Assembly: GCF_029227915.1 (NCBI RefSeq)
Contig: NC_079875.1
Coordinates: 11,033,001-11,097,000, forward strand
Direction: 5' to 3'
Length of the DNA: 64,000 bases
From: Hydractinia symbiolongicarpus
Taxonomy: Eukaryota > Cnidaria > Hydrozoa > Anthoathecata > Hydractiniidae
Part shown: positions 1-64,000 of the stretch, piece by piece
Position numbering within the stretch: position 1 is the first letter of the stretch
Layout: each line of letters begins with the position of its first letter
The notes under the pieces: model-generated
Databases searched by the model: none
Told to the model about the DNA's origin: nothing
Seen by the model: only the letters and a program-made list of their open reading frames with translations
Position numbers and translations under genes: made by a program

Positions 1-94
1 CTGGCAAGGTGAAAGTGTTTCCATCAAAGTTTTCAAAAGTGAATGTAGGTAGAATTAAGGTCTCCTCAAATGCCTGGAAAGTAGTTTGCGAAAA

Positions 95-262
95 GTAAAA
101 TTTCCACAACGTTATGTAAGAGAGAAACGAAGACGCTCCACCTTACAAAATTTGGTAAAATGTAAGCGAAAGGCAAATTATATTGTAAATCATGATGAAA
201 ACGGAATTCTTTTCGCCACGTTAATGACACGGCAACAAAGTATGATTTCGGAAACACCTGTC
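95..262. repeat. Dispersed repeat, inverted copy at about 21170-21300
   Basis: This stretch reappears on the opposite strand at about 21170-21300, and the pairing is easy to follow around the block containing GGAATTCTTTTCGCCACGTT. The plus strand reads as a short basic open stretch, but I recognise no protein. Because it lies outside the main 2359-20957 inverted repeat on both sides, it may be an outer continuation of that repeat from which the right arm lost about 1.9 kb, or an independent repeat. Boundaries are approximate. Confidence 0.6.
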
Positions 263-1465
263 TGTAAGTTTACCCTAGACTAACCCATTGAAAATTGAAA
301 TTTCGATAAATTTTCCGTTCAAGAATATCTCACAAATCAACTTTGAAAAATAACTACATAGTGCGTAACAAATATTATTGCCTATCTAAGTAGCAAACTA
401 TGCCGTACCTCACATTGTAACAGAAATCACAATCCGATAGACAACTTTTGATAAACTTTATTCGCGAGGTTGTTTACGTATATCATACGTCTTGTTCACT
501 TTTTATGACAAAATTTACCAACAAAAGTGCGTTGACGATATTTTTGTGTTATTTTCATCCCTAGACTACTTGCCAAAATTTCAGAATTACTAGAATAAAT
601 GCCACCCAAACATTTCTTTTACATCAGAGACGGATAAAAGCAATAAACTATCTTCCCTCGACATATGAATTACTCGCGATGTTTGTTCATAATGCACGAT
701 AGTCCCATCAGATCAGCTCCTTTGTATTTATATAATTAGGTATTTAATCTGTGACTATGCTTACTGTTAAACCTTGTATATATTTAGATCAAATTTTTAC
801 GTTTTTGATTGCTTGAAAATGGGTGTGTGAACACTCGAAACGTCGTAAATAATGTAGTTTTTTGTTGTCAATATACTACTATTATAATATTAACGATGCT
901 CAAGTGTGAAGCGTTCTAACATGTAGGAGCTTTTAGATCCCCGCAAGGTTTATAATATTTAAGGTTTCCCATTAATAGATCTACCAGTGGACCAAAATTC
1001 CTTACAATACCCTACACGAGCAGAAATACTTTAACAACTGAAATTGGAGTCAAATGGCTGGAAATTGGAACCCAACCAGTTATTTTGCTCGAATGTTTTA
1101 ATGCAAAAAATCCTCTTCATTTCGGTGCCTTTAGTAAGGTTGAAAATATTAAAAGTTTTAATAAAGGAGTTCTACCAGTGTGCCAATATGTTCGAGAGAA
1201 GCTGAATTGTTTCATAAATTATAATTAATGCACGTGGAATATTATTTGTAAGGATTAGATTGCCTGTAAAAATTAGATTGCGCGAAACTGCAAATGGAGT
1301 TGTTCTCTTTTTTAAGACAACATGCATAATTGCTGTGGAATTGTAATGCTTGCTTTGCATTAATCAAAGAGTGATTAAGCATTTCACAGTCACACAAAAC
1401 AGTACATGGTAATTTTATTCTATTTCACCAGTAAGAAGTGCGCGAAAATCTGTCCCAAACGTTCG
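263..1465. other. No gene recognised, AT-rich flank
   Basis: I see no coding signature with a recognisable domain, no RNA gene and no clear repeat partner inside the window for this 1.2 kb. The open frame on the minus strand at 1172-1360 is short and has no motif. Confidence 0.5.
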
Positions 1466-1604
1466 GTTTGCGAAAATAAATGCGCGGGAAAAAGATGTGC
1501 ACAATTAAAACACACGCAAAATTCTCATGCATATATTTTTATAATTATAAACATAAAGAACCACGTCGTGTGTATATTGCAGCATTGCAGTTTAGAGTTT
1601 GGCG
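1466..1604. repeat. Dispersed repeat, direct copy at 21306-21443
   Basis: About 138 bases, beginning GTTTGCGAAAATAAATGCGC and ending with GTTTAGAGTTTGGCG, recur in the same orientation at 21306-21443 with roughly ten differences. Homology stops abruptly after GTTTGGCG at both places, so this looks like a defined module. Its copy at 21306 lies directly before the gag remnant of a BEL/Pao element, so it could be part of that family's 5' region. It has no recognisable coding content. Confidence 0.65.
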
Positions 1605-1869
1605 AACGTATTATCCTAGATAAAGGTAAAAAAAATCACATACAGCAATCCAGAATCCTATAACCTCTTGGTTACTTGGCTTCCCGAATTCCAGCGTCTC
1701 CTATCCCCCTCAATTCTCCTCATTTCTTCATAAAATGCTAGCAAACAAAACTAAAAAGATGACATAACAAGTTATAAATTATAAAGAACGAAGACTCTCG
1801 GAATTGTATAATTCCACTAACCGTGGTTTATTCCAACGATATCTTTTATTTCTTTGGTTAAGTTTTCAT
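1605..1869. other. No feature recognised
   Basis: Short spacer between two dispersed repeats. Nothing in it could be identified. Confidence 0.4.
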
Positions 1870-2480
1870 CCTATAAAAAATAACAAACAGATTCAGCGTT
1901 CATTAAACAAGGTATATAAAAAGATAGAAAAAAAGTCAATAAATATGCAACTTACCAAAGGTTGCCACAAATTTCTAACCCATCACTGTGAGTTGCTTGT
2001 TTTTTTCTTCAATAACTCTTCTCCTTGGCACAACGTGGCTTATCTCGACAAGGCCTGGAATTAAATTGTTCTAGTTACTTTATTTCACGAATACTACACA
2101 TGATTTCCATCAGCTTAAATAATATAAGCTGTTATCAACTGGTTCCTAAACTTATTTTTTTCTTAAAATGTCGTGGGATATCAGTAACCGTGTAATGAAT
2201 TCACTACATGAACAAGATACAATGTCATTATCAATTCCTTACTGGGTAGTTATAATAAAAGTGAAAAGTCATTAAACTAACAACTTACGCTTGGGAAATA
2301 TGTTTTTATATTATTAAGAAATATAAATTTCATAATTGAGGAAAGCAGAGAAGTAGGTATTGTAATAATGTATGAAAAGGACGCTAGAATATAATTCATC
2401 TCTCATCAAAACCTCTCCAAGTTTATTCATTTAAAAAGTTGTCATGGCACTTTGTTAAAAAATAATGGTGAAATTCTACA
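1870..2480. repeat. Dispersed repeat copy 1, direct copy at 27180-27675
   Basis: A block of about 0.6 kb aligns with 27180-27675 in the same orientation. Shared stretches include AAAATGTCGTGGGA, ATGAACAAGATACAATGT and ACGCTTGGGAAATATG. The copies differ by indels, so the repeat is old. It runs across the left boundary of the 2359-20957 inverted repeat, which shows that the outermost bases of that inverted repeat belong to a wider dispersed family. No protein is encoded. Confidence 0.7.
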
Positions 2481-4260
2481 GACATATCAAGCGTGTGGAG
2501 AGACATATCTAAAATTAAGTACTTGCCGGGACACCCAGCGTTGAATCGCCGTGTTAAGCAACAAGTAACTGTGGCCCGGTGTTAAACGGTTGAACGTTTA
2601 ATAAGAGCCGTGAAGTGTGACACGCATTCAGGTAGAACGCTTTAGTACAGGTATATAGTATGTCGTAAATAGAAGAAATGGCACGTAAATAGATGAAAAG
2701 ACACTTTTCCACAACTGAAATAAAAACACAGTTTACAACCGTTGCTACCACATCATAGCATCATAGCAAAAACAGTCGATCAACCTTTATTAATTTTTCG
2801 GAGAATGTTTCCGGAGAAAGGTCCAAAATAAAAGGTACTCCAAGCTGCGCGCTGAGTACAGGTAAGCAGTATCGCGATCCATATAGGTGTAATACCCTTT
2901 TCCGAAAAAAAAACTTTATCGCAACTTCGGTTAAACAGCCACTCTGTTGTTAACACTGAACTAAGCGCTTACCATACCGTGTTGCATATCCATATACGAG
3001 TCGTACCCTTTTCAAAAAAAAATTATTACAGCTTCTGTCTATACAAAAACCAGGAAGCAATCTGTTGCTAACCGGGGCTGAGCGTTTAAAACAGGCAAAT
3101 GGCGTTGGGCATGTGTATAGGCGTAATACCTATTTTCCAAAAAACTTTGCCGCAACTTCGGTTCGAATTAAAATACGGAAAACAACCCGTCGTTACCCGT
3201 CCAGCTAAAAAACCAGCAATTTTATTTCGCGGAATAAGTTTTTATAAGTTCATACATAAGACATAACTTCAAGGTGTAGCTACCTAACTGCATTTAACAT
3301 TAGAATTACATATTGTTCAAAAAGTTTGTTTTTGCTAGCAAAACTGCATTTGGCTATTTTCACCTTTCAGCCAGACGTAACTAAAGTGCTTGCTAGAGAG
3401 CCACAACCACAACATAAAAATGAATAATAACATACCAAACTTTGACAGAATAAGAATAAATAACGCTAGCCTTAAAATCTACGTTTATAGCCAAAATCTT
3501 AAAACTTAAGATTTATCTATGGCTAGAAAACGTGATGATATTTACATCTTAACATGTGAAAACCTACCAAAAAGTAAATATTCCTTTAGATACAATGTAT
3601 TAGGAAAGAAGAAATGTAAAAAAACCAGACTTACTAACGCCAAAGCCACAGCTTTCAAATTGACCGTAGCTCAGATTAGGAAAAAAAAATGATATAATAG
3701 GCCTAACTTGGCTGGTATAAGGTTGGAAAAAATCTCAAGTCGGCAAAAGTTTTAAGTTGGCAAAGATTTGAAAGTCAGCAACAATAATAGTGACTGGTAC
3801 AAAATTTAGTCACTTTTATGTTCGGGAAAATTGTTGAAAAAACAGTTTATTTCAAAGCAAATAGTTTTTAGATAACAATTTTAACTTAAAATTAAACTCT
3901 AGTATCGAACATTTGTAACTTAACATTTTTGTCCTCTACTGCGTTACAAGAGGAGTGTTAACCGGCGAAAAAAATTAGCGGGTAGGAAATAAAAATATTA
4001 AATATTAGCCACTAAAGCAACATTTGGACACTTTAGCCCCGCCTTTTTACCAATCAAATACACCAGCAGTCTACAAGTATATCAAGCTGTCATGTGCTTC
4101 TGACATAACCATTTAGATTTATGGAAATAAAAGATGATTCCGAAACCTTTATGGATACACACAATTTAGTCTGATTTGTATTATTTATGTATTAGTTGGA
4201 CTAGTTTCGTTTACTTAACACCAGGCGTTTAAAATATATATTTTTCAGACTCGCTAATCT
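2359..4260. repeat. Left terminal inverted repeat, outer block
   Basis: This pairs on the opposite strand with 19089-20957 over about 1.9 kb, with scattered substitutions and short indels. Near-identity is clear in the stretches around TTAACACTCCTCTTGTAACG (right-arm reading) and CCAGGCGTTTAAAATATAT. The block holds no gene. It contains several degenerate units of roughly 130-200 bp with recurring phrases such as CTGAGCGTTTAA, GTAATACC and GCAACTTCGGTT, which suggests an old internal minisatellite. The inner edge is sharp at CAGACTCGCTAATCT, after which the left arm continues into unique sequence. Confidence 0.85.
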
Positions 4261-4599
4261 CTAAAAATACAATAATAACCGGTTACCCCGAGCTGTACCG
4301 CGATATGTCGCCCAAAGTCTAAGTGCCGACCGAGCTTGCGAGGTCGATGCAATGACAGAGGGCAATATTTTCGGTACATCACGGGGTAATCCATTATTAT
4401 TGTATTTGTTAACTGTCTAAGTTATATTACAACCGTAATAAGAACTTCGGTTAATTTTTTTTTATAGTAATATAATTCACTGGCACTATTTTCGTTAACA
4501 CTCGAGGTCAATATTCGAAACAGTCCTGTGTAATAAGAAACATATAGGCAGAATTCGAAAGACCCTATAAAATAAATCCTCGTAAACAAAACATTACGA
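4261..4599. other. Spacer with no gene recognised
   Basis: Left-arm-only sequence between the outer repeat and the first coding remnant. It contains a local inverted motif, AATACAATAATAACCGGTTA near 4266 against ACGGGGTAATCCATTATTATTG near 4380, which brackets about 110 bases. No domain could be seen. Confidence 0.4.
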
Positions 4600-5312
4600 T
4601 GTTTGACACATGATTCATTTGCATTCATCGACCATGATGCCCCCGAGGTTGATATGGCGGAAATAAAGCTCGAGGTTGAAAACTTGCAGAAGAATATCAA
4701 GGAGGTGAAGGATAAAATCATGTAATATGATAGCAAGATCAAGACGAAGGAGGGTAAATTGAAAGAACTCAAGAAGCAGAAGGCCGGGGTCCGAAGGTTT
4801 CATTGCCGATCTTGAGAAGGATATTAATCTCTTGAAGAAGGATAAAAATTTTGCACTGGGTAGGCATGGTCTACTTTCCTCCGAGATTTTTAAGCATCTG
4901 GGGAGTATTAAGTCCGAGTTGATGAAATCGCTGGAGATGACATGCCTTTGCTTAAAAAGCTTAAAACACTCTTCAGGGAGCAGGGTCTTACCATAACCAG
5001 CATAGTCTCCGCTGTGGGTCTGCTGGTTTCCATTATTGCCCTTGCCGTTACAGGAGGGGGTGGTGCAGCAGCAGGTGCTGCAGGGAGAAGTGCCGCGGAG
5101 GGTGGTGAAAAAGAGTTCTTGCAGAAGCAACTCGAGAGGCTCGATAATATCTGGCAGGCAAGGAGGGTGTTGCGTTACCCGGGATCATCGGTACGGTAGT
5201 CTCGTTTTTTCTAAGGGTAGCTGCCAAAGTTATCGAATATGCGGTCAAGCATCTCTATCTCGCCAGCGCGACTGCTGCCGGATATTTTGTGCTCTATATC
5301 AGATAATAGGCC
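4600..5312 (+). pseudogene. Coiled-coil/transmembrane virus-like protein remnant
   Basis: Plus-strand frames 4615-5312 read as one decayed gene. A highly charged Lys/Glu-rich coiled-coil stretch (4650-4790, with a TAA stop inside it) is followed by a segment near 4960-5060 ending in a hydrophobic helix and a glycine run (FREQGLTITS, then GLLVSIIALAVTGG). After at least one frameshift near 5150 comes another hydrophobic stretch with ALPGIIGTVVSFFL. The order coiled coil, FREQG helix, ALPGIIG membrane segment matches, from memory, an uncharacterised protein that accompanies PolB-type elements in cnidarian genomes. I infer a virion or membrane protein, with function unknown. Stops and frameshifts make it non-functional. 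Confidence 0.5.
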
Positions 5313-5593
5313 TATTTTTCAGCAATATATATGCGAGGATGAGGCTGACCCCTGTTATGATAATAATAGTCTTGGCATCTTCGTGTTGATTTTGTGGGGG
5401 TTGTTGGGGTAGTGGGGGCGTGACATGTTTGGCGTGTAGGAGGTATAGATGGTATGGCCTGTATAGTATGATCAGGAGTATGTATGGGAGACATAGGATG
5501 AGTGTCATGCTTGGGTGGTAGTTTGATATCTGCCACATGTCTGATGGTATGCCTGAGAGGTGCGGCATGCCCCACAATAGGCCTATTATTCAA
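5299..5593 (-). pseudogene. Small proline-rich membrane protein remnant
   Basis: Two overlapping minus-strand frames (5593-5312 and 5577-5299) divide one likely protein between them. It has a His/Pro/Thr-rich middle and a C-terminal hydrophobic helix (IIIITGVSLILAYILL) followed by a short basic tail. Switching frames around 5400 would join the Pro/Thr-rich part to the helix, so a frameshift is likely. It lies directly downstream of the capsid-like gene on the same strand, overlapping its end by a few bases. The protein is not recognised. A small single-pass membrane protein of the element is the best description. Confidence 0.35.
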
Positions 5594-6542
5594 GTCAAGC
5601 CTGATACCAATAATCGCACTTGCAGGGTAATCAAAATAATATTATTATAGTCAAACATTTTGCCAATTCGCAGATTCATATCGGAGGGTAACATGTACAC
5701 GTGATGCATGACAGCCAAGTTCACCGGGGTCCTGGCATACTGCAGTACCTTCTGGAACTCGGTGATGTCATGTCTTACATTTTCTTGCCTTATGACTATA
5801 GCCTCAAATTTGTGCAGTAAAATTTGCCTTGCTTTATAATTGTCTGTATTAGATCCAATCAGGGATGCTTTGGTACCTGCTTGAAATCCAAGCAATAGGA
5901 TCAAATAAGCCCTTATACTCTCACTCAGCCTAGTCAGGCCCTCTGATGTCAGACCTTTGCTTTTGGGCATAATAATCTTGGCCCAATCACCGTCAACCTG
6001 GGGCCACCATCTGCCATCTGCCAATGACGACGTGACAGCCTTGAATTTATACAGGGCATTAGCATCTGCACCGTACTCGCGGCATACCAGTGCGTATATG
6101 TGGAGTAGAGGTTTTTATACTGTTCGAACCCATCGTCATACGGCATGGGTTCCTTCATCCTTGCCAGGATGCGACGCATATGGTAATAGACATGGAATTT
6201 AAAAATCGAGTTGATAAGGGGTACCGAGACCGTCATGTACCTGTTACAGATGGCTAGGGTTGTTGTTGCGCAATTGGTGGCAAAATTTACCTGAGTATTC
6301 CAATAATTTAGTGCCTGTCCCTTCCATTTAACATTAACGGGGTCATCAAGGTAGGTCGTTGGGACCTTTATGGCGTATTTGGTAAACTCCGGAAAGGCCA
6401 CGGAAATATGGGACTCCTTACTCACGTAGAGGTCTTGGTGCTCCAAATTTGTTACACCAAGTGGCCATTCTCCCCTATTAGAATTGTATTTTGCCCCAGG
6501 GTTGTATTTGTATATGTTCTTAAAACAAAGGGGATTAAACAA
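5590..6542 (-). pseudogene. Capsid-like protein remnant of the PolB element
   Basis: Two overlapping minus-strand frames cover this gene: 6542-5949 (197 aa) and 6024-5590 (144 aa). A frameshift near 6000-6030, where MADGRWWPQ overlaps the end of the first frame, separates them. Features include VNVKWKGQALNYWNTQVNFA with ATNCATTT, an aromatic-rich FKFHVYYHMRRIL, then EGLTRLSESIRAY, FQKVLQYARTPVN and MLPSDMNLRIGKMFDYNN. From memory, these phrases recur in an uncharacterised cnidarian protein family linked to PolB elements, and I infer that it is the major structural (capsid) protein. No jelly-roll fold can be proven from sequence alone. The gene is present only in the left arm. Confidence 0.45.
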
Positions 6543-6559
6543 CTGTATGTTACAGACAT

Positions 6560-7204
6560 CGATAAACCTACGATTTTCGAGGACTACCTGGGACAGGACA
6601 CACGTATAGCTCTGAAATCTACCAGCATTAGACCAGGATGACTGAACTTATCTAGCAACAACAATATCACTATACGTAAAGTGGGGCCTGATCACAGAGT
6701 TACTCCTATTGAGATTATGAATGGTTTGTATAGGATCGAGGATATCGCGGCAATTATCAACAGTCAGGAGCAAGAAAAAATCAAACTGCTTGCTTTGAAA
6801 AGTGCCTAATGTAGACTCAGGGTTAGTGACGGGTATACGGTGGTGATCGGTAGGCAATTGCAAGAGCTCCTAGACCTACCCTATGACCCCGCAAAAAGTA
6901 TTACACAAAGGGTGACTATGATGTCATATATAGAACTGATGCATATCAGAAATTGAGACCTATTCTTCCAGAATTAGATGAAGATGACTGTCTTTTGGAT
7001 GGGAAAAAGTCTAAAATTCTGGCCCTGCTTCCTAACAGGGAGTTAAACGCCTGGGGAGACATGTTAAGCTGGACCTTTGATACCCCTGTATACCTTCCAC
7101 TGAAAGGATCCACGGATCGTCTGGAGTTTATGCTAACAGACGTCTATCATCACGGGAAGAACGTCACGTTTTTTGACATCACAATGCATTTGTTGATAGA
7201 ATAA
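6560..7204 (+). pseudogene. Penton/minor-capsid-like protein remnant
   Basis: Divergent from the capsid-like gene on the plus strand. The frame is broken by stops and shifts near 6640, 6810 and 6955. Recognisable parts are RVTPIEIMNGLYRIEDI near 6700, GRQLQELLDLPYD near 6850, and a C-terminal segment SWTFDTPVYLPLKGS then LEFMLTDVYHHG and MHLLIE (6953-7204). The pattern of an aliphatic 'D-G' turn followed by a short beta strand at the C terminus resembles the small structural protein that accompanies the capsid-like gene in related cnidarian elements (from memory). Only its last 130 bases or so are duplicated in the right arm, at 18953-19090. Confidence 0.4.
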
Positions 7205-7206
7205 AG

Positions 7207-7813
7207 ATGAGAGATATGAGGAAACTTCATCTGAGTTTGCCGAGTGGATCTGCGCAAGACTCTGATCAGGATGAGGGACAAGTTTTCAGACTCAGGAAAA
7301 TCGAGGACATTGAACAATTTCTCCGGGACGAGATAAAGGAGCGGACTAAACTTGGAAAAGAATTTAAATGCACAATACGTGGGTACGCTTTTGCGATCAT
7401 GGTCTGCTTGGCGTAAGTGTGATTACGTCAGGGCTTGGGATTGGAGCTATGGGCTCGGGTTTGGGGTTCCCCTAGCTTGTGCCATGGGGGGATTCGCAAT
7501 TGCCGCCGGAATAGGGAAGGTCGGTCTCCGAAATGCCTCTAAACGGTTGCGTGTTAAATCCAAAAAACATGATAGTATATGGCTACTCGCAGAGGCGAAA
7601 CTAATCTCGATTGTAGATCTGATCAGCAAGTCAATGGAAAACGGCGTTATTAGTGACCAAGAGTATAGTCTAATTAGCCGTGAAAAGGAAAGATATTCGT
7701 TGTTGAAGGAGCAAATGCGTCAGAGGTTTAGTAGGATCGTAAATGTCATTAATGAACAGGAAAGAGCCCAGCTAGTTGCTAATGGTAGGGAGGAGGTAAA
7801 AGACGAATTTTAA
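7207..7813 (+). pseudogene. Charged coiled-coil protein with glycine-rich hydrophobic core
   Basis: The N-terminal part (7207-7400) is acidic then charged (EDIEQFLRDEIKERTKLGK). A glycine-rich hydrophobic centre follows (a frame reading GVSVITSGLGIGAMGSGLG, then PLACAMGGFAIAAGIG). The C-terminal half is KKHDSIWLLAEAKL, IVDLISKSMENGVIS and a basic coiled coil to 7813. At least two frame changes (about 7395 and 7465) interrupt it. The same layout and the same frame changes occur in the right-arm copy at 18952-18346. From memory this resembles an uncharacterised protein common in cnidarian mobile elements, and I infer a membrane-associated structural protein. It starts 3 bases after the preceding gene ends, as in a compact viral genome. 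Confidence 0.5.
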
Positions 7814-8001
7814 GAAAAACTTCAATCTGTGCAATATGCAAACACTGTATAGAGTCTCCACATGAATATATGCCTTAATTTGTATTATATTTTTATAGGT
7901 CTTGTATATATATATGGTTTCTTTCTAATCCTTAACCAGCAACCATTCTTTTTTAAAGTCTTTGTACCGGCATTCTGCGATGTGTGTCTGGGGGTAGTGA
8001 T

Positions 8002-8766
8002 TTACCTTGTACATGCACTGATGAAATAGCTAGAACGGCACTCACCTGGCAGGATTCGTCGTAGGGTATCGGCATACTTTGGAATTTGGTTGTGATCGCG
8101 TGGTACGGGAGTTTGGCGTTCAATTATTGATCTTTTTTCACAGGTTCCGTTTTCAGATACTCGGAAATCAACTCTTCGAGCTTTGACCATATTTGACGGT
8201 ACTTCGTGATCCAGTCCAGTCCACAGTTTTGTTGCACATCTCCTGTGTTTTGAAACGATCCGATATATATTCAAGCATGCGTGGATTCTTTTTACCGGCC
8301 CCATTACACACTTTTTGCGTTTTGAACCGGTCTGGGACATGTATGAGCACCCAGTGATACTTTTTCAACAACTTTGTTACACACGTCTTGCGTCTTGAAT
8401 CGGTCTGGCACGTATTGGAGCAGCCAGGGATCCTTTTTAACAGCTTTGTTGCACATGTCTTGTGTCTTGAAACTCATCTTTATTAGCATTATTATCTTAC
8501 AGGAATTGCTGTAAGATAACGTTTCAGGCCAATCCCCACAACTTCTCAAGGTCTGCCTTTTCATCCTCTGAAAAGCACCAATCAATGACCCCATCTGGAT
8601 ACCATGTTATTGGGGCTAGATTCTTCTTACTTCTAGCCTTTTCAGCTGTCCTTTGATGGTAGGCTTCCTTCCACATCTTTACCCCCCAAAACCCCGCTTT
8701 CATCATTTCCACCACCACCTCCATCCCAAAACAAGTAAAAACTAAATCATATGCTGATACTGACAC
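8002..8766 (-). pseudogene. RFKTQ-repeat protein, left-arm truncated copy
   Basis: Minus-strand frames carry repeats of about 27-30 residues with the pattern VPDRFKTQDVCNKVV and MCNKAVKKDPWLLQY (8594-8170), then shift frame twice. The segment at 8766-8524 reads WKEAYHQRTAEKARSKK then DWCFSEDEKADLEKLWG, and resembles the basic/acidic segment that usually closes such repeat proteins. This copy is a truncated relative of the longer right-arm gene at 16565-18157. The repeats resemble the DUF4116 type (family call from memory, moderate). The ATG-proximal part seen in the right arm is absent here. Confidence 0.45.
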
Positions 8767-8814
8767 ATAATAATATTAAATGCCAATCACCAAACATATA
8801 ATAATATTAAATGT

Positions 8815-8880
8815 AAGATAAATGACGTCATCAACGCATGCGCAATAGCATATATAGTATATATGCTAGTACATAGAATA
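8815..8880. promoter_or_regulatory. Putative bidirectional promoter of the PolB and repeat-protein genes
   Basis: Between the divergent repeat-protein and polymerase frames lies TGACGTCATC (a CRE-like palindrome), then GCATGCGCAATAG (NRF1-like) and AGCATATATAGTATATATGC, a near-palindrome. The same block recurs inverted in the right arm at about 13853-13893 with almost no change, although neighbouring sequence has diverged. This suggests constraint or recent copying. A regulatory function is inferred from the motifs and the divergent gene arrangement. Confidence 0.35.
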
Positions 8881-8964
8881 TGAGTAAGGAAAATTCCTAA
8901 AATATTCAATCCTTGACCAAACAAATTTTTCTGGTTGAAAATAAAATCTGTATGTAATAAAGCA

Positions 8965-11900
8965 ATGAATTTTTTCAAAAATACTATATGATACGGTATC
9001 AGCACCAGTAGCGGCAACTCGCGAAGCTCTAGCTAAGCAACTAAGGAGCGTTCGGGATACCGTTAGTTACTATTATAACAGGGCCAGGGATCAATTTTCA
9101 GGAGCACCAACTCTCCACGATGAGGTTCAACGGGTCACCATAGATGAGTAATACCATGGAATTGAGGACCTCAAACATATGTTTGGAAAAGAATCGAAGC
9201 AGGCCACGAACCCAGAGGTAATCGAGTACATCAAGAGTATTTTAAACGATGACGCGGAAATGTTTGAAGAAGGAAACCGCATCAAGACATGGCGGTTTAA
9301 TAATAACCGTAACCAGCCTTTGACGGACGCTATCATGCGAAAAATCACCCCGCCCCCCCCCTCCTCCCCCCCCCCATGTAGACATGCGTGTAAAGGTAAT
9401 ATACAGCTTCGGCTGCGAGATTTACCGAGGTAGTGGAGATGTTGCGAATTATCACAAAACCAAGAGCTCAAGATCACTTTCAAGCATGGCTGACATCGAG
9501 GCCTTTCTGGATAAATGCGAAAATAAGGGCCTTGATCTGGAGGATGCCGAATTTTGGACGAAAGCCTACTTGCCACCAGATAGAACTATCGAGACACCAG
9601 GAGCATATGAGGGCAAGGTAGTATTTAGACACGTTCAGATCAAGATAATTTTTTACGAGGGAATCCTTACTTGGATGTGGACCATTACCAGATTGGCTGC
9701 GCGGAAAAAGATGCATCTATGCAATCGACGGTGAAGATGGTAGAACGGACAATCTATGCTTCTGGAGGTGTCTAGCTGTAAGGGAGAGAGCGGATGTAAA
9801 AAGAGGGACAGAGTTCCTCACAAAGACAGCCCTCAAATTAGCTCGTGAATACTATGACAAACCTAAATTAAAGAGGGAAGAGGTAAGGGCTACGAGGCTC
9901 GTCGATTTGGAGGGCATCGCTAAAAGATTTGAAATTAATATCGGAGTCTTTGAAGACAAACACCGATAAGGCCCCATGGCGTCCCGTATATGGACAAGGC
10001 CAATACAAAAAGGGGTTGGGCACGATCAACATTGGTATGTTAGGTGGTCACTGTTTTTATATCAAGAAAATGGAGGTCCTAACGCAGCATTGGGAATGCG
10101 AGGTTTGTACACAAAGATTCAACAGATCGGAGAACCTCGCGCGACATAAAAAAAAATGAATGTGAAGGTATCAAAGCCAAGATTATTTGCAGGGGTGAAA
10201 AGATCGAACGAATGTGGGGTAGCTCTGAAAAGATACTCTATCCCGATAAGGGTTTCAGTTACGCGGCATGTCAATGGATTGAAGCCATGTCAAAGCAAAC
10301 AGGTAGGCATATACACCACGCACTCTGTGGGCATGGGGGAGAACGTATGATACGCGACGGTAGTAAGGCTGTATACAAGATCGACGGTTATGATCCTCAG
10401 ACAAAGACAGTATACGAATACCACGGTTGTAAATGGCATGTGCATCCATGTCAACTACAGCGAACCAACACCGATAAAAATTATTTCAATCGTACCAAAT
10501 TTAAAGAAGACCACATCCAGAAATTAGGGTACGATATTGTCACTGCATGGGAGTGCGAAAAGCCTCCCAAGGCTAAGAGGTTATTCAAGAAAAAAATTCG
10601 ACCATATCACCATTTCATCGTCTTTGATTTCGAGGCTCTCCTGGCACCTTTGAATCAGCAGCCCACGTCTGATTTAACATATATCTCCGAGCATATCCCA
10701 GTAAGTGTAGTCATCCACGATAGTCTGCAAGAACATCCAACATTCATCATGAATGAAAACCCAAAGGTGCTTGTGCAAAAATTCGTCGAGCAACTAGAGC
10801 AGAGACAGATCCGTATTGGCCAAGACGTCGAACGTATATATCCCAAGCCGGATGATTTCGATATGCTTCCGGAACAAACTCAAAATTCTTGGCACGAATG
10901 GCTAAGTCAAGTGACGGTGATAGGCTTTAACAATGGCAAGTACGATATCAACATGATAAAGCGGTATTTTGTCGAACGAATTGCGGATGATGATAATATC
11001 AAAGTAGCGAAAAAGGATAATGATTACATTTTTCTAACCCCCTCGAGGTTCAAATTCATCGATATAAAAAATTTCCTCGCACCAGGCCTGACTTATGAAA
11101 AATGGTGCAAATCGTTAGATTGCAATCTTGAGAAGCTCGTGTTTCCATACGAATGGCTATCATGTTATGAAAAATTGAACCATCGAGGCCCAGTTTATAG
11201 CACCCTCGGTGGTAAAAATACACTATCACCCGAAGATTACCAGACGTTCAGAGATGAGTTTTTTTAAAAGAGAATGCGTCACGATGCTGGATTGGTTGGG
11301 TGAATACAATATGGCCGATGTAGTCCCATTTGTTGAAGCCGCGGATAAGACCCGCAATACATACTACGAGGATGAGATTGATATTTCGAAGGATGTTGTT
11401 AGCATTCCGGGTGTGTCAATGCGGTATGTACTCAACAAATCATTGCGGTTAAACCCGGATATACAGCTTTATACCCCGGGTGATCCCTGTAAGCATAAAT
11501 GCGAGGCTCTTTGTACCAAAGTCCGAAGCGAGGATTGTAAACAGGTTCAAAAAGATTGTACATCTTGTACAAAGAACGAGGCCTATGAAATGGAAACGGG
11601 TATGGTAAGTGACCCCGCAATCGTATTTTGCAGGTACCATGAGAGTAATGTGACGGGTATTCGCTCACATATTTATACCGAACCGAAAATATGTAGAACC
11701 ATCCTAGGATATGACGCCAATATGCTTTACCCTAGAACCTTGATGCAGGACTTCCCTTGTGGAAAGGAAAAGCTGGTAAAAATGGTAGACCCTGCTGAAA
11801 AAATAGATGATCTGGTGCGAGACATTCTTGATGGATCGCTCTTCGAATTTGCGCAAGTTGATATTGAAGTCCCTACTCACTTCCACGACACATTTAACGA

Positions 11901-12885
11901 AATGTAACCGCTATTTGTGGTTAGAGAAATCGCTGACAATCAAATTCCGCAGCATATGCACGAGCATTTAAACAAGACAGAGCGAAAACGTATCCCAGGC
12001 ACTAAAAAGCTGTTGGGAGTGATGCAAGCTGAGAAGATCCTGCTTTTTACTGACCTAATCAAGTGGTATCTTAATCATGGGTTGAAGATTACGGCTTGCT
12101 AGCAGCTACTCAAGTACTCAAGGGGTGAACCATTCGCTTGGTTTCCGGAGGAAATAGCGGATGCGCAGTGCCAAGCTGATAAAGACCCTGATAAACGCAT
12201 CGCTGGCGATACAGCAAAATTGGAAGGGAACTCGTTTTACGGAAAGATGATCGAGGACCTTGCGAGACATAACAATACCACATTTACAAAGGATGAAAAG
12301 GTAGTAGATGCCGCTATGCGGAGCCCATACCTGGAGGATTCGGAAGAGATTGGAGAGGCATACGGAGAAAGGTGGCTTAAACAAGGCGTTTCCATTAATA
12401 GAGCGTACCAATGCGGGATATATGTATATCAATTGGCCAAACTGCGGATGCTCGAATTTTATTATGACTTCCTGGATAAGTACGTAGATCAACGAAATTT
12501 TGAATATGTGTATATGGATACCGATAGCGCGTATTTTGCAATCTCTGGCGATAATCTACGTGATGTTGTTCATCCTGAATTACTCGAGCAGTACCATGAG
12601 GATGTGGCTCATTGGCTTGTTACCGACAAGCATTCGAGCCACACAGGAGGTTTGTTCAAAGAAGAATTCATCGGATCCAGAATAATTGCACTGACCGCAA
12701 AATTTTATTTTGTCGAATGGTTAGAAGGTACTAAATGTTCCTGCAAAGGAATGTCAAAGAGACAAAATGAAGTGACATGGTCTAGATATATGCGAGCACT
12801 TAACGGAGGGCTTGATAATGCAAAGAATGTGGGATTCCGCGTATATAACCAAGGCATGGTGACGTATCAGCAAAATCAGCCGGGT
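8965..12885 (+). pseudogene. polB: Protein-primed-type family B DNA polymerase pseudogene
   Basis: The gene reads left to right through many frames. The N-terminal region is 8965-9880, with an 11-base deletion after the start relative to the right-arm copy and a poly-C tract near 9350 that shifts the frame. A C2H2-like zinc finger (CEVCTQRF, LARHKK) lies near 10098-10158. An endonuclease-like segment ends in YEYHGCKWHVHPC (10410-10452). The exonuclease motifs are VFDFEA (about 10620) and GFNNGKYDINM (about 10925). Palm motifs are YDANMLYP (11709), GNSFYGKMIEDL (12226) and MDTDSAYF (12513), followed by SCKGMSKRQ. A run of T near 11265 shifts the frame, and in-frame stops lie at about 11905 and 12100. 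The C terminus is lost at the fold-back junction near 12885. Polymerases of this class replicate linear DNA from a protein primer. This copy cannot be functional. Confidence 0.85.
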
Positions 12886-13777
12886 TTCTTTTTGAGGAAC
12901 TCTGTCCCTTTTTTTACATCCGCTCTCTTCCTTACAGCTAGACACCTCCAGAAGCATAGATTGTCCGTTCTAGCATCTTCACCGTCGATGGCATAGATGC
13001 ATCTTTTTCCGCGCAGCCAATCTGGTAATGGACTACATTCAAGTAAGGGTTCCCTCGTAAAAATTATCTTGATCTGAACGTGTCTAAATACTATCTTGCC
13101 CTCATATGATCCTGGTGTCTCGATAGTTCTATCTGGCGGCAAGTAGGCTTACGTCCAAAATTCGGCATCCTCCAGATCAAGGCCCTTATTGTCGCATTCA
13201 TCCAGAAAGTCCTCGATGTCAGCCATGCTTGAAAGTGATCTTGAGCTCTTGGTTTTGTGATAATTCGCAACATCTCCACTACCTCGGTAAATCTCGCAGC
13301 CGAAGCTGTATATTACCTTTACACGCATGTCTACATGGGGGGGGGGGGCGGGGTGATTTTTCGCATGATAACGTCCGTCAATGGCTGGTTAAGGTTATTA
13401 TTAAACCGCCATGTCTTGATGCGGTTTCCTTCTTCAAACATTTCCGCGTCATCGTTTAAAATACTCTTGATGTACTCGATTACCTCTGGGTTCGTGGCCT
13501 GCTTCGATTCTTTTCCAAACATATGTTTGAGGTCCTCAATTCCATGGTATTACTCATCTATGGTGACCCGTTGAACCTCATCGTGGAGAGTTGGTGCTCC
13601 TGAAAATTGATCCCTGGCCCTGTTATAATAGTAACTAACGGTGTCCCGAACGCTCCTAAGTTGCTTAGCTAGAGCTTCGCGAGTTGCCGCTACTGGTGCT
13701 GATACCGTGTCATATAGTTTACTGATTGTATTTTTGAAAAAATTCATTGCTTTATTATATACAGATTTTCTTTTCAA
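12885..13777 (-). pseudogene. Second, inverted copy of the polymerase N-terminal region
   Basis: The minus strand from 13777 down to about 12885 repeats the first 300 residues or so of the polymerase gene (8940-9834 on the plus strand). Here the first segment is intact: 75 residues from 13777 with AMNFFKNTISKLYDTV, where the left copy has an 11-base deletion. Downstream, a pure G run near 13338-13350 replaces the C-rich tract of the left copy, and an in-frame stop follows EDAEFWT near 13150. The copy ends where it meets the polymerase C-terminal region head to head. It is a duplicate produced by the inverted-arm structure, not a separate gene. Confidence 0.75.
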
Positions 13778-13976
13778 CCAGAAAAATTTGTTTGGTCAAG
13801 GATTGAATATTTTAGGAATTTTCCTTACTCATATTCTGAGTACTAGCATATATACTATATATGCTATTGCGCATGCGTTGATGACGTCATGTATCTTACA
13901 TTTAATATTATTATATGTTTGGGATGGAGGTGGTGGTGGAAATGATGAAAGCGGGGTTTTTGGGGGTAAAGATGTG
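12885..13976. repeat. Inner inverted arm block, pairs with 8672-9834
   Basis: This block is the reverse complement of 8672-9834, holding the polymerase N-terminal region and the CRE/NRF1-like promoter. The left copy has about 60 extra bases near 8725-8790, and the homopolymer tracts differ. The inner junction, near 12885, abuts CAAAATCAGCCGGG of the polymerase C-terminal region. The outer edge, after AAAGATGTG at 13976, is where the right arm departs into the tandem array. Confidence 0.8.
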
Positions 13977-16440
13977 AAAGGAGCGAAAACTGTATATATT
14001 CACTCCTTACTACTACTTTCTACTTTGTTTCCTTAGAATCATGTTTGTATATTTCAGCTTGTTTCCCCAAGTAATTATTTTTTATTTTTAAAAAGTTTCC
14101 TCAGAAATATATTTTATATTTTTGAAAAGTTTCCTCAAGAAAGTTATTTTTGAATTTCCCCTGTCTTCTAGGAAATCTATTCGTTAATTTCACCTTGTTT
14201 CCACAAATAATAATATATTATTTTGTGAAAGTTTCCTCAAAAAATTGTTTTTTATTTTTAAAAAGTTTCCTCAAGAAAATTAATTTTTAATTTCAACTTG
14301 TTTTTTAGGAAATCTTTTCGTTACTTTCACCTTGTTTCCTCAGAAAATTATTTTTATTTTTGAAAAGTTTTCTCAAGAAAGTTATTTTTTAACTTCACCT
14401 TTTTTTCTAGGAAGTCTATCCGTTAATTTCACCTTGTTTCTTTAATCTGATTTGTAATTTTCACCTTGCTTCCTCAAAAAATTATTTTTTACTTTTAAAA
14501 AGTTTCCTCAAGAAAATTGCTTTTTAATGTCACCTTGTTTTTTAGGAAATCTATTCGTTAATTTCACCTTGTTTCCACAAATAATATTACATTATTTTTG
14601 AAAAGTTTCTTCAAGAAAATTGTTTTTTAATAGCACCTTGTTTTTCAGGAAATCTATTCGTTAATTTCCCCTTGTTTCTTCAATCTCATTTGTAATTTTC
14701 ACCTTACTTCCTCAAAGAATTATTTTTTATTTTAAAAATGTTTCCTCAAAAAATTATTTTTTAATTTTACCTTGTTTCCTGGAAACTTATTCGCTAAATT
14801 CACCTTGTTTCCTTTGAAACTTATTCGCTAAATTCACCTTGTTTCCTGGGAAACTTATTCGTTAATTTCACCTTGTTTCCTTAAAAAAAAATTTTTTATT
14901 TTTGAAAAGTCTCCTCAAGAAAGTTATTTTTTAATTTCACCTTGTTTTCTAGGAAATCTACTCGTTAATTTCACTTTGTTTCCACAAATAATAATATAAT
15001 ATTTTGTTAAAGTTTCCTCAGAAAATTATTTTTTATTTTTAAAAAATTTTCGCAAAGAATTATTTTATATTTTTGAAACGTTTCCTCAAAACATATTTTT
15101 TAATTTCACCTGGTTTTTTACGAAATCGATTCGTTAATTTCACCTTGTTTCTCCAGAAATTTTATTTTTATTTTTAAAAAGTTTCCTCAAGAAATTTTTT
15201 TTTAAATATACCTTGTTTTCTAGGAACTCTACTCGTTAATTTCACCTTGTTTCCACAAATAATATTACATTATTTTGTGATAGTTTCCTCAGAAAATTAT
15301 TTTTATTTTTGAAATGTTTCCTCAAGAAAATTGTTTTTTAATGTCACCTTTTTTTTTAGGAAATCTATTCGTCAATTTCACCTTGATTCCTCAAAATATT
15401 ATTTTTTATTTTTGAAAAGTTTCTTCAAAAAATTATTTTTTGTTTTAAAAAAGTTTCCTCAAAAAATTATTTTTAATTTCACCTTGTTCCTTAGAAACTT
15501 ATTCGCTAAGTTCACCTTGTTTCCTGGGAAACTTTTTCGTTAATTTCACCTTGTTTCCTCAAAAAATTAATTTTTAATTTCACCTTGTTTTTTAGGAAAT
15601 CTATTCGTTAATTTCACCCTGTTTTCACAAATAATATTACATTACTTTGTGAAAGTTTCCTCAGAATTTTTTTTTTATTTTTCAAAAATTTTCTCGAGAA
15701 AATTTTTTTTTAATGTCACCTTGTTTTTTAGGAAATCTATTCCTTAATTTCCCTTTGTTTCTTCTATCTGATTTGTAATTTTCACCTTGCTTCCTCAAAA
15801 AATTATTTTTTATTTTTGAAAAGTTTCCTCATGAAAGTTATTTTTCAATTTCACCTTGTTTTTTAGGAAATCTACTCGTTAATTTCGCCTTGTTTTCTAG
15901 GAAATCCATTAGTTAATTTCACCTTGTTTCCACAAACAGCAATGTATTATTTTGGGAAAGTTTCCTCAGAAAATTATTTTTTATTTTTAAAAAGTTTCTT
16001 CAGAAAATTATATTTTGTTTTTAAAAAGTTTCCTCAAAAAATTATTTTTTATTTTTAAAAAAAGTCTTAGAAAGTTATTCGCTAAATTCATCTACCCGTT
16101 CATTTCACCTTGCTTCCTCAAAAAATTATTTTTTATTTTTAAAAAAGTCTCCTCAAAAAACTACTTTTTATTTTTAAAAAGTTTCCTCAGAAAATTATTT
16201 TTTATTTCTAAAAAGTTTCCTCAAGAAAATTATTTTTGAATTTCACCTTGTTTTCTAGGAAATCTATGCGTTAATTTCACCTTGATTACTCAAAAAATTA
16301 TTTTTTATTTTTGAAAAGTTTCCTTAAGAAAATTAATTTTTATTTTTAAAAACTTTCCTCATAGAATTTTAGATGTAATTTTCACCTTGTTTCCTCAAAA
16401 AATTAGGTTTTAACTTCAGTTTGTTTCCTGAAACACTTAT
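13977..16440. repeat. AT-rich tandem array of TTTCACCTTGTTTCCTC units
   Basis: About 2.4 kb consist of imperfect copies of two alternating phrases, AATTTCACCTTGTTTCCTC and TTTTTAAAAAGTTTCCTCA, joined by AAATTATTTTTTA spacers. The third recurring phrase is TAGGAAATCTATTCGTTAA. Together they make a composite period of roughly 100 bases with shorter sub-periods near 30-40. Open frames here are lysine/phenylalanine-rich by-products. The array sits exactly between inverted blocks that are adjacent in the left arm (8666/8672), so it is specific to the right arm. Confidence 0.85.
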
Positions 16441-16564
16441 CCGGTAATCTCGGCTAGTATGGGTGGTCGTATGAACCAGGATTTTCCAAAAACCATTGGC
16501 AAACTCTCATGATAATTATCATACATAATTTCACTTGCTACGTCACAACTTTTCGTCACGCCCC

Positions 16565-18157
16565 ATGGCGGAAAGTACCGCTAACCATCAGAAAAAATTC
16601 TCTATCCATCAATGCATGCGCAGTAAAGCTCGGTTCCTTGATGTGCAAGTGGAACAAATCCCTATCGTGCAGTGCTTAGTCATGCATATCAAGGTTAAGT
16701 CCCTAAAAAATGAGCAGGTGGAGTAGAGGGAAATTCCCAACATGCTCGTCAAAAATTTGCATAAATGCCAGAGCACCCATTTTTCAAAAAACCGTGTATA
16801 TAATATTGATTCATACACCGTCAAGCAAATAGGTGATATCGCAAAAACCCGAGGACTTAAAGGGTATTATAAACTACGTAAGGCTAATTTTCTTCAACAT
16901 ATCAAAAACAATAGGAACATTGGATTAAACATGTTGACGATCTGTTCCATATTATCGCGTTTATCCCGGACCGGTTCAAGACCCGAGACATGTGTATTTG
17001 TGTCATTGCAAAAGAGCTACTGATGCTACTGTATGTTCGGGATAGGTTCAAAAATTAAGACATGTGTAACAATGCTGTTGAGGATGATTCAAATATGTTC
17101 CAATATGTTCCGGGTAGGTTCAAGACCCAAGGCATATGGAATATGGTTGTTGAAAAACACGCCTACCTTCTCGGGGATGTACCGGACTTGCTCAAGACGC
17201 AAGACATGTGTAATGGGGTTGTCTAAAAGAGTCCCTAACTATTGGGGCATGTACCAGACCGGTTCAAGACCCAAGACATGTTCCCAGCAAGTCCAAGACG
17301 CAAAGCATGTGTAACAAAGTTGTTGAAAAGGGTCCCTGGGCACTCCAGGACGTGCAGGATAGGTTTAAGACACAGGGCATGTGCAATGGAACTGTTGAGG
17401 AGAACTCCTGGGTGTTAGGTTCCGTGCCGGATTGGTTTGTTACCCCGAGTATGTATCAAATAGGAACGCCAAGCCTTAATGGCGAAAAGCTTACCATCAA
17501 AAGACAGCTGAAAAGGCTAGAATTAAGAAGAATCTAGCCCCAATAACATGGTATCCAGATGGGGTCATTGATTAGTGCTTTTCAGAGGATGAAAAGGCAG
17601 ACCTTGAGAAGTTGTGGGGATTGGCCTGAAACGTTATCTTACAGCATTTCATGTAAGATAATAATACTAATAAAGATGAGTTTCAAGACACAAGACATGT
17701 GCAACAAAGCTGTTAAAAAGGATCCCTGGCTGCTCCAATACGTGCCAGACCGATTCAAGACGCAAGACGTGTGTAACAAAGTTGTTGAAAAAAAATCACT
17801 GGGTGCTCATACATGTCCCAGACCGGTTCAAAACGCAAAAAGTGTGTAATAGGGCCGGTAAAAAGAATCCACGCATGCGTGAATATATATCGGATCGTTT
17901 CAAAACACAGGAGATGTGCAACAAAACTGTTGACTGGACTGGATCACGAAGTATCGTCAAATATGGTCAAAGTTCGAAGAGTTGATTTCCGAGTATCTGA
18001 AAACGGAACCTGTGAAAAAAGATCAATACTTGAACGCCAAACTCCCGTACCACGCGATCACAACCAAATTCCAAAGTATGCCGATACCCTACGACGAATC
18101 CTGCCAGGTGAGTGCCGTTCTAGCTATTTGATCGGTGCATGTACCGATGTAAGGTAA
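16565..18157 (+). pseudogene. SAP/Rho-N-like plus RFKTQ-repeat protein, longer right-arm copy
   Basis: The plus-strand reading begins near ATGGCGGAAAG (16565), which is stopped at 16724, and restarts at 16742. An N-terminal helix-extended-helix-like segment reads YTVKQIGDIAKTRGLKGYYK with KLRKANFL, resembling SAP or Rho-N DNA-binding motifs (inference). Six or more degenerate repeats follow between 16960 and 17940, with phrases such as MYQTGSRPKTC, VQDRFKTQGMCNGTVEE, VPDRFKTQDVCNKVV and YISDRFKTQEMCNKTV. Frames change at about 17030, 17310, 17560 and 17790. The last 670 bases duplicate the left-arm fragment, while the first 920 exist only here. This is the better representative of the gene, with function unknown. 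Confidence 0.5.
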
Positions 18158-18345
18158 ATCACTACCCCCAGACACACATCGCAGAATGCCGGTACAAAGA
18201 CTTTAAAAAAGAATGGTTGCTGGTTAAGGATTAGAAAGAAACCATATATATATACAAGACCTATAAAAATATAATACAAATTAATAAATTAATTCATGTG
18301 GAGACTCTACACAGTGTTTGCATATTGCACAGATTGAAGTTTTTC

Positions 18346-18952
18346 TTAAATTTCGTCTTTTACCTCCTCCCTACCATTAGCAACTAGCTGGGCTCTTTCC
18401 TGTTCATTAATGACATTTACGATCCTATTAAACCTCTGACACATTTGCTCCTTCAACAACGAATATCTTTCCTTTTCACGGCTAATTAGACTATACTCTT
18501 GGTCACTGATAACGCCGTTTTCCATTGACTTGCTGATCAGATCTACAATCGAGATTAGTTTCGCCTCTGCGAGTAGCCATATACTATCATGTTTTTTGGA
18601 TTTAACACGCAACCGTTTAGAGGCATTTCGGAGACCGACCTTCCCTATTCCGGCGGCAATTGCGAATCCCCCCATGGCACAGGCTAGGGGAACCCCAAAC
18701 CCGAGCCCATAGCTCCAATCCCAAGCCCTGACGTAATCACACTTACGCCAAGCAGACCATGATCGCAAAAGCGTACCCACATATTGTGCATTTAAATACT
18801 TTTCCAAGTTTAGTCCGCTCCTTTATCTCGTCCCGGAGATATTGTTCAATGTCCTCGCTTTTCCTGAGTCTGAAAACTTGTCCCTCATCCTGATCAGAGT
18901 CTTGCGCAGATCCACTCGGCAAACTCAGATGGAGTTTCCTTATATCTCTCAT
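18346..18952 (-). pseudogene. Right-arm copy of the charged coiled-coil/glycine-core protein
   Basis: Reverse complement of the gene at 7207-7813, differing by only a handful of residues (for example KSEDIEQYL for KIEDIEQFL, and MCQRFNRI for MRQRFSRI). It has the same two-frame arrangement (18952-18743 and 18807-18346), so the disabling frame changes predate the copying of the arms or were spread by gene conversion. The hydrophobic glycine core and the KKHDSIWLL to NGREEV coiled coil are both present. Confidence 0.55.
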
Positions 18953-19088
18953 CTTTATTCTATCAACAAATGCACTGTGATGTCAAAAAACGTGACGTTC
19001 TTCTCGTGATGATAGACGTCTGTTAGCATAAACTCCAGACGATCCGTGGATCCTTTCAGTGGAAGGTATACAGGGGTATCAAAGGTCC
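18953..19088 (-). pseudogene. C-terminal scrap of the penton-like gene
   Basis: This is the reverse complement of about 7069-7203, covering only the last 45 residues or so (FDTPVYLPLKGS and TDVYHHEKNVTFF-type sequence). It stops abruptly at GGTCCAG, where the sequence jumps to the outer terminal repeat. The shared bases at the joint are only two (CT), which fits an end-joining deletion of the 2.8 kb capsid block from this arm. Confidence 0.6.
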
Positions 19089-20957
19089 AGATTAGCGAGT
19101 CTGAAAAATATATATTTTAAACGCCTGGTGTTAAGTAAACAAAACTAGTCCAACTAATACATAAATAATACAAGTCAGACTAAATTGTGTGTATCCATAA
19201 AGGTTTCGGAATCATCTTTTATTTCCATAAATCTAAATGGTTATGTCAGAAGCACATGACAGCTTGATATACTTGTAGACTGCTGGTGTATTTGATTGGT
19301 AAAAAGGCGGGGCTAAAGTGTCCATATGTTGCTTTAGTGGCTAATATTTAATATTTTTATTTCCTACCCGCTAATTTTTTTCGCCGGTTAACACTCCTCT
19401 TGTAACGCAGTAGAAGACAAAAATGTTAAGTTACAAATGTTCGATACTAGAGTTTAATTTTAAGTTAAAATTGTTATCTAAAAACTATTTGCTTTGAAAT
19501 AAACTGTTTTTTCAACAATTTTCCCAAACATAAAAGTGACTAAATTTTGTACCAGTCACTATTATTGTTGCTGACTTTCAAATCTTTGCCAACTTAAAAC
19601 TTTTGCCGACTTGAGATTTTTTCCAACCTTATACCAGCCAAGTTAGGCCTATTATATCATTTTTTTTCCTAATCTGAGCTACGGTCAATTTGAAAGCTGT
19701 GGCTTTGGCGTTAGTAAGTCTGGTTTTTTTACATTACTTCTTTCCTAATACTTTGTATCTAAAGGAATATTTACTTCTTGGTAGGTTTTCACATGTTAAG
19801 ATGATGGTTTTCTAGCCATAGATAAATCTTAAGTTTTAAGATTTTGGCTAAAAACGTAGATTTTAAGGCTAGCGTTATTTATTCTTATTCTGTCAAAGTT
19901 TGGTATGTTATTATTCATTTTTATGTTGTGGTTGTGGCTCTCTAGCAAGCACTTTAGTTACGTCTGGCTGAAAGATGAAATTAGCCAAATGCAGTTTTGC
20001 TAGCAAAAACAAACTTTTTGAACAATATGTAATTCTTATGTTAAATGCAGTTAGGTAGCTACACCTTGAAGTTATGTCTTATGTATGAACTTAACCTGGT
20101 TTTTTAGCTGGACGGGTAATGACGGGTTGTTTTCCGTATTTTAATTCGAACCGAAGTTGCGGCAAAGTTTTTTGGAAAATGGGTATTACGCCTATACACA
20201 TGTCCAACGCCATTTGCCTGTATTAAACGCTCAGCCCCGGTTAATAACAGATTGCTTCCTGTTTTTTGTATAGACAGAAGCTGTAATCATTTTTTTGAAA
20301 AGGGTACGACTCTTATATGGATATGCAACACGGTATGGTAAGCGCTTAGTCAGTGTTAACAACAGAGTGGCTGTTTAACCGAAGTTGCGATAATTTTTTT
20401 TTCAAAAAAAAAAAGGTATTACACCTATATGGATGGCGATACTGTTTACCTGTAATCAGCGCGCAGCTTGGAGTACCTTTTATTTTGGACCTTTCACCGG
20501 GAACATTCTCCGAAAAATAATAAAGGTTGATCGACTGTTTTTAATATGATGCTATGATGTGGTAGCAACGGTTGTAAACTGTGTTCTTATTTCAGCTGTG
20601 GAAAAGTGTCTTTTGACCCGAAAGCACCTTTGTGCCATTTCTTCTATTTACGACATACTATATGCCTGTACTAAAGCGCTCTACCTGGATGCGTGGCACA
20701 CTTCACGGCTCTTATTAAACGTTCAACCGTTTAACACCGGGTCACAGTTACTTTTTGCTTAACACAGCGTTTCAACGCCGGGTCTCCCGGCAAGTATTTA
20801 ATTTAAGGTATGTCTCTCCACACGCTTGATATGTCTGTAGAATTCCACCATTATTTTTTAACAAAGTGCCATGACAACTTTTTAAATGAATAAATTTGGA
20901 GAGGTTTTGATGAGAGATGAATTATATTCTGGCGTCCTTTTCATACATTATTACAGT
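19089..20957. repeat. Right terminal inverted repeat, outer block
   Basis: This is the reverse complement of 2359-4260. No gene is present. It contains the same degenerate 130-200 bp internal units, for example GGGTATTACGCCTATACAC and GAAGTTGCGGC phrases between 20100 and 20560. The outer edge falls at ACATTATTACA (20957). Beyond this the flanks differ, apart from the further inverted piece at 21170-21300. Confidence 0.85.
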
Positions 20958-21169
20958 GAGAAAAAGTAAAATAAAATAGATAATATACGAGTAAAGCTTA
21001 ATTGTTCGAAAAAGGAAATAGCTGTAGTTAAAAAAACTTATTGCCACAACTTTCACCAACAGCAAACTTCGTTAAAAAGAATCCTGTGCAATTATGGCGC
21101 GGAGACAAATAACAAAAACAGAACCGGAAAGTTTACTTTCTTTTGGAGTGCTTCCGAAATCATTCTTCT
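20958..21169. other. Unpaired spacer beyond the right terminal repeat
   Basis: About 210 bases with no partner in the left flank at the expected position and no recognisable gene. It marks a rearrangement next to the element. Confidence 0.4.
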
Positions 21170-21443
21170 CTTTGTTTCCATGACATTAACGTGGCGAAAA
21201 GAATTCCGTTTTCATCATTTACAATATAATTTGCCTTTCGCTTACATTTTACCAAATTTTATAAGATCGATGTATTTAATAAATTGATATGGCGGAGCGT
21301 CTTTGTTTGCGAAAATAATTGCACAGGAAGAAGATGTGCACAATTAACACACACGCAAAATTCTCATGGATATATTTTTATAATTATAAACATAAAGAAC
21401 TACGTCGTATGTATATTGCAGCATTGCAGTTTAGAGTTTGGCG
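21170..21443. repeat. Joined dispersed repeats: inverted copy of 95-262 then direct copy of 1466-1604
   Basis: 21170-21305 is the reverse complement of 95-262, with a 24-base insertion near 21265. It runs straight into a direct copy of 1466-1604 at 21306-21443. The joint falls in GTTTGCGAAAA, a phrase also present near both source pieces (near 90 and 1466), which suggests microhomology-mediated joining. Neither part is recognisable as a gene. Confidence 0.6.
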
Positions 21444-21451
21444 TGCGCGTA

Positions 21452-22260
21452 AGGGTTGATTGATCAAACTTTTATGGACTCGTTTCATGCAGCAGTAAAT
21501 CCATCTACACAAATCAGCAACACGGAAAAGTTTAATTATTAGTGTTCTTATCTCGAAGAGGATGCCCTTCACTCTATCTCTGGCTTACCTCAAACAAGTG
21601 GATTATAAAGAGACGCTCAAGCTTCTTAAAGAATGATATGGAAACACGCAGATGATAATAACCGAACGCACATGAACGAGTTGCTTAAATTAAAGAAGTT
21701 TTACAACGATCGAGATGTTCAAGAAATTCGCAAACTATATGATGATGTGAATTGCACGCTCGAAGTCTGGAATGTTTCGGTATAGATAGAAGAAGTTATG
21801 GTTTGTAATTATCACTGATTATTATGGAAAGACTTCCCATTGACTTTAAGATGAACGTTAGTAGGAAAGAAGGGTTTCGGTATTTGTCCAGGCTCCTTAA
21901 GTAAATCCGCGATGAAATTAGAGCTGGAGAATATTGTATAGTACCGATCAACCCTGTAAGTCAAAACCGCAAAGACCAATATGAAGGTAGTAAGAACAAT
22001 TTTGTTTCGCAGATTGATGAGCAGAGATCAACTAGCGCAGGCTTTATGACTCGATCTAATTGGATTAGTTGTGTTTTTTGTAACAAAAATCATTGGTCTG
22101 ATAAATGTGACGTTGTCACTGATAGTATTGCTTGCAAGGGAATTTTAAGAAAAGTCAACCTTTGCTTTTTGTGGTTGAAAAAAATCACAAGATCAAAGGT
22201 TGCTCAAAAACCTGTTTCTATTGCGAAAGTGTTTATAACTCCGCGATTTGACACAACGTG
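21452..22260 (+). pseudogene. gag: BEL/Pao gag remnant
   Basis: Recognisable phrases include MDSFHAAVNPSTQISNTEKF, then EEDALHSISGLPQT, HMNELLKLKKFYND, REVQEIRKLYDD-like sequence and CTLEVWNVSV. These form the standard BEL/Pao gag core before its zinc knuckles. The knuckle region at 22046-22260 reads CVFCNKNHWSDKCDVVTD then KVNLCFLWLKK. Stops near 21535 and 21600, and frame changes between segments, inactivate it. The role in active relatives is to form the retrotransposon particle and bind RNA. Confidence 0.7.
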
Positions 22261-22849
22261 AAAAGGCTGATAGTCATTCCCATTCTGAAACTAAAGTGAC
22301 TCACGTGCAAAATATCAACAACTATGTTTGACTGCAAATCGCTGACGTTATGCTAGAAAAAGCAAGTAGCCCTCACCACTAAGCCAAGTTTGTTTGACTC
22401 TGTATCACAAAGGTCTTATTTATCTCAACGCATTAGCAAAAAGCTATATTAGAAAACTAAAGGCTAAAATACACGGTAAGTTTAAACGGGAGTTTAAATG
22501 TTAGATAAAAAGCTTACTGTATAAACAGGAAAAATGTACAACTTTATTCGGTTTTATAATTTTTTTTAGAAGTTGGACATGTTCAACTTTATTAAGAAAC
22601 ACTTTGTGAATTTTGCGCGGGAAAATTTTGTTAGCTTGAAGGGATTGAAGTTGGCTGACTGGGGTCTGAGAAGGAGGTTGACATGCTAATAAGATCAGAA
22701 TTCTCTGGGAATTGTATTTTAAGGAAACGTGAAACGTACTAGTGTACGTGTAGGGAGTAGATGTTATCGAAACGGAGGTAGGTATGGTACTAAGTGGACC
22801 GATCGCGAGCAAGTTTAATCCGGAGAGCGCTAACAACCTATTACACATG

Positions 22850-24245
22850 CTACTATTGAGTGTGATGTACATAATGAAGTTCAATCTCTCGGAAATAAAT
22901 TACAAAGGTTTGGAGAATTAGAAAGTATAGGTATACTAAAGAACGAAAAATCGTACTATGATAAATTTGCGGACACTATTTCTAAAACTATTGAAAATAG
23001 ATATGAAATTTCGCTACCGTTTAAAAAAAAACCATGCCATTTTGTCAGACAATCTCGAGCTCAGTAAACAACTGCACGGGAAATTGAAAGAAGAACCCGA
23101 GCTTTTGCGAAAGCATAATGCTAATTTTCTAGAAAAAAAACATTTGGGAATTATAGAAGAGGTCAAAACTGTTTGCAAAATTGGAGAAACGCACTAATTA
23201 CCACTCCAACCCATAATTCCTGATGACAAAAATACAAGTAAAGTGCGCGTCGTTTTCTTTTGCTTCTGTGAAAAAGAATGGACCAAGTTTAAATAAGTGT
23301 TTGTAAAATGGTGAGCAGCTCACGCCTATGTTGTATCATACTTCCACGCTTTCGTGCTTACCCGATAGCTCTTTTCGCAGATATAGAAAAGGCGTTCCTC
23401 AAAAATAGTGTAAGCGAAGCTGATCGGGATTATCTGAGATGTCTCTGTTTGACGAAGTTTTCGCAGAGAAACCCATCATCGTTCCAAATCGTTTTACTCG
23501 ATTAGTCTTTGGTGTCCCCAGCTCACCGTTTTGGTTACAAGACTATACGTGAACATATGAAACAATACGAACTTGATCCTGAATTCGTAAAAACCGTTTG
23601 AAAATCATTTCTTGTTGATAATTTTATCGGGGGAAGTGTAACCGTAGAAAAAGCTTTAAAACTCTTTAATTAGTTGCGCCTACGTTTGTTAGAAGGCTAT
23701 TTCTTACTCCAGAAATGGAGAACTAACAACAAGGAGCTTAGGGACATTTTTCAACTAACTATTACTAAGACATTATAGTACAGAAAGTTTCATAATAGAA
23801 AATTCTGGGAGTCACTTGGGACGACAATCGGGATGTTTTAATTATTGATTTCAATGGACTCGTTCAATTAGCTCGAACTTTGCATCCGACAAAAAGGAAC
23901 ATTCTAAAAGTTGTTTCATCGTTTTATGATCCGCTTGGTGTAATACAAGCATCATCAGCTTAAAATTTCCATAACATGAACTGTGCAAATGCAAAGTGAG
24001 TTGAGATGAAGACATTAAGGACGAATTAATAGACAGTTAGGAAAATCTTTTGTCAGAGTTGGACGGGATGGGTGAGGTAGAAGTTAAACGTAGATTCAAA
24101 CTCTCTCATTTAAGTCATTCAATTGGGGAACAAAAGGTCGTTCCACCTTCTCTAGAAATCAAAAGGCGACCTACAACATGTTAAGTAGTTCTAACGAATC
24201 GCCAAACTTTATCGACTGAAACAAAGGAACTGATTATTCTTAACC
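22850..24245 (+). pseudogene. pol: BEL/Pao reverse transcriptase remnant
   Basis: Segments in shifting frames read YEISLPFKKNHAILSDN-like sequence, then LHGKLKEEPELLRKHN (22958-23197), VRVVF..C..KNGPS (about 23245), ADIEKAFLKNSVSEADRDYL (23370-23440), RLVFGV.SSPFWLQ (23500) and FYDPLGVIQASSA (23915). These match the order in BEL/Pao polymerases, including the DIEKAF catalytic motif, although the YxDD region near 23615 reads LVDNF. Numerous stops are present, so there is no activity. Confidence 0.7.
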
Positions 24246-24251
24246 AATCGC

Positions 24252-24963
24252 ACCCGCGTGCGTTTAAGTGCGTATATCTCAGCGCGTATGATTCGCGTTT
24301 AATTGATCATATCTTAGTGCGTATAATTTGCGATTAGGAAGAAATCGAAGATTTCTTTTGATATTTTTACCACCGATATAAAGATCAAAGTAAGTAAAAA
24401 CTGAAAATTAAAAAAATAACATTTATGGGTGAGGAAAATCTATCAATAACGCCACACACACGGTGTTCTTATACTCTATATGAAGATTTGAAAGATGATA
24501 GAGTGTATAATTATCGGTACTTAAGAATGAGTCCAGACGGATTCCAACATTTATTAAGTTTAGTAAAAGGACGGACTGCAAGAGAAGACACCAATTTTTA
24601 AAAAAATATCCCGGCCGAGAAGCGCCTTCTTTTAACTTTAAGCTTTTTTTATGAAAATCAAAACAAGCTTGTCATAAACTGCCTTTATAACCAATAAAAG
24701 TCTAATAAAAAGTACATGCGCGTAACAGATCACTAAAAAATGTGAAAACAAACTTTCACTATAATGAAGTGCCGGTCTTCTTTGAACTTTAAACGACAAT
24801 ATCAAAAAGTTTTGATTTGCGCGATAGACGTTTATGTCCGTATAAGAGTGTATAAGTGCGTCTAACTGCTTATAAGTGCGTATAGCGTATATACGGACTT
24901 ATAAGCATATATACGCTTATAAGTATATATACGCAGTCATACGCACTTAAACGCACAGTGGGT
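24252..24963. mobile_element. Harbinger-derived non-autonomous element inside the BEL pol
   Basis: Imperfect inverted ends (GTGCGTTTAAGTGCGTAT near 24258, and ATACGCACTTAAACGCAC near 24940) enclose about 710 bases. Inside, from 24425, an open stretch reads YLRMSPDGFQHLLSLVKGR then IPAEKRLLLTL, the N-terminal pattern of PIF/Harbinger transposases, after which the catalytic part is missing. The right side is rich in short TATACGC/GCGTATA repeats. The 3-bp target duplication could not be fixed. I infer an internally deleted Harbinger copy. Confidence 0.5.
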
Positions 24964-24974
24964 ATCTAGCTTAA

Positions 24975-25403
24975 CCCCATTTGGTATGGGCTTTTTTGAC
25001 CCTTGTAAGTATGGGAGGGGTCATAAAGTGCCCGCGGGCTGTAACTTTTGTTCAGTTTGGTTTTAAGTGACGAAACTTGGCACAAAGAAGCATCAATATG
25101 TTGTGACTTAATTAGTGTCAAAATATTTAGATTGACATGTCATCACAGGAATCACATATTCATACAACTGGTTATTTTAAAAAGCATTTATTTTTAGCAC
25201 TACATTAAAAAAGTTGATATGACCACCTGAGGACAAAGTGACATTGACAGAACAATGTTTGGAAATACTTTTTTTTTATTTTCCGAAAGTCCAATAAAAG
25301 TTAGGAAAAGTCACAAGATTTCAGGTAATTTCATCCATTATTTAAAAAGTTATTAGACTTTGAAAATGCCGCGGGCACTTTATGCCCCCCATACCAAATA
25401 GGG
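24975..25403. mobile_element. piggyBac-type MITE with TTAA target duplication
   Basis: TTAA (24971-24974) is followed by CCCCATTTGGTATGGG. The other end reads CCCATACCAAATAGGG, followed by TTAA (25404-25407). A longer sub-terminal inverted match includes CATAAAGTGCCCGCGGGC against GCCGCGGGCACTTTATG. TTAA target sites and CCC-starting ends are the mark of piggyBac elements (established). At 429 bp with no coding capacity it is non-autonomous. It sits eight bases after the Harbinger-derived fragment, within the BEL integrase region. Confidence 0.85.
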
Positions 25404-25409
25404 TTAACG

Positions 25410-26450
25410 GAATTTAGACAAAGATACTGGGTGAGAAGTGGATAGATCTTTGTTACACAAATGTAACGTTTGTCGATACTATAAAGGAAGGAGCTGTAAG
25501 TATCCAAGCCAATCACCGCCCTGAATTTCGGTTAAATGACAGTCGCCTGTTTTAGGTGATAAGCTTAGACAATTTTGGATCAGTTTTTGTTTGAAACGCT
25601 GTCATTAAAGAAGAGCATACAGTTATGCACAATGTCTGGGTTACGTTATACATGCGCAGCCAGTAAGAGCAGTACTACCAGACCTAACACCAAGTTTAAG
25701 TTCCGCATCCTTTATACGTTGTTTCCGTAGGCTCGTATCACGGAGAGGTTGAAAGTTTTGTCTCAAACTTGCGAGTACAGTGGCATTTTAATCTACCGTT
25801 AGCCCCTTGGCATGTTTTTTTACCGCATTTTTCGGAGCACTAAGGAATTGTTAGAAAAGGATTTAGGAAACGCTAAATTGTCTTACGAAGAGCTGCAAAC
25901 CATACTGTTCGAAGTGTAAATGATTTCACATAATCGACCTTTAACTTGCGTTTATCAAAATGAATTTGAAGACTGTGTAGCTCCAAATAATTTATTGTTT
26001 GGCAGACTGCTTAGCCATATGTCTAACAACGCCACTCAGTTGTCGTATAAATCTTTTGATATCGCATCATAAGTACTAAAGTTAACACTTTAATCCATCA
26101 CTTTTGGGAGCGTTGGCGGAAAGAATATGTAGTAAACTTACGGGAAACTTATAGATCGTTTTCAAAAAACTCTAATTTGCAAATCAAGCGCCTTAAGATG
26201 TAGTGACGAACAAATGTCAGGATCATTGTTGAGAATTAAAGTTGTAACCGAGTTCTATAAGGGACAAGATAATCAAGTAAGTGAAGCCTTGGTATGAACC
26301 CGAACCTTGACTTTTAGAAGACCATTCAGCAAACTTTTTTAATCGAGTACGTTAAGAATTCGGAAATTAATGACAACCTTGAAAAGACGAACAGGGGACC
26401 TTGAAGGGAAGCCGTTAAATTTAGGCCAATCACGAAGGAAGTTGGCTACT
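25410..26450 (+). pseudogene. int: BEL/Pao integrase remnant
   Basis: After the MITE the frame resumes with EFRQRYWVRSGR and a Cys-rich C..CRYYKG phrase of the zinc-binding region. Then come WVTLYM.CAASKS near 25645, QWHFNLPLAPWH near 25775, KDLGNAKLSYEELQT-like sequence near 25865, NRPLTCVYQNEFEDCVAPNN (25940-25995) and LLFGRLLSHMS. These are hallmark BEL/Pao integrase C-terminal phrases. Stops and frameshifts are frequent. It would have inserted the cDNA in an active element. Confidence 0.7.
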
Positions 26451-26527
26451 TAAACTGTGTATATTGTTTATTTTTTATATTTTTGGGAGTTTTTAAATAT
26501 TTAGCCCCGTAAATATTTGGTGGGGGA

Positions 26528-26940
26528 GTGTTCAATTATTATTATGGCATTTCATCGCAGACTCCTAAAGTCACGTGATCGCATATATGCACGGCACATT
26601 TTTATCTTTTTCTCAAGTGTCTAATACAGTTCTCTAGCGATCAAGTTATTTTTCAGGCTACTTAATAAATAGTTTACGATAGCGACTTTACCACGTCGGC
26701 TGCAAAACTATTGTGTAAGAAGCGTATATTGCGGAATTGACACACAAAATCGACTTTAAAACAGCCGCTGCAAAACTATTGCGTAATTAATTATGCAAAA
26801 AAAAGGTAAACCAATATGTTGGCATAATCCACGGGTTCGCCCGTCCTTTTTATACCGCATTGCGTGCTTCTCGCTATTGCCAAGCTAAGCTACATTTTTG
26901 CGCGACAGACAGACGTATACGGGTATTATAATATAGAAAA
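26528..26940. repeat. Candidate 3' LTR start and adjoining dispersed repeat
   Basis: TGTTCAATTATTATTATGGC follows the end of the BEL pol exactly where a 3' LTR normally starts, but with no 5' LTR in the window the LTR cannot be confirmed. From about 26815 the sequence matches, in inverted orientation, the repeat at 31960-32170 (ACGGGTTCGCCCGTCC, then GACAGACAGACG near the end), and it finishes in ATTATAATATAG. Confidence 0.4.
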
Positions 26941-27179
26941 AACGCCGTAAAACGTAAACTTTTTTTTAAATGGCTTAAATCTTTTTAAAAAGTAACACGT
27001 AGTAGCTCTAGCGACATAAAACCCGAACGTACAAAAATATTAAAATTTTCACTATTTGTGAATTCAAATCCACTTCGATTTCTAACCTTCATTTTCTACT
27101 TCTAACTGTATTTTACTACTTCTAACTACATTCTTCACTTCATTTCTTGCTTCTGAAGTTTCTTTTGTCATTCTATAAA
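26941..27179. repeat. Dispersed repeat, inverted copy near 41740-42010
   Basis: Reading the opposite strand, TATGTCGCTAGAG, TTTGGATTCACAAATAGT-like sequence and the run of (A)GTTAGAAGTAG units match 41740-42010. Both copies contain short tandem TTCTAACT/AGTTAGAA units. There is no coding content. Confidence 0.55.
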
Positions 27180-27675
27180 TAAATTAAAAACAGATGCAGC
27201 GTTTTTTTAATCAGGTAAATTAAAAAATAGATAATAAGCAAGTAAAAACGCAACTTACCATTGACTACTAACTACAAAATTTTACGACGCCAATGTTGGT
27301 TATTATTTTTTCTTCTTTTTACTTCACAACACAACTCCTGTCGGTCAACATGGAATTAAATTATTTTGGTTAATTAATTTCTCTATTAAAAATGTCGTGG
27401 GACTTCAGTAACCGTGTTACGAATTCCCTACATGAACAAGATACAATGTAATGATTACTAACTCATTGTGTAGTTATAATAATAGCGAATAGCCTTTAAA
27501 CTAAAATTTTACGCTTGGGAAATATGTTTTTATAAAATTTAGGAAAGCATGCGAAGTTAATATTGTAATACTGTCTGAAAAGCACCGCAGGTTATAATCC
27601 TTTTCTCATTAAAACCTCCGAATTTATTTCATGTAAAAAGCCATTATAGCACTTTCTACAAACATTACAAGCCAG
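27180..27675. repeat. Dispersed repeat copy 2, direct copy of 1870-2480
   Basis: Aligned with 1870-2480 through GCAACTTACCA, AAAATGTCGTGGGACTTCAG, CATGAACAAGATACAATGTA and ACGCTTGGGAAATATG. It lacks about 100 bases of copy 1 and has no gene. Its existence shows that the sequence around the left edge of the PolB element is a family found elsewhere. Confidence 0.7.
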
Positions 27676-29357
27676 ATATATACCTAAAATAAAATATTTT
27701 TAACTTGTCTATGTGCATCTCATATGCATAACTATTATGTTCCGCAAAATCATGAGACAAAAAATTTTTAATACGCGTAAAATCAAGTTGCGCCTGGATG
27801 TGTCATTAAATACATTGTAGTCTTTCTTTTGATGTCAATTTTCTTCCCGTTAAATGATATTTGCTGACACCGAAGATAATTTTTATTATGAAGAGGTTCT
27901 ATGTCCAGGGTACCCTGCGGAAACTTAGGGTGATTTAACACAGAGGTAAGAATAAAGTGATTATGCTCTGCCCAGCATGTGCTAGTGTTAAAAGGAAGAA
28001 GGCAAATTTTCATTTGATTTTATTGAATTATTTTGTTGTATTACTACGCACTGACAAAGCGTATTAATAAAAACAAAAACAAACAGAAATGTTCTTAAAG
28101 TGCAAAAAAATGTTTCCCAATACTGTCCTTACCCCATTATTTCCGCTTCTCTGTTAATTTAATGTTAATTACAGCATGAATTACAAAATCTTTCCAATAC
28201 TCATATTTTTTACCTGCATTTATTTCCGCGTCTACAAAAGTAGAGTGATAACTTGAAAACCACGAATCACCGTGGTATACGTAATCAAGAAAGGAGAAAT
28301 TTTACATCTTTATAGATTATTTTTTCTTTAGCCAATAATCGCCACTAAAGCATGGGAATCCAATTATTACTTGAAACAGACCCTTTACAAAACCTGTTTT
28401 TAAAGGACAGGCGAACAGCCGCAGTACGGCTGCTGATTGAAAATTTATGATGTCAGAGATAATTTCAAAGACCAGATCCGCTGGTCTGGAATATCCCGTA
28501 ATATCTTGACAATTGTTTAGTTTTTGTAATATCTAGTGAAAAATGGCTTTAAACAAAAAAGATTTGTGTTTTTATGTTAAAGGTTTAATTAAAGCTACTT
28601 GTTTAAAAAAAAGTCGATAATCACACTGTTTTTACGAAGCCATTTAGCTTCGCGAGCGAAGCGAAATTGTGGAGCACGTTTGCTACACCCGAGGCGATAA
28701 CGACTTTTAAGATATCGCCCATCGCCACTATATTCTTCCACTCACCCTTTTCCATTTGTTAACACCACGTTTATAAACGTTTTACATTCTCGTCTTTCCT
28801 GACTTCGCTACAAAAAGGATTTTAATTGTATTTTAACGGTCACGTTCAGCGTAAGGGTGGCTCTTTCCTCGTCAACACTTAGAATAAATACAAACCTCGC
28901 ATGTTTTACTTTTACCAATGCATTCTCAGTAAAACCACGTAAACGATTTTTGAATAATACAGTTTACAGCTTTCCATGTGTCTTATTTAAAAAACGAAAG
29001 CGAAAGTCTACCTAATTTGCTCTCCATTTCATTTCCTCTGCCAAATTTTAATTTTTCCGCACATTTGTTGTTTACATACACTTCTCCGCAGAGCTCAAAT
29101 AAAAAACGGGAGTATTTCATAATATATTGAGCTGTCTGTCTGTGCGCAAGAAAAAAGTTTTGTTATGAATACACGCAATGGTTGCGCATAGCTAAAACTT
29201 TTTTAACTTTTTACCACGCTATTTTAAAATTTTATTTAGCTTTTTGCGTGATTTAATTTCAAAAGTTTCTTATAAAAAAAGCTTAAAAAGTCGATTGAGA
29301 CTCAGTATAGGGTTAATATGTTCTGAGCCTTATGTCGACCTAAATTTTTGGACAAAC
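27676..29357. other. No gene recognised
   Basis: 1.7 kb of AT-rich sequence. A short palindromic phrase, TTAGCTTCGCGAGCGAAGCG, occurs near 28647. Open frames such as the one at 27783-28013 (minus) have no recognisable domain. I see no RNA gene. Confidence 0.5.
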
Positions 29358-29701
29358 TACAGTTGACTCTCTCTATCTCGACTACCCTCTATCTCGAACA
29401 TCTCTCTATCTCGAACCAAAGTCTCGGTCCCTTGGACATTTGTGTAGGCTCTAAGCTATTTTCCTCTCTTTATCTCGAACCTCTCTATCTCGAATACCTC
29501 TCTATCTCGAACCAAAATCTCGGTCCCGTCTGACTGTTTCTCTCTCTATCTCGAACTTTTCCGGATTTAAGAACCTATTTACACTAAAAATCGAATTAAA
29601 ATGTTCCATTTTCGAACGAAAATGTTTGACGTTCGAATTCTAAAGTCACTCACAAAACATTGTTTACAGTGTTTTGAACCAGAAACCTTCTTGAGGTGAA
29701 G

Positions 29702-30103
29702 ATGTCGGCTTTAAAAAGAAAACTCAATAACGTTTCTTTAATTCAAAAATGTCAAATAATTCGGGAAATCGAGAAAGGAATGTCAAACAAGGAGGCAGCA
29801 GAAAAATACGGGATCCCCCAAAATACAATTTCAACTTGGATGAAAAAAAAACATAAGATCCTACAAAGCTTGGAAGAACAAAAAACCGCGTCTGGTTCGA
29901 AAAAGGTTCGAGGCTGTGATTATGAGCAGATAGACAAGGCTGTTTTCAAATGGTTTACTGTTCAAAGAAGCCAAAACATTCCGATCGATGGCAATTTGAT
30001 AAAAGAAATGGCACTCAGTTTTGCTAAAAACTTTGATTGTTCAAGTTTCAAGGCTTCCGATGGTTGGCTGGACAAATGGAAAAGTGTAGTATTGATCTTT
30101 TGA
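29702..30103 (+). pseudogene. CENP-B-like DNA-binding half of a Tigger transposase
   Basis: ATG at 29702 opens a frame of 133 residues. A psq/CENP-B N-terminal helix-turn-helix reads KCQIIREIEKGMSNKEAAEK then GIPQNTISTWMKKK. A second Tc5/CENP-B-type domain follows, with AVFKWFTVQRSQNIPI, KEMALSFAKNF and DGWLDKWK, where the frame runs into an early stop (VVLIF). In full transposases the DDD catalytic domain follows this point. The loss reflects an internal deletion near 30080-30090. As it stands the frame could make a stand-alone DNA-binding protein for the element ends. Expression is unknown. Confidence 0.8.
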
Positions 30104-30231
30104 AAGATCTAGCAATGTGTTGCGAAAAAGGCAATGAAATGCAAATGCTTATCTCCAAATTCGAAAAAATGTATAATGAAGACAGAGTGGCATCACTTAA
30201 ACAAAAAGACATAACCGATTTCTTTAAATGA
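30085..30231 (+). pseudogene. Tigger transposase C-terminal tail with PIP box
   Basis: In another frame after the deletion joint, a 48-residue tail reads CSIDLLKDLAMCCEKGNEM and ends LKQKDITDFFK at the stop. QKDITDFF fits the PCNA-interacting (PIP) consensus Q-x-x-[ILM]-x-x-F-F exactly, with basic residues on both sides. PCNA binding by pogo transposase through such a motif is established from Drosophila work. The frame is shifted relative to the DNA-binding half, so it is not made as a fusion here unless frameshifting occurs. Confidence 0.65.
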
Positions 30232-30460
30232 AGCTGTAAATCTATTTTATGTATTTATTTTAAAAGAAGTCTTGTGCATTGAGTATTAACATTTTAACAT
30301 CTCTCATTGACCTCTATCAACTCCCGATACACTAAAGGTTAAAAATACGTTTTTTACGAAAAAATCCAATTTTTGTCAATTTTTCTCTATCTCGAACTTT
30401 CTCTATCTCGAACAAATTTTCTGGTCCCTTGCGAGTTCGAGATAGAGAGAGTCAACTGTA

Positions 30461-30899
30461 TAGGTTCTTATGAAAACAAAAACATGCATTTTTTAATACT
30501 TTAGTGTCCATAAGTATATCTTTCCAGGGCCCATATGACTACCATAGGTAAATTTTATACCAGGTGAAAAAAAGAAGCGCGAAATACTAATACAAGAAGT
30601 ATGTATGACCAGTGAATTCCCGTTGATCTATTCCACGGGCTACCGACTACTCTATTTAATAATAACCGTCTGTCTGTGTGTCTGCGAAAGCCGCGTGCCG
30701 TTACGGGAACACGATATTTTGTAAACTACGCTCCGATACCAAATGCGATACATTTTTACCGACTTTGTTTTGACCGGTCGCACGTAATATACCAATCACG
30801 ACGCCTAATTCTTTTGAAAAACAAACCAAGATTTTCACTTAAAAAAACAATCCAAGATGATTTTGCGGCTGGACAAAGGCCATTTTGATATTGAAAGTG
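30461..30899. repeat. Dispersed repeat of the GTCTGTCTGTGTGTCTGCG family
   Basis: From about 30640 the sequence reads TTTAATAATAACCGTCTGTC, then GCGAAAGCCGCGTGCCGTTA, and continues to about 30890. Related starts occur near 31965, 32085 and 35655, and inverted near 26930. The open frame 30676-30888 is a by-product of the repeat. No terminal structure could be defined. Confidence 0.5.
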
Positions 30900-31960
30900 G
30901 TCTTGTTATTTTTTAGCCACGCAAAGGTCTTAAACGCACCAGTTTTAGAACTTTTGGCTAGAAACGAAGATTTTGCTACCTAGCTAGCCATTTAGAGCAT
31001 TACTTATTACTATTCAGTATGGTATAAAAGCTTTTTATCCTAGCCAACATTTCTTTCTATTTCGAGGCTGTGGCTATTTAGCTAGAGAAGTGAAAGTATA
31101 AAAATGCAGTTTGGCTATACAACAATATTTTTAAGCAATAATTCTCATGCTAAATGCAGAAAACCCTTTCTGCTAATAAAATGGCTGAGCGATTGTTGTA
31201 GCTGGCCCAGTAACGACGGGCTGTTCCCTGTGTTTTTATTTAAACTAAAGTTTCAATGAAGTTTTTTGGAAAAGAATAATACGCTTACACGCCTGTTCAA
31301 CTCTGTTTAACCAAAGAGATTTAATAAAAGAAATAAATATTATACCTCTTTGGTGTAACTGTACTATGCGCTTAGCCCAGTTAACAACAGACTATTTTTT
31401 CGGAAAAAGCTGTTACGCCTATGCGCTTGTACAAAGGGGTCAGCCCACAGTGAGAATTTTTAAATCTTTTCTCGGTAATCCCGGTTGTATGGATGTGCAA
31501 CAATGGACTGTTTCTTGTGTTCTTATTTAAACAGAGTCTGCGAGAAAGTTTTGTTTGGGTGTGTCCCTATGCGCCTGTACAACACCGTTTAACTGTAATA
31601 AGCGCTCAGCCCGGTGTCACGATTAATTTTTTAACTTTCAGAAAAAGTTATTCTGAAAAATAAAATAATAATGACCGATTGTTTTTGCTATTGCAGGGTA
31701 ACAACGGTTTGTAAACTCTATTTTTATTTAAGCTATTGAGGGAAAGTTATTCTTGAAAAATATGCTACAGTCCCAACACCATAATGGTGCATATACGCGC
31801 TTCACTTGATTTACGACATACTGTATACCTGTACTAAAACGCTCCACCTGATTGTGCGACACAGTTTACGGCTCTTATTAAGCACTCCACAGAGTGTTCA
31901 ACGCCAGGTCATACCTTGACTTGTGGCTTACCCTGGCGTTTCGACGGCAGGGTTCCCGGC
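30900..31960. repeat. Third copy of the PolB element's terminal region
   Basis: This kilobase aligns with the right terminal repeat (about 19850-20790) in the same orientation: AAAATGCAGTTTGGCTA, TCATGCTAAATGCAG, GTAACGACGGGCTGTT, AAGTTTTTTGGAAAA and CATACTGTATACCTGTACTA all have counterparts. It contains the same degenerate internal units and ends in the same GTTCAACGCCAGGTC phrase. No viral gene lies beside it, so it is an orphan terminal-repeat copy or a member of a broader repeat family. Confidence 0.65.
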
Positions 31961-32172
31961 TAGTCTCTTCAATAATAAATGTATTCCGTCTGTCTGTTCG
32001 TACGTCTGTTTGTTACAGAAACACAAAGTGCGATATATAAAGGACGGGCGAACCCGTGGATTTTTCCTCGGATTAACGGCTAGTCTCTTTAATAATAGCC
32101 GTATTCCGTCTGTCTGTGTGTCTTAAAAGGCGCATCCTGTTACGGAAACACAAAATGCGATATATGAAGGAC
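31961..32172. repeat. Tandem pair of dispersed repeats
   Basis: Two successive copies start GGCTAGTCTCTTTAATAATA (about 31958 and 32077), each followed by CCGTCTGTCTG and AACACAAA(G/A)TGCGATATAT. The first includes GACGGGCGAACCCGTGGATT. They form a direct repeat with a period of about 120 bases. Confidence 0.55.
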
Positions 32173-32174
32173 TA

Positions 32175-32400
32175 CCTTAAGGGAACTTATTTTGGCGGGA
32201 ACTAATTTTGGCGGACGAAGGAAATCTAAAAAAAATTTAATTTTGGCGGGAACTAATTTTGGCGGATCAACGAAATTTTTAATTTTGGCGGGAACTTATT
32301 TTGGCGGGTGGCGGTTTTTTTTAATTTTGGCGGGAACTTATTTTGGCGGGTCAGCGGATTTTTTAATTTTGGCGGGAACTAATTTTGGCGAGTGAAGGAT
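32175..32400. repeat. Left sub-terminal array of GGCGGGAACT units
   Basis: Four to five units of the form AATTTTGGCGGGAACTTATT with TTGGCGG and A/T-rich spacers of 10-20 bases. The minus-strand transposase gene ends about 90 bases inside the array. Such arrays are typical candidate transposase-binding sites (inference). Confidence 0.8.
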
Positions 32401-32488
32401 TTTTTCAAATTTCAACGAAAATTTTCTTTGGTAAAGATGTAGAAATAAGCATTACAAAGCAAAGAATTTTAAAACAAATACTAAAAAT

Positions 32489-34329
32489 CTACTCTTCTTC
32501 ATCGTCTATGATAATGTCAAATGCATTCCGACTAAAGTCTATGTCATCCTCGTCACGCGTGTACTCCTCTTCTTTGTCATCGTCATTTTCGACTCGCACG
32601 TTGATGAAGCTATCCTTTAATAAATCTGGCGCATTGATTATGTCGGTTATGGGCTGAGTAATTACACTATTGCTTTCTGGCAGCGGTGATAGATCTTGAA
32701 AAGGGTCAAGGGATTCAAGTGAAGTGGATCCCATGCGAACTGCGTCGTAAATTCCAGATGCTTTCCACCCATTCAAAACGACTTCACGGCCATCTGCCGA
32801 AGTGATATGGTTATAAAACTGGAGGAGCCAACTTGCATGAAGAGGCTTGATGGTGGTCAGCTTTAATTGAATATTTATATCTTCGATCTTTTTGTTAAGG
32901 GATAGCTCTTTCTCGATCTGTTTTGAATACCATTCAGTGAACAAATTTCTCATGAATTGCTTGCAATGATTATTCACAGTAAGATCCAAGGGCTGGAATA
33001 TATGTGTCATGTTACTTGGAACCAAAACCAGGAAGATGTTGTTCTTCTTCAGCAATTCGGTAACTTCCTCAGTAATTTGTCCTCGAAAGACATCGAATAT
33101 TAGAAGAGCAGCTTGCTTTGGGTTATTTAACTTCTTCCTCTGGTCTTCAACGTGCTTTAGAACGATCTCTTTGATGACTTTGATGGATTCTTGTGTATTG
33201 CTGTAGTGTTTGGGATTAACGCTTAGTGAGAACGATTCGGGGAATTCAAACTTTGGGAGGCTTTGATTTGTTTTCCCCCCATATATCAGTTGCATTGGCA
33301 GAAAAGAACCATCAAGCGTAATAATAAAGGTACCAGTAAGGCATCTTTTGTCGGAAGATCCAACGATAGGGACGGACGATGAACCCTTTTTCGCCATGGT
33401 GTGATTCATTCTTGGAACAAACTTAAGAGGTGTCTGGTCCAGATTCATAACAAGTTGGTGAGGGATGCTGTGTTGTTCGATGGTCGAAACAATATCGTGA
33501 AGAAATAGTAATTCGCACTCCTTTTTGGCTCCTTCAGTGATTTCAACTTTGGAGGTCGTTTTCATTCTTTTCTTGAAACCCATTCTCTTGAAGAGGCTTT
33601 TTGCCCAACTGTTATCAATTTTAATATGCCCCAACTCAAATTGAGGGTTTCGTGATATTAGAGCTTTCGCTGCAGCGGTTGCAACTGTTCTTGAAACAAC
33701 ACCTCCTCGATTTCTCAGTGCAATTAAAAATCTTTGTACCATCTCATCTAGACTGCCAAGGAACAGAGGTCTACCGCGTTTCAAAGGAACAAATTTGGTT
33801 ACCACGCTACGTTTTTCTCGGGTTGAATCTTTCAGCTCTTTTTTGTAAAGATTGCCAAATCTTCGAGCTGTACTCTCACTTAACGGCCTGTCTTTGGTTT
33901 GAAACTTTGTGATTGCAGCCGCACCACCATGAATCGCAACATATTTTCCGATATCAAATCTTTCTTTTTCTGACCAACGGTTGTATGATTTTTTGCCACT
34001 GGATTTAACATTTTCAGTCGCGTCTGTAACAGCTTCGTAGTCTAACGAACCAAGGGATGATTCTTGCTGGAAGTCAGTTGGTTGTGGGCCTAAAATGAAT
34101 AAAACGAACCACTATGTAATTGCGAATTTTGACCAAAAATTAAAAATTTTCAAACAAAGAAAGAAACTTCTTCGCAGGTAGGTATAACAAAAAAAAACAT
34201 CAAAGAGAAATACTTACTTTGTTCCCTAGAACTGTTTGAAGGTGTTTCGTCTGAAGTTTTTTCCTTTTCAGCGGCCCTTTGTTGAGCTTCTTTCTCTTGT
34301 AATTTAGCTAACTTCCTGATGTAAGACAT
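32489..34329 (-). CDS. pogo-like DDD transposase, two exons
   Basis: Exon 1 is 34329-34218 (ATG, 112 bases, donor GTAAGTATTT). Exon 2 is 34089-32489, with acceptor TTCATTTTAG, and joins in frame (phase 1) to give about 570 residues without a stop. Exon 1 encodes a Lys/Gln/Glu-rich helix. Residues 60-130 hold a helix-turn-helix-like part (RFDIGKYVAIHGGAAAI, ESTARRFGNLY), followed by a second CENP-B-type region (WAKSLFKRMGFKKRMKT). The catalytic core shows MNLDQTPLKFVP (D255), LLIFDVFRG (D370) and FQPLDLTVNN (D406), a DD35D spacing of the pogo type. The C terminus is acidic (DDDKEEEY, DDEEE) and lacks a PIP box. The 128-base intron sits between a charged leader and the DNA-binding part. It should cut and paste this element at TA sites. 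Confidence 0.85.
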
Positions 34330-34418
34330 TTTGAAAGCCGGGAGATAAAAAAGGAAACGTAAGTTATCTGTATCCTGTATATTTACTCGAACATAAACAT
34401 TCCATTCACTTGGCCTAT

Positions 34419-34640
34419 ATTTACACTAAAAATCGAACAAAAACATTCTTTTTTTCTTGGCTAAGGCCCGTTTAGACTACCCAATCGAACAAAAACATTC
34501 TTTTTTTCTTCGCTAAGGCCCGTTTAGACTAACCAATCGAACAAAAACATTCTATTTAATTGGGAAAGTTCGGTCTACACTGACAAATAGAACAAAAACG
34601 TTCTATTTTCATGCTAGGCAATTAAAAAATCGATCGATTG
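34419..34640. promoter_or_regulatory. Bidirectional promoter region with 52-bp tandem repeats
   Basis: The 355 bases between the two divergent start codons contain four units beginning AATCGAACAAAAACATTCTT (34431, 34483, 34535 and a degenerate one at 34586), with period about 52. Each contains TAAGGCCCGTTTAGACTA or a variant. The first is preceded by ATTTACACTAAAAATCGAA (34419-34437), which is also found in the Tigger element at 29577-29595, again upstream of the transposase start. Repeats placed between divergent genes suggest shared control (inference). Confidence 0.5.
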
Positions 34641-34684
34641 ACATTTTTGTTTTTCATCAGAGCTAGAAAAGAAAAGACGTCCAT

Positions 34685-35335
34685 ATGGCTTACAACAAGA
34701 CGTTCGAGTTTACAGCTGCTGTCAGAGGATTCCATTATTATAAAACTTATTGGAAACCTGAGGAAAATCAATCACTGGACTGCTTTCATGAGAACAACAA
34801 TGTTTTCGATAGATTTGCAATCAAAGTTTGTGAATTCGGAAATGACAAACCAGTTGGCCATTTACCCAAAGAAATCTCAAGGGTTACAAAATTTCTTCTG
34901 GACAGAGGAGCGTCTATGAAATCCACGTTGACAAGTGTACACTATCGAAGATCACCTCTCGTTCAAGGAGGCTTGGAGATCCCCTGTAAAATAACTGTTA
35001 CTTTACCAGGGACAGTAAACAATCTTTTGGTTCTTGCAAGATACCAACAACTTGTAGAAGCCTTGTATACAGAGCCGAAAGAGGAATTGATTCTTGGTTC
35101 GTTCTTACATATTGCAGTTATTTTAGATGTCGTGGTTCCAACCGAAGAGAGACCAAAGCGTAAAAAAAATACAGCCAAAAGCCAAAGCAAAGAGACGAAA
35201 AAGCAAAAAGATATTCGAAACTTTTTTGGAAACACCTCAGCTGCACCAGCCCCAAAAAGGCAAAAAGTTAACAACAAACCTAAAAAGTCGTCACCATCGT
35301 CAAGCAAGGACTTAGAAATCATAAATATTGATTAA
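34685..35335 (+). CDS. HIRAN-domain protein with PIP box, transposon accessory gene
   Basis: A 216-residue open frame from ATG at 34685. Residues 6-110 match the HIRAN pattern: FTAAVRGFHYYKTYW, then NNVFDRFAIKV, VGHLPKEISRVTKFLLDRG, and a closing strand LEIPCKITVTLPG. The family binds DNA, and in HLTF the domain captures 3' DNA ends at stalled forks (established). After residue 155 follows a basic, Ser/Lys-rich tail with NLS-like PKRKKNT and KKQK clusters. QKDIRNFF (Q174, I177, F180, F181) is a full PIP box for PCNA. No helicase or RING part is present, unlike cellular HIRAN proteins such as HLTF. It is divergent from the transposase, inside the same terminal repeats. I infer a replication-coupling accessory factor. 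Confidence 0.8.
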   Translation: MAYNKTFEFTAAVRGFHYYKTYWKPEENQSLDCFHENNNVFDRFAIKVCEFGNDKPVGHLPKEISRVTKFLLDRGASMKSTLTSVHYRRSPLVQGGLEIPCKITVTLPGTVNNLLVLARYQQLVEALYTEPKEELILGSFLHIAVILDVVVPTEERPKRKKNTAKSQSKETKKQKDIRNFFGNTSAAPAPKRQKVNNKPKKSSPSSSKDLEIINID

Positions 35336-35440
35336 AAATTATCTTGTATTAGAGGTTTATTATGACATAATATTTCTAGCGCAAAGGTATATTTCTAAAA
35401 GATATAAAAAATTGAAAAAAAGTTGATTTTTGTCGATTTT

Positions 35441-35651
35441 TTAAGGGGAACTTATTTTGGCGGATCAACGAAATTTTTAATTTTGGCGGGAACTTATTTT
35501 GGCGGGTGGCGATTTTTTTTAATTTTGGCGGGAACTAATTTTGGCGGGTGAGTAAAATATTTAATTTTGGCGGGAACTAATTTTGGCGGATTTTGCCCCA
35601 ATCCGCCAAATCCGCCAAAATTAGTTCCCGCCAAAATAAGTTCCCTTAAGG
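35441..35651. repeat. Right sub-terminal array and terminal inverted repeat
   Basis: Four units (GGGAACTTATTTTGGCGG and AATTTTGGCGGGAACTAATT) run in the same orientation as the left array, i.e. they are not inverted. Only the last 41 bases, plus a short bridging CCGCCAAATCCGCCAAA, are inverted to make the terminal repeat. The arrays are therefore direct copies of each other flanking the genes. Confidence 0.8.
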
Positions 35652-35653
35652 TA

Positions 35654-36015
35654 GTCTTTTTAATAATAGCCGTCGTCTGTCTGTCCACAAGAAACGTGTT
35701 GTGCAGCGGGCACACGAAATAACGTGTAATTTAAAGACGGGTGTAAACTAGTTATGTGGAAAGTTTATCATTTTTTATCATGATAGATTTTTATTTCCAA
35801 CTCCGTCACGAGGATCCAAAAACCTTTTGAGAGGGTATGTCTGTATTTTTAATGTAACCAAAAAAATGCAAATTTGAAGAGCCCAGAATGAATCACAAGT
35901 GCTAAACTCGAAAAATATGTGGCACAGTGGCGCCAAGCACTTTCCTTATGATACAGAAATGTAAAGGCTGTTTAATCATCTAGGCCATTATATGGAAGTA
36001 CATAAAAAGCCTATC
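35654..36015 (+). pseudogene. Highly decayed Crypton-like recombinase fragment with repeat start
   Basis: 35654-35760 begins with the GTCTGTCTGTCC dispersed repeat. From about 35795 to 36010 the sequence matches 59545-59780 (GATCCAAAAACC, GAGCCCAGAATGAATCACAA, TCATCTAGGCCATTATATGG), which is the coding segment of the tyrosine-recombinase-like fragment. Here it is full of indels, so it is a much older copy of the same family. Confidence 0.55.
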
Positions 36016-36540
36016 TTAATTTGATTTTCTTCATGTTCTCGATTGTTTATTTTGAATTGATTGCGACACCCTTTTAAGACAGTACTGCTTGGATTTTAAT
36101 GACTTTTGCTGTGAAAAATCGTTATATAAATGCACCAATCATCTTCTGACAAATTACCTGTTTCCTCTGACAACAAAAAAGTAAATTAAGTGGAAATATC
36201 TCAAAATGAGAAGAGTGAGTTTTCCTACTTTAAAGCTAATGTATTTCAAAGTTGAGCACTAGATTTGATATCAAGTTTTTAATCTTGTCCCATTGCTTAC
36301 AGACAAAATAGAAAAAAAATTATGACTAGGAGAATATTTCGAGAGCTTTCTATAAGTATGTATAAGTATATATAAAAAATTTGAGTAAGTCAATTGTTAA
36401 TCATAATTGACTCGGGCCTGTTATTATATAACTGTTTCCTGCTGAAAGTCTGTAACGTAGGTGGATTAGTTTTTGCGGGTTTTGGCATTTAATTCGCGCG
36501 AATTATGGCAAATTTTCAGTCCCCGAAATAAAATCTTTAC
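36016..36540. other. No gene recognised
   Basis: AT-rich, no domain-bearing frame, no clear repeat partner within the window. Confidence 0.4.
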
Positions 36541-37020
36541 GAAATATCTCTAAATTGAAATAAATGTTTTTCCCCCTGATTCTTTGTTCGTCGTAGGGAT
36601 CTCTGGACTCCCGCAATAACAAGTCTCTATAAGTTTTATGGGATATTTAGAGGGACAAGGTTCTTCGAGAATAATCAAGCTTCGTACAACCAACCTAGTT
36701 AGAGATTTTTCTCCACAGTTTTTTTGTAAGAACAATTTTATAAGAGCAATGAGCCTGAAAATTGATGAAAAATAAGAACAAAATAAAAACACTGACAAGG
36801 CTGAAATTTTACTGATTTTCTCCTTCTTTCTGAAAAACACAACAAACATGGGGAAATCTTACGAGACAGAATGTTTCACAGAATTAATTGTTGCCATTTT
36901 CCGAAACTTATATAGATACGTTTTATGTGGCAAAATGTAATATACCGTAAAATAAATAAGAAAAGCTCAAAATATAAGAACAAAATAAGCCAAATTCCTG
37001 ATTCTTATAAAAAAAAATGT
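36541..37020. repeat. Dispersed repeat, inverted copy at about 55560-55800
   Basis: On the opposite strand this shares GAACAAAATAA, ACAAGGCTGAAATTTTACTG and TTTTCTCCTTCTTTCTG-type phrases, and GCCAAATTCCTGATTCTTAT, with 55560-55800. The minus-strand frame 36849-36550 is open for 99 residues but has no recognisable domain and lies partly in the repeat. Confidence 0.45.
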
Positions 37021-38350
37021 ACTTTGCTTTTAAGAAACAAATTTTCCTAGACATTCTTCGTGTTTTTAATCCTTCGAATTGATTGAGTCTTGAAATCAAA
37101 TCCATACTAGAAATTAAAAATTTAGCTTTTAATCTGTGGTTGGATATTAAGAATTGGGTCATTAGCGAAATTATGAAAAAGGTTTACAATACAGCAAGCT
37201 GCACTGAAGTATCTTGTCTACAGGGACGGTGGTTGTCAAAACTGGGATTAGGCTCCCAGAAGAAGGTGCTGAATACACTTTCTTGCTTCTTACAAGCATG
37301 AGTACTGTCCAACTTGGACCTAAAACTATTCTTTAAGAAAATCGTACGGAGAAAAAACAATCCTTCGATCACAAACAACACAACACAAGACAGAGCTAAC
37401 AACATAAATGGACGGGTTACAGATCGAACACAAATAGAAAAATGTATATGTCAAAAATATATTAAAGTAAAAAAGAATTAAATAAGACCCTCGATGATAT
37501 TAAGGTGCGAGTCCAGAAATCATCACTTTTCGTAAAGTAAAAAAGCGTAACTTTGATGAGCTATTTCTCAGTTGTTTTTCATAGTCTGATAAAAAGTGAC
37601 CCACCGCTGGTCTGCAAATTTTATGCTCTTTTCAATGGTTGCAAACATAATGGCTCCCACGTAGCTGTTCGGGCGTAACAAGCCTTTGATCAAGACACGG
37701 TTTTCATAGAAAATCAGATGGGGCAGCACAATGGCATGTTACTAAAACGCGAATTTTGGCTTATAAGAACTGTATCAATATAACTCTCAAAATCACGTTT
37801 CCCTTAACATCCAAGAGAGCTTTAGTTCAACGTAATGTCCTAAAAACCACCTCAAAAGTTTCTCTGACCTAAGGTTTTGTTTGGATAACATGGTTTATAG
37901 GCCAGATACTACATTAAGGAAGACATAGTTTGTAGCATTCATCCTATGGCTTATTACGAACAATAATTATATATACGTATCTAGTGCATGCAAGTTGCCC
38001 CAAACCCTTTTCTTAACCATATTACAAAGTTTCAGCTAAAAACTGCTGAAGCATGGTCCGCAAGTTCAGAAAGCCGCGGTGTCTAATAATTGTAAATTGC
38101 CAGCCAATCAAAAGCTGAAAACAACAATGAAATCAAAAAAATATGGCAGCTGCATAATGTGTTTTCGCGGAGCCAATCAGAAACGGCTAAAATGTAAACA
38201 TTGGCAAAGTGCTTAAACTGCGGGAAAATCGAAGTTGTTTCAAAACGATGTCTGTCCTGAACCCTCTGTCCTGTGGCTTTGCAAAATGTTTAGTTTATAA
38301 AATATACACTAATAACTTCAAACTCAGTAAAAATAAAGGTTAAAACTCTA
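37021..38350. other. No gene recognised
   Basis: About 1.3 kb in which short open frames (for example 37083-37301 plus, 37405-37184 minus) overlap on both strands without a recognisable domain. No RNA gene or tandem repeat seen. Confidence 0.45.
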
Positions 38351-38370
38351 AAGAATTTTCATCCCGCCTC

Positions 38371-38560
38371 TTGAAAAAACGTTACGAGGTTTACAATGAG
38401 TATTTTACTGATTGTTGTATGAACTTCGAAGTATCTTATGATCAATTTATAAGTAGGAGTTTTAAAGGCATTAAAGACTACTTTCAAAAACTTTCAAAGA
38501 GACAATCGAAACTGAAGTACGAATGCTTTGAGGTGGGGAAATTATCATATTTTTTTTTCT
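38371..38560 (+). CDS. Exon-like segment of an uncharacterised cnidarian protein family
   Basis: A charged, codon-like stretch reads KKRYEVYNEYFTDCCMNFEV then SYDQFISRSFKGIKDYFQ and QSKLKYECFEV, followed by a low-complexity run of T that looks intronic. A possible donor is GAGGTGGGG near 38531. From memory the combination 'YEVYNEYF - F-V-YDQF - LKYECF' resembles the amino end of multi-exon proteins repeated in cnidarian genomes. No function is known, and exon edges are uncertain. Confidence 0.4.
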
Positions 38561-39193
38561 TTAAAAAATTGTTCTTTTTATTTCTTATAGCTCAGTTGTT
38601 GATCCTAAAATTTTGTATCACCTACTTAGACACCAGTTTTTTTTTTATAGGAAACCATTTTTTAAGGATTCTTTTAGGAAATTTAAGCAGGCTGAGAAAA
38701 TTTCCAACATAAAGAAACTTTTATATAGACATATCTTTTATACCTCCATGATACAACACAGGGGAGACCCTAGAATTTTGTATATCACCCAATTAGTCAC
38801 TAGTTTTTTTTTAAAAGAAACCAGTCTACATAAGTAGTAGTAGTAGTATTTATTTCGTGTGAGATAACTGTATATTTTACATTAAATAAATACCTACCGG
38901 AAGACCATCAGATAGTATAAATACTAATGTAGGTGATGGCCACCTATATAAGATTAAACGATTGCAATAAGCAGTATGAAACTATAAGAAACCTTAAGCT
39001 CAGAAAGGTTAAAATTTAGGAAACTTTAGTTGGGTAAGCAAATCTTCAACATAAAGAACCTTTTACATACACACTTCTTTTAATATCCATGATACAACAG
39101 AGTCCCTAATTTTAAAGCCCAATTTCAGCCTCAAATGTTTAAAAACGTGTATGTTGTGATAGTGAAAGTTTATTTTATTTAAATTTCTTATAG

Positions 39194-39307
39194 CAATTTT
39201 CAGAAGAAAAATGGAAGGCGCTTGCAAGGGAGGAAAAACGTAAGCATCAACTAACGAAGTGTGCCAGATGTAAAGAACTACAGCAATATAAAGACACTAG
39301 TCGATAA
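39194..39307 (+). CDS. Second exon-like segment, interrupted by a dispersed repeat
   Basis: After acceptor-like TTAAATTTCTTATAG the frame reads QFSEEKWKALAREEKRKHQL, then CARCKELQQYKDTSR, and stops. The stop lies at the very start of the dispersed repeat (ACTAGTCGATAAAGACCCGT), so the repeat probably truncated the exon. The CARC motif could be half of a zinc-binding pair. It follows the previous segment in the order expected for the family. Confidence 0.4.
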   Translation, partial: QFSEEKWKALAREEKRKHQLTKCARCKELQQYKDTSR

Positions 39308-40018
39308 AGACCCGTGGAAAAATGCACTTAGGCAATAGGACATTGAAAAAGTTGGTTTGCTGACGTCAGCATTGCAAATCCAAAAAAAAATTGGCGAAAT
39401 TTAGTGTATTCGTTGCCTGTAACGTGTAGAGGTTGAAACGCTGATCAAAATAATATATAGGATCATATCTTTTCTACGAACCACAAAGGACATAAAAGGG
39501 TTTAAAAATTTTGCTGACGTCAGCAATGGCCCAAACGCAAAAAATTTTTTTCACAAATTTATATCCCTGTTACCTTCATCGTATAGACCTTGAAACGATG
39601 ATCAAGAAAATGTATAGGATCATGTACTTTTGACAAACGGTTGCAGAGATATTGGGGTTTAAAGGTGTTTTGATGACGTCATCAACCCGTCCATTCCGAA
39701 ACGGATTGGGGAACCAGGTTTTGGAAAATTACCCAAATTGGTCCTCGTTGGTCCCTAGTTACCCACGCGGTGAAAAATCATTGACGTCACCACCTCGTTT
39801 GCAAGTTATTTGGCCTCAAAGTTTTAGGTGCACTGTAATGGCTTCATTAATTTAATATAGGATATTGACGTTAAAGTAGTGTTATTTTCGTCGCGTCGTA
39901 ACGTCAGAAAATTTAACATATTAGACATGCATTTTTCGGCAACATCAAAGGAAAATGAAGACATCCACTTTGCCTGTCACAGACACACAGACACACTTAG
40001 CGTATTATTATATAGATA
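39296..40018. repeat. Dispersed repeat, orientation A
   Basis: It starts ACTAGTCGATAAAGACCCGT and ends GCGTATTATTATATAGAT. Internal landmarks are several TGACGTCA/TGACGTCAGC sites, CAACCCGTCCATTCCGAAAC, CCCTAGTTACCCACGCGGTG and CACAGACACACAGACACAC. The stretch 39660-40000 has a direct copy at 55795-56110, and the whole is matched at its ends, inverted, by 40366-43930. It encodes no protein. It looks like a MITE-type or otherwise non-autonomous family. Confidence 0.65.
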
Positions 40019-40034
40019 TTGTTTCGACTTCCAG

Positions 40035-40272
40035 TTGATGAATACAATCTAAAGGCTGGATTTATCACTGGCAAAGAAAATATATTGCGAGATATAACAA
40101 ATCAAACAGTTCAAAATTTAAATAAACAATTTAAAAGCGAAATTGGCATTACCTTTACAAGAGCTCTACGTACTATAAGTGTTGATAAGAATGATTTCAA
40201 TGCCACACTAAAAATTGCAAACTCTGTAAAAAGGAAGATTGAAGACCAATGGAAAGAAACATCAGTGGAAAG
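40035..40272 (+). CDS. Exon of an uncharacterised protein between two inverted repeats
   Basis: After acceptor-like ATTGTTTCGACTTCCAG the frame reads DEYNLKAGFITGKENILRD, then ITNQTVQNLNKQFKSE, FTRALRTISV and KIANSVKRKIEDQW, ending at donor-like GTGGAAAGGTAAATAA. Helical, soluble composition. From memory it resembles the distal part of the same family as 38371 and 39194. It is bounded on the left by one dispersed repeat and on the right, after 90 bases, by a second in opposite orientation. Confidence 0.45.
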
Positions 40273-40365
40273 GTAAATAATATATTATATTTATATCAAA
40301 AGCATTTATACATTCAAAAATATTTATATTTTAAGAACACTCAACTTTAATGCTCTTAACTTTTT

Positions 40366-43300
40366 ATCTATATAATAATACGCCAGTTCCGTGTCTCTGT
40401 GACAGGCTAAGTTGATATCGCCATTTTCCTTTGATGTTGCCGAAATTCTCTTTGAAGTCGCCGAAAAAAATTATGTCTTCTTTGTCTTGAAAAGCTGCGA
40501 GTTTTATGTGGTTTGTTAAATGAAGTTCTAGCACAAAGTAACGGAAATTGTGTTTGCAAAAAAGATGGCTGTTCTTTTTAAGCAATTTCTACTCTTTCCT
40601 TCAAAATAAATCTTTACAAAAGCATTTAAAAAGGCGCATGGTATATAAATGAAGTATAGAAAGGTTTCTGTAAGGTTTGTTTATGTTTTTTTCAGTTTTG
40701 ATGATATTATTGATGCGAGACATGTTTGTTAGCTAGCATCATAAAACCAACCACACCAACAACAACCTAATAGCTAGCTAGCTCGGACTTTATAAATATG
40801 TAGCCATGTTCTTTATACCTAGCTAAGTCTCCAGTTTATATTCAACTGACCAGCTATTAGCTGCTGTAGCTAGCTTATGTTTGCTTCAGTTTTATGTTGC
40901 TTTTTACATGTAGCTAAGCTAGCTACCGTAGTGTTATCTTAGTGGTCTTTGCTAAGAATGTGACTGTAACTTATTTCATTTGACATTTTAAGCTTAAATT
41001 AACAAGCCACAACAACTTTTAAAAAAGTATTACATAATATTTAAGAAGAGTTTAAGGACTGTTTTTAAGCAAATAATGTATTTTTCACATTTTGTGTATG
41101 CAAATAATGTATTTTTCACATTTTGTGTAACTAAACTTATATACATCGGTTACATGGAATATGACGAAACGATTTTTATTTAACATGTAGTAGTTCCCTC
41201 TCTCTTTATAAATTTGATGCGTTCCAAATCGCAGTTTTTTGAAATTTTGAGTAATATTTAATGAGTACAAGATACAAATACTGATTTTTGTTGAATCAGA
41301 AGTATTTCCTAGAACCATTCTTTTTTACACTTTTGTGGAGAAAAAGTGTATGCAATATCATCAGAATAACTGATTTTGTTGCAAACTGTTTTTTTTCTTC
41401 ACATTTTGTATTGAAATATTGTTATAAAGGGCATATGTCAATAGACATATATATACCAAAATAATTAAATTCTGCAAACTTTGATTTTGTCGTTCACCTC
41501 TCATCTTTTATATTTTGATTAAACTTTTGAGGAAAATCATAGGAATTATTTAGAATATGTATTTTGTGTTGGAAATTTAGTGCAAAAATTGACGTAAAAT
41601 GAACTGTTAAATTGATTGTTGTTGTTTTAACATGAATTATGACTCAAACTTTGTTATTGCATTTCTAATTTGACTAATTAGCCTAAAAATTTGCCAATTG
41701 GTTTTACACTCTGTTCTTTTTTATATATATTTTATGTGAACATAGAAGTACACAAGTAAAGTTAGAAGCCACAAGAAGTTAATTCGAAAGTGAAGAGTGG
41801 AGCTAGAAGTAGTAAAGAAAAGTTAGAAGTAGAAAATGAAAGCTTGGGTTTAAAGTAGATTTGGATTCACAAATAGTAAGAACTTTTTAGATATTTTTAG
41901 ACGTTATGTTTTTATGTCGCTAGAGTTACGTGTCAGGCAGACTCGCATTTGCCAGGAAAAAGTCACTTAAGAGCTTCAAATTCTTTATATTTTACCGCGT
42001 TTTTTTTACACTTTTTTGCATAATTAATGTTATCAAACAAATGTGCTAGCGAAACTTTTGGTTTGTTGAACTTACTGCAAAAGTCATAATTTTTATATTG
42101 CTATTGTTTCTCTTTATATGTGTTTTACTAAGCATAAATAGCTAGCTGGCTTCTTCCCAGTTTAACTATATTTAACTGGGTATCTGTCTTATCTAATGTT
42201 ACCTTCAAGCTCCATATCTAAACCTAGCTAGCTAACTGATGATTAATGTTGTTATTCCTCTTTTAGCTATTTATATCCACCTTAGTAGTCAAACTTAGGG
42301 ATCTTATTTGAGCACGAATTATGATGTAACAAGCCACAAAATCTTTTAAAGACTTATTGAACTTTTAGGGTAGTGTGAGGAAAAATTTTACTTTTAGAGG
42401 AATGATTTTGTAAAACTAAATGTGTGCGTTAATTGGAGTAAGTTTTATTGTTTTGTTGTTGACATCCTGTTAAACTTCTGTAAGCTCGCATGTAAATTAC
42501 AAGGTTATATATTTTTACAAGGGTAGTGGTTGATATTTTTACAAAGTTTGTTGACATTTTTTGGGAAATTTACCTGGGTTTTTTACATTTGTGGTTAAAA
42601 TTTCTCAGCAGAGAATAGTATGGTTGCCGATTATATTGTTTGTGTTGCAAACTGCTGTTTTTTAAATGTTGTGTAAACTTTTGTTAAAAAAGACCACATG
42701 CAAAATACTGAAAGAACAAATTTTTGTACAATTAGACTGTGAACTGAAGTTGGATTTTTTTATATTTTGTTTTATAAACTTTTTTTAAGCTTTAAACTAA
42801 CTGTAAGTAATGTAATTACGGGAATAAATATTTGGTGATGATAAAAAATTACTGAATGTTCAGACTGAAACTGTTTAACTTTTGTAAGGGACGACCATAT
42901 GCAAGTATATATACTAAAAATAATAATTTGATATTTTACACTTTCCAAGTTGTATTTTTGTATGCACTTAAATGACTGCTTTTTCTGAGTTGAATTTGAT
43001 GGGTTTCATATCAATTTTGTGGAAGATTTTATGGGTGAAAACAATATAAAACATGCCAATTGAACTGATTTTTGTTCATATTTTGATTTGCTCCTCATAA
43101 ACCTTTGTGTTCTACATTTATTGTAAACTTTTGTGAGGAAGGACCATATATATATACAATGTTTTCAAAATAATGATTTTTGTTGATTTGAAATTTACTC
43201 CTTGCTCATTGCTTTTTCGACATTTCAGGTTAAAATGTTTGGTAAAGTCAGTACGGATCATGAGACAAAAAAATTGTTTTGTTAACCGGTTAATTTTTAC

Positions 43301-43930
43301 ATTTTGTGCATATTTTTGCGGGAGAGGATGGTATGCAACCGAATAAATGATTTTTCAAAGTTTAACTTTTTGTTTTTTGGTGTTTTGGGTTTGTTTAAGT
43401 TTGGCTTTTTTATGTTTTTCAGGTTGTATTGTTGTATAAGCATTTAGGGAAAAGACAATGTTTAAAATGCATAAAGAACTTATTTCATAGATCTGTGCTT
43501 ACTGTTGCAAGACTTTCTTTTCGACATTTCAGATTAAAATATTGAAGGTTTTCAACATAATCACATAATAAGATGTATACATATTTGAGATTGTCGTAAC
43601 TGTCTGGGTTGTGACTGTTAATGTTGTAACTTTCTACTAACTAGATTTTACACCTTGCACGCCGTTGTTTTTCATATTTTGTCTGACGTTTTGTTCGGAG
43701 GATTTCATGCGATTTGACATTTGATATTTTGTGTTAGATTTTAAGAACTTTTTTGTTAAATTATGACTTATATACTTTCTTTTTATGCATTCTCAGATTA
43801 TTTTTTTTAGTAAAAGGCATATTCAATATACCGAAATATTTGCTGATGTCATCAAAATTCAAATGACAGAACTTTTCAATTGTTTTTCTGCCTAAGTGGA
43901 TTTTTCCACGGGCCTAATCTACTAGTAATT
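40366..43930. repeat. Long dispersed repeat, orientation B
   Basis: It starts ATCTATATAATAATACGCCA, then TGTCTCTGTGACAGGC and TTTTCCTTTGATGTTGCCG, and ends TTTTTCCACGGGCCTAATCT plus ACTAGTA. These are the reverse complements of the two ends of the repeat at 39296-40018, so this is a longer relative in the opposite orientation. The 3.5 kb interior is T-rich with no recognised gene. It contains an inverted copy of 26941-27179 at about 41740-42010 and many TTTTGTG-type phrases in loose tandem. Confidence 0.55.
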
Positions 43931-44067
43931 AAATAATTTTATAATTATAATAATAATAATATAATATATTTTTGGGGAAAAAAGTTGAAGTTGAGATAGA
44001 TAGATGTGCATATTTTACATGGCTAGCCTCACAAATATCGAGCGATATACCCTGTCTATTATTTCCA

Positions 44068-44342
44068 GGAGGAGCCATGGCGTAGATGGAGAGTCCTAGA
44101 GTATTTAATGCTCATTTTGAGCTACGCAGACCCAATTAGAGCCCGTGCTCTACTAGACAACTCCCGGCAACATCCAACGGCCCACACAGTGTGCCATCTT
44201 CCCAATTTCCCTCACATGGCTTGGGTTAACCCGGGGCTATGGTAACATTCACTCGCCCATGTTGAATCGCCGTCAAGAGGAATCAAACCCCGGTCTCCCG
44301 CACAGAGTACGAGAGCTATAACCACTAATCTACGGCGCCACA
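44068..44342 (-). repeat. tRNA-derived SINE
   Basis: On the minus strand the head reads TAGATTAGTGGTTATAGC (A-box like, 44332-44315) and GGTTTGATTCC (B box, 44289-44279), about 35 bases apart as in tRNA-derived polymerase III promoters. A non-tRNA body follows, including GGGTTAACCCAAGCCATG, and ends near CCATGGCTCCTCC. No cloverleaf tRNA is complete. It lies only about 20 bases upstream of the following ORF on the other strand. Confidence 0.7.
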
Positions 44343-44362
44343 AACTACGGAGCAACCGAAAA

Positions 44363-45634
44363 ATGTTCGGAAAATACTACCACGCCATTGTTTGTCATGC
44401 TGGTGACCAGTACAGAATTATATCAGGACGTTCCTCCAACACCGAGCAAGAAGAAAGAACATTTAACTTTTTCAAGCAGGTTTCATCATCTACAACTAAC
44501 CACCATCCAGATCATGTCATTTTAAACTGCATGCTTAGATTCCAAGTGAAAGATGCTACTTTAAATCCTTATGATACAGTATCTAATGATGATGGAGAAA
44601 TTGAATCATTGCTGAAGAATTCTAAGCTTGAGATAAATTCAACTTTTTTTTCTTTTGCATTTATTGAAAAACACCCATATGAATATCAGGCTCACCTGGA
44701 ACGCATAGGGGATTTCTTGGTATTGGAAAAGGTTCTGTGGAAAGAAAAAGATAATGGTGTTGAATTCTACGAAATTATCTCAAGCGAAAAGTTGGTACAT
44801 CACTTTAGGAGCTATAGCATTGCAGATGAGAAAAAATATGTCCAAAATTGTTGGGAAAATATATGTCTGCCAAAAGCTGATGTTCTTATCCCAGCTGAGA
44901 AAATAAAAATAGAAGATAACTATGGTAAAGTTGAGATTAAATTTTTAAAAACATTATCATATTTCAAAGAAAAGTTAGAAACACAGAAAAGAAATATTGC
45001 ATCAGATGAAATTAGTGATTATAACATTCTAATGAATGAAACAGTTTCCACAATACCATCCTTGCATACACCCTTCAATCCGAAAGATGACAAAGTAGAT
45101 CACATACTACAAGAGGAAAATAGTTTCAATGAAACCACAATGGAACAAACATATAGTAAAGAATCATCTAGTTCACAGCAACAGTGTCATGACATGTCCA
45201 ATGAGGAAATTATACACATTGAACCTGTTAGCATATGCCAATCATATGCACCCCCATTGTCATCCAGCACACCAATGGTCAATAAATACAAACAGAGAAA
45301 TGCACTTTCCTCTTCATCAAAACTTATTGCTGAGGTATTAGGTGTGACAGATGATGTAAAAGAATATGACAAGCAAAGAAAGATATGCAAGTCAAAACCC
45401 ACAGATTGTTCAAAGCAACAGTATTTAAAAGTGAAAGCCAAAATTGAAGTTAAGCTTCTCAATAAATATGATCAACTTAACAAAAACTTGACACAAATAG
45501 AAAAACATGTATTGCAAGATTCAAACACTCTTTCTGTGAAACCGGATGAAAATTCACCATTGAGTAGTGAATATAAACTAATTCTCCGTAAATTGAAATG
45601 TATTCGTGCTCTTAGAACAGAATTTAATATTTAA
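44363..45634 (+). CDS. 423-residue uncharacterised protein, possible last exon
   Basis: A long intact frame begins ATGTTCGGAAAATAC. The N-terminal 170 residues are globular: FGKYYHAIVCHAGDQYRIIS, then NTEQEERTFNFFKQVSSSTT, NHHPDHVILNCMLRFQ and HPYEYQAHLERIGDFLVLEK. The rest is Ser/Thr/Glu-rich, ending in a basic helical segment (KVKAKIEVKLLNKYDQLNK, RKLKCIRALRTEF). From memory the QEERTF/NHHPDHVI block belongs to an uncharacterised family repeated in cnidarian genomes, possibly transposon-derived. With the exon pieces at 38371-40272 it may form one interrupted gene. I see no catalytic motif. An upstream acceptor is not obvious, and a SINE sits where one would be. Confidence 0.6.
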   Translation: MFGKYYHAIVCHAGDQYRIISGRSSNTEQEERTFNFFKQVSSSTTNHHPDHVILNCMLRFQVKDATLNPYDTVSNDDGEIESLLKNSKLEINSTFFSFAFIEKHPYEYQAHLERIGDFLVLEKVLWKEKDNGVEFYEIISSEKLVHHFRSYSIADEKKYVQNCWENICLPKADVLIPAEKIKIEDNYGKVEIKFLKTLSYFKEKLETQKRNIASDEISDYNILMNETVSTIPSLHTPFNPKDDKVDHILQEENSFNETTMEQTYSKESSSSQQQCHDMSNEEIIHIEPVSICQSYAPPLSSSTPMVNKYKQRNALSSSSKLIAEVLGVTDDVKEYDKQRKICKSKPTDCSKQQYLKVKAKIEVKLLNKYDQLNKNLTQIEKHVLQDSNTLSVKPDENSPLSSEYKLILRKLKCIRALRTEFNI

Positions 45635-45639
45635 TAATA

Positions 45640-47100
45640 TGGTAACAAGATATACAGGTAAATTTATAAACTTGCTTCAAATTTCCACAGCTGAAATTTT
45701 GTAACCTTATTTGGAAAAACTTTTGCAAGAAAAACGTTCAAAAATTTTACGATTTTGGGGCTTTTTTACGAAACTTTTACAAATGACTATTGATATACAA
45801 AAGTTTAATCAGTATATATATATAATATATATATATATACATACAAAGTTTTTTTAAATTGTCAATTCAAAAGTTTATCCACTAATTTTTTTTTAAATTC
45901 TCAGCGAGCAATTCGAAAACTTATGGAAATCACAAATTGCAAAAGTTTAACTTTCCACAGATATTTGAAAAGTTTTTCTCACGAAAAGTTTTCCTGAATA
46001 AAGTACGTACCCAGATCAATTCAATTCACATGACAGAAACCTTTAATATATAACCTCAAGTTCCTGAAAGCTTTTTCTCTTTCACAGTATGATTTAGTAG
46101 TAGCTATATATATAATCCTTTTACCATTAGTTTTTAAACTATAATATTTATATTATAATGATTAAAACTGTTATTTTATGATCAAAGTGCATTGCTAATT
46201 TTATCACAAACAATTTTTGACTTAACTTACCTAGTGACAATAAATGTTACGTATCTACAAATTCACATGTGCTTGGAGACCAACACTGTAGAACCATTAC
46301 CATAGACAACATCCACATGATAAAACTATCAAATGATTTAAAACCAATGCACCGAACACTTCGTTGTTAGGTTCGTCATCATTGCACACGCGAAACAAAC
46401 GAAGAACAACCTGAAAAAATATATAGACTGCTATAAAAAATTCTGCAATGTCAAAGTGATGAAAGTTTTGATATAAAAACAGAAAGCAGCAATGCACTTG
46501 TCTCACTTTAAACTTTTTATATATATATATATATGGTTTAAACAAATAAATATAAAGTTATTATATTCTTATTATATGTTTTTAAATATGTTTAGGCTGG
46601 TTTTAAAATTAGCTGTATATACTTATTATCATACCTGAAAAAAGGTAGCTAAAGTTATATATAGCTAGCAAGCTATAGCTAGGTGTTATGACAATTTCCT
46701 ATATTTGATCTCAAATTTAATAGCTTACTGTGTATAAAAGCTAGCTAGCTAGCTAGGAAAGATGAGCCCTCCAAAATATAAATTTACAGCCCAACTATTA
46801 CTTGTAAACAGCATTTAGTACCACCCTTGTCCTCAAGCTAGCTATACTGCACTGCTTTCTTTTGCTAGTCACAGCTAAGCAATCCCTAGGAGATACTTTA
46901 TAAAAGCATCTATCTGGCATCACAAAAGTCCGGAGGCATTTACTGTTAAAAGAAAAGAAAAAAGAAAAGAAGGGGTTAACACAGTGATACATCCATTTCG
47001 CCTTTCCCAGCAAAATAAATAATACCACTTTCATCCGTTGGCAGCTTGTTTTGAATATTTTGCGTTAGCCATAGTAATTTCACAGACCGGAATTTAACAG
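45640..47100. other. AT-rich stretch with TA microsatellites and possible minus-strand exons
   Basis: TA runs occur near 45818-45842 and 46515-46535, and AGCTAGCT phrases near 46660-46760. Two short minus-strand frames follow acceptor-like tracts: 46413-46300 (reading VVLRLFRVCNDDEPNNEVFG) and about 46940-46801 (MPDRCFYKVSPRDCL). Both end in stops and carry no recognisable domain, so they are noted only as possible terminal exons. Confidence 0.3.
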
Positions 47101-47114
47101 CAGAATATTGCGCG

Positions 47115-47560
47115 TTGCCCTACGAATGTTTCAAACATAAAATGCAGACCGACTCGCTCCTTAATATCATCGAGCCCTCCTGTGCGCCAGAACTTGTGAC
47201 TCTGGCTGTAGCTTTCCACATGTGTTACAGGGCCCCAACACTCAGCCTTGCACAGGAGGTTGTCACGACAGGACCAGCCTGTCGATATTTTGACTAAGGA
47301 CAGCAGGGTTGTCAAGCCTGAAGACCAAGTTAGTAAACTTGGGCACCTTACTGAACTGGGGTAAAAAGTGAGGTCGTTACACCCAAAGACAAGATAAAAG
47401 CAAACCCCCTTGCTAAGCTTCTTATAAGTTACCAGAGAAGAGTGAGCTGAACTCTTTACCCTCTGGGTATTAACGGTAAACTGGCTTGTATGAACCAGCT
47501 GGGGTAATACAAAACCGGTTGGATTTACATTTTCCTTCCCCATGACCCTGGTAGTACAGG
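47115..47560. repeat. 3' flank of USP copy A, related to 56405-56620 and 59490
   Basis: 47345-47540 aligns with 56425-56610 (CTGGGGTAA, CCCAAAGACAAGA, AGCTGGGGTAA), lying downstream of a USP-like gene at both loci. The phrase CCCAACACTCAGCCTT at 47233 recurs at 59506. This shows that the USP genes travel with shared flanking DNA, i.e. within a mobile or duplicated unit. Confidence 0.6.
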
Positions 47561-47614
47561 TTTAAAGCAACAGCCAAGGTATTTTAAAAAGACGAAAAAA
47601 ACAAACAAAAAAAA

Positions 47615-48172
47615 CTAGCAGCGGGTATAAAAGAAAACATATGATGTAGTGCTGTTGAGCGTTCTTGGATCAACTTTGCTTATTGCCTTATCATTGCAGA
47701 GGTACCAAGAGTTTGTGCTACGATCTTTGATATGGGCCCAATAGTGGCCTGCATTCAATGTTCCAGAGTGATTTATCACAGCTACCAAAGCATACTTGTG
47801 GATAAAAGATGTGTCCGAGTCACTAGATATCGGGATATTGAGATAAGGATTAGAAGAGGAAAAACTTTCAACAAATTTATTGTCGTTAACCAGATGTTCT
47901 CCATCTCTTGCAAACCTTTTCAGGTGCAAGGTTAAAATTTCGCTATTCCTCGTAATCCTTGTTTCCCTATTGCTCTCTTGGTGCAGGGAACATTGTGGGC
48001 AAAACCATTTATTTTCATTCTCCAGATTTTCAGAATCTAAAAATATACTAACTGACAATTGTACGCTGGAAGACGGGGACAGTGTTAGGATGTCCTGATT
48101 TTCAACAGTAACTCTGTGTGAAAAATCCAAAATGTGCGCACGCTCCAATTAGTTCACTCGAAAATTGATCCA
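47615..48172 (-). pseudogene. Ubiquitin carboxyl-terminal hydrolase (USP) C-terminal half, copy A
   Basis: The minus-strand frame from 48148 to 47615 (177 residues) reads NKWFCPQCSLHQES (the second half of the USP zinc ribbon), EILTLHLKRFARD (the conserved L-LKRF box), VAVINHSGTLNAGHYWAHIK (the catalytic His box, GHYWAHIK) and SWYLCNDKAISKVD (the W-x-C-N-D/D-x-x-V box). These are standard USP (C19) landmarks. The Cys box and the first half are missing. Upstream, the frame is cut by the Harbinger insertion at 48176. It would remove ubiquitin in an intact enzyme. Here it is a fragment, although this part is well preserved. Confidence 0.8.
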
Positions 48173-48335
48173 TGAAGGGTCCGTTACACGTAGCAAAGTT
48201 TGCAATAGCAAATAACATACAAGTACTTCTGCAAGTACTTGTACAAGCAGTTGTGCAAGTTTTTATTTTTTCACAAGTTTTGTCGATTTCAAATAAAAAA
48301 AAACAAATGTGAGTTTTTGCACGCTTATTTTGAAA

Positions 48336-49684
48336 ATGGTTTGCGAACAAGAAGACGTTGTTTTAATTCTGGCGCTATCGCTGGCAGTAAAAGTAAAGAC
48401 AAGTCAGTGCAAAAAAAGAAAGCAACGCAAACGTTTTTGGGTGCGACCATGGTTATTAGACAGACAAACGAAAGGGGCTTGCAATAGCATCCTTAGTGAA
48501 TTAAGATTACAAGACACTGAACATTTCCGTTATTATCTTCGAATGAATACGGAAACATTTGTTGTAAGTAATTTTTTTTGTTGATCAAAGAGTTTGTAGG
48601 ACAGTGGTAGCGCATCTCACATAATAAGTCTCTTTCCTTTTAGGAACTACTGGAGAAAGTACGCCCATACATCACAAAACAAACTACCTCTTGTCGGAAA
48701 CCGATATCAGCAGAGGAGAAACTGTCAGTAACATTGCGATTTCTGGCTACTGGAGAGTCATATCAAAGTCTGATCTACCAATTTCGCATGTCGGATAAAA
48801 CCATTTCCCTTTTCGTACCTATAGTTGCCAGGGCGATTTATCGAGTTCTTAAGAAAGATTATTTACGTTTGCCGCAAACGGAGGAAGAGTGGAAAGCGCT
48901 TTCAGACAAAATAAACTTGAAGTGGCAGTTTCCCAATTGCATAGGAGCTCTCGATGGAAAACATATTCCTATTAAGTTACCGCCGAACACTGGATCTACA
49001 TTTTACAGCTATAAAGGATTCTATAGTATAGTTCTATTGGCACTTGTCGATAGTGAATACAAATTTATCTACGTAGACGCTGGATGCCAAGGCCGTATTA
49101 GCGATGGTGGAGTTTTAAGAAATACAGAGTTATATCATTTATTGAGCAATGATAGGTTCGCCCTTCCACCTCCGAAGCAACTTCCACTGAGTGAAGATCC
49201 ACCGTGGGATCAGCTTGATTTGCCAGAAATACCTTACGTTATCGTTGGGGATGACGCATTCGCATTATCAAAAAATTTAATGAAGCCTTTTTCCAAAAAC
49301 ACGCTTTGTGATGCCGAGCGAATTTTCAATTACCGGCTTTCAAGGTTTCGAAGAATAAGTGAAAACGCTTTTGGTATCAAAAGCACAATTAACCTTTCAC
49401 CGAGTAAAACCACGAGCCTCGTTATGGCCATCGTAGCGCTACACAATATGCTGATGACGAAGTCTAAAGACTCGTACGCACCAGTTGGTCTTGTCGACCA
49501 AGAAGATTTACTGACGAATCGAATCGTTCCTGGTCAATGGAGGGGAATGGCTGATGTCTCAATTGACTTACAAACTTGCGCACAGAGAAAAGCTAGTTCA
49601 AATGCAAAAGAAATACGTGATGTCTTTAAAGATTATTTCATGGGCTCAGGTCAAGTATTTTGGCAATGGAATATGCTTGTATAA
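48336..49684 (+). CDS. PIF/Harbinger DDE transposase (HARBI1-like), two exons
   Basis: Exon 1 is 48336-48563 (76 codons, donor GTAAGTAATT). An 80-base intron follows, and exon 2 is 48644-49684 (acceptor TTCCTTTTAG), joining in phase 0 for 422 residues. Exon 1 holds the basic leader KKRKQRKRFWVRPWL and the N-terminal YYLRMNTETFV. Exon 2 has the helix-turn-helix-like LRFLATGESYQSLIYQFRMS, then CIGALDGKHIPI (first D), FIYVDAGCQGRISDGGVL (second D region) and LSRFRRISENAFGI (E), a DDE_Tnp_4 signature. Length is normal for the family. It performs excision and insertion at 3-bp targets together with the MADF partner. Confidence 0.9.
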
Positions 49685-49709
49685 TTGTCTTAAATCTTTA
49701 CAGAAAACA

Positions 49710-50729
49710 CTACGGGTAGCTAGCTACACAAGTTTGTATAAATACAACAAAACCGTTTTTTATATAAAGTCTATACCATAAGTGAAAGTTAATTGTTGTT
49801 GTAATTACTGTTGTAAACCTGGGAACCGTAGTAGTTGAAACGCGATGGAAGTGAGATATCGGAATCTCCTGAGTTACTAGGTGATAATTCTGGGCTGATA
49901 GCATTTGTTGTTCTCCCAGTTTGAATTCTCTCAGGACCGCGGAAAGTACCAGTTTGGTGGCCTCCATCGTAGTTGAAGGGTGACGAAGTTGAAGGAACGG
50001 TCGTCTGTTGTCCATTCTAAAACCTTGCGTCAACAGAAGCTGTTGTATTTGAAGTTTACACTTTTCTCGGGTGTACATATTTTCTATATCAAGCAAATTC
50101 TTCGAAATCATTCTACCAAACAATTGTTCTTGGGTTTCGCTTTCATTAGGACTCAGGTTTAGGTTTGCTACTGCGGAAGACGTCTGACGAGGCTCATCCA
50201 ATCGCTCTAACGCTTTTAACATAACTCTGTCCGCAACAGATACATCTTGATCTTTTTTGACATTAGATGACTTTTTTCGTTTATGGTTGAGCGCCGGCGT
50301 AGGAGTTTCATCATCACCATTCGGATCTTCGTCCACATTAATGTTGGATTCTGTGGCGCGAGGAGTAATATAATCAGATAAGAAGCTATTCATCTCCCCA
50401 TAAAAAGGCCATTGGGGAGTGAAAACCTCATCCGAACCTGCTCCACTTTTCTTTGAAGCTCGGACTTTCTGTTTTAATTGACCGTAATACGATCTCAAAC
50501 CGACCATTTTCTTTTGTATGTCTTTGACTGGCATTTCCAATTCGTTTGAAATCAACTCCAGCGCTATATTCCTTCTTCTTGCATTATGATACTCTGCCTG
50601 GTTTGAGTTAAAAAGGCACTCGTGTAGTTGCCACTCTGCAATTAGTTGTCCCACCATATTATCTGTCCAACTATCAACTTTCTTTCTTTTATTTATCGCC
50701 TCCATCTTCAACGAAATATTTTCATACAC
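49710..50729 (-). CDS. MADF/Myb-like partner protein of the Harbinger transposon
   Basis: 339 residues from ATG at 50729 (a second ATG lies eight codons later). Residues 18-105 form a MADF-type domain: VDSWTDNMVGQLIAEWQLHE, then CLFNSNQAEYHNARRR, LELISNELEMPVKDIQKKM and VGLRSYYGQLKQK. The middle is acidic and proline/threonine-rich with an NLS-like NHKRKKSS. A helical BESS-like part near 175-235 reads MISKNLLDIENMYT. In Harbinger elements this second protein binds the transposon ends and brings the transposase to the nucleus (established for the superfamily). It is convergent with the transposase gene. Confidence 0.8.
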   Translation of the reverse strand: MYENISLKMEAINKRKKVDSWTDNMVGQLIAEWQLHECLFNSNQAEYHNARRRNIALELISNELEMPVKDIQKKMVGLRSYYGQLKQKVRASKKSGAGSDEVFTPQWPFYGEMNSFLSDYITPRATESNINVDEDPNGDDETPTPALNHKRKKSSNVKKDQDVSVADRVMLKALERLDEPRQTSSAVANLNLSPNESETQEQLFGRMISKNLLDIENMYTREKCKLQIQQLLLTQGFRMDNRRPFLQLRHPSTTMEATKLVLSAVLREFKLGEQQMLSAQNYHLVTQEIPISHFHRVSTTTVPRFTTVITTTINFHLWYRLYIKNGFVVFIQTCVASYP

Positions 50730-51069
50730 GCCACAAAACTATTCACACCACACTTTAATTTTTTATTTTCATCAATTCGATATGCTATTGGCTCATTTAT
50801 AATAAAAACAACAATGAAAACAAAAGCTAAACATCATTGATCGGTTAACATTCCAAACTTAATCGCAACCTATTGTTTATTTGCTATAGCAAACGTCGAT
50901 TTTTTTAAAACATTTTAAAAAAATCAGAACTTGCACAAGTTCTTGTACAAGACCATGCGCAATGCATAATACCAGCTGTTACACATAATATTGTATTGCA
51001 CAAGTACTTGCACAAGTACTTGTATGTTATTTGCTATTGCAAATTTTGCTACGTGTAACGGACCCTTGA

Positions 51070-52540
51070 TAGGTGAATCCGTTGTCAACAAATGCACGAA
51101 TACACCTAATTACAAGTTAGATTACAAGTTGACTAGTCCGAGTTTTTTCCAGCTCACAAGACCTACGAATTGATTAAAAAACTTTCTCCGAAAATGAAAA
51201 GTGGACGCAATTAGATTTTTGGTGGGATAACGAAAAAAAATATTGTTGGACTCGTTTCATAAACACATTACAGGCAAATCATTGCCAGAAAGGCTGTGCC
51301 AGCTTAACCTTGAAGTTTTGACACTTGGTTTGTTTTTAAATAGCTGTAGATTATTTTGAGTTGCTTTTTTGTTTGAATACGGTGTATTTGTTTAGGAATT
51401 ATAAACGAAAAACTGTGCCACCATAAGCTAAATTTCGATTTAGTTCGTTTTGGAATAGTTGTGGATAGCTTTTATGTTGCTTTTTTGTTTGTGAATATGT
51501 GGGCTACTCCTTATATGCGAAAACTTTGCGTCAATTTATTGAGGTTTTTTTTTGGGGGGTTTGCTTTCTAGCAAAAATGTGTAAAACAGGATAACTCAAA
51601 AGCGTATTGACTTTTCAAATAAAGGAAATGCACCTGTTGTAATTTGGGTAGTTGAGCTAAAAAATAAAACCTTATCAGCGAAGGATACTAGTTTATTCAG
51701 AAATTCACTCCACCCGAGAGCCACTTGGTCCAGGTAGACCACAAAGGTACAATTCCGTTCTTGCTTTTCATCCCATTCTTTTATATTTTGCTGCAGTTAT
51801 TGTCTTTAAACATTTCAAATTGTCAAAATTACCTTTTTTTATTAACATAAACGAAAATTTTCAAAAGGGAAAAATTAAAAACTATTTTTGCTACAAGTGA
51901 CTTCTCAAACTAAGTATAGAAGTATTTTTTTATCAAATGTTCGTTAACTTTTATATTATGTAAGTTCTCTAGATTGCTCCCTTGCACAGATGGAGTATTA
52001 CAGTTTAAAACAAACTTCAGGGTCTTATTTTTGGCAGTGGTTGATTAAAATAAACTAGAGCATTCAATCCAATAAATTTAAAATGCTCAAAATATAGAAA
52101 TGTAAGAACAATTTCAAGCTAAACATGTCAAAAACAGCTTAAGGTAAAGTCAAAGATATAAAAAAAAGTGTACATCAAGCTTTGCTACAGTACATACAAA
52201 ATATTCAAGGTATACTTATATAAGACTAAAGCAAATTTTAAACTTTCTAACCTTCCAGGTGTCGCACCGTTCATCCTGTTTCAATAAAATATTATCAATC
52301 CAATTCCATGTCAACTTAAAACTGTTCATGTGTTAGTATTTTGTGTATAGCTATCTAATCTTTGTATAGCTCGATTTAGCTATCACTGATCAAAAATGGA
52401 TCTTTCAAGACAATACTTTTATCCAAAACATAATAAAATTCAATATGTCTTGTGTATATCGATAAGTAACTTCACCGTTAATCAATATTTTCATCTGGTA
52501 TGAGTTACATGTTTGTCATACATGTTTGTGTTAAAAACAT
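51070..52540. other. No gene recognised beyond the Harbinger
   Basis: The first 60-100 bases should continue the USP copy A locus interrupted at 48175, but I could not recover a convincing USP frame. The rest is AT-rich with no domain-bearing frame. Confidence 0.4.
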
Positions 52541-52569
52541 CGTGATTCGACACTGATCTGCTTTTCTAA

Positions 52570-52616
52570 CGCTGTATTGCTGATCAAGGCTTTCTACCTT
52601 GATCAGCAATACAGCG
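52570..52616. other. Perfect 20-bp hairpin
   Basis: CGCTGTATTGCTGATCAAGG (52570-52589) is followed by the loop CTTTCTA and then by its exact reverse complement (52597-52616). The perfect pairing stops sharply at both ends. Possible meanings are a small foldback element, a microRNA-like precursor that is rather short, or a recent inverted duplication. No gene is associated. Confidence 0.6.
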
Positions 52617-53190
52617 GGCGAGAAACGAGCAGTAAACGACCAGAAATCATCCAAAATACAAGAGCAAATGGCTATATGACAGGCGAAAAAGATTAACAAA
52701 ATGCTTGATTATGCGCCCAAGGTTCATTGATTTTTCGTTTTTTTCTGGGAAGCCATTGCATTGATGTCTCACGTAACCAAGTTTTTTTGTTTAAGGGACC
52801 GTAAAAAAAGGTCCTGCTTATCCGGGGTCTTTTCTGTTCAGCGAAGTATTTTTGCTTGGATTTAGTTAGGTTTAATGGACCGAGAAATGTGGTCCCAAAT
52901 TAGTGAAAGTTCCACTTATCCAGGGTACCACTTAACGCGAGTATTAGTATAGGCAAACACAACTGAATCATTGAAATAACTTTATTATACACCGTTACCT
53001 TTTCATACACAACGTTCTCATTAAACAAAATAAAAATTGTAACATCGTGTGTGAGCAACTATCAACGGTTAACTTTGCTCTGAATAAGCTTTTTAAAATG
53101 ATAACGTAAAAAGTCAAACCGAGTAAAAAATCCCTGCATAAAACATAATGAAAAAGTTAAAACGTTTGTTTACAAGTCTTCAAATACGCA
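52617..53190. other. No gene recognised, old transposon-like phrases
   Basis: Between 52795 and 52935 the phrases GGGACCGTAAAAAAAGG, TATCCGGGGTC, GGACCGAGAAATGTGG and TTATCCAGGGTACC repeat loosely, resembling the ends of decayed DNA transposons. No frame or target duplication could be established. Confidence 0.3.
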
Positions 53191-53194
53191 ACCT

Positions 53195-55440
53195 GTGGAC
53201 TAGAGTTTAGCAATTTGTTCATCGGACAGCAACTCTTTTGTCTTATTCAGTACCAAAACTGGAACTTCTGGTCGTGTCCTTTCTAGCAGGTGTGAAGGTA
53301 ATGTGAGTACACATTGCCACCACTTTTCTTCAATTTTCCTTCCTTGTTTGTGTACTGTCTAATTGCAGTTGTTTTAACAGCTATGACATCTGTCTGTGTA
53401 AATGCCAGCTTGCACTCCTCACAACGCTTCACACTATTCGAGAAGCCACTTTTATCCATTTTATGTACCAATGTTTGATTGCACTTGCGTTGGATCAAAT
53501 ATATCAATGGTGGATAACTTTTTTTTTACTTGCCACTGGGTGTCATTTTTCTTTAATTTCAGCGTAGTTACAGTAAGAAGGCTTTGACTTTGGAATATAT
53601 CAGGTTCTGGCTGACGAACTCTTCGTTTTTGACCAGGAGTCTTCTTTAAACCAGCGTCAGATGGCTTAGTATACTTGTCACATACAAAGAAGGGATGAAC
53701 GACATAAATGCATCGAAATGTTGTTTTCCTTCAGTTGGGCCCCAAGGAAGCCATCTTGTCGGTTCAAGAAAAAAATGCTGTCATCCGGGTGCCAGTCTAT
53801 ACTTCCCTTGTCCATACAAAGCCTTTTCTACTTCGTCTAAGTAGTTTTTTTTAACCCACTTCGTCAAATTTTCACTCACACATTTAATATCGGTGGTGCT
53901 TGATAGGTCGCTAATTTTTTTTTCAACAGCATATGCTTTAGTTCTAAGCTGTTGCTGTAAAACTGTCCATCAATTTGAAGTTTTTCTCGTGCAGACATAA
54001 CAAAACATTGCTTAAATATATCTGTTCTGTGTTTTTGAAACCACAAGTGAAAACCAAACTTGTCAACTTAATGTAAAAATCCCCTCATCATCGGCATCTG
54101 CAAGTCCTTTGCATTCTAGGGTGTTTATTTGCATACCATATATATCTCCCATTATTCTTCCAACGTTTTTTGGATTGATTCCCATACTTTTCAATTTTGT
54201 TGAATCTGCTTGTTGGAGGTGTTGCGTGCATCATAAATGGCTTGCATTATGCAAGATGTCATTTACACTGTTGGCGATTGAGTGGTCCAAATCATGTCCT
54301 ACTTTTTTTATATTGACGAGTTTTGGTTCTGCAATCACAATCTCACCAACGAAACTTTGATAGGAATTCTTCTTGAATTGCCACTGACTCGGGCCTAAAA
54401 AATATTATATTATCATCAATAAAATAAATATAAAGTACATAGTAGGAGTTGATTTGGCAGTAGAAATTTTTTAACATATGTTAAAAAAGGTACCTGAGAA
54501 TGTTGGATGTTTGCCACTGTCATCAATCAGTGTCTCATTCGTGTATGATGAATCAGTGAGCCACAATTTATCTGCCACTTTAAATGTTGTGTCGATGACA
54601 AATGCAGAGTTACCCAGACAACATAATCTGTACAGGTCATGAAGCATTAAAAGCATATAATTGAATGACATATAACATTCCCCGGTGAAACGTACAGAAC
54701 GAACAATGGATCCATTGTGAAGTAAGTCGATCAAACTCTCTGCTTCGGTTAACGGTCGACAGTCTTTTTCTTTCGTTGCATTTGATGTATAGCATTGTGA
54801 ACAACTTTGGGAGTATTTAGTACTTCACTTACAGATGATGCTAATACAGTTCTGTTGGCTTACTTTCACGTAAACCTCATCAGGTGCAACACCGTCAGCA
54901 AGCATACTTCCTACGTTAGTCAGGACGGATTTATCTTTCTTGTAATAGCCATTTGCATGGGGTTTGGTAGAGTTACCATGTCGTTCGATAGTGAATATTT
55001 CATTCTGATCACAAATCCAACAATTCAAGTACAAGTAATACTTGTTAGGTGGGACACTATTCTTCACACATTTCACTGTAGCGATCATATTGGAAAAGTT
55101 ATTGCTGGAAAAGTTATTGCTGTAACGGTAATGCCAAATTAAACAATAAACATTTTCTTCATCGACATACTTCCTTATATAGACTGGCTTAGCAGTAGCT
55201 GCTGACGTGTCCCTTCACATTAATGTAAACTTTCCCATTAAGATCATCTTTATGAGTTATTTTGCATATATCACCGTTTACATAATAACATCTGGATGAA
55301 TTCCCTCGTTTGGTATAAGCCCCATTATCATCTGCTCTTGCTGAGGCTATAAAAATCTTATCGGCGTTCAATGTGCACATAAAGTTATCTTTTCATTCAG
55401 CTGAAGTTTTCTTCGTTAATTCAAATTCATAAGGCTTGTT
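53195..55440 (-). pseudogene. MULE-like transposase remnant
   Basis: Minus-strand segments from about 55380 to 53195 form a broken gene. The N-terminal part reads ADKIFIASARADDNGAYTKR then KVYINVKGHVSSYC (55380-55189). Next comes YYLYLNCWICDQNEIFTIER with RHGNSTKPHANGYYKKD (55088-54825). The core reads LCCLGNSAFVIDTTFKVADK with LWLTDSSYTNETLIDD and GKHPTFSG (54734-54471). The tail, at 53507-53283, reads VKRCEECKLAFTQTDVIAVK with IRQYTNKEGKLKKSGG. The VIDTTFKVADKLWLTDSSY phrase resembles the first catalytic region of cnidarian MULE/FLYWCH-type transposases (from memory). Stops between segments make it a pseudogene. Alternatives are a KDZ-type or related DDE transposase. Confidence 0.45.
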
Positions 55441-55559
55441 CAACAGTGTATTAAAGATGACATCAGCCTTATCAAACTCATCAATTCCATCGTTAGCATC
55501 TTTCCTAGAAATATTAGGCTTACTGTAAACTTAATTTAAATGTTTTAGTTGTACACTTT

Positions 55560-55800
55560 TTTTTATAAGAACCAGGAAATTTGGCTTCAGCCTGAAGTGC
55601 TCTTATTCTGTTCCTAAATTTTGACCATTTTTATTCTTCAGAAGTTAGTATCGTAAAATCGCAACAATTGATTCTGTAAAAATTTATAACTTAAAAAATA
55701 TTTCTCCATGTTTGTTGCGTTTTTTAGAGAAAAAGAGAAAATCAAAAAAATTTCAGCCTTGTTATTGTTATTTTTATTTTGTTCTTATTTTTTAATATGA
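55560..55800. repeat. Dispersed repeat, inverted copy of about 36740-37000
   Basis: Shares TTTATAAGAACCAGGAAATT and TTTTCAGCCTTG-type phrases and ATTTTGTTCTTATTTTT with the opposite strand of 36740-37000. No coding content. Confidence 0.45.
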
Positions 55801-56110
55801 TCATCAACCCGTCCATTCCGAAACTAAAGTTTGGAAAACTTACCAATTTAGTCCCAGGGTGTCCCTAGTTACTCACGCGGTGCAAAATGACTGTTGTCAC
55901 CATCCCGTTTCCAAGTTGTTCGGCTACATGTGCATTGTAATGACTTTCTTAATTCAATATAAGATATTGACATCAAATCAGTGTTATTGACGTCGCGATG
56001 TTAAATTTGTCGATTAAAATATCAGACATAACTTTTTCGGCTACAAGACAGGAAAGGAAACACATCAACTTTGCCTACGGACAGCCGCCCACACAGACAC
56101 AATCTCTTAA
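55795..56110. repeat. Dispersed repeat, direct copy of 39660-40000
   Basis: ATCAACCCGTCCATTCCGAA, CCCTAGTTACTCACGCGGTG, ATATTGAC and CACACAGACACA line up with 39660-40000 in the same orientation. The left third of the full repeat is missing here. Old, about 75-80 percent alike by eye. Confidence 0.65.
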
Positions 56111-56324
56111 TTTTTATAAGAGATCTCCGGTTGACACCACAAAAACCTAATCTGGCTTTCCAAATCCATTTTTATTGGTCTTTCAACATCCTGAAATGCT
56201 TTACTTGACACAGATGATTATGCAGTAGCATGATTCTGGTTTAGGGTGCGAGAACTCCTTGTTTCACATGACGTATTGAACACAAGAAATGATGATAAAG
56301 TGACAAAACAGCTGGCCGTTGTGA
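56111..56324. other. No feature recognised
   Basis: Short spacer between dispersed repeats, no recognised content. Confidence 0.35.
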
Positions 56325-56640
56325 GATAGGTTGTCTAATGAGGGCTGGTTCATTATTATAGAGGTTGTAACCCTCCGAAGATTCTGCATAATAGCACCCC
56401 CCCCCCCTTTAACTCTGCCTCCCTATTGGACTGGGGTAACAAGTGGGACCGTCAAACCCAAAGACAAGACAAAAAGTGTAGCCCCCTTGTTGTGCTTCTT
56501 ACAGGATCTCAAGAGAGAGAAGGGAGTGAGCAAACTCCTATATTACGGTAAAATAACCGGCCAAGGATTAGCTGGGGTAAATTAGAACCGCTAGGGAAGT
56601 TTATTCCCTCCCCCAATTTGTTTTTATGGCATGGAAAAAG
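56325..56640. repeat. 3' flank of USP copy B, with direct copies near 47345 and 58870
   Basis: 56331-56395 (GTCTAATGAGGGCTGGTT, then TTATAGAGGTTG and CCCTCCGA) has a direct copy at 58872-58945. 56425-56610 matches the flank of USP copy A (47345-47540). A poly-C run of about 12 lies near 56397-56408. The combination suggests the end region of a mobile unit that carries the USP gene. Confidence 0.6.
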
Positions 56641-56681
56641 TTAAGTCCTGGTAAAAAATAGTATGTAAAAGGATGAATTGT

Positions 56682-57449
56682 TCAAGTGAGATGAATTGAC
56701 TTTTGAAATTCAGCGGTCGTTGCACTTAAGGCAAGTGTTTCGTTGATCTTTAATAAACGTCCTGCTTTTAAAGTACCTAAATGGTTAATCGTGGCGAATA
56801 ATCTGTACTTGTTGCTAAAGGAAATTTCATCAGTAGGATGAGAAAGCACGAATAGCTCGTGGTGTTTCGTAGGCAGACAGTTCACCGATCTTGCATCTTT
56901 GAAAGAGGAACTATTATCTGAGGCATACCTAAGTAACTGAACAACAAGGACATCGCCACAACTGGAAATTTGTGTTTCAGTTGTGCTCTCCTGGTGTGAT
57001 AAACACTGGGGGCAAAACCACTTGTCGTCGCCTACAAGCTGTTGCGACTGCGAAAATGCCTCGAAAGAGTCCCCTATTGACTTGCATGTTGGTAAAGTAA
57101 GAATTGTCTCCTTTTGTTTTTTAGAAGAGGAACACAAACGAGTGCTACAAGATGTTGTTGTTGTTAGACTAACAAAGCGAAGATTGCTAACCAAGGAAGA
57201 AGATCCAATTAGTTCGTCAATCGCTACGAGGAGGGTCTCAGGGACGTCTTGCGGATTGTTGTAATGAAATTCTTTTATGTTTGGAGTATGCATTCTGTTT
57301 TGCAAAGCCCGCAGGAAATTGGAGGGATCGCTAGGTGAACGGAAGCGATGTAAAAGGGACATATTTAGGACTATTGACTTCAGTAGTGGCGATAACAAAG
57401 AGTACTCTGATGGCAGTTGAAACCAAAGTCTTGGAAGGACAGTTAACAC
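56682..57449 (-). pseudogene. Ubiquitin carboxyl-terminal hydrolase (USP) fragment, copy B
   Basis: A minus-strand frame of 255 residues. The middle region FLRALQNRMHTPNIKEFHYN with NPQDVPETLLVAIDEL is typical of USP fingers/palm sequence. TRLCSSSKKQKETILTLP and DDKWFCPQCLSHQES form the zinc ribbon. The LVVQLLRYA box and YRLFATINHLGTLKAG follow, but the catalytic His box is degraded: after LKAGR the GHY..H pattern is lost. The Cys box is also absent. It is longer at its N-terminal side than copy A but more degraded at the C-terminal end, so it is catalytically dead. Confidence 0.7.
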
Positions 57450-58864
57450 TTGAAAGATGGGCGTGGGCGTTGTTAGCTTTCTGCTTGGATTTGGTCTTTA
57501 TATCACAGACTAACTGAAGGAATGAAAGTCTCGTACAAGTATTATATATTGTCTCACATTTATTTCTGTTCAAAGATGATCTAGGGAGACAGGGTTAGGG
57601 TCACAGAAGTGTGAGTATAAAGATCCGATGATGCAGAATCTGAATAAAAATGTCACATATCAAACCGAAATTTTATTTCCTAACAAAGCCAAATTTACCG
57701 ATTCGGAGCTAGAAAAATTTGCAGTACGTAGAATAAGGCGAGACAAAATATCACGTGTTGATGATCGGCTCATTCTGACAAATGGGTCCCTGGAAAGTGT
57801 GCTGAGAAAGCGGATTATATTTCCTAAAATATAGAGTTAATTGCGTGTTTACTGCTTGCACTGAAGGAAATTCATCGTGACAAAATATCATTGATTCAAA
57901 TTCTTCAAAAAATCTTGCAGGCTACTCTTTAAAAATCAAGATGTAGAAGCTGTTCCAGCATTTAAAGATGGGATATGCTTTAGATATTATTTTAATGCTA
58001 TTGAAAGGCATCGGCATAAAAGAAAAGAGTGATTTGTATATTTAAGACTCGGATAATCTTTTATCACTTTACAAATCAGAGTGGCATGTAAAATTATCAT
58101 TAGCATCGATGAGGACTCTCGACGATAACAAATTTAACACACAGGAATTCCTGCCTGTTAATTCTGACCTTCTTAAATTAAAATTGTAATATAAATAGCG
58201 AACATCCTCTTCGGTATCAGATTTGAGAGACAAATATGATGATTTGAGTGCATGAGAAGAATTGGCGTAGGTAGTGATCACTAGTCTTCAACAAACGCCG
58301 TGGTAACGAGGCATCATCCTTATTGTTGAATAAATTGTTGAAAAAAAAAACGGGAACAGTACACGATGGTATTTTGAAATCACTTACATCTACTGAAAGA
58401 AAGCTGATGAACCGGTAAAAATAATTATTTTTGTCCTTACTTTCTTCATAGCGATGAATAAAATGGTGGTGAAGAAGAAATTAAATTTGACGCGGACTTA
58501 ATTTGCTAATGACAAAAAATATTGGCATGGCTTTCAGATGAAACTTGCCGAATTCGCCAAATCTTCTCCACGTCAAATTTTGTATGAATTAGGTACTATA
58601 TTGGATGAAAATTTTGCGGCATCAGAATTTCGCGGTTTTGCAACGAGGTCCTAAAAACCAAGAAATTAAAACTCCGCGAAATATGGGTTTCCTAAAACCG
58701 CGATATTAAAATAATAAAAAATTACGCTTAGGCTCAATATTGTTCATGTGCGAGGGAAAAGGAGACGACAAGTCCAAGTGCGTCTGTCGCTAGATGTGGT
58801 CGCAGCCATGGACACAAGAGAAACAATTGTGATATGCGATTTAAATAGATTTGATGATGAAGTG
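57450..58864. other. No gene recognised
   Basis: Plus-strand frame 57628-57834 (MMQNLNKNVTYQTEILFPNK type) is short and without a domain. Around 58600-58700 the sequence has AAATTTTGCGGC, TTTCGCGGTTTTG and AAAACCGCGATATTAAAAT, phrases of an old repeat with a loose counterpart near 36475. Nothing else is supported. Confidence 0.4.
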
Positions 58865-59460
58865 ATATAACTTGTCTAATGACGGCTGGTTAATTATTAT
58901 AGAGGTTGAAACCCTCCGATGATTCTGCATAATAGCAAAACCCTCCTTTTTAACAAAGATTCTCTTAAAAAATACATTGACCATTAAACAAGCCGCGTAA
59001 AACAGTGGTATAACACAAAACACTAAAAACAAACATAAAAAGACAACAAACAAAAGAAAATAATTTACAAAGAGGTGGCTAGCCACCGCAATGATGAACT
59101 CAACCTGTTAGGTCTTTGGAAATAAGCTAGAGGTTGTACTCCTCTAGAGAAAATGCTAAAAACACAATTCTACCTTTTTTCAAGGAATTAACTAAAAATA
59201 TAAAAAAATAAAACGGACACAACACATTTGAAAAGATGAACAGAACTTTAACCAAGGGCAGGTAGGTTTCGACCCATATTTCTGAACCTAAGTACCCTGG
59301 ATATCTAGCTGGGTCACCTCGAAGACGTCCGCGGACGATCATTAGCAGAAACTATTAGGCAATTCAAACTGAATTAATAGGCACACGTAAAATAAATAAA
59401 ACTTATTATGACGAAACTATCCTTAAACGGATAAATATTTGAATAGTTCCTAACGGAACA
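58865..59460. repeat. Dispersed repeat preceding the Crypton-like gene
   Basis: 58872-58945 is a direct copy of 56331-56395, and a weaker repeat of the TAGAGGTTG phrase lies at 59129. The rest is AT-rich, with no recognised frame. Confidence 0.45.
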
Positions 59461-59469
59461 AACAGACTT

Positions 59470-59907
59470 GTGAACCTGGTTATAGCTTTACACGTGTTAA
59501 AGGCGCCCAACACTCAGCCTTACACAGATCATTGCTGCGGTGGGTCAATTTCCAATTCCAAAGAGAATCCAAAAACCTATTCAGAGGGTATATCTGTATT
59601 TCCAATGTTGCTAAAACAATTGCAAATTTTAAAGAGCCCAGAAAGAATCACAAGTGCTAAACTCAGAAATTATGTGGTTACAGTGGCACAAATCACTTGC
59701 CTTAATGATGCAGAAATGGAATGGCTGTCTAATCACCTAGGCCATTCTGTAGAAGTACATAAAAACGCCTATCGCTTGCATGACTCTGCAGTCGAGCAAA
59801 GGTCAAGCAGGCTTTTGATGGCTGTTTATTCAGGCCATGAAGGTGAAATGTCAAAGTACACCCTGACAAATCTCAACCTTAAACTTTTTGTTTATAGACC
59901 CAAGTGA
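59470..59907 (+). pseudogene. Crypton-like tyrosine recombinase C-terminal fragment
   Basis: The 145-residue frame holds ERITSAKLRNYVVTVAQITC, then DAEMEWLSNHLGHSVEVH and KNAYRLHDSAVEQRSSRLL. The order L-R-x-[YH], H-L-G-H, then a tyrosine a few residues later (KNAYRL) matches the C-terminal half of the tyrosine-recombinase domain in Crypton-type elements of cnidarians and fishes (from memory). The N-terminal half with the first catalytic Arg is not seen, so the gene is partial. An older copy lies at 35795-36010. Active relatives cut and join DNA through the tyrosine. Confidence 0.6.
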
Positions 59908-60540
59908 GGTGGTTCTTCAAGAAGAAGACATTGAAAATCCTGCAGTTCATGTAGACAGTTTTAAAAACTACGATAAAAACTTTTAAAACAGTGGCTTATA
60001 TATAGAGGCAATACAATAAGAAACTTGGACAGTTTGAGAGATTTTCAAGTCAGAGTCCTGCATTATCACAAAATTGGTAGACATAGTTATATATGTGATC
60101 CTACTCCAGAAAAAAAAAAATTACAACAAAAAGCAGAATCTATGGGTAAAGTATTACCTGAACCCTTTTTGTCAGCATCTTTGCCAGTAATACCAGAATA
60201 ATTCAGGTTTTTGCTACAAGCTTAAGAAAAAAAGTCCATGTAAAATATAGTTTTTGTGTTTGTGCTCCAGGAAAAGCGGGACACTTTTGCAAAGTGGATT
60301 GTAGATAGAATCAGTTTTATACCTAAAATACAAGAATGTACATCCCGACCGTATACTGGGTCTGTACCACAAGTCCATGATAGGGTTGACAAGGCTCCTA
60401 TTTTAGAAGTGACTCTCGTCTCACCTCAGTCAAAATATAAAAATGCAGACCAAATTTCTTCTGCACAAAGTCGAAAAGGTATTCAGTCATCACTCTAAGA
60501 AGCAAGGGGACAAAATAGTAGAGCTTAAGATGTCTAAGAA
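59908..60540 (+). pseudogene. Possible distal exons of the Crypton-like gene
   Basis: Frames continue with DPSEVVLQEEDIENPAVHVD (59899-59985, then stop) and, after acceptor-like TTTTTGTGTTTGTGCTCCAG, EKRDTFAKWIVDRISFIPKI and further polar sequence to 60498. The second segment starts right after an AG following a pyrimidine-rich tract, which looks like a real splice acceptor. No domain can be named. Confidence 0.3.
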
Positions 60541-61482
60541 AAAAACATAGAGGGAAAAGTTAACTACACTAAAATCCTAATTTGCCTATATTACGTGTTA
60601 TGAATATAGATCAGGATGTCAGCCAAGTAGCCACATCATATGTTCAATGCCAATAGGCAGCACATCGTCACTTTAATGTTCATTGATGCCATCATATTTT
60701 GTTGTCTATTGCGAGATTAAAAACACACCACAGGTCAAAGAAAATCAACATATTTATCCACCATTTCCATTTGTGAGGGGTTCAGATATGATATCAGAAG
60801 AAATAAGTAAAATCAATGAAAAAATTTTTGCTGTTGTCTGCGTTAGAATCTGACATAGCAGTAACAAGTGTTATTGAGTAACAGATAAGGAATTAAGAGT
60901 CAGGCCAGCTTTAAATTTCGTGAAAATCCTTTCACTACCTCATTATTTAACAGACTTGGAAGTAATGGACCAAACACTAAAAAAGGTTTTAAAACCCTTG
61001 CACATAACATGATATTTGGAAACATGAAGGATGCCAAAAACAAAATTTGACAATATAAACTTTCATATACCTGTGGTTTGGTCATTGAGCTCTTAACTTT
61101 ATCTAAATGGCAAATTGATTTGCAAAGGGAAATATTGAAATTGTAGAAGTATAATGCGGCAACGAATAAAAACATTTAGATCCACAAAACGTATGCATTC
61201 TATCCAAAAACATAATTATTATCAATAATTATTCCAATCAGATTCATGTGCAGCTTGCACTTATGACTCAAACATGGTGTGATTTCGTGTCATATACTGC
61301 AAAAGAATGGTTATAGCCATAGAACAAAAGTAAAGCGTTTTGATTTTTACTGTTTGTTGAATAAGATAGCAGCAAAACATGAAGCAAAAAAGATAGTTTT
61401 TAACGCTACAGCTAAAGTGTTGCAAGCTGTTTTTATATATATATATATAACATCATTTTGTTTAAAGTATTTTTTAAATATA
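60541..61482. other. No gene recognised
   Basis: AT-rich, with a TA microsatellite near 61434-61450. The minus-strand frame 61175-60900 has no domain. Confidence 0.4.
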
Positions 61483-62061
61483 TTATTTTTTATGAATAAA
61501 ACTTCCTAGCATTTTTAACAGGACAACTCTGTCAACGATGTGATAACATTTGAGCCGTTGAATAATCCGTTCAACATGGATTCTTTCGTTTGCAATTTGC
61601 TGGTTTTTAACAACTTCTGCTTCTGTTATTGCGATATGAGCAGAGAGAATGAATCCACCTTTTAAATCAGAAAGAAGCAACCAATCAAAGGCAAGGTGTA
61701 AGAGACCAATGAGCTTAGACCTTTTACTAGGAGGACGAGCACCTGCTTTAAGACATTTGATGTTATTTAGTTGCTTTACCGGGGAAGAGATAGAAGTATT
61801 AAAGTCAGTAAAAAATAGACGCACAACAGAATCGTGGTGAAATGTAAACCGACCCTGTGTAAGGGCAGTTTTGCAGCGACCTAAGACGTGGATTGTGATG
61901 CATACTTGCTTACCACATAAGAAACAGGAAGATTTAGTACATAAACGGCAGCGCTTCAATTTACTTGGTGATGAGAGAACGTAGTAGGTGGCGCCTAAAC
62001 AAAAGAGCAAGCAAGTTTGGGGGCATGCCCAGCAATGATTTCCAGGAGAAATCGTTTTCAA
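61483..62061 (-). pseudogene. ISL2EU/DDE_Tnp_4-like transposase C-terminal fragment
   Basis: The minus-strand frame of 192 residues contains, near its end, EAEVVKNQQIANERIHVERI with IQRLKCYHIVDRVV. This is the E-containing helix typical of ISL2EU/IS4EU-type DDE_Tnp_4 transposases (pattern E-x-x-x-x-x-x-I-A-x-x-R-I-H-V-E-R). The upstream portion (CWACPQTCLLFCLGATYYVL and C..CTKSSCFLCGK) is cysteine-rich and may be an unrelated or shifted piece. The two aspartates of the catalytic triad are not identifiable, so it is a remnant. Confidence 0.5.
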
Positions 62062-62880
62062 TGTAACTATTCCATCTGGTCCAGTACCCTTGCACTTGTA
62101 ACTACATAGCCTTACTTATATGATCTCCATCGATGTCTCCCACACTCTCTGTTACCAATCTTCTGTAAGGGTAACATCCCTTGAATCTGGGTATTTTAGG
62201 GTTGGGATGCATACCTAAGCCACATGTACCATGTTGGGGTGAGCCTATCATGGATTAAAGGTACTGTCCGATTAAAAATCAACTAAAATTTTGACAAAAA
62301 ATTCTTATTTGTAACTAATTTCTATAAAAGAATTAAATAATTATTTGTTTTCTTACCTAAAACCAACTGAACAACATCTCATTCTTGTTTACAAAAAAGC
62401 ATGCGGTCTCTCGCTTCGATTGTTTATATAAATGGTGGATGATAGGCACTAAAGAGAGGCTGAAATAATATGTCGTGTGTGACGTATTTACCTGGAGCGC
62501 GCCGAACTGACCAAAATAAATAAAACGTGGGCCAGGCTGATATTTTATTATATGTTTAAAAATTTTGGGAATTTTACCCCCTGAATTGTGAAAGACCGCT
62601 TTTTATGAATTATTCATATGGAATTATAAAATCGTAGGCGAAAGAAGTGTCTAGACCTTAAGGTGAACACACACTGTGCCAATTCTGTACGAACCTTAAG
62701 TAAGAAGGATTCGCTAATAAAACTTTAAGTCCAATATGACTTTAGCCTTAGGGTTGCATAGTTGTTTCCAGATACTTTAAAGCCAACCAATCAAAAATTA
62801 AAAATTAGTTTCCCCTTTACTAGATGTCCCGCCACAGAGAGATTAGACTCAGATCGCACATTCAGTAAGGTTGAAAGGCA
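62062..62880. other. Intergenic, possibly more of the transposase remnant
   Basis: On the minus strand, 62265-62100 reads HGTCGLGMHPNPKIPRFKGC then YPYRRLVTESVGDIDGDHI, open but unrecognised. The rest up to the THAP gene is AT-rich without features. Confidence 0.35.
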
Positions 62881-62883
62881 GAA

Positions 62884-63999
62884 TAATGTCGTGGTGCGCT
62901 GTTGTGAATTGCACTAACAACAAACCAGGATAAAAGTTTTTTTTCACTGCCAAAGGATCCGAAAATTAAATCAGCTTGGATTAAGTTGATTAATCGAACA
63001 AGCTTACCGTCCAGAGTATACGTTTGCTCTGATCATTTTGAAGAAAAATGTTTCGACCCTTCCTGGAAACTTTAGAACGAATTGTTCTACACAGGGAGAA
63101 GAAAAAAAGCATTACTTTTACCTGGGTCTATCCCTTCCATTTTTCCGTACAAGGAAAAACCAAAAGGCAGAGAAATATCTGAACGCAGGAGGAAAGAAAA
63201 GGATGTTAAGGAGGTGAATGGGGGCTGGTACCTAGGTGGTCGTTCGAAATGGTACAAGTGTTAGCGCATTTAATATTATTCTATCTTTATTTTACAGATT
63301 ATGAATCAAGCATTGGAAAAAGTGCCTCAACAATACGAAGATGTTACCGACTTCAGCTGTACGAATCAGACGATGATGATGACGTTGATGACGAATCCGA
63401 AATAAGGGAAGAAGAGATATCCTTGTTGAATTGTAATCCCACTTTAAATAAAAGTAAGTATATATCATGATAAATTCTGCTAACAACACTGGGGATGGAG
63501 TGGTTCGTTTATATATTTTTTTAATAAATTTCTTTAGACACTGGGATTGACTTGCTGTATATGCTGGGTTTCACTGAACATCCAAGCAAAGCAGGCACAT
63601 CAACATGCAACGTAAGTCCACATGAATGCGTTAACGCAGACAATGAGGTCGTTTCTGACGCCGACAACGAATCAGAAGATGAGATATAAGAAGAAGAAGT
63701 TGACACATGGCTGGAGAAATCCTTGCAAAAGTATGAATCGATGACTAATGGAACTTGCAGTGAGGTTAGATAAAAACTAATCTTTGTCACGCCTTTTTTT
63801 TCAGAACAGCAACGGCAGATCTTGACTACGAGTTGGAAGAAGAAAAGTCACAAGATGACGACGAATACAACACAAGTTTTGTCTCGCTAGTGGAAGACAC
63901 AGCTATTCATATGCAACGGACGTTTTTGGTGTTTGAATCTGCTCTTTTTTTGCAATAAATGTGGTGCCCCTCTTGATAAGTCGAAAACACTCGAAGCAA
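62884..63999 (+). pseudogene. Decaying THAP-domain gene, four exon-like segments, cut by the window end
   Basis: Segment 1 (62886-63080) is a THAP zinc finger: MSWCAVVNCTNNKPG, a TAA stop and a one-base shift, then IKSAWIKLINRTS and VYVCSDHFEEKCFDP, giving the C-x4-C...C-x2-H ligands. The LLLPGSIPSIFP phrase (63115) is the usual post-THAP segment. Segment 2 (63299-63449) follows an acceptor-like TATTTTACAG and ends at GTAAGTATAT. It is acidic (SDDDDDVDDESE). Segment 3 (63538-63762) follows TTTCTTTAG, reads DTGIDLLYMLGF, and has one TAA. Segment 4 (63805 on) follows TTTTTTTTCAG, reads YNTSFVSLVEDTAIHMQRTF then FES, and after a shift CNKCGAPLDKS. THAP proteins bind DNA and many derive from transposons. 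Premature stops suggest a pseudogene. Confidence 0.6.
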
Positions 64000-64000
64000 A

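Follow-up and report, generated by a model that had tools for sequence, protein, structure and literature searches.

Organization of the element

The window analyzed here is a 64,000-nucleotide stretch of the Hydractinia symbiolongicarpus genome (480.9 Mb in 76 contigs), G000:C1:11033001-11097000 in our numbering. It carries an element, referred to as family A, with two divergent genes, one encoding a transposase and the other a HIRAN protein. Positions are those of the window. The features are as follows.

32175–35651, no strand: whole element of family A, 3477 bp
32173–32174 and 35652–35653: TA flanks of the element
32175–32214, plus strand: left terminal inverted repeat, identical to the right one at 40 of 40 bases
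32181–32392, plus strand: left array, six copies of the 19-base unit GGGAACTTATTTTGGCGGG or a variant, the last four spaced by 42 bases
32489–34089, minus strand: transposase exon 2 with the DDE_1 domain, DD35D
34090–34217, minus strand: transposase intron, GTAAGT...TAG, by eye
34218–34329, minus strand: transposase exon 1, starting MSYIRKLAK, without a PIP-like motif; read by eye, frame kept
34330–34684, no strand: intergenic region of the divergent genes, with four 51-base repeats
34685–35335, plus strand: accessory HIRAN protein gene, 216 aa
34706–34942, plus strand: HIRAN domain, residues 8–86 by Pfam; the fold match extends to residue 127
35144–35203, plus strand: lysine-rich tail, NLS-like by eye from the sequence only
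35204–35227, plus strand: PCNA-type motif QKDIRNFF, residues 174–181
35315–35332, plus strand: SIM-like C-terminal end EIINID, residues 211–216
35446–35590, plus strand: right array, four copies of the 19-base unit GGGAACTTATTTTGGCGGG or a variant, with 42-base spacing
35612–35651, minus strand: right terminal inverted repeat

Judged by this organization, the element is a two-gene pogo-like cut-and-paste transposon. The preliminary description of the locus had placed divergent genes within the perfect terminal repeats of a TA-flanked, pogo-like element, and the 40 identical repeat bases, the TA on both sides, and the DDE_1 match bear this out. The two transposase exons give 570 aa in a reading frame that is continuous over the intron (by eye), and Pfam identifies DDE_1 with E 3.2e-10 and 40.3 bits (cut-off 22). 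The HTH_Tnp_Tc5 match scores 14.6 bits, below its cut-off of 22.2, and hence we name the element only as pogo-like and assign it to no particular pogo family. The DD35D fits the Passer and Fot-like elements, nearly all of which have it (PMC7386202). At the transposase C-terminus (~32489–32530) there is an acidic NAFDIIIDDEEE stretch, which reads NAFDFIIDDECNE in family B (L034) and could be a second SIM-like motif.

The 19-base unit has the same orientation in the left and right arrays, which are likely candidates for transposase-binding sites. The 51-base repeats, at 34400–34605, match the reference copy at 61–94%. Ends of the form TA-C[C/T]TTA are common to families A, B, C, D, F, G, and H, with the qualification that the terminal repeats of family G are weak and could be located at two of the four G loci only. 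The terminal arrays also match the E2F consensus (TTTTGGCGGGAA, TTTTCGCGGGAA), both in the window (32175–32392 and 35446–35651) and at L034, L036, L037, and L028. TTTSSCG sites in the two 300-bp ends number 20 in family A, 14 each in B, C, and F, and 7 in D (shuffle means 0.7–1.5), and 5 in H (shuffle mean 0.5). G and E have no such site. Under the stricter TTTSSCGS, the counts are 19 in A, 13 in B, 4 in F, and 0 in each of C, D, H, G, and E. We set the E2F reading aside, since transposase-binding sites are the simpler explanation and the family A arrays sit behind both genes.

The accessory protein matches PF08797 (HIRAN) with 32.5 bits against a curated cut-off of 24.7, and the fold test likewise returned HIRAN. 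Pfam gave HIRAN alone, with no SNF2 motor, RING, or helicase domain in the 216 aa; the domain thus stands alone, as first proposed. QKDIRNFF conforms to the PIP pattern Qxx[ILM]xx[FY][FY], and the full PIP box described for the tail is therefore upheld.

Copies of the element and recent spread

A 30-base terminal pattern gave 49 exact matches in the genome, which correspond to 24 two-ended elements plus one, L019, with a damaged right end; two further terminal matches with two mismatches each are lone ends and were left out of the count. Nineteen of these 25 family A elements are full size, and all 19 have a stop-free exon-2 transposase frame (519 aa). A complete HIRAN ORF with 100% identity is present in 22 of the 25, including every full-size copy. 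The 20 loci fetched comprise 17 full-length copies (99.7–100% nucleotide identity), two internal deletions, and one member of another family. TA lies on both sides of the window element and of all 18 fetched family A copies for which both ends were found (19 fetched). The near identity of the copies points to a very recent burst of family A.

None of the six family A deletion derivatives has an intact transposase; three keep the whole HIRAN ORF, and two keep 201 and 143 of the 216 residues. The sixth, G000:C8:14747661-14747859, is a MITE-like pair of ends of 199 bp with no HIRAN gene and is the only one so short among the exact matches. Preferential retention of HIRAN in such derivatives was considered and set aside, the transposase being a larger target for deletion.

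A conserved transposase–HIRAN pair

With the window transposase as query, the genome yielded 84 matches, the best-scored part of a larger set (83 of 1,098 candidates scored). Identity to the window transposase is 59% for family B, 48–49% for F, 47–48% for C, 39% for G, and 36–38% for H. In a first count, with the window HIRAN protein as query (150 of 784 candidates scored), a divergent HIRAN gene lay within 4 kb of 59 of the 84 transposase matches, and 17 of the 18 matches in the 36–43% identity band seemingly had none. This absence was mostly a failure of detection. At all seven loci read from those 17 (L032, L033, and L038–L042), a diverged HIRAN ORF occupies the same place, some of them broken, and a search with diverged HIRAN added a partner for six of the ten remaining loci. 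L043 is the transposase half of an element only. Pfam assigned no family to the family G HIRAN protein at E 0.1 and gave that of family H 13.4 bits, under the cut-off; against the family profile, the G protein matches with 99.7% probability and 38% identity over 125 columns.

When the diverged HIRAN rows were added and the limit set at 4.5 kb, a divergent partner was found for 73 of the 84 matches. Among the 38 near-full-length transposases (spanning at least query residues 20–445, with no more than one stop), 37 have a partner, and 19 of these are family A copies. Ten of the 11 partnerless matches are partial or have many stops. The eleventh has a HIRAN match in the right orientation ~7 kb away, and the match to its element stops short toward the intergenic region; an insertion might explain this arrangement.

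The two proteins have also diverged together: over six families, HIRAN identities track those of the transposases with r 0.97, a value reached by one of 720 relabellings, the true one. Between families, the HIRAN genes show 0.31–0.51 nonsynonymous changes per site against a saturated 0.72–0.86 for synonymous ones, and dN/dS is 0.10–0.31 where dS is finite (4 of 21 pairs), so that selection on HIRAN is only bounded, as synonymous sites are saturated. Collectively, sequence comparison identifies the transposase and the HIRAN protein as a conserved, co-inherited divergent pair. Outside this genome, A-like HIRAN and A-like transposase matches lie on contigs of equal size, 26,972 and 15,349 bases, which suggests that they also occur together in other sources. 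The two other shared sizes among the four were discarded as signs of linkage: 1,174 bases could not accommodate both genes, and 3,363 is among 11 near-coincidences of short contigs.

Several loci show variants of the pair. A 1,279-bp element at L028 (4991–6273) has TA flanks, terminal repeats, and a HIRAN gene, and no transposase ORF was seen inside it. L030 (1894–4002) is a deletion derivative of family B, in which most of the transposase is gone and the HIRAN ORF is complete. The family G HIRAN protein (L032, 1495–2250; L038, 2661–3428) has a cysteine-rich N-terminal extension, and its tail is strongly acidic in place of the PCNA and SIM-like motifs.

The HIRAN domain and its C-terminal tail

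Homologues of the HIRAN protein were sought among ~5.8 billion proteins at E <= 1e-3, and the 1,071 candidates included 826 matches, the window's own among them; 120 are listed. As for viral relatives, 46 stretches in viral_contigs fitted a search pattern, and none was confirmed.

The HIRAN domain of HLTF recognizes a 3′-terminal single-stranded DNA end (PMC11237066). Its pocket residues, taken from the literature and placed by eye on the HIRAN protein, suggest that most of the DNA-end pocket is kept. Among the 120 listed homologues, position 39 (HLTF N91) is Asn in 118, position 41 (HLTF Y93) is Phe or Tyr in 119, and position 18 (HLTF Y72) is Tyr in 90; the pocket neighbors at positions 42 and 17 are Asp in 113 and His in 115, respectively. 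Position 38, which faces HLTF N90, is Asn in just 36 of 120, and the HLTF mutant alters N90 and N91 jointly (PMC11237066). Capture of 3′-OH ends by the domain has, in our estimate, slightly better than an even chance.

A DIxxFF-type tail motif is present in 87 of the 120 listed homologues, a SIM-like end in 80, and both in 71; among the 108 with at least 180 aa, the numbers are 87 and 79, respectively. Of 33 representatives (<65% identical, >=190 aa), 29 have the DIxxFF type, compared with 0.1% of shuffled tails, and 29 have the SIM-like end, a short and weakly defined motif found in 5.6% of shuffled tails. Mean pairwise identity among the representatives is 61% for HIRAN, 66% for KDIRxFF, and 41% for the last six residues, and falls to 17% in the linker before the motif and 14% in the one after it (206 of 528 pairs usable). 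A HIRAN protein bearing a PCNA-type motif belongs to the conserved parts of the element. Both a HIRAN match and the gene in every full-size copy were found, where the absence of either would have counted against the preliminary description.

Beyond that description go the alternation of the motif with one at the transposase N-terminus and the occurrence of the gene in sister families and in a Tigger-like family, both treated below. In addition, the tail has the SIM-like end, and its motif is of the RFC1 type: the Gln at motif position 1 varies among homologues, DIxxFF is kept, and DIRxFF corresponds to the PCNA motif of RFC1. Human RFC1 MDIRKFF, which lacks the Gln, binds PCNA with 145 nM in a p21 scaffold, and the Aspergillus fumigatus RFC candidate MPTDIRNFF binds its own PCNA with <100 nM (PMC10672205). 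We therefore consider it quite likely that the tail binds PCNA. A preference for SUMO-PCNA is possible, if somewhat short of an even chance. Short motifs in disordered tails can, however, bind proteins other than PCNA: in Rad5, the region containing a PIP-like motif binds Rev1 (PMC9225081).

Alternation of the PCNA-type motif

Among the families read, the HIRAN tail motif is QKDIRNFF in A, QKDIRSFF in B, SHDIRDML in C, SRDIRDMF in D, and IPDIRVMF in F; the endings thus deviate to ML in C and to MF in D and F. Family D is known solely as a HIRAN-only element. A PCNA-type motif was not found in the HIRAN proteins of families G and H, and that of G is also without the SIM-like end. The transposases of these two families start MALFKYFKK (G) and MAKVRDLRDFYKSS (H), and those of the others MSYIRKLAK (A), MSSSG (B), MSFLRPSVKK (C), and MSFLQKVKS (F), with first exons read by eye and a stop in exon 1 of the family F copy. 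Among full-length homologues from other sources with a Met start, the N-terminal motif occurs in 17 of 36 for the H transposase and 24 of 54 for the G transposase, against a background of 3.4% of windows deeper in the same proteins. A loose PCNA-type motif is also present within the catalytic domain of the transposases.

The N-terminal motif, by a definition widened after the sequences had been viewed, was mapped onto a transposase tree with 100 rows, six of them our own and the other 94 being those of the 228 listed proteins that have at least 440 aa. Our own families A, B, C, and F fall in a clade of 28 rows with an SH-aLRT of 100, in which a single row shows the motif; elsewhere on the tree it is present in 62 of 72. 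The motif label needs 12 changes on this tree (at least 11), compared with a shuffled mean of 30, and 0 of 500 shuffles were as low. Motif-free rows outside the clade may be N-terminally truncated and those inside may be without the first exon, the check having covered our own families, for which alone HIRAN partners are known. As read from the sequences, the PCNA-type motif lies on the HIRAN tail in some families and at the transposase N-terminus in others. With 12 changes and a midpoint root only, the tree establishes neither a single move nor its direction; if the motif was handed over, the simplest course would be from transposase to accessory protein.

A HIRAN protein in a Tigger-like family

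Family E (L029) is Tigger-like, with DDE_1 at 127 bits, HTH_Tnp_Tc5 at 48 bits, and the terminal repeat CAGTGGAATCCC. It also has a HIRAN ORF (34.1 bits) divergent from the transposase, in which a PCNA or SIM motif was not found. Used as query, this protein gave at least 150 matches, with 150 of 759 candidates scored. As neither motif was found in family E, PCNA binding is not a general property of the HIRAN transposons here. The families read have HIRAN in common, and the PCNA tail is a feature of the window's side.

At L029 (1673–4084), the 192-aa HIRAN gene is head-to-head with the Tigger-like transposase. Twenty-five family E HIRAN rows span query residues 1 or 2 to 192 with 98–100% identity (one with a stop), and many diverged rows exist beyond these.

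Proposed mechanism and alternative explanations

Beyond the structure, conservation, pairing, motif alternation, and recent spread recorded in the sequences, we infer the following mechanism. The HIRAN tail would bind PCNA, perhaps favoring its SUMO-modified form, as does the tail of Srs2, in which a PIP-like motif is combined with a SIM at the extreme C-terminus (PMC9225081). The PCNA contact would direct transposition to replicating DNA, where the sister chromatid could serve to refill a cut donor, with a gain in copy number. Recruitment to replication forks, as put forward in the preliminary description, would be in keeping with the motif, with the RFC1 precedent, and with the known link between pogo and PCNA: the pogo transposase binds PCNA, with the PIP box conserved in Tigger and Lemi1 (PMC5371812). 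For the bacterial IS1634, stronger clamp binding gives a higher transposition rate (PMC4549789).

The HIRAN domain, in turn, would grip the 3′-OH ends exposed by the transposase, and a motor-less HIRAN protein might stop host HLTF from evicting the complex and passing the ends to resection. The idea of protection from HLTF derives from in vitro data in which isolated HLTF HIRAN acts as a dominant-negative block of HLTF-driven Cas9 removal and end resection (PMC11237066); we consider such protection somewhat unlikely. Taken as a whole, a two-gene pogo-like transposon with a PCNA-binding tail and an end-gripping HIRAN decoy is moderately probable as the best explanation. Its boldest form is a clamp-dependent clade of eukaryotic DNA transposons in which the motif is handed between transposase and HIRAN tail, HIRAN serving as an end-capping, SUMO-PCNA-reading HLTF decoy that lets transposition proceed on newly replicated DNA; this form we hold to be unlikely. 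To our knowledge, no transposon has been described that encodes an antagonist of a fork remodeller, and an HLTF decoy, if true, would be the first.

The same tail layout and end recognition could serve another purpose. An accessory protein that recognizes 3′ ends and SUMO-PCNA might steer repair after excision toward gap filling or suppression of recombination at the donor, with no recruitment of the transposase to forks, as the Srs2-like order of PIP-like motif and C-terminal SIM (PMC9225081) and the 3′-end binding of HLTF HIRAN (PMC11237066) would allow. However, two sister families and their homologues have the PCNA-type motif on the transposase, which fits better with recruitment of the transposase complex, and we rate repair steering as unlikely. 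That HIRAN partners the transposase in every family read, and is retained in family E, where no PCNA motif was found, raises the question of whether it serves as a transpososome subunit, binding DNA so as to bridge the arrays in the terminal repeats, with PCNA binding being secondary. This is improbable: HLTF HIRAN takes 3′-terminal single-stranded DNA rather than internal duplex, the stacking residues are largely conserved here, and the islands of tail motif conservation would be left unexplained. Chance capture of a host gene fragment by a single element copy, for which a host HIRAN exon at L001 (E 2.0e-20, HLTF-like from its translation) could be the source, is rejected as vanishingly improbable, given that the gene is in all 19 full-size copies and that homologues occupy the same divergent position in families whose transposases are ~36–60% identical.

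Returning to the PCNA-dependent reading, retention of the motif on either the transposase or its partner speaks for the importance of clamp binding to the element, and the alternating placement amounts to a natural experiment on clamp binding. These families thus make it possible to ask whether such elements spread by riding on DNA replication. The near-identical copies imply that a possibly active element with open reading frames is available. As the isolated HIRAN domain of HLTF is dominant negative in vitro (PMC11237066), the stand-alone protein of the element would also lend itself to the study of HLTF.

Comparison with known systems

In the accessible text of the pogo survey PMC7325037, HIRAN and PCNA have no occurrences, and a HIRAN partner is not described in the available parts of the surveys PMC7386202 and PMC7325037. 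Titles and the beginnings of abstracts in the open-licence literature gave no report of a HIRAN-carrying transposon; one may exist elsewhere, for example in a repeat database.

The element shares with the pogo superfamily (pogo, Tigger, and Lemi1) the DDE_1 transposase, the TA flanks, DD35D as in Passer and Fot-like elements, and the link to PCNA. In contrast to these, it has two genes, and in the window's family the PCNA-type motif is on the accessory HIRAN protein. Extra genes alongside a DDE transposase are also known from the ciliate TBE and Tec elements, Tc1/mariner relatives with three ORFs, but there the extras are a zinc-finger protein or a recombinase (PMC7325037).

With HLTF and Rad5, the HIRAN protein has in common the fold and, apparently, most of the DNA-end pocket residues, whereas it is a stand-alone HIRAN with another tail, in which SNF2 motor and RING were not found. 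The DIRxFF without Gln is shared with the N-terminal PCNA motif of RFC1 (PMC10672205); it lies in the C-terminal tail of the window protein and near the N-terminus on the sister transposases. As in the Srs2 tail, a PIP-like motif is combined with a C-terminal SIM or SIM-like end (PMC9225081), but in the window protein no helicase was found, and the comparison concerns how the two tails would work, not homology.
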